A stretch of DNA of 41,627 bases from Oscillospiraceae bacterium. GTDB lineage: Bacteria; Bacillota; Clostridia; Oscillospirales; Oscillospiraceae. A program made the position numbers and the translations under genes. The notes beneath the pieces are model-generated. The model made no database searches and was not told the origin of the DNA. It worked only from the letters and a program-made list of their open reading frames with translations. Positions 1 to 41,627 of this stretch are shown here, piece after piece (the first letter of the stretch is position 1; every line of letters begins with the position of its first letter). The stretch is from contig JAISJH010000113.1 in NCBI GenBank assembly GCA_031261635.1, positions 1 to 41,627 of the forward strand, given 5' to 3'.

Positions 1-112
1 AGCAATCCAGTGCCGCAGTCCGCAGATACGTATGTTTTCCCCCCGGCACTGGATTGCTTCGCACCTGTAACATTCAGCGTATCTCACGCTTACCGGTGCT
101 TCGCAAAGACGC
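1..112. repeat. Dispersed palindromic repeat, partial copy (family 1)
   Basis: Right-hand part of the family-1 element, cut by the window edge. It starts in the inner arm GCAATCCAGTGCCG, runs through the ATACGTATGTT centre to the opposing arm CGGCACTGGATTGC, and ends near GGTGCTTCGCAAAGACG, a degenerate form of the usual GCTTCGCAATGACG end. Full copies lie at 7831-7997, 9503-9667, 12055-12222, 16183-16347, 20026-20229, 30831-31028 and 33441-33627. No coding capacity is credible here. Confidence 0.85.
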
Positions 113-130
113 GCGCGGCGCGGGACGGGG

Positions 131-200
131 GAAGGGCGAGTTTGAAACCCGCCCCTACGAACCGTTGCGAACCATTACGAAGCCGTTGCGAACCCTTACG
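131..200. repeat. Family-2 hairpin plus a two-copy 21-bp tandem repeat at a gene end
   Basis: 131-158 is an inverted repeat of the GGGCGGGTTTGAAACCCGCCC type ending in CCCCTAC. Next comes CCGTTGCGAACC-TTACG at 162-179 and again at 183-200 (period 21, one mismatch). The second copy contains the stop codon of the minus-strand DHHW gene at 196-198. The hairpin lies just past that stop and could help end transcription, but there is no clear U-tract. Confidence 0.7.
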
Positions 201-1404
201 GCGCAACCTTTACAACGTTCTCGTCGCCTATCGCGTTTACTCCCGCGAGGACTATTGTTATATCCGGGCTGTATTCCTCCAGATAGGCTGCGTAGTCGCG
301 GTTATACGTCCGCATATCTATTTCCTGCACCTCTCTGAATATCAGCGTCAGGAGGCTGTACGGCACGTTGCCGAAGCTGTCGCCTATTACGAGCAGCTTT
401 TTATCTATTGGCGCGTTGTAGTTTTTACGTATACCGTAGCTGAAATCGCTGTTGCCGTAGGCGGCGTAGGCGCTTAGGTTGTAGTAGTCACGTTTTTCAA
501 GCAGGGACTTGAATATTGTTGCCTCCGTCCAGGTTCCCGTTACGTAGTTGTCCCAGTTAGGTATTTCAGTGCTTATAAGCGTATCAAAATCCGGCTCGAT
601 TAGAACGAAATCGTCAACGCCGCCAAAGTATTGCCCTACGCGCTTGCCGTAGTAACCAAGAAAGAGCTTTTCATAGGTCGTTTTCTTAAAGCTGGCAATA
701 TCCGTAAGCATAGGGTCTGTTTCGCCTATAAAACCCAGGTCGGCGAGGGTTTTAACTATCGCCTGATAGGCGTAGAAACCTCCGGTTTCAGCCCTCCAGT
801 GGTGGTCGGTTATATAAAACAGCTCCTCTGAACTGTAACCGAGGTCGTGAAAGATTTCGCGCAGGTCTACGTTATCGACCTTATTAGCCGTGAGCGCGTC
901 AAGAAACGCGTCGGCGACGGTGTTTTCCGGGTCGTAGGCTTCTTTTGTTAATAAGTCCTCGTATTTTGAAACTTTGCCGGGCGCCATAACGAACAAAACC
1001 TCACCGCCCTGTTCCGCGAGAAAATCATTCAGCGCGGTCAGCGCGCTCACTCCCGGCTCTATAATCGCGGGAATATTCGGAACGTAGTCGAGCGTAGCGG
1101 GCTTCCACGACAGCTGTCCGTTATTCAGGCGGTATATAGAGTTCAGCTCGCGCTGCCCGAGAAGCCTCGCCGCAAGCCCGTTAATGTCAATCCAAAAGCC
1201 GTCAAAGGGGCGAATGAACTCGCCAAATTCCGGCGCGTTGTTGACTTCCGCGACAATGTTAACGGTTTCAACGTTATCCATATTGTCAAGCCGGCGCATA
1301 GAACTCCACGCGCTTCGTCCGTAGGTGGATAAGCCGTAGATGGTAAGCGACAGCATAATAGCGGAAAATATAATAATTAGGCTCTTATCGGCAAGCTTTG
1401 ACAT
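196..1404 (-). CDS. DHHW/AlgJ-AlgX-like SGNH-fold protein, putative polysaccharide O-acetylation partner
   Basis: 402 residues. One N-terminal membrane segment (about residues 8-27) is followed by an extracytoplasmic domain. Two motifs mark the family: TDHHW at 199-203 (the Asp-His pair of the DHHW/AlgJ/AlgX group) and GDSFG at 341-345, with Ser343 the likely nucleophile. Together they give the Ser-His-Asp set of SGNH-type acetyl hydrolases/transferases. The gene starts 11 bp after the MBOAT stop, with AGAGG overlapping that stop as ribosome site. In such pairs the MBOAT protein carries acyl groups across the membrane and the DHHW/AlgJ partner places them on an extracellular polymer. The polymer is not identifiable here. 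Family assignment is firm; acetyl specificity is inferred. Confidence 0.85.
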   Translation of the reverse strand: MSKLADKSLIIIFSAIMLSLTIYGLSTYGRSAWSSMRRLDNMDNVETVNIVAEVNNAPEFGEFIRPFDGFWIDINGLAARLLGQRELNSIYRLNNGQLSWKPATLDYVPNIPAIIEPGVSALTALNDFLAEQGGEVLFVMAPGKVSKYEDLLTKEAYDPENTVADAFLDALTANKVDNVDLREIFHDLGYSSEELFYITDHHWRAETGGFYAYQAIVKTLADLGFIGETDPMLTDIASFKKTTYEKLFLGYYGKRVGQYFGGVDDFVLIEPDFDTLISTEIPNWDNYVTGTWTEATIFKSLLEKRDYYNLSAYAAYGNSDFSYGIRKNYNAPIDKKLLVIGDSFGNVPYSLLTLIFREVQEIDMRTYNRDYAAYLEEYSPDITIVLAGVNAIGDENVVKVAP

Positions 1405-1415
1405 TTTCGCAACCT

Positions 1416-2816
1416 CTAAAAATTGAAGTATATAAACGGGTTATGCGCACCCATAACGATGTACGATATAGCCCACAGGAACACGGCGAAGTAGCAAACG
1501 TGCCGCGCGACTGGATAGGCGCGGGAAAAGCGTACCGCGAGCTTTTCGCCTAAAATTTTCAAGGCGGGCGTAGTGCAGACAAGCGCCGCCGCCAGGAAAA
1601 ACCAGTGTTCGCGAAACGTTACAAACAGCGTCATAGCGTTATCGGCGTTGCCTGTCAATCCAACCATAGACAGCGAGTAGCCTAAGGCCGCAGAGCCGCT
1701 CGTGGCTCGAAACAGTACGCGCCCGCCGATTATGACAAGCAGCGCGATTATGCGGTAAAACCCGCGCCCAATAGGGCTTTTTAGGCGCTTAGGTATCCCC
1801 GCTAGTTTTTCAAAGGTTACAAATACGAAATACAGCAAGCCCCATACTATGAAATTATAATTCGCTCCGTGCCAAAAGCCTGTCAGAAACCACACCACAA
1901 AGAGGTTAAACACCAGTCGCGGCTTTTTAACCCTCGAGCCGCCTAACGGGAAATAGATGTAGTCGCGAAACCACTGTCCGAGCGATATATGCCACCTGTG
2001 CCAGAACTCCGAGACTGATTTAGCCATATAGGGATAGTTGAAATTTTCCTCAAACTCAAAGCCGAACATTTTTCCGAGCCCGATTGCCATATCTGAATAG
2101 CCGCAGAAGTCGAACAAGAGCTGAAGCGCGTAGGCAAGCACTCCAAGCCAGGCGTAGGCAACCCCGCGGCTCGCGTCCGGCATATTAAACGCCGCGTCCG
2201 CTATCAGCGAGAGGTTGTTTGCGAGTATAACTTTTTTCGCGAAACCTACGATAAAGCGGCGCACCCCCTCCGCAAAGAGAGCCGCCGAATACGTGCGGTG
2301 TTCAAGCTGTTCCGCGATTGAGCCGTAGCGGACAATAGGCCCCGCGACAAGTTGCGGGAATAGCGCGATATAGAGCGCGACGTTATGAGGCTTAACCTGC
2401 GCGCTCCCCGGCTTGCGGTATACGTCAATAACGTAGCTCATAGCCTGGAAAGTGAAAAACGAAATCCCGATAGGAAGCACAAACCCGGGGTCAGTAAACG
2501 TAATACCGAATAAAGCAACGACGCGCGAGGTAAACCCGAGGTATTTATAGACATAGAGAAGCCCGACATTAACCGCTATAGCCAAAATCAGAACGGGCTT
2601 CGCGACCTTGCGGACTTTATCAATCACAAGCGCGGCGAGATAGTTCAGCGCAATCGACCCGAGCATTACAAGGACAAAGCGCGGCTCGCCCCAGGCATAG
2701 AACCCGAGCGACATAATAAGCAGGAAAACGTTACGATACCGCTTACCCAGCAGGTAATATCCCGCGAGGGTAAGCGGCAGAAACGTAAATAAAAATATCG
2801 TGCTTGAAAACAGCAT
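1416..2816 (-). CDS. MBOAT family O-acyltransferase (AlgI/DltB/PatA-like)
   Basis: 466 residues, the usual length for AlgI-type MBOAT proteins, with many hydrophobic segments. The conserved block SEFWHRWHISLGQWFRDY spans about residues 269-286, and GFWHGANYNFIVWG carries the invariant membrane-embedded His316. PatA/AlgI/DltB proteins act in the cytoplasmic membrane and feed acyl (usually acetyl) groups to an outside partner. The partner here is the DHHW protein directly downstream. DltB is less likely because no dltA or dltC lies nearby. The start is the ATG at 2814-2816 with a weak AGGA about 12 nt upstream. It follows the nucleotidyltransferase gene by only 19 bp, so it is probably read from an upstream promoter. 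Confidence 0.93.
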   Translation of the reverse strand: MLFSSTIFLFTFLPLTLAGYYLLGKRYRNVFLLIMSLGFYAWGEPRFVLVMLGSIALNYLAALVIDKVRKVAKPVLILAIAVNVGLLYVYKYLGFTSRVVALFGITFTDPGFVLPIGISFFTFQAMSYVIDVYRKPGSAQVKPHNVALYIALFPQLVAGPIVRYGSIAEQLEHRTYSAALFAEGVRRFIVGFAKKVILANNLSLIADAAFNMPDASRGVAYAWLGVLAYALQLLFDFCGYSDMAIGLGKMFGFEFEENFNYPYMAKSVSEFWHRWHISLGQWFRDYIYFPLGGSRVKKPRLVFNLFVVWFLTGFWHGANYNFIVWGLLYFVFVTFEKLAGIPKRLKSPIGRGFYRIIALLVIIGGRVLFRATSGSAALGYSLSMVGLTGNADNAMTLFVTFREHWFFLAAALVCTTPALKILGEKLAVRFSRAYPVARHVCYFAVFLWAISYIVMGAHNPFIYFNF

Positions 2817-2835
2817 ATAATGTGTGTGTCCTAAG

Positions 2836-3156
2836 TTAAATTATTCGTATCCCGGTCTCAAGAACTTCGTTAGCAAACCAGTTGTTGTTCCCAAAATCCT
2901 CCGGGGAAAATAAGTGCGGCTCAATGCGGACATCGTAATCACGGCGCATTTTCATAAATTCAAGTCCGTCGTTAAAACGATTACCTGTAATGCCTTTCGT
3001 TATGAACGCAACATCAATGTCACTTTCCTCACGGGCTACGTCCTTGGCATATGAGCCAAAGAGATACGCGCCGGAAATGTCAACCTGACTACGTACATAG
3101 TCAACATATTTACGCGTTAAGTCGAGAACTTCCTGTTTAGTATAGACGTCAACCAT
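2836..3156 (-). CDS. Minimal nucleotidyltransferase (MNT domain), partner of HEPN protein
   Basis: 106 residues, a complete small MNT protein. The Pol-beta-type signature is intact: GS at 34-35, ten residues, then DID at 46-48 (GSYAKDVAREESDIDVAF), giving the Gly-Ser and the metal-binding Asp pair. GAGGAG stands 8 nt before the ATG at 3154-3156. The gene overlaps the end of the HEPN gene by 40 bp, so the two are translated together. MNT/HEPN pairs are widespread and mobile. In the studied MntA-HepT systems the MNT protein AMPylates and silences the HEPN RNase. Whether this pair works so is unknown, because the HEPN partner lacks the usual RNase motif. Confidence 0.9.
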   Translation of the reverse strand: MVDVYTKQEVLDLTRKYVDYVRSQVDISGAYLFGSYAKDVAREESDIDVAFITKGITGNRFNDGLEFMKMRRDYDVRIEPHLFSPEDFGNNNWFANEVLETGIRII

Positions 3157-3518
3157 TCTTTTATCTCCTCAAATTCATTCAAAGCGGACAGCGTGTATTC
3201 TTTTGTACATACTTTATAAAAATCCCGCTTATCTTCGGGGTATCGAGCTGCCATTTGAAAGCCGGTGAACTTTTCAAGTAATCCCTCTTGCTTATCACTA
3301 ATAGGAATACCGGCTTTCACTGTTAAGCGCACTAAGTCGTGGATTTTCAAAACCGGAACATCGGGTAGATTTTGGCAATGAACAGCCTTAATGAGTTTTT
3401 CCAGTATCAAATGACTAAGGAACAAGCACCAATCATAGTTTCCGGCATCAAAAAGGTTGTACATTGGCCTATAATCGTGTTCCGCTATTGAGAACCAGTA
3501 GTCTACCTTGTCAATCAT
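3117..3518 (-). CDS. HEPN domain protein, partner of MNT nucleotidyltransferase
   Basis: 133 residues from the chosen start. It has the all-helical HEPN pattern: WFSIAEHDYRPMYNLFDAG, then LSHLILEKLIKAVHC, then a KIHDLVRL helix and an ARYPED stretch. An R-x4-6-H RNase motif, the active site of toxic HEPN proteins, is not visible; KIHDL marks a different HEPN subgroup. The frame is open further upstream, but ATG 3516-3518 is preferred because GAGGTG (3525-3530) sits at correct spacing. The longer version would translate the dispersed family-3 repeat at 3531-3562. It lies about 50 bp after the ABC gene and overlaps the MNT gene. It could be a toxin-antitoxin-like or stress module. Confidence 0.85.
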   Translation of the reverse strand: MIDKVDYWFSIAEHDYRPMYNLFDAGNYDWCLFLSHLILEKLIKAVHCQNLPDVPVLKIHDLVRLTVKAGIPISDKQEGLLEKFTGFQMAARYPEDKRDFYKVCTKEYTLSALNEFEEIKEWLTSILNRKFST

Positions 3519-3530
3519 AGACATCACCTC

Positions 3531-3562
3531 GTATTTGATATTTGATATTTGATAACTGTTAA
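3531..3562. repeat. Short dispersed repeat (family 3)
   Basis: Three TATTTGA units followed by TAACTGTTA. The same arrangement, ATAACAGTTAT next to CAAATAT units, recurs at 9753-9794, 13855-13894, 21652-21680, 33237-33318 and 40223-40263. Here it lies between the ABC stop and the HEPN ribosome site. Confidence 0.8.
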
Positions 3563-3568
3563 CTAACA

Positions 3569-6193
3569 CTACTCCGTCCTGAGCGCGACTACCGGGTCCT
3601 TATTCGCGGCTACGCGGCTTGGTATCAGACCCGCTATGAACGTTAGCGCGCAGCTTAGTACCACAAGCAGCACTCCTCCTACTACGGGGAGCTTTGACAC
3701 GTTCGGTATATCCGTCAGCATCTCTATTATAGCATTTGCCGGAATATTTATCAAGAGGGTAATTCCGATTCCGATTAAACCCGCCGCGAGACCCACCGTA
3801 AGGCTTTCCGCGTTGAATACTGTGGCTATATCGCCCTTGCTCGCGCCTATTGATTTCAGTACGCCGATTTCCTTTGTGCGTTCAAGCACCGATACGAAGG
3901 TTATAATACCAATCATAATTGAGCTAACAACAAGCGAGATACTTACAAAGCCTATCAGCAGATAGCTTATGGCGTTAATAATGTTACTGACGCTCGACAT
4001 AAGCAGACCTATAAAGTCAGTGTAGCGAAGCGGCTGCGCGTCCGGGTCTGCGTCTGTGCGCTCTGTGTTATAGCGGTCAATCAGCTCCACAATGCCGTCT
4101 TTGGCTTCGAAGTCTTTTGGGTAGATACTGATTGAATTGGGGCGCGTTTCTGACACTATGCCAAGCTTTAAGAGGTTATTTTCAATGTTCGCGTCGCTTG
4201 TGGTGCTGTACTGCTCCATAAGGGCGGCAATCTGCTCGTCCGTCATTCCCGCTAGCATTGCCTGGTATTCCTCTGGAACCTGCGAGATATCAAAGGCTTC
4301 GGGAGGCGCGTCCGGGTCGGCGAAAGGTTTGCCGGAGAACACGTCGGAGCTTTCGTCAGACAGCTGCGATTTAACTATATCGTATTCGCCTGTTTTATCC
4401 ATCATATATTTTGTAAGCTCGGGAGTATAGCCTACAAAGCCTCCCGCCGCCGCCATATCGCTGTCGGCTTTCTGCCGCACTATGCCGACTACCGTTAAGG
4501 TAAGCGCGTTATTGAGCGCACCGCGCATATAGTCGCTGTTAGTAGAGCGGTCCTGCCATATCCCGGCAGAGGTTTTTTCATACAGCGCGGCGTTAGGCAG
4601 AAGCTTATAGGTAAGCCCGATTAGGTCGTCGTATTCATAAACAAGCGACTCGGCCTCCATACCCTTGCCGGTCATTACGTCGCTTATAAGGGTTTTCAGG
4701 CTACTGGTGTCTTTCAGACCTAAAGCGTAGAGCGTGTAGTCAGTAATCTCGTTGCGCTCGTTGACGTGAATGATTATCTCGTCGTAGTTAGACGGCCATT
4801 TTCCGGCTATTACGTCATACTGCGAGTCAAGCATTTTCTGCGGGAGCATTTCGTACCAGACTTCCATACCGCTGCTCATCATTGACATACCGCCCATACC
4901 GCCGAGCTGCGATTCGGTGCCTCCCATAGAAACGGTGCCGGATTTATCGCCGGGCGCCATTCCGACTATCGGAGCCATATAGTACGCGGGATTTAACTGC
5001 ACAACCTCGTCCGGGTTTCCCTTGAAAATATTCATCTGCACGTTATAGCTGTAGGAAACGTTGTTAGCAAGCTCGTCAATCTCCGTTTTGTGAGCCTCGA
5101 GGTATTCCCTGAACGCTCCGAGGTCGTTTTTCTGACCTATTGAGGCGGTCATTCCGTTTACCATACTGCTCATTACGTCGAGGGAGTAGACCTTACCGTC
5201 CTCGTGGGTCTGCGATTCCTGGCGCATATCGGACATTGAGCCGAACAGCGCGGAGAGGTCTGTCGTCTGCTCCTGTATCTGAAGCGGGTAGCTTGACAAC
5301 GTATCCTCCTGAACCTTGTCAATATACGACTGCATACCGTTAGACAGCGACAGTATAAGCGCAATCCCGATAATACCGATAGAACCCGCAAAGGCGGTAA
5401 GGAAAGTCCGCGCCTTTTTAGTCATAAGGTTATTTAAGCTAAGTGACAGCGCGGTAAAGAAGCCCATAGAGGTCTTGCGCCCCAGGGGTTTATTGTCGCT
5501 GAGTTCCGTTTCCGGGTCAAAGGGGCGCGTATCGGACAGCACCTGTCCGTCAAGCAGGCGCACGGTACGGTTTGCGTAGCGGTCGGCTAAATCGCCGTTG
5601 TGCGTAACCATTATTACGAGCCGGTCGCTTGCGATTTCGCGCAGGATATCCATAATCTGAACAGACGTTTCGCTGTCGAGCGCACCCGTGGGTTCGTCAG
5701 CCATAAGAATATCGGGGTTATTGACAAGGGCGCGGGCAATGGCGACGCGCTGCATCTGCCCGCCGGACATCTGATTGGGCTTTTTCTTAGCCTGGTCGGA
5801 TAGTCCTACCTTTGACAGAGCCTCCATAGCGCGTCTGCGCCGCTCCGTTTTTCCAACGCCGGAGAGCGTCATTGCAAGCTCGACGTTTGACAAAACCGTC
5901 TGGTGAGTTATGAGGTTATAGTTCTGAAACACGAAGCCGACTTTGCGGTTACGGTAGGTGTCCCATTCGCGGTCTGTAAAGCTCTTGGTTGATTTGCCGT
6001 TGATGATTAAGTCGCCGGAGGTATAGCGGTCTAAACCCCCTAAGATATTGAGCATTGTCGTCTTACCGCAGCCGGACGGGCCGAGTATGGCGGCAAATTC
6101 GTTATCCCTGAACGCGAGGTTAACGCCACGGAGCGCCTGAACGTTAGTCGTCCCCGCCTTGTAGTCTTTTGTGATACTTTTTAGTTGGAGCAT
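3569..6193 (-). CDS. ABC transporter, ATPase-permease fusion of MacB/FtsX type
   Basis: 874 residues. The N-terminal ATPase (1-230) has Walker A GPSGCGKTT (38-46), signature MSGGQ, Walker B ILMADEPTGALD and switch VTHN. The permease half has one membrane segment near 250-275, a large extracytoplasmic domain, and three C-terminal segments ending in the FtsX-like VAANKDPVVALRTE. This is the MacB topology: such proteins act from outside on peptides, lipoproteins or antimicrobials rather than as classic channels. No MacA-like adaptor is adjacent. The domain order matches Gram-positive fused LolD/FtsX-type proteins often controlled by two-component systems. GGAGGA sits 7 nt before the ATG. The extracytoplasmic domain has a Gly/Met-rich loop (SQLGGMGGMSMMSSGM). 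Substrate unknown. Confidence 0.92.
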   Translation of the reverse strand: MLQLKSITKDYKAGTTNVQALRGVNLAFRDNEFAAILGPSGCGKTTMLNILGGLDRYTSGDLIINGKSTKSFTDREWDTYRNRKVGFVFQNYNLITHQTVLSNVELAMTLSGVGKTERRRRAMEALSKVGLSDQAKKKPNQMSGGQMQRVAIARALVNNPDILMADEPTGALDSETSVQIMDILREIASDRLVIMVTHNGDLADRYANRTVRLLDGQVLSDTRPFDPETELSDNKPLGRKTSMGFFTALSLSLNNLMTKKARTFLTAFAGSIGIIGIALILSLSNGMQSYIDKVQEDTLSSYPLQIQEQTTDLSALFGSMSDMRQESQTHEDGKVYSLDVMSSMVNGMTASIGQKNDLGAFREYLEAHKTEIDELANNVSYSYNVQMNIFKGNPDEVVQLNPAYYMAPIVGMAPGDKSGTVSMGGTESQLGGMGGMSMMSSGMEVWYEMLPQKMLDSQYDVIAGKWPSNYDEIIIHVNERNEITDYTLYALGLKDTSSLKTLISDVMTGKGMEAESLVYEYDDLIGLTYKLLPNAALYEKTSAGIWQDRSTNSDYMRGALNNALTLTVVGIVRQKADSDMAAAGGFVGYTPELTKYMMDKTGEYDIVKSQLSDESSDVFSGKPFADPDAPPEAFDISQVPEEYQAMLAGMTDEQIAALMEQYSTTSDANIENNLLKLGIVSETRPNSISIYPKDFEAKDGIVELIDRYNTERTDADPDAQPLRYTDFIGLLMSSVSNIINAISYLLIGFVSISLVVSSIMIGIITFVSVLERTKEIGVLKSIGASKGDIATVFNAESLTVGLAAGLIGIGITLLINIPANAIIEMLTDIPNVSKLPVVGGVLLVVLSCALTFIAGLIPSRVAANKDPVVALRTE

Positions 6194-6229
6194 AGTAGCT
6201 TCCTCCGCTTACTCATTCAATTTTCTTAG

Positions 6230-6238
6230 ATTATAGCA
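6230..6238 (-). promoter_or_regulatory. Extended -10 promoter of the ABC gene
   Basis: On the minus strand TGCTATAAT is a perfect extended -10. No good -35 lies 17 bp upstream; the nearest candidate, TTAACA at 6256-6261, is 20 bp away and belongs to the direct repeat. This suggests a promoter that depends on an activator. Confidence 0.6.
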
Positions 6239-6250
6239 CAACTTTCTCCG

Positions 6251-6327
6251 AAGTATGTTAACAAACCGTAAACGTTACAAGGCAAATTCCTAAGTATGTT
6301 AATAAACCGTAAACGTTGCAAGGCAAA
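6251..6327. promoter_or_regulatory. Tandem 36-bp direct repeat, likely regulator binding sites
   Basis: Copies at 6251-6286 and 6292-6327 match at 34 of 36 positions, with a 41-bp period (about four helical turns). On the minus strand each contains CAACGTTTACGGTTT or a close variant. They lie immediately upstream of the ABC extended -10 promoter and also upstream of the divergent plus-strand promoter. Spacing and position suggest paired binding sites for an activator. No regulator gene is in the window. Confidence 0.55.
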
Positions 6328-6340
6328 AATTTTTTTGCCT
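6321..6340. repeat. AT-rich palindrome between divergent promoters
   Basis: AGGCAAAAAT/TTTTTTGCCT, a near-perfect 20-bp dyad overlapping the end of the second direct repeat and 16 bp upstream of the plus-strand -35. It could be an operator, or an end-to-end signal stopping leftward read-through. I cannot decide between these. Confidence 0.45.
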
Positions 6341-6356
6341 GTCCGAAAATTTGCAC

Positions 6357-6385
6357 TTGACAGATTTGACGAATACGTATATAAT
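6357..6385 (+). promoter_or_regulatory. Consensus sigma-A promoter of the 6393 gene
   Basis: TTGACA at 6357-6362, 17-nt spacer, TATAAT at 6380-6385. The predicted transcription start (about 6391-6393) falls at the GTG codon of the downstream gene. Confidence 0.85.
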
Positions 6386-6392
6386 CGTAACT

Positions 6393-6983
6393 GTGAAAAG
6401 ATTCCTTTATTGGTGGCATAACGTCTTTACCTACCATTACGGACGTATCGCCCTGTGTGTCCTCGCTATTGCTTTGATAGTTATTGTGCTAATCCAAAGC
6501 AGTCTTAACACGCCTAAATTCGATATGCATATCGCCGTGGTGTTGACCGCCCCCGTTTCCTATGACGCTACGGAGCGGCTTCGGACTATGGCGGCGGAGG
6601 CCTGCGGCGACCTCAACGGCGACGGCGACGTTACTGTCGAACTCGTTACCGTTGACCTCTCGGCAGACCCGTCGACGACTTATCAGCAGCTTGAACTGCT
6701 GCTCGTTCAGCCGGAGTATGTGCTTTTCATACTGGAGGATAACGAATCGCTGGTTCACGGGAGGCGCGGCGACTTTAACCTTATTGAAAACTACGGTTTT
6801 ATCCCGGACAGCGGCTCGCCGTTCAGAGTGGAGATATCCGGAAGCCCCGCTATTGAAACCTTTGCCCCCGGGCGGACGCTCTATGCCTGTTTAGCCGACT
6901 GGACGACCAGCGGCAAGGGTAAGCGCGAATGGACGCGGGCGGCGGTTGACTTACTAGACAGAATTATTGGAGAGATACAGTGA
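6393..6983 (+). CDS. Membrane-anchored protein of unknown function
   Basis: 196 residues from the proposed GTG start. A short basic/aromatic N-terminus is followed by one membrane segment (about 20-37, LCVLAIALIVIVLI) and an extracytoplasmic domain of about 155 residues. That domain begins with a Rossmann-like strand-helix (MHIAVVLTAPVSYDATERL) and has an EF-hand-like DLNGDGDVT loop. I do not recognise the family. The frame is open upstream, but that stretch contains the consensus promoter, so translation from there is unlikely. GTG 6393 coincides with the predicted transcription start and has no ribosome site, so the mRNA may be leaderless. A later start inside the membrane segment is less likely. 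It overlaps the RNA methyltransferase gene (GTGA), suggesting coupled expression. Confidence 0.7.
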   Translation: MKRFLYWWHNVFTYHYGRIALCVLAIALIVIVLIQSSLNTPKFDMHIAVVLTAPVSYDATERLRTMAAEACGDLNGDGDVTVELVTVDLSADPSTTYQQLELLLVQPEYVLFILEDNESLVHGRRGDFNLIENYGFIPDSGSPFRVEISGSPAIETFAPGRTLYACLADWTTSGKGKREWTRAAVDLLDRIIGEIQ

Positions 6984-7666
6984 AAACAAACGACAGCGGC
7001 GGTATAACCTCGCGCCAGAACCCGCTTGTACAGCATTTGAAAAAACTTGGCAGCGACGCGGCTTATCGCAAGGACTGCGGAGAGTTTTTGGGTATAGGCT
7101 CAAAGCTTTTACAAGAGGCCGAACAGTCCGGCGTGGTAATCGGCAAGCGGATAACGAATACAGACCTCACAGGCTACATCGCGGGAATGAAATCCGCGCC
7201 GGATATTGTATTTTCCGCGTTTATTCCCGTTATCGGGCAATCAGAACCCGCGGCGTTTACGCTCGCGCTCGAGGACGTTCAAGACCCCGGCAATGTCGGG
7301 ACAATGCTTCGCACGGCCTACGCGCTCGGGATTGACAGCGTTGTGTTACTTGGGAACTGCGCGGATATCTGGCAGCCGGGCGTTCTGCGGGCGGCAATGG
7401 GCGCGGTTTTCAAGATATCCGTAATGGACGCTCTGCCGGAGGGCGTGCCTGTTATTGCCGCCGTAGTGGACGATAGCGCGACAGATATCCAAAAACTTCC
7501 AAAGTTTGACAGCGCCGTAGTCCTAATCGGCAACGAGGGTCACGGACTGCGCCGCGAAACAATAAAACGCGCGGATTTCAAAACGCGTATCCCAATAAGA
7601 GGCGAATCGCTAAACGCAGGAGCCGCCGCCGCGATACTGCTATGGCAGTTGACGGGGAGCGTGTGA
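6980..7666 (+). CDS. SpoU/TrmH-family RNA 2'-O-methyltransferase
   Basis: 228 residues. Starts at GTG 6980 with GGAGAG at 6969-6974; it overlaps the preceding stop. An N-terminal substrate-binding part (SRQNPLVQHLKKL) is followed by the SPOUT knot: motif 1 LEDVQDPGNVGTMLRTA, motif 2 VLIGNEGHGL, motif 3 IPIRGESLNAGAAAAILLW. The last is usually SLNVSVAAA, so the family Asn is kept while the following V-S is A-G. Such enzymes methylate ribose in rRNA or tRNA using S-adenosylmethionine; the exact target (RlmB-, TrmH- or YsgA-like) cannot be fixed. At the short end for the family. The stop codon merges into a 10-bp tandem repeat. Confidence 0.9.
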   Translation: MKTNDSGGITSRQNPLVQHLKKLGSDAAYRKDCGEFLGIGSKLLQEAEQSGVVIGKRITNTDLTGYIAGMKSAPDIVFSAFIPVIGQSEPAAFTLALEDVQDPGNVGTMLRTAYALGIDSVVLLGNCADIWQPGVLRAAMGAVFKISVMDALPEGVPVIAAVVDDSATDIQKLPKFDSAVVLIGNEGHGLRRETIKRADFKTRIPIRGESLNAGAAAAILLWQLTGSV

Positions 7667-7807
7667 GTAATGTGTGAGAACTTGTAAGAATATGTAAAAA
7701 CGTGTAAGAACGTGTAAGAACGTGTAAGAACGTGTAAAAACGTGTAAAAACGTATGAGAACGTGTGAGAATGTGTGAGAACGTGTAAAAAACGTCTAGGA
7801 ACGTGTA
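7660..7807. repeat. 10-bp tandem repeat array starting at a stop codon
   Basis: Unit CGTGTAAGAA/CGTGTGAGAA. From 7671 to 7790 twelve units follow in exact 10-bp register, then decay. The last coding bases plus stop of the RNA methyltransferase (7660-7669, CGTGTGAGTA) form a unit zero with a 1-bp insertion after it. There are no unique spacers, so it is not a CRISPR. Confidence 0.9.
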
Positions 7808-7830
7808 TTGAAAACGGCGAGGACTCAAAA

Positions 7831-7997
7831 GTCCGTCATTGCGAGCGCCGGAACGCATAACATACAACCCGGGTCTAGGCGCGCGGCAATCCAGTGCCGG
7901 AAACCACAGATACGTATGTTACGCTCGCGGCACTGGATTGCTTCGCCGCTATACGTCCTACGTATCGCACGCGTTCCGCGGCTTCGCAATGACGAAC
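7831..7997. repeat. Dispersed palindromic repeat, complete copy (family 1)
   Basis: Outer ends GTCCGTCATTGCGAGCGCCGG and CCGCGGCTTCGCAATGACG are inverted. Inner arms GGCAATCCAGTGCCG and CGGCACTGGATTGC are inverted around a centre with ATACGTATGTT. About 165 bp; no open frame of its own. MITE-like or REP-like; no transposase in the window. Confidence 0.88.
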
Positions 7998-8079
7998 TCT
8001 TGCACCGTTACCTCTTGCTTTTCCCCTCCATTTCCTTTCCCCTTTCCCTCCCTTTTGAATACAAAAATTGCGCGGTACG

Positions 8080-8165
8080 CGGGTCGATGTGGGCATCGAC
8101 CCCTACATCAAGGATATCAAATCACAAACGCACATCAAATCACGCACGGATTTCAAATCACAAAT
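8080..8165. repeat. Family-2 hairpin followed by three TCAAATCAC direct repeats
   Basis: 8080-8107 is a GGGTCGATGTGGGCATCGACCC hairpin ending in CCTACA. Then TCAAATCAC occurs three times between 8117 and 8160, just before the dprA ribosome site. The direct repeats look like decayed family-3 sequence. Confidence 0.7.
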
Positions 8166-8182
8166 GAATTGGAGTGATACCT

Positions 8183-9400
8183 TTGCCGGAAGTTTTATAT
8201 TGGCTGTGGCTTTCGCAGCTCCCGGGTTTAGCGGCGGCTAAGAGCCTTAAATATATCGAGCGTTTCCGCGATATCCGCAGGCTTTATGACGCTGATAAAC
8301 ACGCCCTGTACGAGGTGCCTAAACATCAGCCTAATGAGGTTTCCGCGCTGATGAATAAAAGCCTTGACGCGGCTAAGGCTATTTATGACAAGTGCGTTTC
8401 GCTTAAGGTCAATATCATTCCGCTGAATAGCAGGCTTTATCCGGAGCGGCTCGCTAATATTTACGACCCTCCTGTCGTGCTTTTCGTAAAGGGTAATTTA
8501 CCGGATATTGACAGCGAATGTCCCGTGGCAATCGTCGGAACGCGCAAGGCCGGACAGTACGGACTGACGCAGAGCGAGCGGCTTGGCTTCGAGGTTACCG
8601 ACTGCGGCGGTCTGGTGGTATCGGGGCTTGCGGACGGCATTGACGGCGCGTCAATCAAGGGCGCGCTACGAGCCGAGGGTACGCCAATCGGTATACTCGG
8701 TACAGGTATCGACATAGTTTTCCCGAGCGTTAACGAGCGGCTTTTTAAGGAAACGGAGGCGCGGGGCGCGTTAATCTCCGAATACCCTCCCGGTTTTCCC
8801 GCGAGCCGTCATACTTTCCCCGCACGGAACCGTATAATAAGCGGTATAGCTCTTTCGATTATAGTCGTAGAAGCCCCGCTGCGGAGCGGCTCGCTGATTA
8901 CGGCGGCTCACGCGAGGGAGCAGGGGCGCGATGTTCTGGTGCTTCCGGGCAACGCCGATTTACTCGGCTTCGAGGGTTCTAACGAACTATTGCGCGACGG
9001 CGCGGAACTGATTACGAAAGGCTGGGACGCCGTAGGCCGCCACGCGTGGCGTTTCCCGCGCGGAAAATTGCAACAAAAGAAAAGCGTGAGGCAAATAGTA
9101 ACCGCTTACCCGGACGAGGACGACGCGGAGCGTCATACGCGACGAAAAGCCGCCAAAACAGAGCCGGCAAAGCCGATACTATTAAAAATCCCGGAAAAAG
9201 CGAAAGAGCGCATAGCGGCAATACCAATCCTCGACGGCGACGAAGCGGCTGTATACAACGCTTTAGACGGCGCGATGACAGCGGACGCGATAACCGCCGC
9301 AAGCGACCTCTCGCCGAACAAGGTAATGGTAGCGCTGACAATGCTGGAGCTGAAAGGCGTAGTGAAAAACCTCGGGAGTATGAACTATGAGAAATTGTGA
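8183..9400 (+). CDS. dprA: DNA processing protein DprA (Smf)
   Basis: 405 residues from the chosen start. DprA binds single-stranded DNA entering during transformation and loads RecA. An N-terminal helical part (residues 1-70) is followed by the Rossmann-fold core: AIVGTRKAGQYG, VVSGLADGID, IGILGTGIDIVFP, FPARNRIISGIA, SGSLITAAHAREQGRDV and VLPGN. A C-terminal winged helix covers about 350-400. The usual GIDxxAHxxAL reads GIDGASIKGAL, so the conserved His is Ile. TTG 8183 is preferred because GGAG (8171-8174) lies 8 nt upstream; the in-frame GTG at 8174 overlaps that site and has none of its own. First gene of the Firmicutes dprA-topA-trmFO order, though repeats now separate the genes. Confidence 0.93.
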   Translation: MPEVLYWLWLSQLPGLAAAKSLKYIERFRDIRRLYDADKHALYEVPKHQPNEVSALMNKSLDAAKAIYDKCVSLKVNIIPLNSRLYPERLANIYDPPVVLFVKGNLPDIDSECPVAIVGTRKAGQYGLTQSERLGFEVTDCGGLVVSGLADGIDGASIKGALRAEGTPIGILGTGIDIVFPSVNERLFKETEARGALISEYPPGFPASRHTFPARNRIISGIALSIIVVEAPLRSGSLITAAHAREQGRDVLVLPGNADLLGFEGSNELLRDGAELITKGWDAVGRHAWRFPRGKLQQKKSVRQIVTAYPDEDDAERHTRRKAAKTEPAKPILLKIPEKAKERIAAIPILDGDEAAVYNALDGAMTADAITAASDLSPNKVMVALTMLELKGVVKNLGSMNYEKL

Positions 9401-9502
9401 GGGTTTCTAATTTTTGCGTATATGACACTATATTCCGTCTACGGCACTGTATTCAAAACACGAAACGCGCAAAGGTTCGTAATTACGCGAAAGACTAAAA
9501 AG

Positions 9503-9667
9503 TCCGTCATTGCGAGCGCCGGTAAGCTCAACATATAACTACGTATAGGCGCGCGGCAATCCAGTGCCGCAGTCCGTAGATACGTATGTTACGCTCCCGG
9601 CACTGGATTGCTTCGCCGCTATACGTTCTACGTATCGCAAGCGTACCGCGGCTTCGCAATGACGGAG
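9503..9667. repeat. Dispersed palindromic repeat, complete copy (family 1)
   Basis: Same architecture as 7831-7997: CCGTCATTGCGAGCGCCGG start, GCAATCCAGTGCCG and CGGCACTGGATTGC inner arms, ATACGTATGTT centre, GGCTTCGCAATGACGG end. The 100 bp before it (9401-9502) hold nothing I recognise. Confidence 0.88.
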
Positions 9668-9708
9668 TTTTGTAGCCCGTGCGGGTTTGACGTAGTTTTT
9701 TAGAACCC

Positions 9709-9794
9709 GCGGGCGACCAAAGGTCGCCCCTACAAGGGTTGCGGCAACCAAGCTTTTCGTCTCTGATATTTGATATTTGATAACTGTTATTTGG
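9709..9794. repeat. Family-2 hairpin and family-3 repeat upstream of topA
   Basis: 9709-9734 forms GGGCGACCAAAGGTCGCCC plus CCTACA. 9753-9794 is the family-3 repeat (TTTCGTCTCTGATATTTGATA, then TAACTGTTATTTG), which runs directly into the topA ribosome site GGAGA. Both are probably within the topA leader. No separate promoter is clear. Confidence 0.7.
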
Positions 9795-9804
9795 AGAACT
9801 AAAT

Positions 9805-12000
9805 ATGGCTTCTAAACCTAACCTGGTAATTGTGGAGTCGCCTGCAAAGGCGAAAACCATAGAGAAATACCTCGGGGCGGACTATACCGTCAAGGCCTCG
9901 ATGGGGCATATGCGCGATTTGCCTAAGAGCAAGCTCGGGGTCGATATTGAACACGGCTTCCTGCCGCAATATGAGCCGCTGAAGGGCAAGGAAACGGCTA
10001 TCGGTGCGCTGTCGAGCGCGGCTAAGAGCGCGAAGCGCGTCTATCTCGCGACTGACCCGGACCGCGAGGGCGAGGCTATTGCGTGGCACTTAAAGGAAAT
10101 GCTCGGGCTGAACGGCGAAAAGGCGCAGCGCGTCACGTTTAACGAGATTACCAAAAAGATTGTGAACGAGAGCATCGCGAAGCCCCGCGAGCTTGATATG
10201 GATTTAGTGAACGCCCAGCAGGCGCGGCGCGTGCTTGACCGCATTGTCGGCTATCAGCTGTCGCCGCTGCTGTGGACTAAAATCAAGCGCGGGCTGTCAG
10301 CGGGGCGCGTGCAGTCTGTGGCTACGCGGATTGTCTGCGACAGGGAGGAGGAAATACGCGCCTTTGTCCCGGAGGAATACTGGAATCTGGACGTTCTGCT
10401 ACGCTGTGAAAACGGCGCGGAGTTTTTAGCGAAATTCTACGGTAACGGAGCGAAGCAACAGGAACTTCACTCAAAAGAGGAAACTGACGCGGTAATCGCG
10501 GCTATTACGGGCGACAGTTTCAAGGTTAAGTCGGTAGTGCGCGGAACGCGCAAGAAATCGCCGCCGCCGCCGTTTATTACCTCCACCCTGCAAATGGAAG
10601 CGTCGCGGAAACTGAATTTTCCCTCGCGGAAAACTATGTCGGTCGCGCAATCGCTCTACGAGGCGGGGCATATTACCTATATGCGAACCGATAGCTTGCG
10701 CCTTAGCGACGAAGCCTTAGCGGCGGCGCGGAGTTTTATAGTGGCAAATTTTGGCGCGGACTATCACAACAGCCGCGTTTTCAAGGCAAAGGCGGGGGCG
10801 CAGGACGCTCACGAGGCCATACGCCCGTCGTACCCGGACGCTACGCCGGAGAGCCTTCGCGGCAGCCTCTCGGGCGATGAGTATAAACTCTATAAACTGG
10901 TATGGTCGCGCTTTACCGCTACGCAGATGTCGGACGCGCTGTATGATACCCTCGCGATTGACAGTATCAGCGCGGGCTATGTGTTTAGGGCGACTGAAAG
11001 TAATTTGCGCTTCGAGGGCTTTTTGAAAGTTTATCAGCAGGACGACGAGGAAAACAAGAAGCGTCTGCCGGATTTATCGGACGGCGACCCGCTTAACTTG
11101 TCAAAATTTGACCCGCAGCAGAAATGGACTCAGCCGCCCCCGCGCTATACCGAGGACAGCCTTATACGCGTTATGGAGGAGCTTGGGATTGGGCGGCCGT
11201 CTACCTACGCGCCGACTATTTCGACTATTATGGCTCGCGAATATGTGGCTAAGAACGGTAAAGCTTTAGAGCCTACCGCTCTGGGAGAAACGGTTAACAG
11301 CCTTATGAAAGACCTGTTCGCCTCGGTGGTCGATACGCATTTTACGGCCGAGATGGAAACGTCGCTTGACGCTATCGCGGACGGCAAACGCGACTGGCAG
11401 GAGGTTTTAAGCACGTTCTATACGGATTTCGCGCCGCTCCTTGACGCGGCTAAGGGCGCGGAACGCTATAAGATACCCGTTGAGGAGACCGATGAAATTT
11501 GCGAAGTTTGCGGGCGCAATATGGTTATTAAGTCGGGGCGCTTCGGGAGGTTTTTGGCTTGCCCCGGGTTCCCGGAGTGTACTAATACTAAGCCGCTCGT
11601 AGTGATTATGCCGGGTGAGTGTCCTAAATGCGGCGGTAAAATCCTCAAACGCGAGGCTAAGAGCAAGGCCAAGGGCAAGGCGTATAATTTTTACGCCTGT
11701 GAAAAGGGCAAGGACGCTTGCGGGTTTATAACTTTTGATGTGCCTACGGCGGACAATTGCCCTGAGTGCGGGAAAACGATGTTCAAGAAAGACGGCAAGG
11801 GCGCGCATAAGGCGTTCTGCGCGAACGCGACCTGCCCGGCGTATGTCGCGCCAAAAGTCGCGGCACCCAAAGAGGACGCTGTAGACGGCGCCGCTCCGGC
11901 TGATGTGAAAAAGGTTGCTACGAAGAAGAAAGCGGCTACGACAAAGAAACCCGCCGCAACTAAGAAAACCACCGCGAAAAAATCAACTACGAAACGCTAA
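9805..12000 (+). CDS. topA: DNA topoisomerase I (type IA)
   Basis: 731 residues. It relaxes negative supercoils by cutting one strand. The Toprim domain carries LVIVESPAKAKTIEKYLG (Glu11) and DPDREGEAIAWHL (84-96). The active tyrosine is Tyr292 in ITYMRTDS. Three C-terminal zinc-ribbon-like C4 modules follow: CEVCGRNM...CPGFPEC, CPKCGG...CEKGKDAC, CPECGKTM...CANATC. The protein ends in a Lys/Thr/Ala-rich, histone H1-like basic tail of about 30 residues (KKKAATTKKPAATKKTTAKK), probably for DNA binding. ATG 9805 has GGAGA 7 nt upstream. The last codons (TKR-stop) are part of a 15-bp tandem repeat continuing past the stop. Confidence 0.98.
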   Translation: MASKPNLVIVESPAKAKTIEKYLGADYTVKASMGHMRDLPKSKLGVDIEHGFLPQYEPLKGKETAIGALSSAAKSAKRVYLATDPDREGEAIAWHLKEMLGLNGEKAQRVTFNEITKKIVNESIAKPRELDMDLVNAQQARRVLDRIVGYQLSPLLWTKIKRGLSAGRVQSVATRIVCDREEEIRAFVPEEYWNLDVLLRCENGAEFLAKFYGNGAKQQELHSKEETDAVIAAITGDSFKVKSVVRGTRKKSPPPPFITSTLQMEASRKLNFPSRKTMSVAQSLYEAGHITYMRTDSLRLSDEALAAARSFIVANFGADYHNSRVFKAKAGAQDAHEAIRPSYPDATPESLRGSLSGDEYKLYKLVWSRFTATQMSDALYDTLAIDSISAGYVFRATESNLRFEGFLKVYQQDDEENKKRLPDLSDGDPLNLSKFDPQQKWTQPPPRYTEDSLIRVMEELGIGRPSTYAPTISTIMAREYVAKNGKALEPTALGETVNSLMKDLFASVVDTHFTAEMETSLDAIADGKRDWQEVLSTFYTDFAPLLDAAKGAERYKIPVEETDEICEVCGRNMVIKSGRFGRFLACPGFPECTNTKPLVVIMPGECPKCGGKILKREAKSKAKGKAYNFYACEKGKDACGFITFDVPTADNCPECGKTMFKKDGKGAHKAFCANATCPAYVAPKVAAPKEDAVDGAAPADVKKVATKKKAATTKKPAATKKTTAKKSTTKR

Positions 12001-12030
12001 TCAACGAAACGCTAATCAACGAAACGCTGA
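11989..12030. repeat. 15-bp tandem repeat across the topA stop codon
   Basis: ACGAAACGCTAATCA at 11989 and 12004, and ACGAAACGCTGA at 12019. The period is five codons, so each copy repeats the terminal TKR-stop in the same frame (TAA, TAA, TGA), giving back-up stops. Confidence 0.9.
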
Positions 12031-12054
12031 TGTTGGTGCAATAAAACTAAAGAG

Positions 12055-12222
12055 TTCGTCATTGCGAAGCACCGGTACGCCCGCGATACGTAGGGCGTTA
12101 CAGGTGCGAAGCAATCCAGTAGTAGGAACTCAACATACGTATGTTTCGCTCCCGGCACTGGATTGCCGCGCCGGTTTCAGTTCTACGTATCTTGAGCTTT
12201 CCGCGGCTCGCAATGACGGACT
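12055..12222. repeat. Dispersed palindromic repeat, complete copy (family 1)
   Basis: Starts TTCGTCATTGCGAAGCACCGG and ends CCGCGGCTCGCAATGACGGA. The left outer segment is of the GCGATACGTAGGGCGTTACA type that other copies carry on the right, so arms have been exchanged between copies. The centre CAACATACGTATGTTTC is itself palindromic. Confidence 0.87.
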
Positions 12223-12285
12223 CTTGACCCTTTGCCTTTTTAATTCACTCCCTCAAATAATAATAACATTAACAGGTGCAAGATT

Positions 12286-13587
12286 ATGAATGTATCGGTC
12301 ATCGGGGCGGGGCTTGCGGGGTGCGAAGCCGCCTGGCAGCTTGCCCGCGCGGGTATTGCGGTTTCGCTTTTTGAGATGAAGCCCGGTTCGCGCAGTCCCG
12401 CTCACGTCAGTGATGATTTCGCCGAGCTTGTATGCTCTAACTCTTTGCGGTCTGACGAGCTTACTAACGCCGTCGGACTGCTTAAGGAGGAGCTTCGCGT
12501 ATGCGGCTCGCTGATTATGTCCTCCGCGGACGCTAACAAGGTCGGAGCGGGTGGCGCGCTTGCCGTTGACCGCGCGGGTTTTGCGCGGACTATTACAGAG
12601 GCTATACGGAGCGAGCCGCTTATAAATGTTATTCACGGCGAAGTGACAACTATCCCGGAGGGGGTAGTTATTATCGCTACCGGGCCGCTTACTTCGGAGG
12701 GTTTTACCCCCGCGCTGGCACGGCTAATGCCGGATTCGTTTTTGAGTTTTTATGACGCCGCCGCGCCTATTGTTACCGCCGAGAGCATAAATATGGAAAC
12801 GGCGTTTTTCGCCTCGCGCTATGACAAGGGCGACGCGGATTACATCAACTGCCCTATGAACCGTGAGCGGTACGAGACCTTTGTTGACGCGCTAATCCAC
12901 GCGGAGGAAGCGGAGGTTCACGGCTTTGACGACAGCGGAGTTTTTGAGGGCTGTATGCCCGTTGAGGTTATGGCGCGGCGCGGTATTGACACGCTTCGCC
13001 ACGGGCCGCTGAAACCTATGGGCATAATCGACCCGAGGAGCGGCTCCGACCGCTGGTCGTATGCTATAGTTCAGCTTCGGAAAGACGACAGCGCGGGGAC
13101 GCTGTATAATCTCGTGGGTTTTCAGACGCACTTAAAATTCCCGGAGCAGAAGCGCGTGTTTTCGATGATACCGGGACTTGAAAACGCCGAATTTGTGCGC
13201 TACGGCGTTATGCACAGAAATACGTACATCAACGCTCCGAAGTTACTTGACCGTTACTATCGTCTACGCACAGAGCCGCGCATACGCTTCGCCGGGCAGA
13301 TAAGCGGCGTTGAGGGCTATGTTGAATCTACCGCTAGCGGGTTGTTAGTCGCGCTCGAAACGGCTAGAGAGCTACAAGGTGTAACGCCTCTGAACCTCCC
13401 CGCTGAAACCGCGCTAGGGGCTTTAGCGGAATACGTAAGCACCTCCCCCGCTAAGGATTTTCAGCCGATGAATATAAACTTCGGCATTATGCCGGGGCTT
13501 AGTGTGAAAATTCGAGATAAGCGGGCGAAAAATTTGGAGATTAGCAAGCGCTCATTGAATATTTTGCGAGAAAAACTGGGAAAATAA
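12286..13587 (+). CDS. trmFO: TrmFO, folate-dependent tRNA m5U54 methyltransferase
   Basis: 433 residues, standard length. It makes 5-methyluridine at position 54 of the tRNA T-loop, using methylene-tetrahydrofolate as carbon donor and FADH2 as reductant. The N-terminal FAD-binding site reads VIGAGLAGCEAAWQLA. LFEMKP follows, then AELVCSNSLRSDEL with Cys50, and FEGCMPVEVMA with Cys223; these match the two conserved cysteines of the family. The C-terminus has GQISGVEGYVESTASGL and NINFGIMPGL. ATG 12286 follows AGGTG. Use of TrmFO rather than TrmA fits Firmicutes. Confidence 0.97.
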   Translation: MNVSVIGAGLAGCEAAWQLARAGIAVSLFEMKPGSRSPAHVSDDFAELVCSNSLRSDELTNAVGLLKEELRVCGSLIMSSADANKVGAGGALAVDRAGFARTITEAIRSEPLINVIHGEVTTIPEGVVIIATGPLTSEGFTPALARLMPDSFLSFYDAAAPIVTAESINMETAFFASRYDKGDADYINCPMNRERYETFVDALIHAEEAEVHGFDDSGVFEGCMPVEVMARRGIDTLRHGPLKPMGIIDPRSGSDRWSYAIVQLRKDDSAGTLYNLVGFQTHLKFPEQKRVFSMIPGLENAEFVRYGVMHRNTYINAPKLLDRYYRLRTEPRIRFAGQISGVEGYVESTASGLLVALETARELQGVTPLNLPAETALGALAEYVSTSPAKDFQPMNINFGIMPGLSVKIRDKRAKNLEISKRSLNILREKLGK

Positions 13588-13593
13588 TCCTGT

Positions 13594-13854
13594 TACGTAA
13601 AATACGTATCTGCGGACTGCGGCACTTCGTAAGGACGGGAGTTACGCCGCGCACGGCGCGGGAAACCACCCCGCCGCCTGTGGGCGGCACCCCTCCACAG
13701 AGGGGATAGGGACGGGGATTTGGACGTGGTTTGCGTCCTGCGGGGACTGCGTCCTCGCAACCCCGTCCAAACCCTCGTCTAAACCCTCGTCCTATTCCCC
13801 TCTTGGGAGGGGTGCCCCCGCAGGGGCGGGGTGGTTTCCCGCGCCGAGCGCGGC
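13594..13854. repeat. Family-1 fragment joined to a 209-bp GC-rich inverted repeat
   Basis: 13594-13637 holds ATACGTATCTGCGGACTGCGG and ACTTCGTAAGGACGG, a decayed family-1 fragment. 13646-13696 and 13806-13854 are long imperfect inverted arms: GCCGCGCACGGCGCGGG, AACCACCCCGCC and GGCACCCCTCC on the left, with their complements on the right. The loop contains CCAAACCCTCGTC-type direct repeats. A related shorter element lies at 40264-40360. It separates trmFO from the glycosyltransferase operon. No gene in it. Confidence 0.8.
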
Positions 13855-13894
13855 ATTTGATATTTGATATTTGATATTTGATAACTGTTATTTG
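13855..13894. repeat. Short dispersed repeat (family 3) in the glycosyltransferase leader
   Basis: ATTTGATATTTGATATTTG then ATAACTGTTATTTG, running into the ribosome site GGAAGGAG. Same orientation and position as before topA. Confidence 0.8.
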
Positions 13895-13916
13895 TAAAAG
13901 GAAGGAGTACAATACA

Positions 13917-15068
13917 ATGCACGTGTTAATCGTCAGCGTGACCGCCGGGAACGGGCATAACGCCGCCGGAGAGGCTATCGCGCAGCAGTTCCGCGATTTA
14001 TCGCTTACCACTGAAATCGAAATCGTTCAGGAAGATTTATATGAATACTGCGGTCAGCTTTTTTACCAGGCTATGGACAAAGGCTACGTGTTTCTGACGC
14101 GCTATCTGCCGGAGATGTTCGGCTCGGCGTATGACCAGCTTGACAGCAGCGCTTCTAGCCGCCGTATCGGCGCGGTTGTATCGGCCTCGGCGTTTATCAC
14201 TAAGCGTTTTAAGAGTTATTTCCGCGATTCCTCGCCGGACGTTATTATCGCAACTCACGTTTTCGCCGCTAATGTTTTGAGCGAGCTTAAGGAATCGGGG
14301 CAGATTACCGCGCCGATTATCGGGATACTGACGGATTACTGTATTCACCCTTATTGGGAGGACTGCGCGCATATTGACTATCTTGTTACGCCGGACGAGT
14401 GCCTCTCCTACAGCGCGGAACGCAAGGGAATGGCTGTTGAAAAGCTTTTGCCCTTTGGTATCCCCGTCCGCGAAAAGTTCCTCACGTCGGTTGACGCGCT
14501 TACCGCGAGGCGAACGCTCGGGCTGGACGAAAAGCTTCGCACAGTGCTTGTTATGGGCGGCAGTATGGGCTTCGGGGAAATCGCTGAAACGGTCGATGAT
14601 ATTCTCGAACTTGACGAGGATTATCAGGTCGTAGTAATCTGCGGCAATAACCATAAGCTCTTTGACGATTTAATCAGACGCGAAAATGATAATCTGCGCG
14701 TCTTAGGCTTTATTGATAACGTTGACCAGTATATGGACGCTTCGGACGTGATAGTTACTAAGCCCGGCGGGCTTACCGCCACCGAACTGCTTGTTAAAAA
14801 CCTCCCCGCGATAATAATTAACCCTATTCCGGGGCCGGAAACGCGCAATCTGGAGTTTCTGCGAAATAGCGGCTGCGTGCTGTATGCCGACAAACGCTTC
14901 CCGGTCAGCGAAGCTCTGCGGCTCCTTTTCAAAACCCCGGAGCGCGCCGCCGAATTGAAAAAAGCCGCGAAACGTATCGCGAAACCCAACGCCGCGAAAG
15001 ACATCTGCGAATTTGCGAAAAATTTAACCGCTCACACAGAACACGAAGGGAAGGACTGGAAATTATGA
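13917..15068 (+). CDS. MGDG synthase/MurG-type glycosyltransferase (GT28)
   Basis: 383 residues. The N-terminal half is of MGDG-synthase type (SVTAGNGHNAAGEAIA at 7-22, then GILTDYCIHPYW at 136-147). The C-terminal half is GT28: VLVMGGSMGFGE (210-221), VLGFIDNVDQYMDASDV and TKPGGLTATE (281-290), the sugar-nucleotide site. Enzymes of this type move a hexose from a UDP-sugar to diacylglycerol (UgtP, chloroplast MGD), giving membrane glycolipids that can anchor lipoteichoic acid. It acts at the inner membrane face. ATG 13917 has AAGGAAGGAG upstream; the upstream in-frame TTG lacks one. It overlaps the next gene by ATGA, so the two are coupled. Donor and acceptor are inferred from family only. 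Confidence 0.92.
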   Translation: MHVLIVSVTAGNGHNAAGEAIAQQFRDLSLTTEIEIVQEDLYEYCGQLFYQAMDKGYVFLTRYLPEMFGSAYDQLDSSASSRRIGAVVSASAFITKRFKSYFRDSSPDVIIATHVFAANVLSELKESGQITAPIIGILTDYCIHPYWEDCAHIDYLVTPDECLSYSAERKGMAVEKLLPFGIPVREKFLTSVDALTARRTLGLDEKLRTVLVMGGSMGFGEIAETVDDILELDEDYQVVVICGNNHKLFDDLIRRENDNLRVLGFIDNVDQYMDASDVIVTKPGGLTATELLVKNLPAIIINPIPGPETRNLEFLRNSGCVLYADKRFPVSEALRLLFKTPERAAELKKAAKRIAKPNAAKDICEFAKNLTAHTEHEGKDWKL

Positions 15069-16069
15069 CGACACTGTACATTGTCCGCCACGCGGAGTCT
15101 GAGGGCAACCTCTACCGCAGATTTTACGGAAGCTACGACGGTAAACTCTCGGTTAACGGACGCAAACAGCTTGATTTTTTGCGCGAAAGATTTTTGTCGA
15201 TACCGCTGGACGCCGTGTATTCAAGCGATTTGACCAGAGCCTACCAAACCGCGCTCGCAATCTCCGAACCCAAAGGTTTAACGGTAATCCGGGAACCGGG
15301 ACTGCGCGAATTTCACCTGGGCGACTGGGAGGACAGCAGCGTCGGCGAAAAGGAGGAACTCGAGGCCGAACTGCTGCGGGAATTTACCGTTTCCCCGGCT
15401 ACGTGGCGTGTGCCTAACAGCGAAACGTTTCCGGACGTTCAGAACAGAGCTGTAGCCGCGATAAAGGCTATAGCGGCAAAACACCCCGGGCAGAGCGTCG
15501 CCGTCGCAACCCACGGAATGGTTATCAGAGCCTTGCAGGCGTACATATTAAACGTTGACGCGGATAACATCGGCACTGTACGCTATGTAGACAACACGAG
15601 CGTTACTGTTATCGACGCGGACGAGAATGGCAATCTAACGCAGACGCTGGCGGGCGATTCGTCGCATTTGCCTACGGAACTAAGTACCTTTGCGCGGCAA
15701 ACCTGGTGGAAAGAAAAAAACGGTACGGACAGGAAAAATATCTATTTCAAGCCCATAGACGACGGGCGCAAGGCGGAGGCCATACTTCACGGCGAGATTT
15801 GCGGGAGCGTCACGCTTGATATGGATAACTACGCGGCGGACAATGCCGCGTGGTTAGTATCGCTGTCGCTGAAACCCGAATACCGCAATTCGGGCTTGGG
15901 CGTTCAGTTAATAGGCTACGGAGTATCGTATTCGCGCAGGCACGGGCGCGACAAGCTCCGGGCGATAGTATCAGAGCGCGACAATTCCTCTGTAGGCTTC
16001 TTTGTGCGCCACGGCTTCGAGCGCAAGGGCGAGGACGGCGGCGCGGTGAAGCTTGAATATGAGCTGTAG
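15065..16069 (+). CDS. Histidine phosphatase - GNAT acetyltransferase fusion
   Basis: 334 residues. Residues 1-200 form a histidine-phosphatase domain: IVRHAESEGN with the phospho-acceptor His9, the acid Glu82 in REFHLGDWED, and VATHGMVIRAL with His150. Residues 225-334 resemble GNAT N-acetyltransferases: the acetyl-CoA loop SLKPEYRNSGLGVQLI (268-283) and the late FFVRHGFERKG motif. Both domains look complete, and one start and stop enclose them. It is coupled by ATGA overlap to the glycolipid glycosyltransferase, hinting at a shared sugar-phosphate or lipid substrate, but that is only inference. CobC-like alpha-ribazole phosphatase is another reading of the first domain. The stop codon begins a 14-bp tandem repeat. 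Confidence 0.88.
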   Translation: MTTLYIVRHAESEGNLYRRFYGSYDGKLSVNGRKQLDFLRERFLSIPLDAVYSSDLTRAYQTALAISEPKGLTVIREPGLREFHLGDWEDSSVGEKEELEAELLREFTVSPATWRVPNSETFPDVQNRAVAAIKAIAAKHPGQSVAVATHGMVIRALQAYILNVDADNIGTVRYVDNTSVTVIDADENGNLTQTLAGDSSHLPTELSTFARQTWWKEKNGTDRKNIYFKPIDDGRKAEAILHGEICGSVTLDMDNYAADNAAWLVSLSLKPEYRNSGLGVQLIGYGVSYSRRHGRDKLRAIVSERDNSSVGFFVRHGFERKGEDGGAVKLEYEL

Positions 16070-16136
16070 TAGGCGGCGGGTAGTAGAGCGCGGGTAGTAA
16101 GTCGCGGATAGTAAGTGGCGGGTAGTAGGGCGCGGG
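16067..16136. repeat. 14-bp tandem repeat, five copies, starting at a stop codon
   Basis: TAGTAGGCGGCGGG at 16067, then four variants at 16081, 16095, 16109 and 16123 (TAGTA[AG]NNNGCGG[GA]). The first TAG is the stop of the phosphatase-GNAT gene. No spacer, exact register. Confidence 0.92.
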
Positions 16137-16182
16137 ACTATATTAAATAAGAGCGCGTATTCAAAAGGTACGGGGTCAAGAG

Positions 16183-16347
16183 TCCGTCATTGCGAGCCGC
16201 GGAACGCTTGCGATACGTACCAGTGAGACCGGCGCGGCAATCCAGTGCCGCAGTCCGCAGATACGTATGTTTTCCTCCCGGCACTGGATTGCTTCGCACC
16301 TGTAACGCCCTACGTATCGCGGGCGTAGCGGTGCTTCGCAATGACGA
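16183..16347. repeat. Dispersed palindromic repeat, complete copy (family 1)
   Basis: GTCCGTCATTGCGAGCCGCGG start, inner arms GCAATCCAGTGCCG and CGGCACTGGATTGC, and end GGTGCTTCGCAATGACGAAC. The left part resembles the 20161-20229 right arm inverted. The 115 bp that follow, up to mfd, are AT-rich with two TTCCGCAA words and no clear promoter. Confidence 0.88.
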
Positions 16348-16463
16348 ACTCTTTAGTTTTTGCGCTTTGTCTATAGCTTCTTATTCCGCAATGGCTTTTT
16401 GTTCCGCAACATATTTTTTATCGCAATTGTTTTTGTATTTTTATTTTTATAGGATTATTATTT

Positions 16464-19400
16464 ATGCGGCAACTTTTACACGAAATTATACGCGGCAAGG
16501 AATTGCGGCGCGTATTGAACTGTCTTGACCCGGGGAAGGTTTCGCTTGTATCGGGGCTTAATACAATCCATAAGGTTCACCTCGCCGCCGCTTTGTATAG
16601 CGAGACGGGGCGGCCTTGTATTGTCATCGCGGACGATGATTTTGAGGCGCGGCGAATCGGCGCGGATATTTCCGCGCTTACCGATAAGGACGCGCTCCTG
16701 CTTACTGCGCGTGAATTTACCTTTTTTGAGGCGGCGGGAGTATCGCGCGACGACGAACACGTCCGCATTAACGCCCTGCATAATATGCTCACAGACCCCG
16801 CGTGCCTGATTGTCGCGACCCCCGACGGGCTTATGCAGAGGACTATGCCGCCGGATTACCTGCGGGCAACTGCCGTCACGTTAAAATACGGAGAAAAACA
16901 CTCGCCCGATGAGATTTGCTCAAAACTCGTCGCCTGCGGCTATACGCGGACGGAGCAGGTCGAGGGTACGGGGCAGTTCGCGCGGCGCGGCGGTATACTC
17001 GATTTCTTTTCCCCGGCGTTCAAGCTGCCCGTAAGGTGCGAGTTCTTTGGTAACGAGGTTGACAGTTTATCGCTGTTTGATATCGCCACACAGCGGCGCA
17101 CTGACAGCCTATCGGACGTGTCAATACTCCCCGCCGGCGAAACTGTCGAGGACGCGGGCTTGCTGGAGAGCTTAAGGGAGCTTTATAAAAAATACGCCAA
17201 AAAGAAAAACGAGGGTTTCAAGCTAAAACTCGCTTCCGATATAGAGCAGCTTGAAAACGGCCTGCCGCTGTACAGCGCAGACCGCTACCTCGAGCGTATC
17301 TACGGCGAAAAGATACACAGCGCGGCGGATTTTATTCCCGGAAACGCCGTTATAGTTATGTGCGAGCCTACACGCTGCGGCGAAAAAGGTAAAAATTATC
17401 AGTGGCAGATAGCGCAGGATATTGAACACCTCTTAGAGGAGGGCGTGGTTGACGGTACGATTGCGAACTACGTCCAGCCCTGGCAGGTTTGCGTTAATTC
17501 GTTTACTAAGTTAAGGCGCGCCGTGGTAATGTGCGACGGCTTCAGAGCGGGAGATTATCCGCTCGCGCCGCACACGCTTCACACGCTTACTGCCCGGCAG
17601 CTTCCGAGTTATAACGGGAGCCTTCCGACCGCCGCCGAGGACATTAAGCAATATTGTTCTAATGAGTATCAGGTGGTAGTGTTTGCGGGGGACGAACACC
17701 GCGCGAACGCTCTGCGCGAATATTTGCAAACGCAGGGTATAGGCTCGCTGCTTGATAAAGATTTAACGGAGCTTCCCGCGCCCGGCGCGTGTTCTATCGC
17801 CATTCGCGCGATTTCCACGGGAGCGGATTATCCTAATATAAAGCTCGCGATTATTACGGACGGTCAGTTTGTCGCCAGAGCCGGGGGCTATAAGATTACG
17901 AGGCGTAAGCAAAGCAAGTCTAAGCTCGCGCTCCAGAGTTATAACGATTTATCGCAGGGCGACCTTGTGGTTCACGAAGTCCACGGTATAGGGCGTTTTG
18001 TAGGTCTGGTGAAAATAAAAACCGACGGCGCGGATAAGGAATATATACGCATAGACTACGCCGGAACGGATAAAGTCTACGTCCCGGCTACGCAGCTTGA
18101 CCTTGTGGGTAAATATATAGGTGGTAACGGCGAGGACGCGCAGTCTAAAATGAAGCTCTCAAAACTCGGCGGCGCCGAGTGGGCAAAGGCTAAGGCAAAA
18201 GCCCGCGCCGCCGCGAAAGATATGGCAGACGAGCTTATAAAACTCTACGCGAAGCGCACTCACAGCCCGGGCTTCAAGTTTGCCGAGGACGGTGGTTTAA
18301 TGCGCGAGTTTGAAGCGGCGTTTCCCTATAACGAGACGGACGACCAACTCCGGGCAATCGCTGACATCAAGCGCGATATGGAAAAGCCCGTTCCTATGGA
18401 CCGCTTACTCTGCGGCGACGTTGGCTTCGGCAAGACGGAGGTCGCCCTCCGCGCCGTAATGAAATGCCTGCAAGGCGCGGCGCAGGGCGCGAAACAGGCG
18501 GCTATACTCGCGCCCACTACGGTTTTGGCTAAACAGCACTACGAAACGGCCTCAAAGCGTTTTGCTAATCTACCCGTAAACATTCGTCTGCTGTCGAGGT
18601 TTAATTCAGCCTCCGAAGTAAAACAAATCCTGTCTGAAATCCGAAGCGGAACCTGCGATATAGTTATCGGGACGCATAAGCTCCTTTCAAAGCAGATAGC
18701 GTTCCGCGATTTAGGTTTACTAGTCGTTGACGAGGAACAGCGCTTCGGGGTTACTCATAAGGAGCGTCTGAAACAGATTGCGACGCAGGTTGACGTGCTT
18801 ACGCTCTCGGCTACGCCTATTCCGCGAACGCTCAATATGGCTCTTGCCGGGATACGCGATTTAAGCACTATCGAGGAACCTCCCGCCGGGCGGCGGCCTG
18901 TGCAGACCTACGTTCTGGAACACGACTGGAGCGTTCTGCGCGACGCTATCCGGCGCGAAGTCAACCGCGGCGGGCAGGTTTACTACCTCCACAACAGGAC
19001 TGAAACAATCGACTCTGCCGCCGCTAAACTCCAGGAACTGCTTGGTCCCGAGGTTAGCATAGCCTCCGCGCACGGACAAATGGGTCAGCACGCGCTGTCG
19101 CAGGTTATGGAGCGCGTAAACGCCGGAGAGGTGCAGGTGCTTGTTTGCACGACGATTATTGAAACGGGAATTGATATCCCGAACGTGAACACCATTATTG
19201 TCGAGGACGCTGACCGTTTGGGTTTAGCGCAACTCCACCAAATCAGAGGCCGCGTAGGACGCAGCCAGCGGAGCGCGTTCGCCTACTTCACGTTTAAGAC
19301 GGGAAAGGCGCTCACAGAGGTAGCTATGAAGCGTCTGAACACTATACGCGAGTTCGCGGCCTTCAACAGCGGCGTTAAGATTGCTATGCGCGACCTCGAA

Positions 19401-19964
19401 ATACGCGGCGCGGGAAACCTCTTAGGCTCTGAACAGTCGGGGCATATGTCAACCGTCGGCTTTGAAATGTATCTGCGCCTCTTAGAGGAAGCCGTGCAGG
19501 AGGGCAAGGGCGAAACTGTAACGCGCAAAACCCAGTGCAGCGCGGATTTAAGCGTAGACGCGAATATCCCGGAGAGCTACGTAAAATCGCCGGAGGAGAG
19601 AATGGACATATACCGCCGTATTGCCCTGATAGAGGACGACGCGGACAAGAGCGAAATGTTAGACGAGCTAATCGACCGCTACGGCGAGCCGCCCTCCGAG
19701 GTCTTAGAGCTAATCAGTATAGCGCTACTGCGCGGAGAGGCCGCAAACGCGAATATTGTAGACATAAAGCAGTCCTCGGGAATGGTACAGTTCAAGCTAT
19801 CGGGTCTCGACGGAGCGCGCCTGACGGCGATAATGCAAAACCCCGGCTTCAAGGGCAAGATAAAGGTAGCGAGAGGGCTCGACGCGCCGTATATAAATCT
19901 AAAACTTGACAATAAGAGCGGAGTAATCGAGCAGACGCAGACGTTTGTAAGGGCTTATAAATAG
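16464..19964 (+). CDS. mfd: Transcription-repair coupling factor Mfd
   Basis: 1166 residues, full length for Mfd. It removes RNA polymerase stalled at DNA damage and recruits UvrA. The N-terminal UvrB-like region (1-400) has RRGGILDFFSP. The RNA-polymerase-interacting domain lies near 490-560 (LSQGDLVVHEVHGIGRFVGL, then YIRIDYAGTDKVYVP). The translocase motor has GDVGFGKTEVALRA, ILAPTTVLAKQHY, VVDEEQRFGVTHKERLK, TLSATPIPRT and the RecG-like HQIRGRVGRSQR. A C-terminal domain follows. The start has a weak AGGAT upstream. The stop lies in a 7-bp tandem repeat. Confidence 0.98.
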   Translation: MRQLLHEIIRGKELRRVLNCLDPGKVSLVSGLNTIHKVHLAAALYSETGRPCIVIADDDFEARRIGADISALTDKDALLLTAREFTFFEAAGVSRDDEHVRINALHNMLTDPACLIVATPDGLMQRTMPPDYLRATAVTLKYGEKHSPDEICSKLVACGYTRTEQVEGTGQFARRGGILDFFSPAFKLPVRCEFFGNEVDSLSLFDIATQRRTDSLSDVSILPAGETVEDAGLLESLRELYKKYAKKKNEGFKLKLASDIEQLENGLPLYSADRYLERIYGEKIHSAADFIPGNAVIVMCEPTRCGEKGKNYQWQIAQDIEHLLEEGVVDGTIANYVQPWQVCVNSFTKLRRAVVMCDGFRAGDYPLAPHTLHTLTARQLPSYNGSLPTAAEDIKQYCSNEYQVVVFAGDEHRANALREYLQTQGIGSLLDKDLTELPAPGACSIAIRAISTGADYPNIKLAIITDGQFVARAGGYKITRRKQSKSKLALQSYNDLSQGDLVVHEVHGIGRFVGLVKIKTDGADKEYIRIDYAGTDKVYVPATQLDLVGKYIGGNGEDAQSKMKLSKLGGAEWAKAKAKARAAAKDMADELIKLYAKRTHSPGFKFAEDGGLMREFEAAFPYNETDDQLRAIADIKRDMEKPVPMDRLLCGDVGFGKTEVALRAVMKCLQGAAQGAKQAAILAPTTVLAKQHYETASKRFANLPVNIRLLSRFNSASEVKQILSEIRSGTCDIVIGTHKLLSKQIAFRDLGLLVVDEEQRFGVTHKERLKQIATQVDVLTLSATPIPRTLNMALAGIRDLSTIEEPPAGRRPVQTYVLEHDWSVLRDAIRREVNRGGQVYYLHNRTETIDSAAAKLQELLGPEVSIASAHGQMGQHALSQVMERVNAGEVQVLVCTTIIETGIDIPNVNTIIVEDADRLGLAQLHQIRGRVGRSQRSAFAYFTFKTGKALTEVAMKRLNTIREFAAFNSGVKIAMRDLEIRGAGNLLGSEQSGHMSTVGFEMYLRLLEEAVQEGKGETVTRKTQCSADLSVDANIPESYVKSPEERMDIYRRIALIEDDADKSEMLDELIDRYGEPPSEVLELISIALLRGEAANANIVDIKQSSGMVQFKLSGLDGARLTAIMQNPGFKGKIKVARGLDAPYINLKLDNKSGVIEQTQTFVRAYK

Positions 19965-19987
19965 TGAATAGTTAATAATGAATAATT
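19960..19987. repeat. 7-bp tandem repeat, four copies, across the mfd stop codon
   Basis: AATAGTG, AATAGTT, AATAATG, AATAATT in exact register. The mfd TAG is at 19962-19964, inside the first unit, followed directly in frame by TGA. Confidence 0.85.
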
Positions 19988-20025
19988 TTTTTGGAAGCTA
20001 TAATCAAAACACGAAAAATTAAAAA

Positions 20026-20253
20026 GTTCGTCATTGCGAAGCATCGTCCTTCGTCCCGGCGCCGTGCGCCGTCTTTGCGAGCCGCGGAAACCTTGAGATA
20101 CGTACAATTGACATCGGCGAAGCAATCCAGTGCCGGGAGGACAACATACGTATGTTACGCTCCCGGCACTGGATTGCCGCGCCGGCAACACTTCTACGTA
20201 TCTCGGGCTTTCCGCGGCTCGCAATGACGGGCGGGGCAAGCCCCGCCCCTACG
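20026..20253. repeat. Family-1 palindromic repeat (longer variant) abutting a family-2 hairpin
   Basis: The element starts GTTCGTCATTGCGAAGC and ends GCGGCTCGCAATGACGGGC. Its left end carries about 45 extra bases (CGTCCTTCGTCCCGGCGCCG and more) before a second GCGAGCCGCGG start, as if one copy were inserted in or fused to another. It runs directly into GCGGGGCAAGCCCCGCCCCTACG (20230-20252). Confidence 0.85.
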
Positions 20254-20293
20254 AATTGCAACACAAAATGCTACCCCAAACAATATAACCCGC

Positions 20294-20322
20294 TTGACCT
20301 TTTTGCCGCGATGTGTTACACT
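20294..20322 (+). promoter_or_regulatory. Promoter of the RlmD-type gene
   Basis: TTGACC (20294-20299), 17-nt spacer, TACACT (20317-20322). It lies 32 bp before the ATG, with AAGGAGAG between. Confidence 0.65.
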
Positions 20323-20353
20323 TACAACACACGATAAGGAGAGATAATCAAAA

Positions 20354-21658
20354 ATGAACAAGAACGATACTGTTACACTTGACATAACCGGGGCCTCGTC
20401 TGACGGCTCCGGGATTGCGCGTTTGCCGGACGGGCGCGTTACCTTTGTCGCCAACGCGCTTCCCGGCGAAACTGTTACCGCGCGGCTTTTGAAAGTCGAT
20501 AAACGAAGCGTCTGGGCGAAAACTCTTACTGTTCTGAGCGCTTCCCCCGAGCGCGTTGAGCCGGATTGCCCGCACTTCCCTCAGTGCGGAGGCTGTTCGT
20601 ACCGCCATATGACCTACGCGGAGGAACTGCGCCAAAAGCTTCAACGCGTCAACGACGCCTTTGAGCGCATTGCCAAGAGCGACCTTAGAGCGAACGAAAT
20701 CCTCCCCGCGCAGTCGCGCTCCGGCTATCGCAATAAGGCTATTTACAATATCGCGGAGCGCAAAGTCGGCTTTTATCAGGCGCGAAGTCACAGGCTTCTG
20801 CCGGTAACGGACTGTCTGCTTCAGACGGAGTTCGCAAACGCGGCGGCGGCCGCCTTGCAGAGCGCAATTGACGAGCTGGGGCTTTCAACCTACGACGAGG
20901 CTACGCAAAAGGGCTTACTGCGTAAACTCTTTGTTCGCGGAAGTCAGATAGTCATAATCGCAAAGGGCAAACCTAAACTGGAGCTTGCCGAATTTCTGCT
21001 GTCAAAACTTAGCGTCTGTACCTCGCTCGTATGGTGCGATAACCGCGACAGCGGCAACACTATTTTTGGGAACGGAACCTTCTACACCCTGCACGGCGGC
21101 GCGACCGTTCCGATGACGCTCGGCGATATGACATTCGACGTTTTCCCCGCGTCCTTTTTCCAGGTAAACAGTAAGCAAACCGAGGTTTTATACGAACAGG
21201 CGGTTGATTTTGTAAAATCTGACAGCTCGCAAAAGCTGCTTGAACTCTACTGCGGTATAGGCACCCTCACGGCCTACCTTGCCCCGAATTGCGCTAATAT
21301 CACGGGACTTGACATAGTTCCCGCCGCGATTGACAACGCCGTCGCGAACCATAAAAAACTCAGCATAGAAAACAGCAACTTTATAACAGGCGACGCGGCG
21401 CAGTTATACGCCCTCGCTACAGATAACTACAGCGCTGTAATAGTTGACCCGCCGCGCAAAGGGCTTGACGACGCGGTGACTAAGGCCGTGGCAAATCTAA
21501 AGCCGAATAAAATAATATACATCTCCTGCGACCCCGCTACAGCCGCCCGCGATACGGAACGGCTCGCGGCTCTTGGCTACAACGCTGTTAAAATAATCGG
21601 CGTGGATATGTTCCCCGGAACAGCGCACGTTGAAATAGTTATCAAATACGTCAAATAA
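20354..21658 (+). CDS. rlmD: 23S rRNA (uracil-5-)-methyltransferase, RlmD/RumA type
   Basis: 434 residues. It methylates C5 of a uracil in 23S rRNA using S-adenosylmethionine. The order of domains is an N-terminal TRAM domain (1-60), a four-cysteine iron-sulfur site beginning CPHFPQCGGC (about 73-82, fourth Cys later), and the methyltransferase core: SFFQVNSKQTE, ELYCGIGTLTAYLA (SAM site), IVDPPRKGLD, and catalytic Cys392 in IYISCDPATAARD. The iron-sulfur site and TRAM domain favour RlmD over TrmA. In Firmicutes close paralogues (RlmCD) can modify two positions, so the exact target is open. Its stop TAA is part of a family-3 repeat. Confidence 0.93.
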   Translation: MNKNDTVTLDITGASSDGSGIARLPDGRVTFVANALPGETVTARLLKVDKRSVWAKTLTVLSASPERVEPDCPHFPQCGGCSYRHMTYAEELRQKLQRVNDAFERIAKSDLRANEILPAQSRSGYRNKAIYNIAERKVGFYQARSHRLLPVTDCLLQTEFANAAAAALQSAIDELGLSTYDEATQKGLLRKLFVRGSQIVIIAKGKPKLELAEFLLSKLSVCTSLVWCDNRDSGNTIFGNGTFYTLHGGATVPMTLGDMTFDVFPASFFQVNSKQTEVLYEQAVDFVKSDSSQKLLELYCGIGTLTAYLAPNCANITGLDIVPAAIDNAVANHKKLSIENSNFITGDAAQLYALATDNYSAVIVDPPRKGLDDAVTKAVANLKPNKIIYISCDPATAARDTERLAALGYNAVKIIGVDMFPGTAHVEIVIKYVK

Positions 21659-21742
21659 CAGTTATCAAATATCAAATATTGGCGTGAATGTCAATTACAC
21701 GTTGCCCCTACAATTGGCGGGAGTGTCAATTGTAGGGGCGAT
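21652..21742. terminator. Family-3 repeat and strong hairpin between convergent genes
   Basis: 21652-21680 is CAAATAACAGTTATCAAATA-type sequence and includes the rlmD stop. 21703-21742 is GCCCCTACAATTG, a 10-nt loop, CAATTGTAGGGGC: a perfect 13-bp stem with CCCCTAC ends as in family 2. It is followed by T-rich sequence (AATTTTTTTACG) on the plus strand and sits between converging genes, so it could stop transcription from both sides. Confidence 0.6.
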
Positions 21743-21761
21743 GTTAATTTTTTTACGTATT

Positions 21762-23570
21762 CTAATCCTCGAACTGGCTGTTGTACAATTCGGCGTAGAA
21801 ACCGCCTCTTGCCAGTAGCTCCAGGTGCGTGCCGTGTTCGGCGATGCCTCCGTCGCGCATTACTAATATCAAGTCGGCGTTTCTTATTGTTGAGAGCCTG
21901 TGCGCTATTACGAAGGACGTGCGCCCCTCCGTTAGCGCGTCCATTGCTTTTTGTACCAATAGTTCCGTGCGGGTATCCACGCTGCTTGTTGCTTCGTCAA
22001 GGATTAACAGCGGCGAGTTTTGTATCATCGCCCTTGCAATCGTCAACAGTTGACGCTGACCGGCTGAAATATTCGCGTTGTCGCCTAAAACCGTATCGTA
22101 GCCGTTCGGAAGCGAGCGGATATAGTGGTCTAAGCCTACCGCCTTACACGCCGCGTCAATGCTCGCGTCTGAAACGCCGCTCTTGCTGTAGACTATGTTT
22201 TCGCGGATTGTCCCCTCAAAGAGCCAGGTATCCTGTAGCACCATACAAAACATATCGTGAACGTTTTCGCGGCTTATGTCCGCTATCGGCGTTCCGTCAA
22301 TCGTTATCTCCCCGGAGCCTATTTCGTAGAAGCGCATTAGCAGGTTGACCATAGTCGTTTTACCCGCGCCGGTGTGTCCTACTATCGCCACTTTCTGCCC
22401 CGCTTTTACGTCTATTGAAAAACCGTTGATGACGGTTTTTTCCGTGTAACCAAAGCGCACGTCCTTAAAACTCACGTCGCCTTTTATCGTCCCGGGGTCT
22501 ACAAATGTCAGCTTCTCACGCTCCGGCGGCATATCAGCTTCGTCTATAAACTCGAACACGCGCTCCGCCGCCGCGGCTGTTGACTGCATACTCGTAAACG
22601 ACTGCGCCATCTGCGACAGGGGCTGAGTAAAGAGCCGTATGTAAATCATAAACGCGACAATTACGCCGAACGTGATTGTACCGTTCATAACGAGGTACGC
22701 CCCGACTACGCAGACCGCTACATAACCGAAGTTCCCGATAAAACCCATTAACGGCATCATCAGACCCGACAAAAACTGCGACTTCCAGTTGGATACGTAC
22801 AGGCGGTTATTTATCTCGTCAAAGGTTTTTTTAGCTCCGCGCTCTCCGTTGTAGGCTTTTACGATGTTATGCCCGGCGTAGATTTCCTCTATATGACCGT
22901 TTATATCGCCCAGATTGTCCTGGTTCTGCTTGAAATACTTCTGCGTCCTGGATACAATTAAAATCATAACGCCGAAGCCTAGAATTGTTGACAGCACGGC
23001 CGTCACCGCCATTTGCGGGTTAGTCTTGAACATCATAACTATTGAGCCGACGAACATAGCCGCCGCGTGTACAAGCTGCCCTATGCTCTGGTTCAGCGAA
23101 TTGCCGAGCGTGTCAGTATCATTAGTCACGCGGCTTAAAATATCGCCGTAGCTGTTAGAATCATAATATTTCAGCGGCAGGCGGTTGATTTTTTCAGAGA
23201 TTGACGTCCGCAGGTTTTTTGAGAGTTTTTGCGATACGACGGTCATTGTAATCCCCTGCGCGAAAGACAGCACCGCGCCTATGCCGTATAGGACAATCAG
23301 CGTCACGGCAATCACCCCAACCGCTACAAGGTCTATGCCGGTCAGCAGTCCCTCCGTTACGAGGTTTGTAAGCTCGCGTAGCTTATCGGGACCTATCAGC
23401 GTGAGCAGTGAGCTTGCCGCGGAGCATATAACGGCGAAAATCAACACCGGGAAATAGGCCTTTGAATAGCGCAGAAGCTTAACCCACGCCTCCTTGAAAT
23501 TTTCCGGCTTGTCGTCGTCGCGGTCGTCGTCGCCCGTCTTAGCCGAGCCAAATTCGTATTCGTCGTTCAT
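21762..23570 (-). CDS. ABC exporter subunit with canonical ATP site (heterodimer half B)
   Basis: 602 residues: an acidic N-terminal tail (DDDRDDDKPEN), six membrane segments, then the ATPase. Walker A GHTGAGKTT, Walker B LLILDEATSSVD with the catalytic Glu, and H-loop VIAHRLSTI are intact. The signature is NISAGQ instead of LSGGQ. It starts one base inside the upstream stop (TAATG), so it is made together with the upstream subunit. In heterodimeric exporters such as BmrCD or TM287/288 a weak signature in one subunit pairs with the weak Walker B of the other, exactly as seen here. Likely exports drugs or lipids; substrate unknown. Confidence 0.94.
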   Translation of the reverse strand: MNDEYEFGSAKTGDDDRDDDKPENFKEAWVKLLRYSKAYFPVLIFAVICSAASSLLTLIGPDKLRELTNLVTEGLLTGIDLVAVGVIAVTLIVLYGIGAVLSFAQGITMTVVSQKLSKNLRTSISEKINRLPLKYYDSNSYGDILSRVTNDTDTLGNSLNQSIGQLVHAAAMFVGSIVMMFKTNPQMAVTAVLSTILGFGVMILIVSRTQKYFKQNQDNLGDINGHIEEIYAGHNIVKAYNGERGAKKTFDEINNRLYVSNWKSQFLSGLMMPLMGFIGNFGYVAVCVVGAYLVMNGTITFGVIVAFMIYIRLFTQPLSQMAQSFTSMQSTAAAAERVFEFIDEADMPPEREKLTFVDPGTIKGDVSFKDVRFGYTEKTVINGFSIDVKAGQKVAIVGHTGAGKTTMVNLLMRFYEIGSGEITIDGTPIADISRENVHDMFCMVLQDTWLFEGTIRENIVYSKSGVSDASIDAACKAVGLDHYIRSLPNGYDTVLGDNANISAGQRQLLTIARAMIQNSPLLILDEATSSVDTRTELLVQKAMDALTEGRTSFVIAHRLSTIRNADLILVMRDGGIAEHGTHLELLARGGFYAELYNSQFED

Positions 23571-25330
23571 TAGGCAAGTTCCTCCTCTGAAAGCTGTGAA
23601 AACGCGATTTCCCTGTAGACCTCGCAGTTTTGCATTAACTCGCTGTGCGTCCCCGTACCCGCGAGGCGGCCGCCGTCGAGAACGAGTATTTTATCCGCGT
23701 CGCGGATTGTCCCGATACGCTGTGCTACAATGAGCCGCGTAACGCCGCCGGTTTCGCGCTTCAGCGCGGAGCGGAGCGCGCGGTCTGTTGTATAGTCAAG
23801 CGCGCTGAAAGTATCATCAAATATAAAAATTTCCGGGTTTCTGTAAATCGCGCGGGCGATTGCGAGCCGCTGTTTCTGACCGCCTGAGACGTTCGTCCCG
23901 CCCTGCGATATGCTCGCTTCGTAGCCCTCCGGCATTTCCTCGACAAACTCCGTCCCCTGCGCGATTGATACGGCCTTTTTAACGTCGCCCTCTACGTCCG
24001 TATGCTCGCTCGCGGAATAGCCGAATTTTACGTTGTCCGTTACGGTTCCCTTGAACAGTATAGCCCTTTGAGGTATGTAGCCTAGCTTATTTCTTAAAGC
24101 CTCCTGCGTGTAGTCGCGGACGTTTACCCCGTCCACATAGACGCTCCCCTCCGTAGTATCGTAGAAGCGCGGAACGAGGTTTAATAAGGACGATTTACCG
24201 CTTCCCGTCGAGCCGATTATCGCGACGGTTTCGCCGCGTTTCGCTGAAAATGTAACATCGCGAAGTACGTAGTCCTCCGCGCCGGGGTATTTGAAGCTGA
24301 CGTTTTCAAACACTACCTCGCCGCTTATTCCCGCCGGGGATTCCGTAACGTTGCCGTCGCGTATCCTCGGCTCCGTATTCAGCACCTCCGCTATACGCCG
24401 CACCGATACCATTACGCGCGGAAGCATTACAAATATCATCACAAGCATCATAAACGACATAAGCACCTGCATTGAATACTGCGAAAAGGTAATCATATCG
24501 GCGAATAAGGGGATTTTACTTGCCATAGGAGCCGCGTCAATAAGCCGCGCCCCAATCCAGTAGATACCGAGCGACATAGCGTTAATAACAATCGAGATAA
24601 AGGGCATAAACACAGCCATCGCGCTGAAAACTTTTAGGTTATTATCGGTAAGCTCGTGATTAGCCGCTCCGAACTTCGCCTGTTCATATAAATCCGCGTT
24701 ATAGGCTCGTACCACGCGTATCCCGGTAAGATTTTCGCGCGTTACGCGGTTCAGGTTGTCCGTAAGCGTCTGAATTTTACGGAATTTAGGCAGGGCGTAT
24801 ATCATCATAAAGACAATCAGCAGTACCATTGCCCCTATGGCCGCGCCTACGAGCGCCGTCCACTCCCACTGCTTCGCGGAGATTTTAAGCATCGCCCACA
24901 CCGCCATAATCGGTGCGCGGATAACGATTTGCAAGCCCATTGCGACAAGCATTTGCACCTGCGTGATGTCGTTAGTAGTGCGCGTTATAAGGCTAGCGGT
25001 AGAAAAACCTCCGATTTCCTCCATTGTAAAATTCTCAACGTGTTCAAACAGCCCGCCGCGCAAATCGCGCGAAAACGCCGCAGCCACTCTCGCGCTTATA
25101 AAACCCACGGCAACAGAGGTCGCGACGCTCGCAAGCGTGCAGACGAGCATTTTTCCTCCCGCGAGCCACACGTCGCGCATAACGCTTCCCGGGGTTTGCA
25201 CCAGGGTAGTTATCTCCGCCATATATTCCGGGAGTTTTAAGTCAAGCCAGACCTGCGCGAAAATAAGCGCAAAGCACACGCAGACCGCCGCCCAGGCTCC
25301 GGCCTTTAAGTATCTGAATACCGCTCTCAT
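23570..25330 (-). CDS. ABC exporter subunit with degenerate ATP site (heterodimer half A)
   Basis: 586 residues, six membrane segments followed by an ATPase. Walker A GSTGSGKSS and signature VSGGQ are normal. Walker B reads IFIFDDTFSALD, with Asp in place of the catalytic Glu, and the H-loop reads IVAQRIGTI, with Gln in place of His. Both changes are the mark of the non-hydrolysing site of a heterodimeric exporter. It begins with an ATGA overlap with the MarR gene, and its stop overlaps the start of half B. The three genes therefore form one operon from the promoter at 25833-25861. Confidence 0.94.
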   Translation of the reverse strand: MRAVFRYLKAGAWAAVCVCFALIFAQVWLDLKLPEYMAEITTLVQTPGSVMRDVWLAGGKMLVCTLASVATSVAVGFISARVAAAFSRDLRGGLFEHVENFTMEEIGGFSTASLITRTTNDITQVQMLVAMGLQIVIRAPIMAVWAMLKISAKQWEWTALVGAAIGAMVLLIVFMMIYALPKFRKIQTLTDNLNRVTRENLTGIRVVRAYNADLYEQAKFGAANHELTDNNLKVFSAMAVFMPFISIVINAMSLGIYWIGARLIDAAPMASKIPLFADMITFSQYSMQVLMSFMMLVMIFVMLPRVMVSVRRIAEVLNTEPRIRDGNVTESPAGISGEVVFENVSFKYPGAEDYVLRDVTFSAKRGETVAIIGSTGSGKSSLLNLVPRFYDTTEGSVYVDGVNVRDYTQEALRNKLGYIPQRAILFKGTVTDNVKFGYSASEHTDVEGDVKKAVSIAQGTEFVEEMPEGYEASISQGGTNVSGGQKQRLAIARAIYRNPEIFIFDDTFSALDYTTDRALRSALKRETGGVTRLIVAQRIGTIRDADKILVLDGGRLAGTGTHSELMQNCEVYREIAFSQLSEEELA

Positions 25331-25770
25331 ACTTCTTTCCCCTTTTTTTCATTTTTATCAAAGATTTCGTGTAAGCGCCCGACTATACGCACTAAGTTTC
25401 CGGCGTCCTCGTCGCCTAAAGCGTCAAGCACCTTCCCCGCTTTTGCCCGAAGCATTGAAAGGTGGCTGTCGCAGGCCGCGCTGCCGTCCTCTGTAATGGT
25501 TACGAGCATACGCCGCCTGTCCGTAGCGTCAACTTCGCGCCGGATTAAACCCTTGCGTTCAAGCACGCCGAGAACCGCCGCCACTCGCGCCTGACTAACC
25601 TTTAAGCGCGAGGCAAGCTCCCCCGGCAAAATATGCCCCTCGCAAAGCGCGATACATACGAGGACAATAGCCTCGCCGCTGAACTCCTTATGCAGACTGT
25701 TTTTGTGGATATCAGTCATAAGCACCGCCGCGCCGCGAATAAGCGCGGCAGTTTGCGCGTCCCTGTCCAT
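25327..25770 (-). CDS. MarR-family transcriptional regulator
   Basis: 147 residues, typical MarR size. The winged helix-turn-helix spans about residues 45-105 (PGELASRLKVSQARVAAVLG, RKGLIRREVDATDRRRMLV, with the DxRR wing). Terminal helices for dimer formation are on each side. It is the first gene of the exporter operon, next to a TTAAC-repeat operator at its own transcription start. It is probably a self-repressing sensor that releases the operon when a ligand, likely an exported drug, binds. G-rich ribosome site GGGGAGGCGGGGAA precedes ATG 25770. Confidence 0.93.
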   Translation of the reverse strand: MDRDAQTAALIRGAAVLMTDIHKNSLHKEFSGEAIVLVCIALCEGHILPGELASRLKVSQARVAAVLGVLERKGLIRREVDATDRRRMLVTITEDGSAACDSHLSMLRAKAGKVLDALGDEDAGNLVRIVGRLHEIFDKNEKKGKEV

Positions 25771-25806
25771 TTCCCCGCCTCCCCGAGCTGTTATAGATTT
25801 GTGAAC

Positions 25807-25861
25807 AAAGTTAATTGTTAATAGCGTTAAGCATTATAGCACAGTGGGTGTTATGTGTCAA
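25807..25861 (-). promoter_or_regulatory. Consensus promoter and TTAAC operator of the marR-exporter operon
   Basis: On the minus strand TTGACA (25856-25861), 17-nt spacer, TATAAT (25833-25838). Directly downstream, over the transcription start, TTAAC occurs three times (TTAACGCTATTAACAATTAA, about 25811-25830), including the dyad TTAACAATTAA. A repressor bound there would block transcription, which suits MarR self-control. Confidence 0.75.
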
Positions 25862-25931
25862 TAGATAATATTGTAAATTATATGTGAACGTACAGTGGCG
25901 AAAATTGTACACCCTCCGGCAAAACTCGCGC

Positions 25932-25960
25932 TTGCAATTGGCTGTCGCTTGTAGTATAAT
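25932..25960 (+). promoter_or_regulatory. Promoter reading into the recQ leader
   Basis: TTGCAA (25932-25937), 17-nt spacer, TATAAT (25955-25960). The -10 touches the first base of the inverted-repeat element at 25960-26106. Confidence 0.65.
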
Positions 25961-26106
25961 AGACCTGTCCTAAAACCTTTTTGCGGTCTAATGTAGGGGG
26001 CGATGCCCACATCGCCCCGTCCCGTAGAATGTGAAATTGATGAACCCGCGGGACGATGTGGGCATCGTCCCCTACAGAGATACAGTAAGTTTTTAGGATA
26101 GGTCTA
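25960..26106. mobile_element. MITE-like nested palindrome in the recQ leader
   Basis: 147 bp with near-perfect terminal inverted repeats: TAGACCTGTCCTAAAAC (25960-25976) and the complement of TAGACCTATCCTAAAAAC (26089-26106). Inside lies a second symmetric element (25992-26077) with GTAGGGGGCGATGCCCACAT at one end and ATGTGGGCATCGTCCCCTAC at the other. That inner part recurs in inverted orientation at 27953-28038, after recQ. No coding capacity. Confidence 0.75.
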
Positions 26107-26154
26107 ATATATACGCGCAATATAACATAATCTTACAATCGGAGATACATACTA

Positions 26155-27957
26155 ATGCACGAGGTACTTAAGCGTTACTACGGCTACGACGCCTTTCGCG
26201 AGGGGCAGGAGGAAATTATTTCCGCGTTGCTCGGCGGGCGCGACGCGCTTGGGGTTATGCCTACGGGCGCGGGGAAGTCGCTTTGTTATCAGATTCCCGC
26301 GCTGCTTCTGCCGGGTATAACGCTTGTTATTTCGCCTTTGATTTCGCTTATGCGCGACCAGGTGCAGGCTCTGACCGCTAACGGTATATCGGCCGCTTTT
26401 ATAAACTCCTCGCTGTCGGCGGCTCAAACGGCTACGGCTATGGCGAACGCCCGGGAGGGGCAATATAAACTGATTTATATAGCTCCCGAGCGTCTACTAA
26501 TGCCCTCTATGCTTGAATTTACGCAGTCCGCTGATATATCGCTTATCGCGGTGGACGAGGTACACTGCATTTCGCAGTGGGGGCAGGATTTTCGCCCTAG
26601 CTATCTCGATATCCCGGAGTTTGTCGCGCAGTTCAATAGCCGCCCTGTGCTTGCGGGTTTTACGGCTACTGCTACGCCGCGAGTTCGCGACGATATCTTA
26701 AGGATTTTGCGGCTTCACGAGCCGCTTACGCTTACTACGGGTTTTGACCGTCCGAATTTGTATTTTGAGGTTCAGCAACCAAAGGACAAGTATACCGCGC
26801 TGATAACGTACCTCAATAAAACTGACGGCTGCGGTATTGTCTACTGCTCTACGCGCAAGGAAGTTGACGGTCTGTGCGAAAAATTAAAGTCCGACGGTTT
26901 TGAAGCCGCCGCCTATCACGCGGGACTGCCGCCGGAGGAGCGCTCACTCGCGCAGGACGATTTTATTTACGATAAAATACGCGTCATTGTCGCCACGAAC
27001 GCCTTTGGAATGGGCATTGACAAGAGCAACGTGCGCTTCGTCGTGCATTACAATATGCCGCAGAATATCGAAAGTTATTACCAGGAAGCGGGGAGAGCCG
27101 GGCGTGACGGCTTAGACGCGGACTGTATACTACTCTACGCGCGGAAAGATATTAACACCGCGCTGTTTTTAATTAACCAGTCGGAAAACCCCGAGGAAAT
27201 ACAGCGCAATCGTCAGCTTCTTGACCTAATGGAAAAATACTGCGAAACATACGGCTGTCTGCGGCATTTTATGCTGAACTATTTTGGCGAAAACCACTCC
27301 GGCGGCTGCGGTAACTGCTCGAACTGTAAGACCGACGACAGCGGTACGACGGACGCCACTATCGACGCTCAAAAGATTTTATCGTGCATAATAAGGCTTG
27401 CTAGGGGCGGTACGCGCCTAGGTTTTAACAGGCTTTGCGGAGTTTTGCGAGGCACGGAGTACCCCGAGTCCGCTACGCTCCCAAAAGAGGAACTTCCGAC
27501 CTACGGCGCGATGAGAGGCGAAAGCCCGGCGTATATCAGGCAGGTTTTTAATCGTTTGGCAGAGCTCGGCTATATAGCACTAAGTGACGACGTTTACCGC
27601 ACGGCAAGCGCAACGTCAAGCGCGCGCGAAGTTTTATTTAAGGGCGTAAGCATTTCTGTAAGAGAGCGCAAAACCGAACGCGCCGTAAAAACTGTACGCG
27701 CTTCCGCTAAGTCCGTTAACCCGCAGTCGAGCGATTTATTCGCAAAATTAAAAACCCTGCGGCTTGAAATAGCGAAGGAGCAGAACGTCCCGGCGTTTAT
27801 AATATTTTCAGATGCCGCGCTTGCCGATATGTGCGAAAAACACCCGCTGAACGAATACGAAATGCTGGAGGTTAGCGGCGTGGGAAAAGTAAAACTCGAA
27901 CGCTACGGCGAAAGATTTTTGCGGCTACTGAACGAGGAAAAACGCACCATCTTGTAG
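26155..27957 (+). CDS. recQ: ATP-dependent DNA helicase RecQ
   Basis: 600 residues. A 3'-5' helicase for recombination and replication repair. Walker A is VMPTGAGKSLCYQIPA, followed by the DEVH box VDEVHCISQWGQDFRPSY, GFTATATP, IVYCSTRKEVD, VATNAFGMGIDKSNVRFVVH and QEAGRAGRDG. The zinc site begins CLRHFMLNYFGE and ends CGNCSNC; an RQC winged helix and a C-terminal HRDC domain (about 525-597) complete the protein. GGAG lies 12 nt before the ATG. The stop TAG at 27955-27957 is the TAG of the GTAGGGG end of a repeat element, so the insertion may have set the present C-terminus. Confidence 0.96.
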   Translation: MHEVLKRYYGYDAFREGQEEIISALLGGRDALGVMPTGAGKSLCYQIPALLLPGITLVISPLISLMRDQVQALTANGISAAFINSSLSAAQTATAMANAREGQYKLIYIAPERLLMPSMLEFTQSADISLIAVDEVHCISQWGQDFRPSYLDIPEFVAQFNSRPVLAGFTATATPRVRDDILRILRLHEPLTLTTGFDRPNLYFEVQQPKDKYTALITYLNKTDGCGIVYCSTRKEVDGLCEKLKSDGFEAAAYHAGLPPEERSLAQDDFIYDKIRVIVATNAFGMGIDKSNVRFVVHYNMPQNIESYYQEAGRAGRDGLDADCILLYARKDINTALFLINQSENPEEIQRNRQLLDLMEKYCETYGCLRHFMLNYFGENHSGGCGNCSNCKTDDSGTTDATIDAQKILSCIIRLARGGTRLGFNRLCGVLRGTEYPESATLPKEELPTYGAMRGESPAYIRQVFNRLAELGYIALSDDVYRTASATSSAREVLFKGVSISVRERKTERAVKTVRASAKSVNPQSSDLFAKLKTLRLEIAKEQNVPAFIIFSDAALADMCEKHPLNEYEMLEVSGVGKVKLERYGERFLRLLNEEKRTIL

Positions 27958-28038
27958 GGGACGATGCCCACATCGTCCCGCCGGGTTTATCAAATTACAT
28001 TCTACGGAGCGGGGCGATGTGGGCATCGCCCCCTACAT
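27953..28038. mobile_element. Second (inverted) copy of the recQ-flanking element
   Basis: TGTAGGGGACGATGCCCACA ... TGTGGGCATCGCCCCCTACA. By eye about 80 of 87 positions match the reverse complement of 25992-26077, including the non-palindromic middle (TTACATTCTACGG versus TCACATTCTACGG). It lacks the TAGACCT outer ends of the first copy. It contains the recQ stop codon. Confidence 0.8.
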
Positions 28039-28062
28039 TGGCGTGCAATCCCCACCATAAAC

Positions 28063-28141
28063 CCGCGCGGGCGACCACAGGTCGCCCCTACAATGCCCCC
28101 AAAAACCGCGCGGGCGACCACAGGTCGCCCCTACAATGCCC
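28063..28141. repeat. 43-bp direct duplication of a family-2 hairpin
   Basis: CCGCGCGGGCGACCACAGGT followed by CGCCCCTACAATGCCC, at 28063-28098 and again at 28106-28141 with one late mismatch. Each copy holds the GGGCGACC-ACA-GGTCGCCC hairpin. It lies between recQ and the pyrophosphatase promoter. Confidence 0.85.
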
Positions 28142-28177
28142 TCTGAAAAAGTTGTCGCTTTTACGTGAAAATTTCGC

Positions 28178-28206
28178 TTGACAAAGTTCTTTTTCTGTGC
28201 TAAACT
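28178..28206 (+). promoter_or_regulatory. Promoter of the pyrophosphatase gene
   Basis: TTGACA (28178-28183), 17-nt spacer, TAAACT (28201-28206). The open frame extends into this promoter, which shows that the true start is the later ATG at 28275. Confidence 0.8.
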
Positions 28207-28274
28207 ATTTTATGTCTTGGTTATGTTTGCCGGACAACGTACTACTTAAATATATTAAAGGAGTTACTCAGCCA

Positions 28275-30695
28275 ATGAAGAAGCTATTGGCGGCTATCGG
28301 GGCGGCTATTACCGCTTTTGCCGCAACCGCAGTCACAGCGTTCGCAAGCGAAGCCGACGTTCCTGTCCCGAAGTTCTCGGATAACCAAAATACTTTACTG
28401 CTCATAGGCATAGTGGTATGCGTTTTGGGGCTTGTGTTCGCTATCGCGCAATTTGTCCGTATCAAGAACCTTAAAGCGCACCGCAGTATGTTAGACGTCG
28501 CGGAAACTATATACGAAACCTGTAAGGCTTACCTGGTACAACAGGGTAAGTTTTTGCTTTTGCTGTTCGTAATAGTCGGTCTGTGCGTAGGGTTTTACTT
28601 CGGCGCCCTGAAAGGTAACGGCGTCGGCAGTGTCGCGCTGATACTGCTTTGGACGGTTCTCGGCATTGCCGGTTCCTACGCTATAGCGTGGTACGGTATG
28701 CGCGTCAACACGCTCGCTAACGCCCGTATGGCGTTTGCCTCGCTTGAGCGTAAGCCGCTTAAGCTCCTGAACATTCCGCTTGATTCGGGTATGTCTATCG
28801 GCGTTCTGCTCGTCTGCGTGGAACTGCTAATGATGCTCGTAATCCTGCTGTTCATTCCGCGCGATTTGGCGGGAGCCTGCTTTATAGGTTTTGCGGTGGG
28901 CGAAAGCCTCGGAGCCTCCGCGCTACGTATCTGCGGCGGTATCTTTACTAAGATTGCGGATATCGGCTCTGACCTTATGAAGATTTTCTTCAAAATTAAA
29001 GAGGACGACCCGCGAAACCCCGGCGTAATTGCCGACTGCACAGGCGACAACGCGGGAGACAGCGTTGGACCAACCGCCGATGGCTTTGAAACCTACGGCG
29101 TTACGGGCGTCGCGCTCGTTACCTTTACCTGCCTCGCTGTCGCGGGGGAACACCAGGCGGCAATACTCGCCTGGATATTCGTAATGCGTATACTAATGGT
29201 TATCACAAGCGTTGCGTCCTTCTTCATTAACAAGGCAATCTCAACCGCGCGTTTCAGCAAGAGCAGCGAATTTGATTTTGAAGCCCCGCTTACAAGCCTC
29301 GTATGGATTACGAGCATTGTTTCAATAATCGTAACTTTCGTGGCGAGCTATGTACTTATCGGACCTAACAGCGATGTAGGAGCGGCGGGAGCGGCTCTGT
29401 GGTGGAAGCTCGCGGGTATAATCTCCTGCGGAACCCTCGGCGCGGCTCTTATCCCGGAGTTTACGAAGCTCTTTACCTCGTCTAAATCGGCGCACTGCCA
29501 GGAAACCGTTGCCTCGGCGCGTTCCGGCGGCGCTAGCCTCAATATTTTAGCGGGTTTAGTCGCGGGTAACTTCTCGGCGTTCTGGATTGGTCTTGTATTC
29601 GCGTTTCTAATGCTCCTCTCGCTCGTATTCGGCAAAGAGGGTTTAGACGCTATAATGAACTACCCGCCGATATTCGCCTTCGGGCTTGTGGCCTTCGGTA
29701 TGCTCGGTATGGGTCCCGTCACTATCGCCGTTGACAGCTACGGCCCCGTAACCGACAACGCGCAGTCTATTTACGAACTGTCGCTGATAGAGGAAATCAA
29801 GGACATTGACAAGGAAATCGAAAAAGACTTCGGCTTCAAGCCGGATAAGGAACTCGCAAAGCACTACCTGGAGGCGAACGACAGCGCGGGTAACACGTTC
29901 AAGGCAACCGCAAAGCCTGTGCTAATCGGTACTGCGGTAGTCGGCGCGACAATAATGATATTCTCGCTTATTTTAGTTATCGCGGAAAAGACCGGGCTTA
30001 CAATCGACGCGTTCACGAGTATGCTAAACCCCTATATGATAATCGGCTTCCTCGCGGGCGGCGCGGTAATCTACTGGTTCTCCGGCGCGTCAATCCAGGC
30101 GGTTGTTGCGGGAGCTTTCAACGCGGTTGAATACATCAAGGAACATATAAACCTTGACGAAAACGCCTCACGGAGCGCGGCCACCGAGCAGTCCAAGAAA
30201 GTCGTGCAGATTTGTACGGAATTTTCGCAAAAAGGTATGATTAACATTTTCATCGCGGTATTTTGCTTCGCGCTGTCGTTCGCGTTTTTCTCGGCTCCGA
30301 GCGGCGACGGTATTAACGTTGGCTTCTTTATCGCGTACCTCTATGGTCTAGCGTTCTTTGGGCTGTTCCAGGCTATATTTATGGCAAACGCCGGAGGTTG
30401 CTGGGATAACAGCAAAAAAGTTGTAGAAGTAGACCTAAACGACAAGGATAGCGAACTTCACGACGCCGTAGTAGTAGGCGACACAGTTGGCGACCCGTTC
30501 AAGGACACAAGCTCCGTATCCCTAAACCCGATTATCAAGTTCTCAACCCTGTTCGGCACACTAGCCCTCGAAATCGCCCTGACAGAGCAGTTCGCGAAAT
30601 CCGCGAAGTACATTGGTATAGTCCTGTTAGCGGTAGGACTGGTATTCGTATGGCGCTCGTTCTATAAAATGAGAATAGCAAGCGTAAAGAAATAA
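28275..30695 (+). CDS. hppA: Membrane-bound proton-pumping pyrophosphatase, divergent type
   Basis: 806 residues. It splits pyrophosphate and pumps ions out across the membrane. Many membrane segments are present. The catalytic set is intact: Lys and Asp residues in FTKIADIGSDL, DPRNPGVIADCTGDNAGDS (three Asp, about 254/258/262), SYGPVTDNA, WDNSKK (Asp711) and GDTVGDPFKD (736-744). The usual D-x7-K-x-E signature is absent (DIGSDLMKIFF). Lys543 in GNTFK marks K+ independence. These features match the divergent Na+-regulated H+-PPases known from Chlorobium limicola and Cellulomonas fimi. The first 27 residues look like a cleavable signal peptide (AFA-SE). ATG 28275 has AAAGGAG 12 nt upstream. 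Confidence 0.93.
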   Translation: MKKLLAAIGAAITAFAATAVTAFASEADVPVPKFSDNQNTLLLIGIVVCVLGLVFAIAQFVRIKNLKAHRSMLDVAETIYETCKAYLVQQGKFLLLLFVIVGLCVGFYFGALKGNGVGSVALILLWTVLGIAGSYAIAWYGMRVNTLANARMAFASLERKPLKLLNIPLDSGMSIGVLLVCVELLMMLVILLFIPRDLAGACFIGFAVGESLGASALRICGGIFTKIADIGSDLMKIFFKIKEDDPRNPGVIADCTGDNAGDSVGPTADGFETYGVTGVALVTFTCLAVAGEHQAAILAWIFVMRILMVITSVASFFINKAISTARFSKSSEFDFEAPLTSLVWITSIVSIIVTFVASYVLIGPNSDVGAAGAALWWKLAGIISCGTLGAALIPEFTKLFTSSKSAHCQETVASARSGGASLNILAGLVAGNFSAFWIGLVFAFLMLLSLVFGKEGLDAIMNYPPIFAFGLVAFGMLGMGPVTIAVDSYGPVTDNAQSIYELSLIEEIKDIDKEIEKDFGFKPDKELAKHYLEANDSAGNTFKATAKPVLIGTAVVGATIMIFSLILVIAEKTGLTIDAFTSMLNPYMIIGFLAGGAVIYWFSGASIQAVVAGAFNAVEYIKEHINLDENASRSAATEQSKKVVQICTEFSQKGMINIFIAVFCFALSFAFFSAPSGDGINVGFFIAYLYGLAFFGLFQAIFMANAGGCWDNSKKVVEVDLNDKDSELHDAVVVGDTVGDPFKDTSSVSLNPIIKFSTLFGTLALEIALTEQFAKSAKYIGIVLLAVGLVFVWRSFYKMRIASVKK

Positions 30696-30736
30696 GAGTT
30701 TATAAAAAACGCGATACCATAAAAACGCACAATTTC

Positions 30737-30766
30737 GTAGGGGCGGGTTTCAAACCCGCCCCTTTT
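30737..30766 (+). terminator. Terminator after hppA made from a family-2 hairpin
   Basis: GGGGCGGGTTT-C-AAACCCGCCCC stem followed by TTTTT, 42 bp after the stop. It has the form of an intrinsic terminator. The GTAGGGGC end shows it is a family-2 repeat put to this use. Confidence 0.75.
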
Positions 30767-30800
30767 TGCGTCGGGAAACGTCAACGCACAACCCGCGTCG

Positions 30801-31118
30801 GGGCGCGATTTATCGCGCCCGCCCTCCCCTGTCATTGCGAAGCCGGTCCTCCGCGGACGGCGAAACGCTCGCATTGTAGAATTTCGCAATTCTGTACGCG
30901 GCGAAGCAATCCAGGGTTGACGTAGTAACCTAAGATACGTAGGCACGTATGTTTTCCCACCGGCACTGGATTGCTTCGCACCTGTAACGCCCTACGTATC
31001 GTGAGCGTACCGGTGCTTCGCAATGACGGGCTGGGCTTCGCCCTGCCCTCATTCACGAGGGCGGATTTGAAACCCGCTCCTACAAACACGAGGGCGGGTT
31101 TGAAACCCGCCCCTACGA
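30801..31118. repeat. Cluster: hairpin, family-1 element, two family-2 hairpins
   Basis: 30801-30820 is the GGGCGCGATTTATCGCGCCC hairpin. 30831-31028 is a family-1 copy (CTGTCATTGCGAAGCCGG start, GCTTCGCAATGACGGG end). Its left half carries GCATTGTAGAATTTCGCAAT and AATCCAGGGTTGACG instead of the usual arm, so the copy is a mosaic. 31058-31084 and 31090-31118 are two tandem GGGCGG(A/G)TTTGAAACCCGC hairpins ending in CCTAC. No gene in this 500-bp gap. Confidence 0.82.
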
Positions 31119-31180
31119 AATGGTGCCGTTCTCCCCAAATGGCTACAACATTTATTGCCCTGCGCGGCAAAATATTACGG

Positions 31181-31209
31181 TTGAAAAACTTGTCTGATTG
31201 TGCTATACT
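31181..31209 (+). promoter_or_regulatory. Promoter of the MATE gene
   Basis: TTGAAA (31181-31186), 17-nt spacer, TATACT (31204-31209), then AAAAAAAGGAG ahead of ATG 31234. Confidence 0.75.
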
Positions 31210-31233
31210 ATATGAAAAAAAGGAGTGTAACGT

Positions 31234-32604
31234 ATGGAAGCGCAAAAAGGTAACCCGCTTGGCTACGCGCCTGTCGCGGGCTTGATACGGCAGTTTGCCG
31301 TTCCGTCTATCATCAGTATGCTTGTCAGCGCGGCTTATAACATTACCGACCAGATTTTTATTGGGCAGGTCGTGGGAATGTACGGCAACGCGGCTACTAA
31401 CGTCGTGTTCCCTATTACGATTTTGACTAACGCCTTAGCGCAGCTAATAGGCGTCGGAGCCGCCGCGAATTTTAATATCGCAATGGGCGCGAAACGCGAA
31501 AACGACGCGAGACGCTTCGTGGGTACGGGGCTTGTGCTTACGTCTATCTGCGGCGTGCTTTTAATGATTGCGGTATTGCTTTTCAAAACGCCTATTCTGC
31601 TACTTTGCGGAGCTACGGAAAATGTCCTGCCGTTAGCGGACATTTATCTTAGCATAACGGCAATCGGGTTGCCTGTATTCCTCTTTACCCAGGCGGCAAG
31701 TCAGCTCATACGCGCAGACGGTAGCCCTAAGTATTTTATGATTTGCAACCTCGCGGGGGTGCTTGTTAACCTGCTACTCGTGTGGCTGTTTATGTTCCCG
31801 TTTAACTGGGGGATAGAGGGCGCGGCGGCGGCCGCTGTAATCGGGCAGTTTGTTTCGTTCGTTATCTGCGTTTTGTATTTCCGTCGTTTCAAGGCGTTCA
31901 AAGTTACGCTAGCAAGCCTTCGCGTACAGCTTAAGACAACGCTTTCGATATTAAAACTCGGGCTGTCGAACTGTATCAATCAGAGCATTATGATGCTTGT
32001 GAGCATTGTTCTGAATAACGTTTTAACAAGCTACGGGGCGAACTCGGTCTACGGCGAAGATATCCCGCTAGCCGTTTCCGGCGTTATCGCGAAGCTGAAC
32101 AGTATTATTATAGCCTTCTCGGTCGGTATAGCAATCGGTTGCCAGCCGATATACGGTTTTAATATGGGCGCGAAAAACTACGCGCGGGTTAAAGAAACCT
32201 ATAAAAAGGCGCTGGGCGCGATAATCGCAATCAGCGTGGTGTTTTTCCTCGCGTTCCAGATTTTCCCGCGCCAGATTGTGAGTATCTTTGGCGGGGGGAG
32301 CGACATATATTTTGAGTTTGCCGAGCGTTATCTCCGCATATTCTTAATGATGGTCTGCATATACGGCGTTCAGCCGCTCTCGGTCAATTATTTTTCCGGC
32401 ATAGGTGAGGCGCGGCAGGGCATACTGCTGTCGCTGTCGCGGCAGGGGTTTATACTGCTCCCGCTGTTGATAGTCCTGCCTATATTCTTCGGAATTGACG
32501 GCGTATTGTGGTCTGCTCCGATAGCCGATTCGCTCGCGAGCGTGCTGTCGCTGTTCCTGGTATCGAGGAATTTCAAGAAACTCTCGGCATTGGCGGCGGC
32601 GTGA
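31234..32604 (+). CDS. MATE family multidrug/cation antiporter
   Basis: 456 residues with 12 predicted membrane segments in two homologous halves. Family marks are FAVPSIISMLVSAAYNITDQIFIGQVVG (segments 1-2), LIRADGSPKYFMICNLAGVLVN (after segment 5), and the second-half IGCQPIYGFNMGAKNYARVKE. MATE proteins expel cationic drugs, dyes or metabolites using H+ or Na+. It is close to the Firmicutes NorM/DinF-like branch with FNMGA loops. It stands alone with its own promoter; no regulator gene is adjacent. Substrate unknown. Confidence 0.95.
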   Translation: MEAQKGNPLGYAPVAGLIRQFAVPSIISMLVSAAYNITDQIFIGQVVGMYGNAATNVVFPITILTNALAQLIGVGAAANFNIAMGAKRENDARRFVGTGLVLTSICGVLLMIAVLLFKTPILLLCGATENVLPLADIYLSITAIGLPVFLFTQAASQLIRADGSPKYFMICNLAGVLVNLLLVWLFMFPFNWGIEGAAAAAVIGQFVSFVICVLYFRRFKAFKVTLASLRVQLKTTLSILKLGLSNCINQSIMMLVSIVLNNVLTSYGANSVYGEDIPLAVSGVIAKLNSIIIAFSVGIAIGCQPIYGFNMGAKNYARVKETYKKALGAIIAISVVFFLAFQIFPRQIVSIFGGGSDIYFEFAERYLRIFLMMVCIYGVQPLSVNYFSGIGEARQGILLSLSRQGFILLPLLIVLPIFFGIDGVLWSAPIADSLASVLSLFLVSRNFKKLSALAAA

Positions 32605-32620
32605 GTATTCACGCAGGTAC

Positions 32621-32647
32621 GTAGGGGCGGGTTTCAAACCCGCCCCA
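32621..32647. terminator. Family-2 hairpin between convergent genes
   Basis: GTAGGGGCGGGTTTCAAACC then CGCCCC: an 11-bp stem (GGGGCGGGTTT/AAACCCGCCCC) 17 bp after the MATE stop and 34 bp from the VOC stop. No U-tract follows, but its place suggests a two-way transcription block. Confidence 0.5.
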
Positions 32648-32680
32648 TTGTGTGCGTAAATCGCAACCTTACACCCCGCC

Positions 32681-33151
32681 TCATTCAACCGCTAAAAACA
32701 AATACTCAACGTAGTCGACCGGGACGTCCATACGTTTTGCCGTTTCCGCTATTGTCATACCGCTGTCGATGAAGCGTCTGGCTACTATCGCCATATTTTC
32801 GCCTACCTCAATAATGTGGCCGTCCGGGTCGTAGAAACGCACAACGCGCTGACCCCAACTGTGTTCGCGAAGCCCGTGGACGAATTGGATATCCTTCGGG
32901 AGCTGTTCACAGAAATCCTCAATCTCACTCTCCTCAAAATAAAGCTCAACGGCGTTATTTTTGAGGATAATTTCGCTTTCCGGCTTATGCAGGAAGCCCG
33001 CCCAGGTCTCGAGTGTCTGCAAGGCTATCCCGCCGGTAAGTACGGCGTTGGCTCCAAAATCGCTTAAGACTTCGAGCCTGAGAATATCGTGATAAAACTG
33101 TTTTGACGCCGCGATATCTTTGACCGCGAGCAATGTGTTAAGAAATCTCAT
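32681..33151 (-). CDS. VOC-fold (glyoxalase/bleomycin resistance-like) protein
   Basis: 156 residues. Residues 1-118 form two beta-alpha-beta-beta-beta units: FLNTLLAVKDIAASKQFYHD, a middle VELYFEE strand, and the closing RVVRFYDPDGHIIEVGE with the usual Glu ligand. Residues 119-156 (MAIVARRFIDSGMTIAETAKRM and on) form a short helix-turn-helix-like tail seen in some Clostridia members. Such proteins include metal-dependent lyases, isomerases and drug-binding proteins, so I give no reaction. AGGAGGT precedes ATG 33151, and there is a perfect promoter upstream. Confidence 0.88.
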   Translation of the reverse strand: MRFLNTLLAVKDIAASKQFYHDILRLEVLSDFGANAVLTGGIALQTLETWAGFLHKPESEIILKNNAVELYFEESEIEDFCEQLPKDIQFVHGLREHSWGQRVVRFYDPDGHIIEVGENMAIVARRFIDSGMTIAETAKRMDVPVDYVEYLFLAVE

Positions 33152-33183
33152 AATAGGCGACCTCCTGTAATGTAATATGGAAC

Positions 33184-33212
33184 ATTATAGCATATTTAAC
33201 CTTCGCTGTCAA
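33184..33212 (-). promoter_or_regulatory. Consensus promoter of the VOC gene
   Basis: On the minus strand TTGACA (33207-33212), 17-nt spacer, TATAAT (33184-33189). Confidence 0.85.
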
Positions 33213-33216
33213 GCAG

Positions 33217-33423
33217 GCCCCGTCCGCGGACGGGGCAGTTAACAGTTATCAAATATCAGATATCAGAGACGAAAGTTTATTCAGATAACAGATATCAAAT
33301 ATCAGAGACGAAAGTTTGGACGCTTGGTTGCGCGGGGGCGTAGGGGCGGGTTTCAAACCCGCCCTCCCCCGTCCCGCGCCGTGCGCGGGGTGCGCCGTGC
33401 GCGGGGTGCGCCGTGCGCGGGGT
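33217..33423. repeat. Repeat cluster: hairpin, family-3 pair, family-2 hairpin, 16-bp tandem repeat
   Basis: 33217-33236 is GCCCCGTCCGCGGACGGGGC. 33237-33318 holds two family-3 copies (AACAGTTATCAAATATCAGA and a partial one), each ending CAGAGACGAAAGTTT. 33340-33368 is a GGGGCGGGTTTCAAACCCGCCC hairpin. 33376-33423 is GCGCCGTGCGCGGGGT three times in exact 16-bp register. No gene. Confidence 0.85.
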
Positions 33424-33727
33424 GCGCCGGAACGGCGCACCGTCATTGCGAAGCGCCGATACGCCCGCGATACGTAGGGCGTTACAGGCGCGAAGCAATC
33501 CAGTGCCGAGAGGATAACATACGTCCTACGCGTTATACGTATCGCAGGATTGTACGTCAACCCTGGATTGCTTCGCCGCATATCATCGGTACGTATCGCA
33601 AGTGCGGCGGCGGCTTCGCAATGACGGTGCGCCGGGGCGGCGCACCACGGGCAGGGCGCTGCCCTGCGCCGTGCGGCGCACCAGGGGCGGGGCAAAACAA
33701 CCGGGCGGGGCAAGCCCCGCCCCTACA
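33424..33727. repeat. Family-1 element framed by GC-rich hairpins
   Basis: 33441-33627 is a family-1 copy (CGTCATTGCGAAGCGCCG start, CGGCTTCGCAATGACGG end). Its centre reads ATTGTACGTCAACCCTGGATTGC, as in the mosaic copy at 30831. It is framed by GCGCCGGAACGGCGC on the left and GGTGCGCCGGGGCGGCGCACC on the right, partly homologous hairpins. GGGCAGGGCGCTGCCC and GGGCGGGGCAAGCCCCGCCC CTACA follow up to 33726, 14 bp from the end of the SLH gene. Confidence 0.82.
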
Positions 33728-33740
33728 CGTCGAAGTCTTA

Positions 33741-36700
33741 TCACGCTGTCTTTTCAATGTAGTTTTTCAAAATCCCGGCAACTCCTACGCGGGTTGCTAT
33801 GCCTTTTGGGTTTATTTTGCCGTTTTCGTCGCCGCTTGCGAGGCCGTTTGCTAACGCCCAGTTTAGGCCGGACTGCGTATAGGGCGACGCTTCGTTTGCG
33901 TCCGGGAAGCGGGATAAGTCGGCTGTTCCGCTTACGTCTGCGCCGCGCGTTTTTGCCAGGTTATACAGTAGCTGGAACATTTCGCCGCGTGTGATTTGCC
34001 GCTCCGGGGCTGTGCCGTCTGAAATGCCCTGTGCTACCGCCCAGTCTACGCCCTTGCTGTACCACTTCGCGCCGCCGCTTGTGTCAACCCCGGCGTATTT
34101 CGCGAGCAGCGTGAACATTTGCCCGCGCGTCAGTTTCCGCGCCGCCTCGAAATTGCCGTCTATACCCTCTATCAAGTTGTTGCTGTAGCTGAACCTCGCT
34201 ATTTTGTAGAACCAGTCGCTTTTCACTATATCGCCGAAGGGGTTAATCCACTCGGCAACCATAAACCTTGAAAAGTGCGTTGTGGTGAACACAATCCGCT
34301 TAGTTACCGGGTCAAAGCGCGCGCCCGAAACCTCCGACAAATTCCCGCTGTCGTCTACGTAGTAGACGGTTAAGAGGTCGTAATCCTCGGTTTTGACTTC
34401 CACGGGCGGCGTGTAGGGAGTTTTAACGGTCACTTCGCCCTTGAAATCGTGGATTACCGTGTTTCCAACCGTCACGGTTAATTCTATGAGCGCGGTTTCA
34501 ATCTCGCTCGCGGTGATTTTTACTGTATCTGTGTCGGCCTTGTTTTCAGCTATGCCGGAGAGCGTTGCGTTATCGAGCGTGATTGTCGCTACTTCGCTCT
34601 CAATTGTGAGTACAACGTCTTTTGCCGCCGCGATTTCCTTGACGGCCTCGACTATTAAATCAAGCTCGGCGGTTGTGACTTTAGACGCGGTTTCGCCCGT
34701 TTTGGGTTCCTCCGGCTTTACAACTATTATGACCTCGGTGCTTGTGTCCGTTTTGCCCTCGGACGCTTTTACCGCTTCGGCGACTGCCTTGGTTATGGCG
34801 TCTGTTTTGACTTCGACAATTGCCGTGACGCTTCCGTCGTCCGCTGTTTTGATGGTAGCCGCCGGGACGTCTACCGTTACCGCTTCGGCGAGTTTGCTAT
34901 CCGGCGTATCAGTTGTATCGGTTGTATTCGCGCCGCCTCCGGAGGCGGTGGTATCATTGTTTCCTGCGGGCGGCGTATTCCCGGTTGGTGGAGCTGTGTC
35001 GGCAACCAGTAGCCACTTGTTCTGGTCGTCAGGGGTACCCTGCGACCCCCCAAACCAATCCTCAATCTCTGTTAAATAGTCGTTGACATAGTGCCAGACG
35101 ACTATATCGCCGTTTTGTAAGTCGTACTCCAGCAAGCCCCTGTCCGCGTGGTGGTCGTTAACGGTGTACATCCAGCCGGAGTTTACGCCGTTGTCAAATT
35201 CCGCGAGCGCGTAGCCGCCGTAGCCGCTCGGCGCGGTTATGCTCTCGATATAGTTCTTGTCCGCTCCGACCTGCGTCAAGCCCGCGTCCGCTATGGCTTT
35301 TACGAATAGCTCGCTCATTCGCGAGCCTAGCGGGAGCGTGTAAGTGCGCGTCTGTATCCAGTTTTGATACGCAGTGCCTGTAGGCAATTTTTCCGCGCCG
35401 ACTAGGCGGAACGTTACGGTGACGTTTGTCGGCTGTTGCGGACTTGTGTTGTATATCCAGTGCGCTTTTAAGGTAACCGCCGGAAGCCCGAGCGCGATTA
35501 CTGCTTGAACGCTCTGAATTTTTGTAGTCCCGGAGTACCAGCCGTCAAACGTGCGGCTGGGAGGATACGTCGGTATCGGCAGCTGCTCCGATGTTCCCGC
35601 AACGTACACTCGCGTAGTAGCTCCATCTAAAGTGCCTCCGTCCGTGTTGAACGTTACGCTTACCGATGCCGGAGCGCTTGCCTCGTCATCTTCCTCGAGA
35701 TTGAAGTAGCCAATCCACGGAGCTTTGTTTTCGTCCTGTACTATGATACGGATTATTTCGTGGTCTGGAATAGCCGCAAACCCGCGCGTTGCACCGCGAA
35801 CGCTGTTGATGTATACGTTCGCGGCCGTTGTGTCAACCGTTACCTCAAACGCGCCGTTCGGCACTGTTATTGCCTCGTCAGATTCAAGGTCAACCTCTGC
35901 CCCGGCGATTGTTACCTTTGTCGGCGCGGAGGTCTCCCCTACTGCCGTGCTATTGGCTTTTGCTTTACGCATACCGTTGACTTCCGTGGATTTTTCGCCT
36001 ATGCCGCCGTTTACTATGTCCGTGGCGGTTTGAATTTTAATGTAATGTATATCGCCGAGCGTGACAGGTTGCCCGTCAGCGTCAACCGCCCATTTTAGGT
36101 CGAAGCCGTCTGTGCGGTCGGTTATGTTGCTTCCGTATTCCAGAACAAGCCCCGCATACGGGTTTGACGCTACGTTGTTGTTCTCGTCCGCTGTCGCCTT
36201 TTTGCCTACGTCGGCATAGCCGAAGTCGGGGTAAGGCGCGTTTTGAGACGTATCAGTTCGCAGCAGTTCCACGCCGGAGAGCGTGAACGCTGTTTCCTTG
36301 CCCTCCCAGTCAAACAGCGGGTATTTTGCCGCCTCGGGGAAAGCGTTGCCGCTTGAATAGGTTGCCTCGTGGTTCCACAACGCGTTATCGTCGTAGTGCA
36401 TCGCTCCCGCGAGATTGTACCACGTTTCGCCGTCCTCCGACACAAGCACGTTGCCCGGCTCGGAGAACGCGGCGTTACCGCCTACGGAATTGCCGAATAC
36501 TATGAAATCCACGCCGTAGGGGTTATTCGGGTTGTCCGTTATCGGGGTGTCATAGTAATACGTAATGTAGCCGCCAAAGTTGCCGAGCGAGGTGGGGCCG
36601 GTATTGATGTTTAATGTAGTCTCGCTTACGTTCGCGCCGCGTAAAGTCGCTACGCCGTTCATACCGTAGGGGCCAAGACCTAAGCCGTTAGTATACTGCG

Positions 36701-38618
36701 AGCCGGGTACTATGTATTCGGCTACGCGCGTCGGCATACCGCTGTATGCCTGCGTGTAGCAGGTGAAGGCGTATGTTACGCCCGCAACCGTTACGTTTGT
36801 GGTTGTGCCGTCAACGGACGTGGGTAGCGTAAGCGTCCAGACGTTGCTGTCGCCTATGCGTTCCGCGCTTCCGGCGGCGGGAATGACCTGCGCTTCGGAA
36901 CTTACGCTGATTTCAAAGGTTCCGTTGTCCGCGCCGTGCCATACAACGGCGTCGTATTGGTTGACTTTTACGCTGTACTTGGGCGTTGCGTTATTGTCAT
37001 AGTTGTAATTGCCGAGCAGTTGACCGTTTGTGATATCAACGCTCTCGATTACCCCCGCCGGCTCAACCGTTACTACGAGCCAGGGGGACATTATAGGCGA
37101 CCAGTAATCCGGCTCATAATTATATGCGGACACTATGTATTCGCCCGGTTCGTCAAATAGCAAACTGACCTCGCCGTCCTCGTTTGAAATGTCTAGCGGA
37201 GTATCGGCAAAGAGCCCGTCCTCGTCAACAAGTACGACAGCCGCGTCCTCAATCGGTGCGGCGTGTTCTTTCCACTCGTCAGGAGGATACATCATTGCGC
37301 CGTCAACGCCCGATACAATCAGGTCGAGCGGTTCGCCAACGTATGCGGTCACGGCTTCGGTTTTTTCACCGTTCTGCTCAAACCATACATAGGCGTCCAG
37401 CCAGGTTCCGTCTTGCAAAACGAAAAACTCAACTACATCGCCCTCTTGCAATACTGCGTCATTCAGTGCGTAACCCAAACCGTCGTCATTCGGCAAATCG
37501 CCATTTACAAAGTAAACCGGGTAATAGTCTGTATACATTGCCGTAGTAACAAAACCACCGCTTTCCGTCAATGCTTCGTTGATATCCGTCACATCATCGC
37601 CAAAAATTGAGATGTGCAGAGCGACAAGCGCGTCAAGAGCGGTAACGGCGTTCGGAATTTCGCCCGTATAACCGCTGTAGCCGTATTCCGCCGCCAAGCC
37701 CGGCGTTACACCGATTTCCTGTCGCCCAAAAACGAAACCGCTGTCGTCATTCAAGTAGCTAACATTGACGCTGATAGGGTCAGGTTGCGGGGCGAGATTT
37801 ATGCTATCGTCCTCGTAGAAATAGACTTCAGCATTTGCGCCGTTTTTGGGATAAGGTTCACTAAAGACCACTCTATAATTGAATTTTTCAGAGGGGAATT
37901 GGTAGCCCTCTAGCGCGTATTCATCAATATTTTCAGCATATTTTCCATTAAATTGTTGATAAGCGGGATAGTTGGTTAAAAAAGCCTCGTAACTTGGAAA
38001 ACGCGGATTTGCCGCAAGAACCTCATTTTGATAATTTGTCAAGTAGGTTTGGAAACTGGAATATGTGTTTATTTTCGTAATTGCCGCTGCATATGAGGGA
38101 CTAGCTGTAAAAGTATCTACATACGCGCCACGTGCAGACGCCGCACCCGTGAACGCAGCATAATCTGTAAAATAAGTATTGCTATGCGCCAATACAGAGC
38201 TTGCTTCTGTAATTTCAGCGAGAACAAAGCTCGCTTCTGTTGTTCCACCCGGAATCATTGAATTATAGCCGGACTCAAGTCCGTTAACGTGAAAGCCGCC
38301 GTAAGTATAGCTTGTCAAAACTTCATTGGGGTCATCAACCGTAATACTGCCGATATATCCCTCCGGAATACCGACTTGAAATATATATTTCCAAGTATTA
38401 ATATTTGTAGAATATCTTATAAACTCTACCGGAACTATTTGACCATTGTCCAACTTGAATGAAATCGGAGAAGTATTGTAGTCAAATATATTACGCTCAT
38501 TGCTAGCAATAGTAATATCGCTTGACCAATTCCACGCAGACGCAAACAGCGCAGCCGGGAATAACGACAATACGAGGATAGCGGAGAGAAGCAGGGATAA
38601 TACGCGTTTTGTTTTCAT
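33741..38618 (-). CDS. Very large secreted surface protein with DUF4430-like modules and SLH anchor
   Basis: 1625 residues. Signal peptide 1-28 (ends ALFASA). About 285-402 is a DUF4430-like module (AVTALDALVALH, YFVNGDLPNDD, LQEGDVVEFFVLQD). 404-518 is Ig-like and 620-900 has PGNVLVSEDGETWYNLAG. An InlB-type repeat lies at 985-1055 (FNTDGGTLDG, FDGWYSG). A clear DUF4430 domain covers 1067-1180 (NSGWMYTVND, LQNGDIVVWHYVND), then a Pro/Thr/Gly linker 1205-1242, a domain at 1245-1455, and three SLH repeats at 1458-1625. DUF4430 resembles the C-terminal domain of transcobalamin/intrinsic factor. With the riboswitch at 40070-40175 this suggests a wall-bound corrinoid-binding protein. The first 250 codons are visibly AT-richer. 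AAGGTGA precedes the ATG. Confidence 0.88.
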   Translation of the reverse strand: MKTKRVLSLLLSAILVLSLFPAALFASAWNWSSDITIASNERNIFDYNTSPISFKLDNGQIVPVEFIRYSTNINTWKYIFQVGIPEGYIGSITVDDPNEVLTSYTYGGFHVNGLESGYNSMIPGGTTEASFVLAEITEASSVLAHSNTYFTDYAAFTGAASARGAYVDTFTASPSYAAAITKINTYSSFQTYLTNYQNEVLAANPRFPSYEAFLTNYPAYQQFNGKYAENIDEYALEGYQFPSEKFNYRVVFSEPYPKNGANAEVYFYEDDSINLAPQPDPISVNVSYLNDDSGFVFGRQEIGVTPGLAAEYGYSGYTGEIPNAVTALDALVALHISIFGDDVTDINEALTESGGFVTTAMYTDYYPVYFVNGDLPNDDGLGYALNDAVLQEGDVVEFFVLQDGTWLDAYVWFEQNGEKTEAVTAYVGEPLDLIVSGVDGAMMYPPDEWKEHAAPIEDAAVVLVDEDGLFADTPLDISNEDGEVSLLFDEPGEYIVSAYNYEPDYWSPIMSPWLVVTVEPAGVIESVDITNGQLLGNYNYDNNATPKYSVKVNQYDAVVWHGADNGTFEISVSSEAQVIPAAGSAERIGDSNVWTLTLPTSVDGTTTNVTVAGVTYAFTCYTQAYSGMPTRVAEYIVPGSQYTNGLGLGPYGMNGVATLRGANVSETTLNINTGPTSLGNFGGYITYYYDTPITDNPNNPYGVDFIVFGNSVGGNAAFSEPGNVLVSEDGETWYNLAGAMHYDDNALWNHEATYSSGNAFPEAAKYPLFDWEGKETAFTLSGVELLRTDTSQNAPYPDFGYADVGKKATADENNNVASNPYAGLVLEYGSNITDRTDGFDLKWAVDADGQPVTLGDIHYIKIQTATDIVNGGIGEKSTEVNGMRKAKANSTAVGETSAPTKVTIAGAEVDLESDEAITVPNGAFEVTVDTTAANVYINSVRGATRGFAAIPDHEIIRIIVQDENKAPWIGYFNLEEDDEASAPASVSVTFNTDGGTLDGATTRVYVAGTSEQLPIPTYPPSRTFDGWYSGTTKIQSVQAVIALGLPAVTLKAHWIYNTSPQQPTNVTVTFRLVGAEKLPTGTAYQNWIQTRTYTLPLGSRMSELFVKAIADAGLTQVGADKNYIESITAPSGYGGYALAEFDNGVNSGWMYTVNDHHADRGLLEYDLQNGDIVVWHYVNDYLTEIEDWFGGSQGTPDDQNKWLLVADTAPPTGNTPPAGNNDTTASGGGANTTDTTDTPDSKLAEAVTVDVPAATIKTADDGSVTAIVEVKTDAITKAVAEAVKASEGKTDTSTEVIIVVKPEEPKTGETASKVTTAELDLIVEAVKEIAAAKDVVLTIESEVATITLDNATLSGIAENKADTDTVKITASEIETALIELTVTVGNTVIHDFKGEVTVKTPYTPPVEVKTEDYDLLTVYYVDDSGNLSEVSGARFDPVTKRIVFTTTHFSRFMVAEWINPFGDIVKSDWFYKIARFSYSNNLIEGIDGNFEAARKLTRGQMFTLLAKYAGVDTSGGAKWYSKGVDWAVAQGISDGTAPERQITRGEMFQLLYNLAKTRGADVSGTADLSRFPDANEASPYTQSGLNWALANGLASGDENGKINPKGIATRVGVAGILKNYIEKTA

Positions 38619-38690
38619 TATATTTCACCTTTTTTATAAATCAAGTTTAGACGAGAGCGGTAGAAACCACTCCCGCCGATGTCTGCCGGG

Positions 38691-39548
38691 TTAGATTGTG
38701 AATTGAACCGGCACTCCTACACGATAAGGAACACCCTCACCGTTATATGTCGGTTGTACATAAATAGTGTGCGTACCCGCTGACACATTATCAATTTTAT
38801 ACAGATGTGAAGCGCTTTGATAATCTGCCGTTTTAGCCGCACCGTCAATATAAACGGTAATGCTAGAAGCCGTTAACGATGTAAAATTTGAAATGTTCCA
38901 GTACCACGTAGAGCTATCGTAGTAGCTCGTGGAGGAAAACAGCGCAACTTCAATGCCGCTCCCTAACGGGCTTGCGCTCTGCACACGGACATATTCGGTA
39001 GGCAAAGTTTGAGCCATATTTGAATAATACAAATTGATTGTATCTCCGGGATTAACATTTGCTTCGGCAATGCTAGCTCCCATTGGCCCGGAAGTAGGGT
39101 CATTGCTTATAAGAGGATATTTGTCGTTGATTCTGAAAGACCAACCGCTGTACGGGTATGTAGAAATTGGGTCATAATCATTCGCGACATAGGAAACAGA
39201 ATCCAGTAAGCTTGAAGATGACGTAATCGGCAGTCCTGCCTGGTCATAGAAAGAATATGAACTGTACGCCGCGTGTGCCGCTACAAGAACGTCATTTACG
39301 TGGTATACTTTAGACGCGCCTAACGTTATTGCTAAAGGTCCGTTTGAAATACCTACTGTCCCGGAGGGTTTTGAACTGTTGATAGTAAGATAAACAACAG
39401 AACTACCGGGGATTGGTTCCGGCTTCGGTTCAATGACGTAGTAAGCGTAGTTATCTGACGGCCAAGTCACCGCCATAGCGGAAAATGAAAAACTGAATGC
39501 CAGCACCATTACGAGTAGTAACGCGATTAGTTTACGCGATTTTTTCAT
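38691..39548 (-). CDS. Secreted DUF4430-like (transcobalamin C-terminal-like) protein
   Basis: 285 residues. Signal peptide MKKSRKLIALLLVMVLAFSF... ending FSAMA (about residue 26). Residues 50-165 look like DUF4430: VYHVNDVLVAAHAAYSSYSF, then YSGWSFRINDKYPL and VNPGDTINLYYS. Residues 170-285 form a beta-rich domain ending in an Ig-like strand pair. No anchor is visible, so it may be free or held by the SLH partner. ATG 39546-39548 has AAGGAGG 9 nt upstream. The frame is open 52 codons further up, but that Arg/Pro-rich stretch is in the structured leader and has no ribosome site. The SLH gene follows after 72 bp, probably in the same transcript. Confidence 0.85.
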   Translation of the reverse strand: MKKSRKLIALLLVMVLAFSFSFSAMAVTWPSDNYAYYVIEPKPEPIPGSSVVYLTINSSKPSGTVGISNGPLAITLGASKVYHVNDVLVAAHAAYSSYSFYDQAGLPITSSSSLLDSVSYVANDYDPISTYPYSGWSFRINDKYPLISNDPTSGPMGASIAEANVNPGDTINLYYSNMAQTLPTEYVRVQSASPLGSGIEVALFSSTSYYDSSTWYWNISNFTSLTASSITVYIDGAAKTADYQSASHLYKIDNVSAGTHTIYVQPTYNGEGVPYRVGVPVQFTI

Positions 39549-39731
39549 AACTTGCGCCCTCCTTCGGCGTGTTGTCGCTTGCAGTATGTAGGGTTGCCCC
39601 GCGGTTGCGGGTTGCCGTCCGTTGGTCTTTGCGTTCGGGACCGGCCGCGCCGGGCGGTCACGGTTCGCGCCGCCGGTCCCCGGGTTGCTCGGTGGGTCTA
39701 ACACTGTTCTGCCCTCCCTGTGTAATTGCCT
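39549..39731 (-). other. GC-rich structured leader of the secreted-protein gene
   Basis: 183 bp without a convincing gene. It holds GGGACCGGC (39637-39645) and its perfect complement GCCGGTCCC (39672-39680) around a GC-rich loop, plus two GGGTTGCC words at 39583-39616. I find no good minus-strand promoter. It matches no riboswitch I know. It could be a long structured 5' leader. Confidence 0.45.
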
Positions 39732-39817
39732 GTGAACGAAAAAACGGAAGTCACCTATCAGACCCGCGCAGCCTGCGCGCTGTCTGATTAGGAACTCCCG
39801 TTCTTCGGTCAGTTCAC
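39732..39817 (-). terminator. Long hairpin terminator after the YezD-like gene
   Basis: On the minus strand AACGGGAGTTCCTAATCAGAC, a GC-rich loop (itself CGCGCAG-CCTGCGCG), GTCTGATAGGTGACTTCCG, then TTTTTT (39739-39744). Outer GTGAAC/GTTCAC extend the dyad to 39732-39817. It begins 1 bp after the small gene's stop. It has the form of a strong intrinsic terminator, which raises the question of how the downstream secreted-protein genes are transcribed. Confidence 0.75.
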
Positions 39818-39818
39818 T

Positions 39819-39968
39819 TTACAGCAATATGCTCTCTTTTATGTTCTCTACGCGGACGGGACCTGCGTCCTTGATAATCACGCGTATTTCGCCGTGTTTG
39901 AGCTTGCGTATTAGCTCGATTAGCTTTCGTTCCTTCTCGCTTAGGACAAGCGAGGGTTTCTCAGGCAC
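39819..39968 (-). CDS. Small DUF2292/YezD-like protein
   Basis: 49 residues, beginning MPEKPSLVLSEKERKLIELI and going on with RKLKHGEIRVIIKDAGPVRV. It starts at GTG 39966-39968 with GAGGGAGGGG about 8 nt upstream. The pattern of a Lys/Glu-rich helix, then GEIRVIIKDxGPVRVE, fits the small DUF2292 (YezD) family, whose function is poorly known; some members lie in sulfur-metabolism operons. It is the first gene after the cobalamin riboswitch and is followed at once by a strong terminator, so it is the gene most directly under riboswitch control. Family assignment is by motif memory only. Confidence 0.75.
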   Translation of the reverse strand: MPEKPSLVLSEKERKLIELIRKLKHGEIRVIIKDAGPVRVENIKESILL

Positions 39969-39997
39969 GTTTAACCCCTCCCTCTTTATTGTGGCAT

Positions 39998-40069
39998 AAA
40001 AAAAGCCGCAACAGCATTACTTATACCGTTACGACGAACGTAAACCGTATGACCTGAATGCCGCAAGTC
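39998..40069 (-). terminator. Riboswitch expression platform with intrinsic terminator
   Basis: On the minus strand the aptamer is followed by ATGAC...GTCAT, then CGGTTTACG-TTCG-TCGTAACGG hairpins, then GCTGTTGCGGC and seven T (39998-40004). CGGCATT (early) can pair with AATGCTG (late), so alternative folds are possible, as needed for a transcriptional switch. Exact folds were not computed. Confidence 0.55.
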
Positions 40070-40175
40070 ATAAGATACGCAGATACCTGACTTCGTGCTG
40101 ATAGCACGTTTACAGTGGCGGTACCGTCCGGGGATTACACCCGAGTTCTGCGCGTTTTGCCCATAAAGGCTTAAA
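40070..40175 (-). ncRNA. Cobalamin riboswitch aptamer
   Basis: Read on the minus strand, the conserved blocks occur in order: GGGCAAAA (40155-40162), CGGGTGTAATCCCCGGACGG, then CCGCCACTGT (L5 GCCACTG at 40113-40119), a variable hairpin GTGCTATCAGCAC, and the B12 box GAAGTCAGGTATCTGC (box core 40084-40092). CGCAGA before the core pairs with TCTGCG after the box, closing the core. The 5' part is short, which points to a variant or class II-like form rather than the long class I form. It is 30-40 nt from a good promoter. It probably turns expression down when cobalamin is plentiful. Confidence 0.87.
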
Positions 40176-40183
40176 TTAACGAT

Positions 40184-40212
40184 AGTATATCACAATTGGT
40201 AATCGTTGTCAA
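40184..40212 (-). promoter_or_regulatory. Promoter of the cobalamin-riboswitch transcript
   Basis: On the minus strand TTGACA (40207-40212), 17-nt spacer, TATACT (40184-40189). Start of transcription expected near 40177, just before the aptamer. Confidence 0.82.
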
Positions 40213-40222
40213 GAGCTATTTT

Positions 40223-40360
40223 CAAATAACAGCTATCACCTATCAAATCTCAGAGACGAAAGGTTTGGACGTGGGTTGCGCCGCGCACTGCGCGGGAGGC
40301 ACCCCCCGCCTCTGCGGAGGCAGTGCGTCCTCTAAAGAGGGGGGCTTTGGAGGGTTGCAC
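40223..40360. repeat. Family-3 repeat plus GC-rich inverted repeat
   Basis: 40223-40263: CAAATAACAGCTATCACCTA, then ATCAAATCTCAGAGACGAAAG. 40264-40360: GCCGCGCACTGCGCGGGAGGC, the hairpin CCGCCTCTGCGGAGGC and GCAGTGC, related to the long inverted repeat at 13646-13854 (shared GGACGTGG, TTGCG and GCGCGGGA words). No gene. Confidence 0.72.
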
Positions 40361-40373
40361 AATTACCACAACC

Positions 40374-40403
40374 AAAAAAAGGAGTCCCTCGATGAGAGAC
40401 CCC
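40374..40403 (-). terminator. Intrinsic terminator after the small membrane protein gene
   Basis: On the minus strand GGGGTCTCTC-ATC-GAGGGACTCC (two G-U pairs) followed by TTTTTTT at 40374-40380, 30 bp after the stop. Confidence 0.82.
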
Positions 40404-40432
40404 TTGTGCGCATACTTGTGTAATTCTTAACT

Positions 40433-40804
40433 CTATTCAGATTCTTTGTTCTTTTTTGTTGACGGCATTCTCGCACTGCCAATAATAAATACAATACCAA
40501 ACACCAAGGCAACAACAGACCAGACAACCAAGTCACCAAACGTGCCAAGGTTTACAAAGCCTATCAAAGCTGATACGATGTAAAATATCCCGGCAGTTAT
40601 CCCGCCTCCTTTGCTCTTTCGAGCGGCAATCCCGATTATTCCAGCGATTAACATTGCAAACGCAAGAAGTACACCTGCAGAACCGCTTAAATCGTCTGAA
40701 TTGCTTTCAATCGCATTTACAACACCAACGGCGCAAGACTGGAACATAATGAATATGAACAGAACAATGCTTATTATTCCAATTATTAGTTTTGCAGTTT
40801 TCAT
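40433..40804 (-). CDS. Small four-helix membrane protein of unknown function
   Basis: 123 residues. Hydrophobic segments at about 4-22, 43-62, 68-84 and 90-110, with a charged C-terminal tail (STKKNKESE). A Cys at 24 after MFQS could suggest a lipobox, but it lies too late in the segment to be convincing. ATG 40802-40804 has GGAG 9 nt upstream and lies 2 bp after the stop of the upstream gene, so the two form one operon ending at the terminator 40374-40403. Similar small membrane proteins are common in Firmicutes; I do not recognise a function. This stretch is AT-richer than the housekeeping genes. Confidence 0.8.
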   Translation of the reverse strand: MKTAKLIIGIISIVLFIFIMFQSCAVGVVNAIESNSDDLSGSAGVLLAFAMLIAGIIGIAARKSKGGGITAGIFYIVSALIGFVNLGTFGDLVVWSVVALVFGIVFIIGSARMPSTKKNKESE

Positions 40805-40806
40805 TA

Positions 40807-41627
40807 CTATTCACTCCCTTCTAATGTAATTACATCAGTGTCGATTATCGTGTCCCAACTGTCCTTGTTTAAAATGTGGAATTTCAATTCGACAGATTCT
40901 ATGTCAGTAATGCCATTTTCCTCAAGAGAGGACGAGAAGAACGAAAGCGTCGTATTCGCCATCTTCCCCGGCAGTACATCACAGCTCATCGACCCATCAA
41001 TCATAAAACCGTTGATAGAAGTGCCGCGTGACTGTACCGTAATGGGGATGTCGCTGTTATTCTCAATATAGAACTTAATGTCAGTTCCAAAAAATGCTTC
41101 TGAGTCAAAATCGACAAAAGAAATCTTTATGCCGTTTTGCTCAAACGCCACCCGCTTTGTTTCACTTGCGACTTGTTCAACACTACCTGCTGCCGAGGTT
41201 TCAATAGTGATTGTGTCTGTATCGAAAACAGTATCCCAACTGTCGCTGTTAAAAACGTGGAAAGAAACTTCTATTGTTCCGAGCGTTTCAATTCCACTTT
41301 CTTTGAGTTCCGATGACATAAAGGTTATTGTATCGTTGTTTTTCTTCCCTGCAACGACATCTGCCGAGAACATAACCGAACTCATCATATACCCATTGAC
41401 CGAAACATCACGCGCTTGAACGGTAACAGACTCACTACCTTCGTTCTCAATAAGAACGGTTAGCTCCGGTCCAAACATACTGTCCTTAAGTCCAGTAACT
41501 ATCAGCTTGATGCCTGACTGCTCGAAAAGCACCCTTTCATCGACCGTAACTTCTTTTGAAGTAGGTGCTACGGTTGGGCTTTCTTTCTCCGTAGGTGTTG
41601 GAGCATTGCTCGTACTGGAGTCTCCGC
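40807..41627 (-). CDS. Secreted or lipid-anchored protein with two tandem repeats (5' end outside window)
   Basis: The frame is open to the window edge, so the start is missing; the GTG near 41532 is internal. From the edge inward: a Pro/Thr/Ser-rich linker (NAPTPTEKESPTVAPTSKE), then two homologous units of about 110 residues. Unit 1 begins VLFEQSGIKLIVTGLKD and ends DSWDTVFDTDTITIE; unit 2 begins VAFEQNGIKISFVDFD and ends DSWDTIIDTDVITLE. Shared inner motifs are VTVQARDVSVNGYM / ITVQSRGTSINGFM. These look like beta-sandwich, DUF4352-type extracellular modules. The linker suggests a membrane or lipid anchor upstream. Function unknown. Confidence 0.8.
   Translation of the reverse strand, partial: GDSSTSNAPTPTEKESPTVAPTSKEVTVDERVLFEQSGIKLIVTGLKDSMFGPELTVLIENEGSESVTVQARDVSVNGYMMSSVMFSADVVAGKKNNDTITFMSSELKESGIETLGTIEVSFHVFNSDSWDTVFDTDTITIETSAAGSVEQVASETKRVAFEQNGIKISFVDFDSEAFFGTDIKFYIENNSDIPITVQSRGTSINGFMIDGSMSCDVLPGKMANTTLSFFSSSLEENGITDIESVELKFHILNKDSWDTIIDTDVITLEGSE

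Follow-up and report, generated by a model that had tools for sequence, protein, structure and literature searches.

A cobalamin riboswitch, a YezD-like microprotein and a recurrent hairpin upstream of putative corrinoid-scavenging surface proteins in an Oscillospiraceae bacterium

Introduction

Why should a cobalamin riboswitch stand in front of a gene for a microprotein, and what would such a protein contribute to the surface proteins encoded behind it? The question is raised by a minus-strand cassette in the window, by which is meant the whole stretch of 41,627 nucleotides that was analysed, contig C90 of the 2.3-Mb draft genome of an Oscillospiraceae bacterium. The original prediction read this cassette as an apparatus for the surface capture of corrinoids, made when cobalamin is scarce. 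Context supported that reading, by an Rfam match and a conserved neighbourhood, with corrinoid binding itself remaining a prediction. Absent from it was a conserved hairpin with a strong terminator (39815–39739) located between YezD and the surface genes. Taking these elements together, we judge it probable that the cassette is a response to corrinoid scarcity with two transcription checkpoints in series, in the second of which YezD would act at the hairpin.

Results

Organization of the minus-strand cassette

The features of the cassette, in the order of transcription, were as follows.

40184–40212, minus strand: sigma-70-like promoter, TTGACA-17-TATACT, matching 11 of 12 consensus positions
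40048–40176, minus strand: adenosylcobalamin (AdoCbl) riboswitch aptamer, RF01482, 57.8 bits (gathering cutoff 50, E 3.5e-8)
39998–40035, minus strand: expression-platform terminator 3' of the aptamer, a 13-bp stem and T7
39819–39968, minus strand: yezD-like gene of 49 codons with a GTG start, Pfam DUF2292, with same-position homologs in other genera
39792–39815, minus strand: YezD-associated hairpin, a candidate antiterminator, recognised by a pairing grammar, model R2 and covariation
39739–39801, minus strand: second intrinsic terminator, T6 at 39744–39739, with P2' and P1' of the hairpin lying within its 5' arm
38691–39548, minus strand: gene for a 285-aa secreted protein, its putative DUF4430/SLBB-like module being divergent (by hhalign), ATG at 39548, with homologs at L154:19392-20306 and L168:5217-6194
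33741–38618, minus strand: gene for a 1625-aa surface protein with DUF4430 and three C-terminal SLH repeats (by Pfam)

The cobalamin aptamer with a promoter of its own (40212–40184), which had been proposed from the sequence, was borne out by Rfam, where RF01482 exceeded its gathering cutoff and RF00174 gave 21.3 bits only. The secreted 285-residue and the 1625-residue SLH proteins were likewise encoded on one strand, as had been claimed. The polarity of AdoCbl riboswitches is known for the class, and the terminator logic given here for the window is that of the class. The 285-aa and 1625-aa genes were not separated by any visible T-run terminator. Past the second terminator, the leader of the 285-aa gene (39707–39560) is GC-rich and strongly self-complementary, and gave no Rfam match.

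Two subfamilies of the YezD microprotein

The small gene had been described as DUF2292-like, and its product passed the Pfam cutoff for this family (23.2 bits, cutoff 22). That relatives have close homologs (47% identity) in the same place makes the assignment firm; identities among the YezD homologs were 33–51%. The window protein has a pI of 9.6, and a Shine-Dalgarno-like GGGAGGGG lies upstream of its gene. DUF2292 was the sole Pfam match above cutoff in window YezD, no CAT_RBD domain being found, and the AlphaFold model (pLDDT 60) was too weak to use.

YezD proteins of one subfamily, which end in (R/A/L)VEEIKKSIKL, sit behind cobalamin riboswitches. A cobalamin riboswitch directly preceded yezD in the window and in 13 further units above the Rfam cutoff, and in one unit (L089) just below it; the riboswitch–yezD loci are the window, L087, L153, L154 (three units), L164, L170, L199, L230, L231, L232, L233, L234 and L235. 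The second subfamily was found in sulfonate-transport and nitrogenase-like operons, and in L207, L212 and L215 its gene was preceded by a SAM riboswitch. YezD as a sulfur-only protein was ruled out, since one subfamily sits behind cobalamin riboswitches.

Some individual copies deserve mention. One of the yezD copies directly after a cobalamin riboswitch in L154 (2593–2772) has an in-frame TAG where other copies usually encode an amino acid ahead of the conserved D; its remaining frame is intact, and it is probably an inactivated duplicate of the tandem riboswitch–yezD unit. In L217 (1081–1237), a locus of the second subfamily, yezD is closely preceded by the orphan TwoAYGGAY RNA, a possible clue to the role of that RNA. 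The host encodes a second YezD (G000:C79:13212-13319, locus L091) beside sulfonate-type ABC and nitrogenase-like genes, and the flanks of this copy contained neither the hairpin element nor an Rfam riboswitch.

A hairpin that shares a strand with the second terminator

The hairpin of the window, just after the yezD stop, consists of P1 (GAAC/GTTC), TGA, P2 (CCG/CGG), the loop AAGAA and GA. The consensus, of ∼31 nt, comprises P1 (4–8 bp), YGA, P2 (3–5 bp starting C-G), an A-rich loop, P2', AG and P1', and recurs 3' of both YezD types, behind cobalamin and SAM riboswitches. Model R2, the training set of which includes the window sequence, matched the window at 39789–39819 (34.4 bits, E 4.2e-7). 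The pairing grammar, combined with a T-run, located the hairpin downstream of 18 of 53 yezD genes, where chance would give 0.0024 per 230-nt window; no hairpin was recognised for 20 or more of the yezD genes. Covariance model R1 yielded 34 credible matches in 329 kb of mostly yezD loci, compared with one borderline match in 1.36 Mb of yezD-free corrinoid loci.

Double-sided changes were observed in eight of the nine pairs across 16 copies, a covariation score reached by none of 500 shuffles, and a second set of copies with a 3-bp P2 gave a similar, weaker signal. Some copies had been picked by the pairing grammar, which inflates covariation, and position and genome statistics were therefore weighted above it. 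In 60 of 62 copies, as against 15% of shuffles, a terminator had the 3' strand of the hairpin for its 5' arm (at least nine paired bases were counted, at least four having proved too loose), so that hairpin and terminator are mutually exclusive.

The hairpin could not be assigned to a known Rfam RNA: Rfam 15 gave only a chance-level mir-9236 match there in the window, and no family at the hairpin in 13 further loci. No second copy was found in the window genome. Elsewhere, two or three copies stand in tandem in one leader, as in L294 (G461:C16:818860-818933) and L278 (G465:C84:11164). For bacilli, a 2010 survey of attenuators mentions an alkanesulfonate transporter whose leader was left unexplained (PMC2965389).

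Co-occurrence of hairpin and YezD, and a candidate regulon

Within a class sample of 391 genomes the hairpin was detected in 31 and YezD in 35, and 27 of the 31 hairpin genomes carried YezD (p=2e-30); this overall co-occurrence is biased because the hairpin models were built from yezD-adjacent copies, some in the same genomes tested. A comparison free of this bias was confined to remote copies, those >5 kb from yezD or on another contig, which were present in 14 of the 35 YezD genomes and in 4 of the 356 others (p=3e-13, genomes within a genus being non-independent). Two genomes of one genus harboured 13 to 15 copies each, and four genomes of the class gave weak hairpin matches without YezD. 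In the family sample (150 genomes), strong matches to the 3-bp model were obtained in the window, in four other YezD genomes and in G024, where the hairpin follows a cobalamin riboswitch and no YezD was found. At this G024 locus (L306, contig C3, element near 5554) a different small ORF (ending ...YLKSRFGPWPRVLEKAGL...) lies between the riboswitch and the hairpin, as if another small nucleic-acid-binding protein stood in YezD's place.

Genes for methionine and sulfur metabolism followed remote copies: metK, an O-acetylhomoserine sulfhydrylase, a MetN-type ABC ATPase, an SAH/MTA nucleosidase and a PLP-dependent enzyme of the cysteine-synthase type. Also encoded there were H and D subunits of nitrogenase-like type, radical SAM proteins resembling NifB, taurine-type ABC parts, URO-D methyltransferases and CO dehydrogenase, and genes of the corrinoid-methyltransferase type were among those preceded by remote copies.

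From the sequence comparisons, the chances appear about equal that YezD, as a candidate RNA binder, is itself the agent acting on the hairpin; it may instead be only a member of the regulon, with another factor regulating the hairpin. Along these lines, we hold as a tentative alternative that the hairpin itself senses a small molecule, or is the site of another protein, YezD being a frequent member of its regulon. This alternative would be favoured by the many sulfur and methionine genes that stand behind remote copies with no yezD beside them, by the hairpin of G024, a genome in which no YezD was found, and by the conserved UGA/AG internal loop and A-rich loop, which could bind anything. Against it, the hairpin is almost confined to YezD genomes and mostly lies directly after or over the yezD stop, and ∼31 nt is small for a riboswitch aptamer.

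The position of the hairpin could also suggest that yezD is a translated leader. A ribosome ending at the stop would then sit over the hairpin's 5' strand and select the fold, as in classical translational attenuation, and the peptide would have no regulatory role. The hairpin does start 0–10 nt from the yezD stop, even overlapping it, in several loci (L217, L226, L222, L199 and the window), but it is also found hundreds of nucleotides away from yezD or before other genes, and the C-terminus of YezD is conserved as protein, whereas leader ORFs need no conserved protein sequence. We consider a translated leader unlikely.

The surface proteins and their neighbourhood

DUF4430-like modules had been predicted in both surface proteins. 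For the 1625-aa protein this was upheld by Pfam, with DUF4430 at residues 1118–1178 (38.5 bits, cutoff 23.8) and three SLH repeats; a weak DUF4430-like module was located near residues 300–520, and the homologs also share residues ∼516–1000, a conserved part with no family assigned, besides the DUF4430 and SLH parts. For the 285-aa protein, in which no Pfam DUF4430 or SLH match was found, a putative DUF4430 module showed up only in profile–profile comparison (hhalign of the protein and its two homologs with DUF4430, 91.7%, E 7.6e-7). These two homologs (in L154 and L168) came from the operon search, and neither a GTDB scan nor a protein search of the 150 genomes gave direct homologs. The AlphaFold model of the 285-aa protein (pLDDT 52) was too weak to use, and Foldseek gave no match to it at E<=0.001. 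DUF4430 has been named as the transcobalamin C-terminal domain (PMC4350170). No transcobalamin among PDB sequences was matched by DUF4430 profiles, and the profile of the alpha-toroid matched squalene-hopene cyclase toroids and S-layer proteins in PDB.

Three AdoCbl riboswitch matches were obtained in the host genome (57.8, 42.9 and 30.7 bits), of which the window copy alone passes the RF01482 cutoff. Behind the 42.9-bit match, on contig C20, come an SLH protein that includes an alpha/alpha-toroid-like region, a DUF4430 lipoprotein and a TIM-barrel protein, in an operon that also encodes an ECF-T protein and an ECF ATPase–ATPase–S fusion. The weak match of 30.7 bits, on contig C104, precedes BtuF-BtuC-BtuD-type genes with CobT, CobU and CobS; the original prediction had rightly placed no BtuFCD transporter in the window. 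Every DUF4430 Pfam match of the host genome was on C20 or C90, behind AdoCbl riboswitch matches.

DUF4430 was found in 102 genomes of the family sample and cobalamin riboswitches in 116, and among the matches listed the riboswitch of pairs <10 kb apart was upstream on the same strand in 24, downstream in two and on the opposite strand in one. When GTDB was scanned with the toroid protein, >500 relatives were obtained, of which 80 loci were kept for comparison of operons. The operon in these loci comprised a long DUF4430/SLH protein, a toroid/SLH protein, a DUF4430 lipoprotein, ECF-T and ECF-AAS, and occurred in Oscillospiraceae, Family XIII, Peptococcaceae, Paenibacillus and others. Locus L087, from the same genus, contains a cobalamin riboswitch, YezD, a DUF4430/SLH protein, an alpha-toroid SLH protein, a DUF4430 lipoprotein and ECF-T contiguously, and the window locus and C20 therefore look like one operon that has been split. 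The order riboswitch, YezD, DUF4430/SLH protein was thus kept in L087, and related orders were found in L154 (Pelotomaculum), which has riboswitch–YezD–1625-aa homolog and, separately, riboswitch–YezD–285-aa homolog, and in L168, where the 285-aa homolog lies directly before the 1625-aa homolog behind a riboswitch.

The reading of the cassette as corrinoid-scavenging is well supported by this context, and the surface proteins, candidate binders on the same grounds, likely scavenge B12 or other corrinoids. Least likely of the alternatives is that they are adhesins or polysaccharide-binding proteins with an accidental link to the riboswitch, an idea in line with DUF4430 proteins outside B12 contexts (a reviewer comment and author reply among the cited passages of PMC1796856) and with the low confidence of the 285-aa model, but at odds with the same-strand placement of riboswitches in many genomes, the operons shared with ECF transporter and alpha-toroid proteins, and the homologs of both surface proteins behind cobalamin riboswitches.

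Discussion

The proposed course of events is the following. At low adenosylcobalamin the aptamer would be empty, the terminator at 40035–39998 would not form, and yezD would be transcribed and translated. Past the yezD stop, the transcript would fold either as the hairpin (39815–39792) or as the terminator (39801–39739) that shares the 3' strand of the hairpin. YezD, a basic protein of ∼50 aa, is the most likely agent to bind and stabilise the hairpin, whereupon polymerase would read on; in other species it would act in trans at sulfur and methionine operons. The 285-aa and 1625-aa SLBB/DUF4430 proteins would then be secreted, the SLH repeats holding the latter on the wall, and corrinoids presumably bound by them would pass to the DUF4430 lipoprotein/ECF system (C20) or to BtuFCD (C104).

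The antiterminators BglG, LicT and SacY bind ∼30-nt RAT hairpins with internal loops, the 3' strand of which overlaps an intrinsic terminator, and several operons may stand under one such protein. The YezD hairpin is similarly exclusive of an intrinsic terminator, and YezD resembles these proteins in being a small putative RNA-binding module. In contrast to them, it is a stand-alone protein of ∼50 aa without PTS regulatory domains, encoded behind metabolite riboswitches, and the sequence of its hairpin differs. Because there is no CAT_RBD match in Pfam, YezD would work like the RAT/BglG systems rather than be a member of them. As in S-box (SAM-I) and cobalamin riboswitch regulons, sulfur/methionine and B12 genes would be subject to a choice between terminator and antiterminator; unlike there, the gene behind the riboswitch encodes a microprotein, and the downstream and remote genes have a second, different RNA element.

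It is an evenly poised proposition that YezD microproteins form a new class of RNA-binding antiterminators, gated by B12 or SAM riboswitches and acting on the hairpin in cis and in trans in a regulon of Clostridia; as part of it, sulfur, methionine, nitrogenase-like and corrinoid genes would share the signal of one riboswitch. Riboswitches are regarded as cis-acting. If the proposition is true, a single metabolite reading would govern a dispersed regulon by way of a small trans-acting RNA-binding protein gated by a riboswitch, and the DUF2292/YezD family would gain a function; with the hairpin model, this can be tested in one genome after another. The recurrence of YezD and the hairpin in B12 and sulfur genes, with a gut-type bacterium as the apparent host, suggests a new kind of gene regulator. 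No literature was found on the function of YezD, on this hairpin or on riboswitch-controlled SLH transcobalamin-like loci, in a search that had most subscription papers outside its scope and is weak evidence of novelty.

We take the folds of BtuG and BtuH to be unrelated to those of the window SLBB proteins. The likeness lies in capture of corrinoids at the cell surface ahead of membrane transport, which is predicted for the window and described for Bacteroides (PMC6143338). BtuG and BtuH are outer-membrane lipoproteins, unlike the SLH-anchored SLBB proteins of the window. Closer are the operons of Burroughs et al. (2007; PMC1796856), the cited passages of which place the C-terminal beta-grasp domain of transcobalamin in surface proteins of Gram-positive bacteria and predict B12 scavenging; an alpha/alpha toroid frequently accompanies the domain there, as do a second paralog and genes for CbiO/CbiQ. 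Both have secreted or surface DUF4430-type domains, a toroid partner, a second SLBB paralog, an ECF-type ATPase and a CbiQ-like membrane protein, and because SLBB proteins of this type are described in those passages, the surface part belongs to the kind of scavenger predicted in 2007. The differences are that the toroid and ECF parts belonging to the window lie on contig C20, an ECF/CbiQ-type transporter being associated with the toroid there and in relatives, outside the window itself, and that, set against the operons as those passages describe them, the surface genes of the window stand behind an AdoCbl riboswitch, YezD and a second attenuator. The surface part thus adds riboswitch evidence and named operons to the prediction of Gram-positive transcobalamin-like scavengers.

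Two DUF4430 proteins with toroid-like regions from riboswitch-type loci carry further domains, a dockerin in L109:1369-4074 and a cohesin with a dockerin in L127:6662-9073, hinting at a cellulosome-like assembly of corrinoid-capture proteins.
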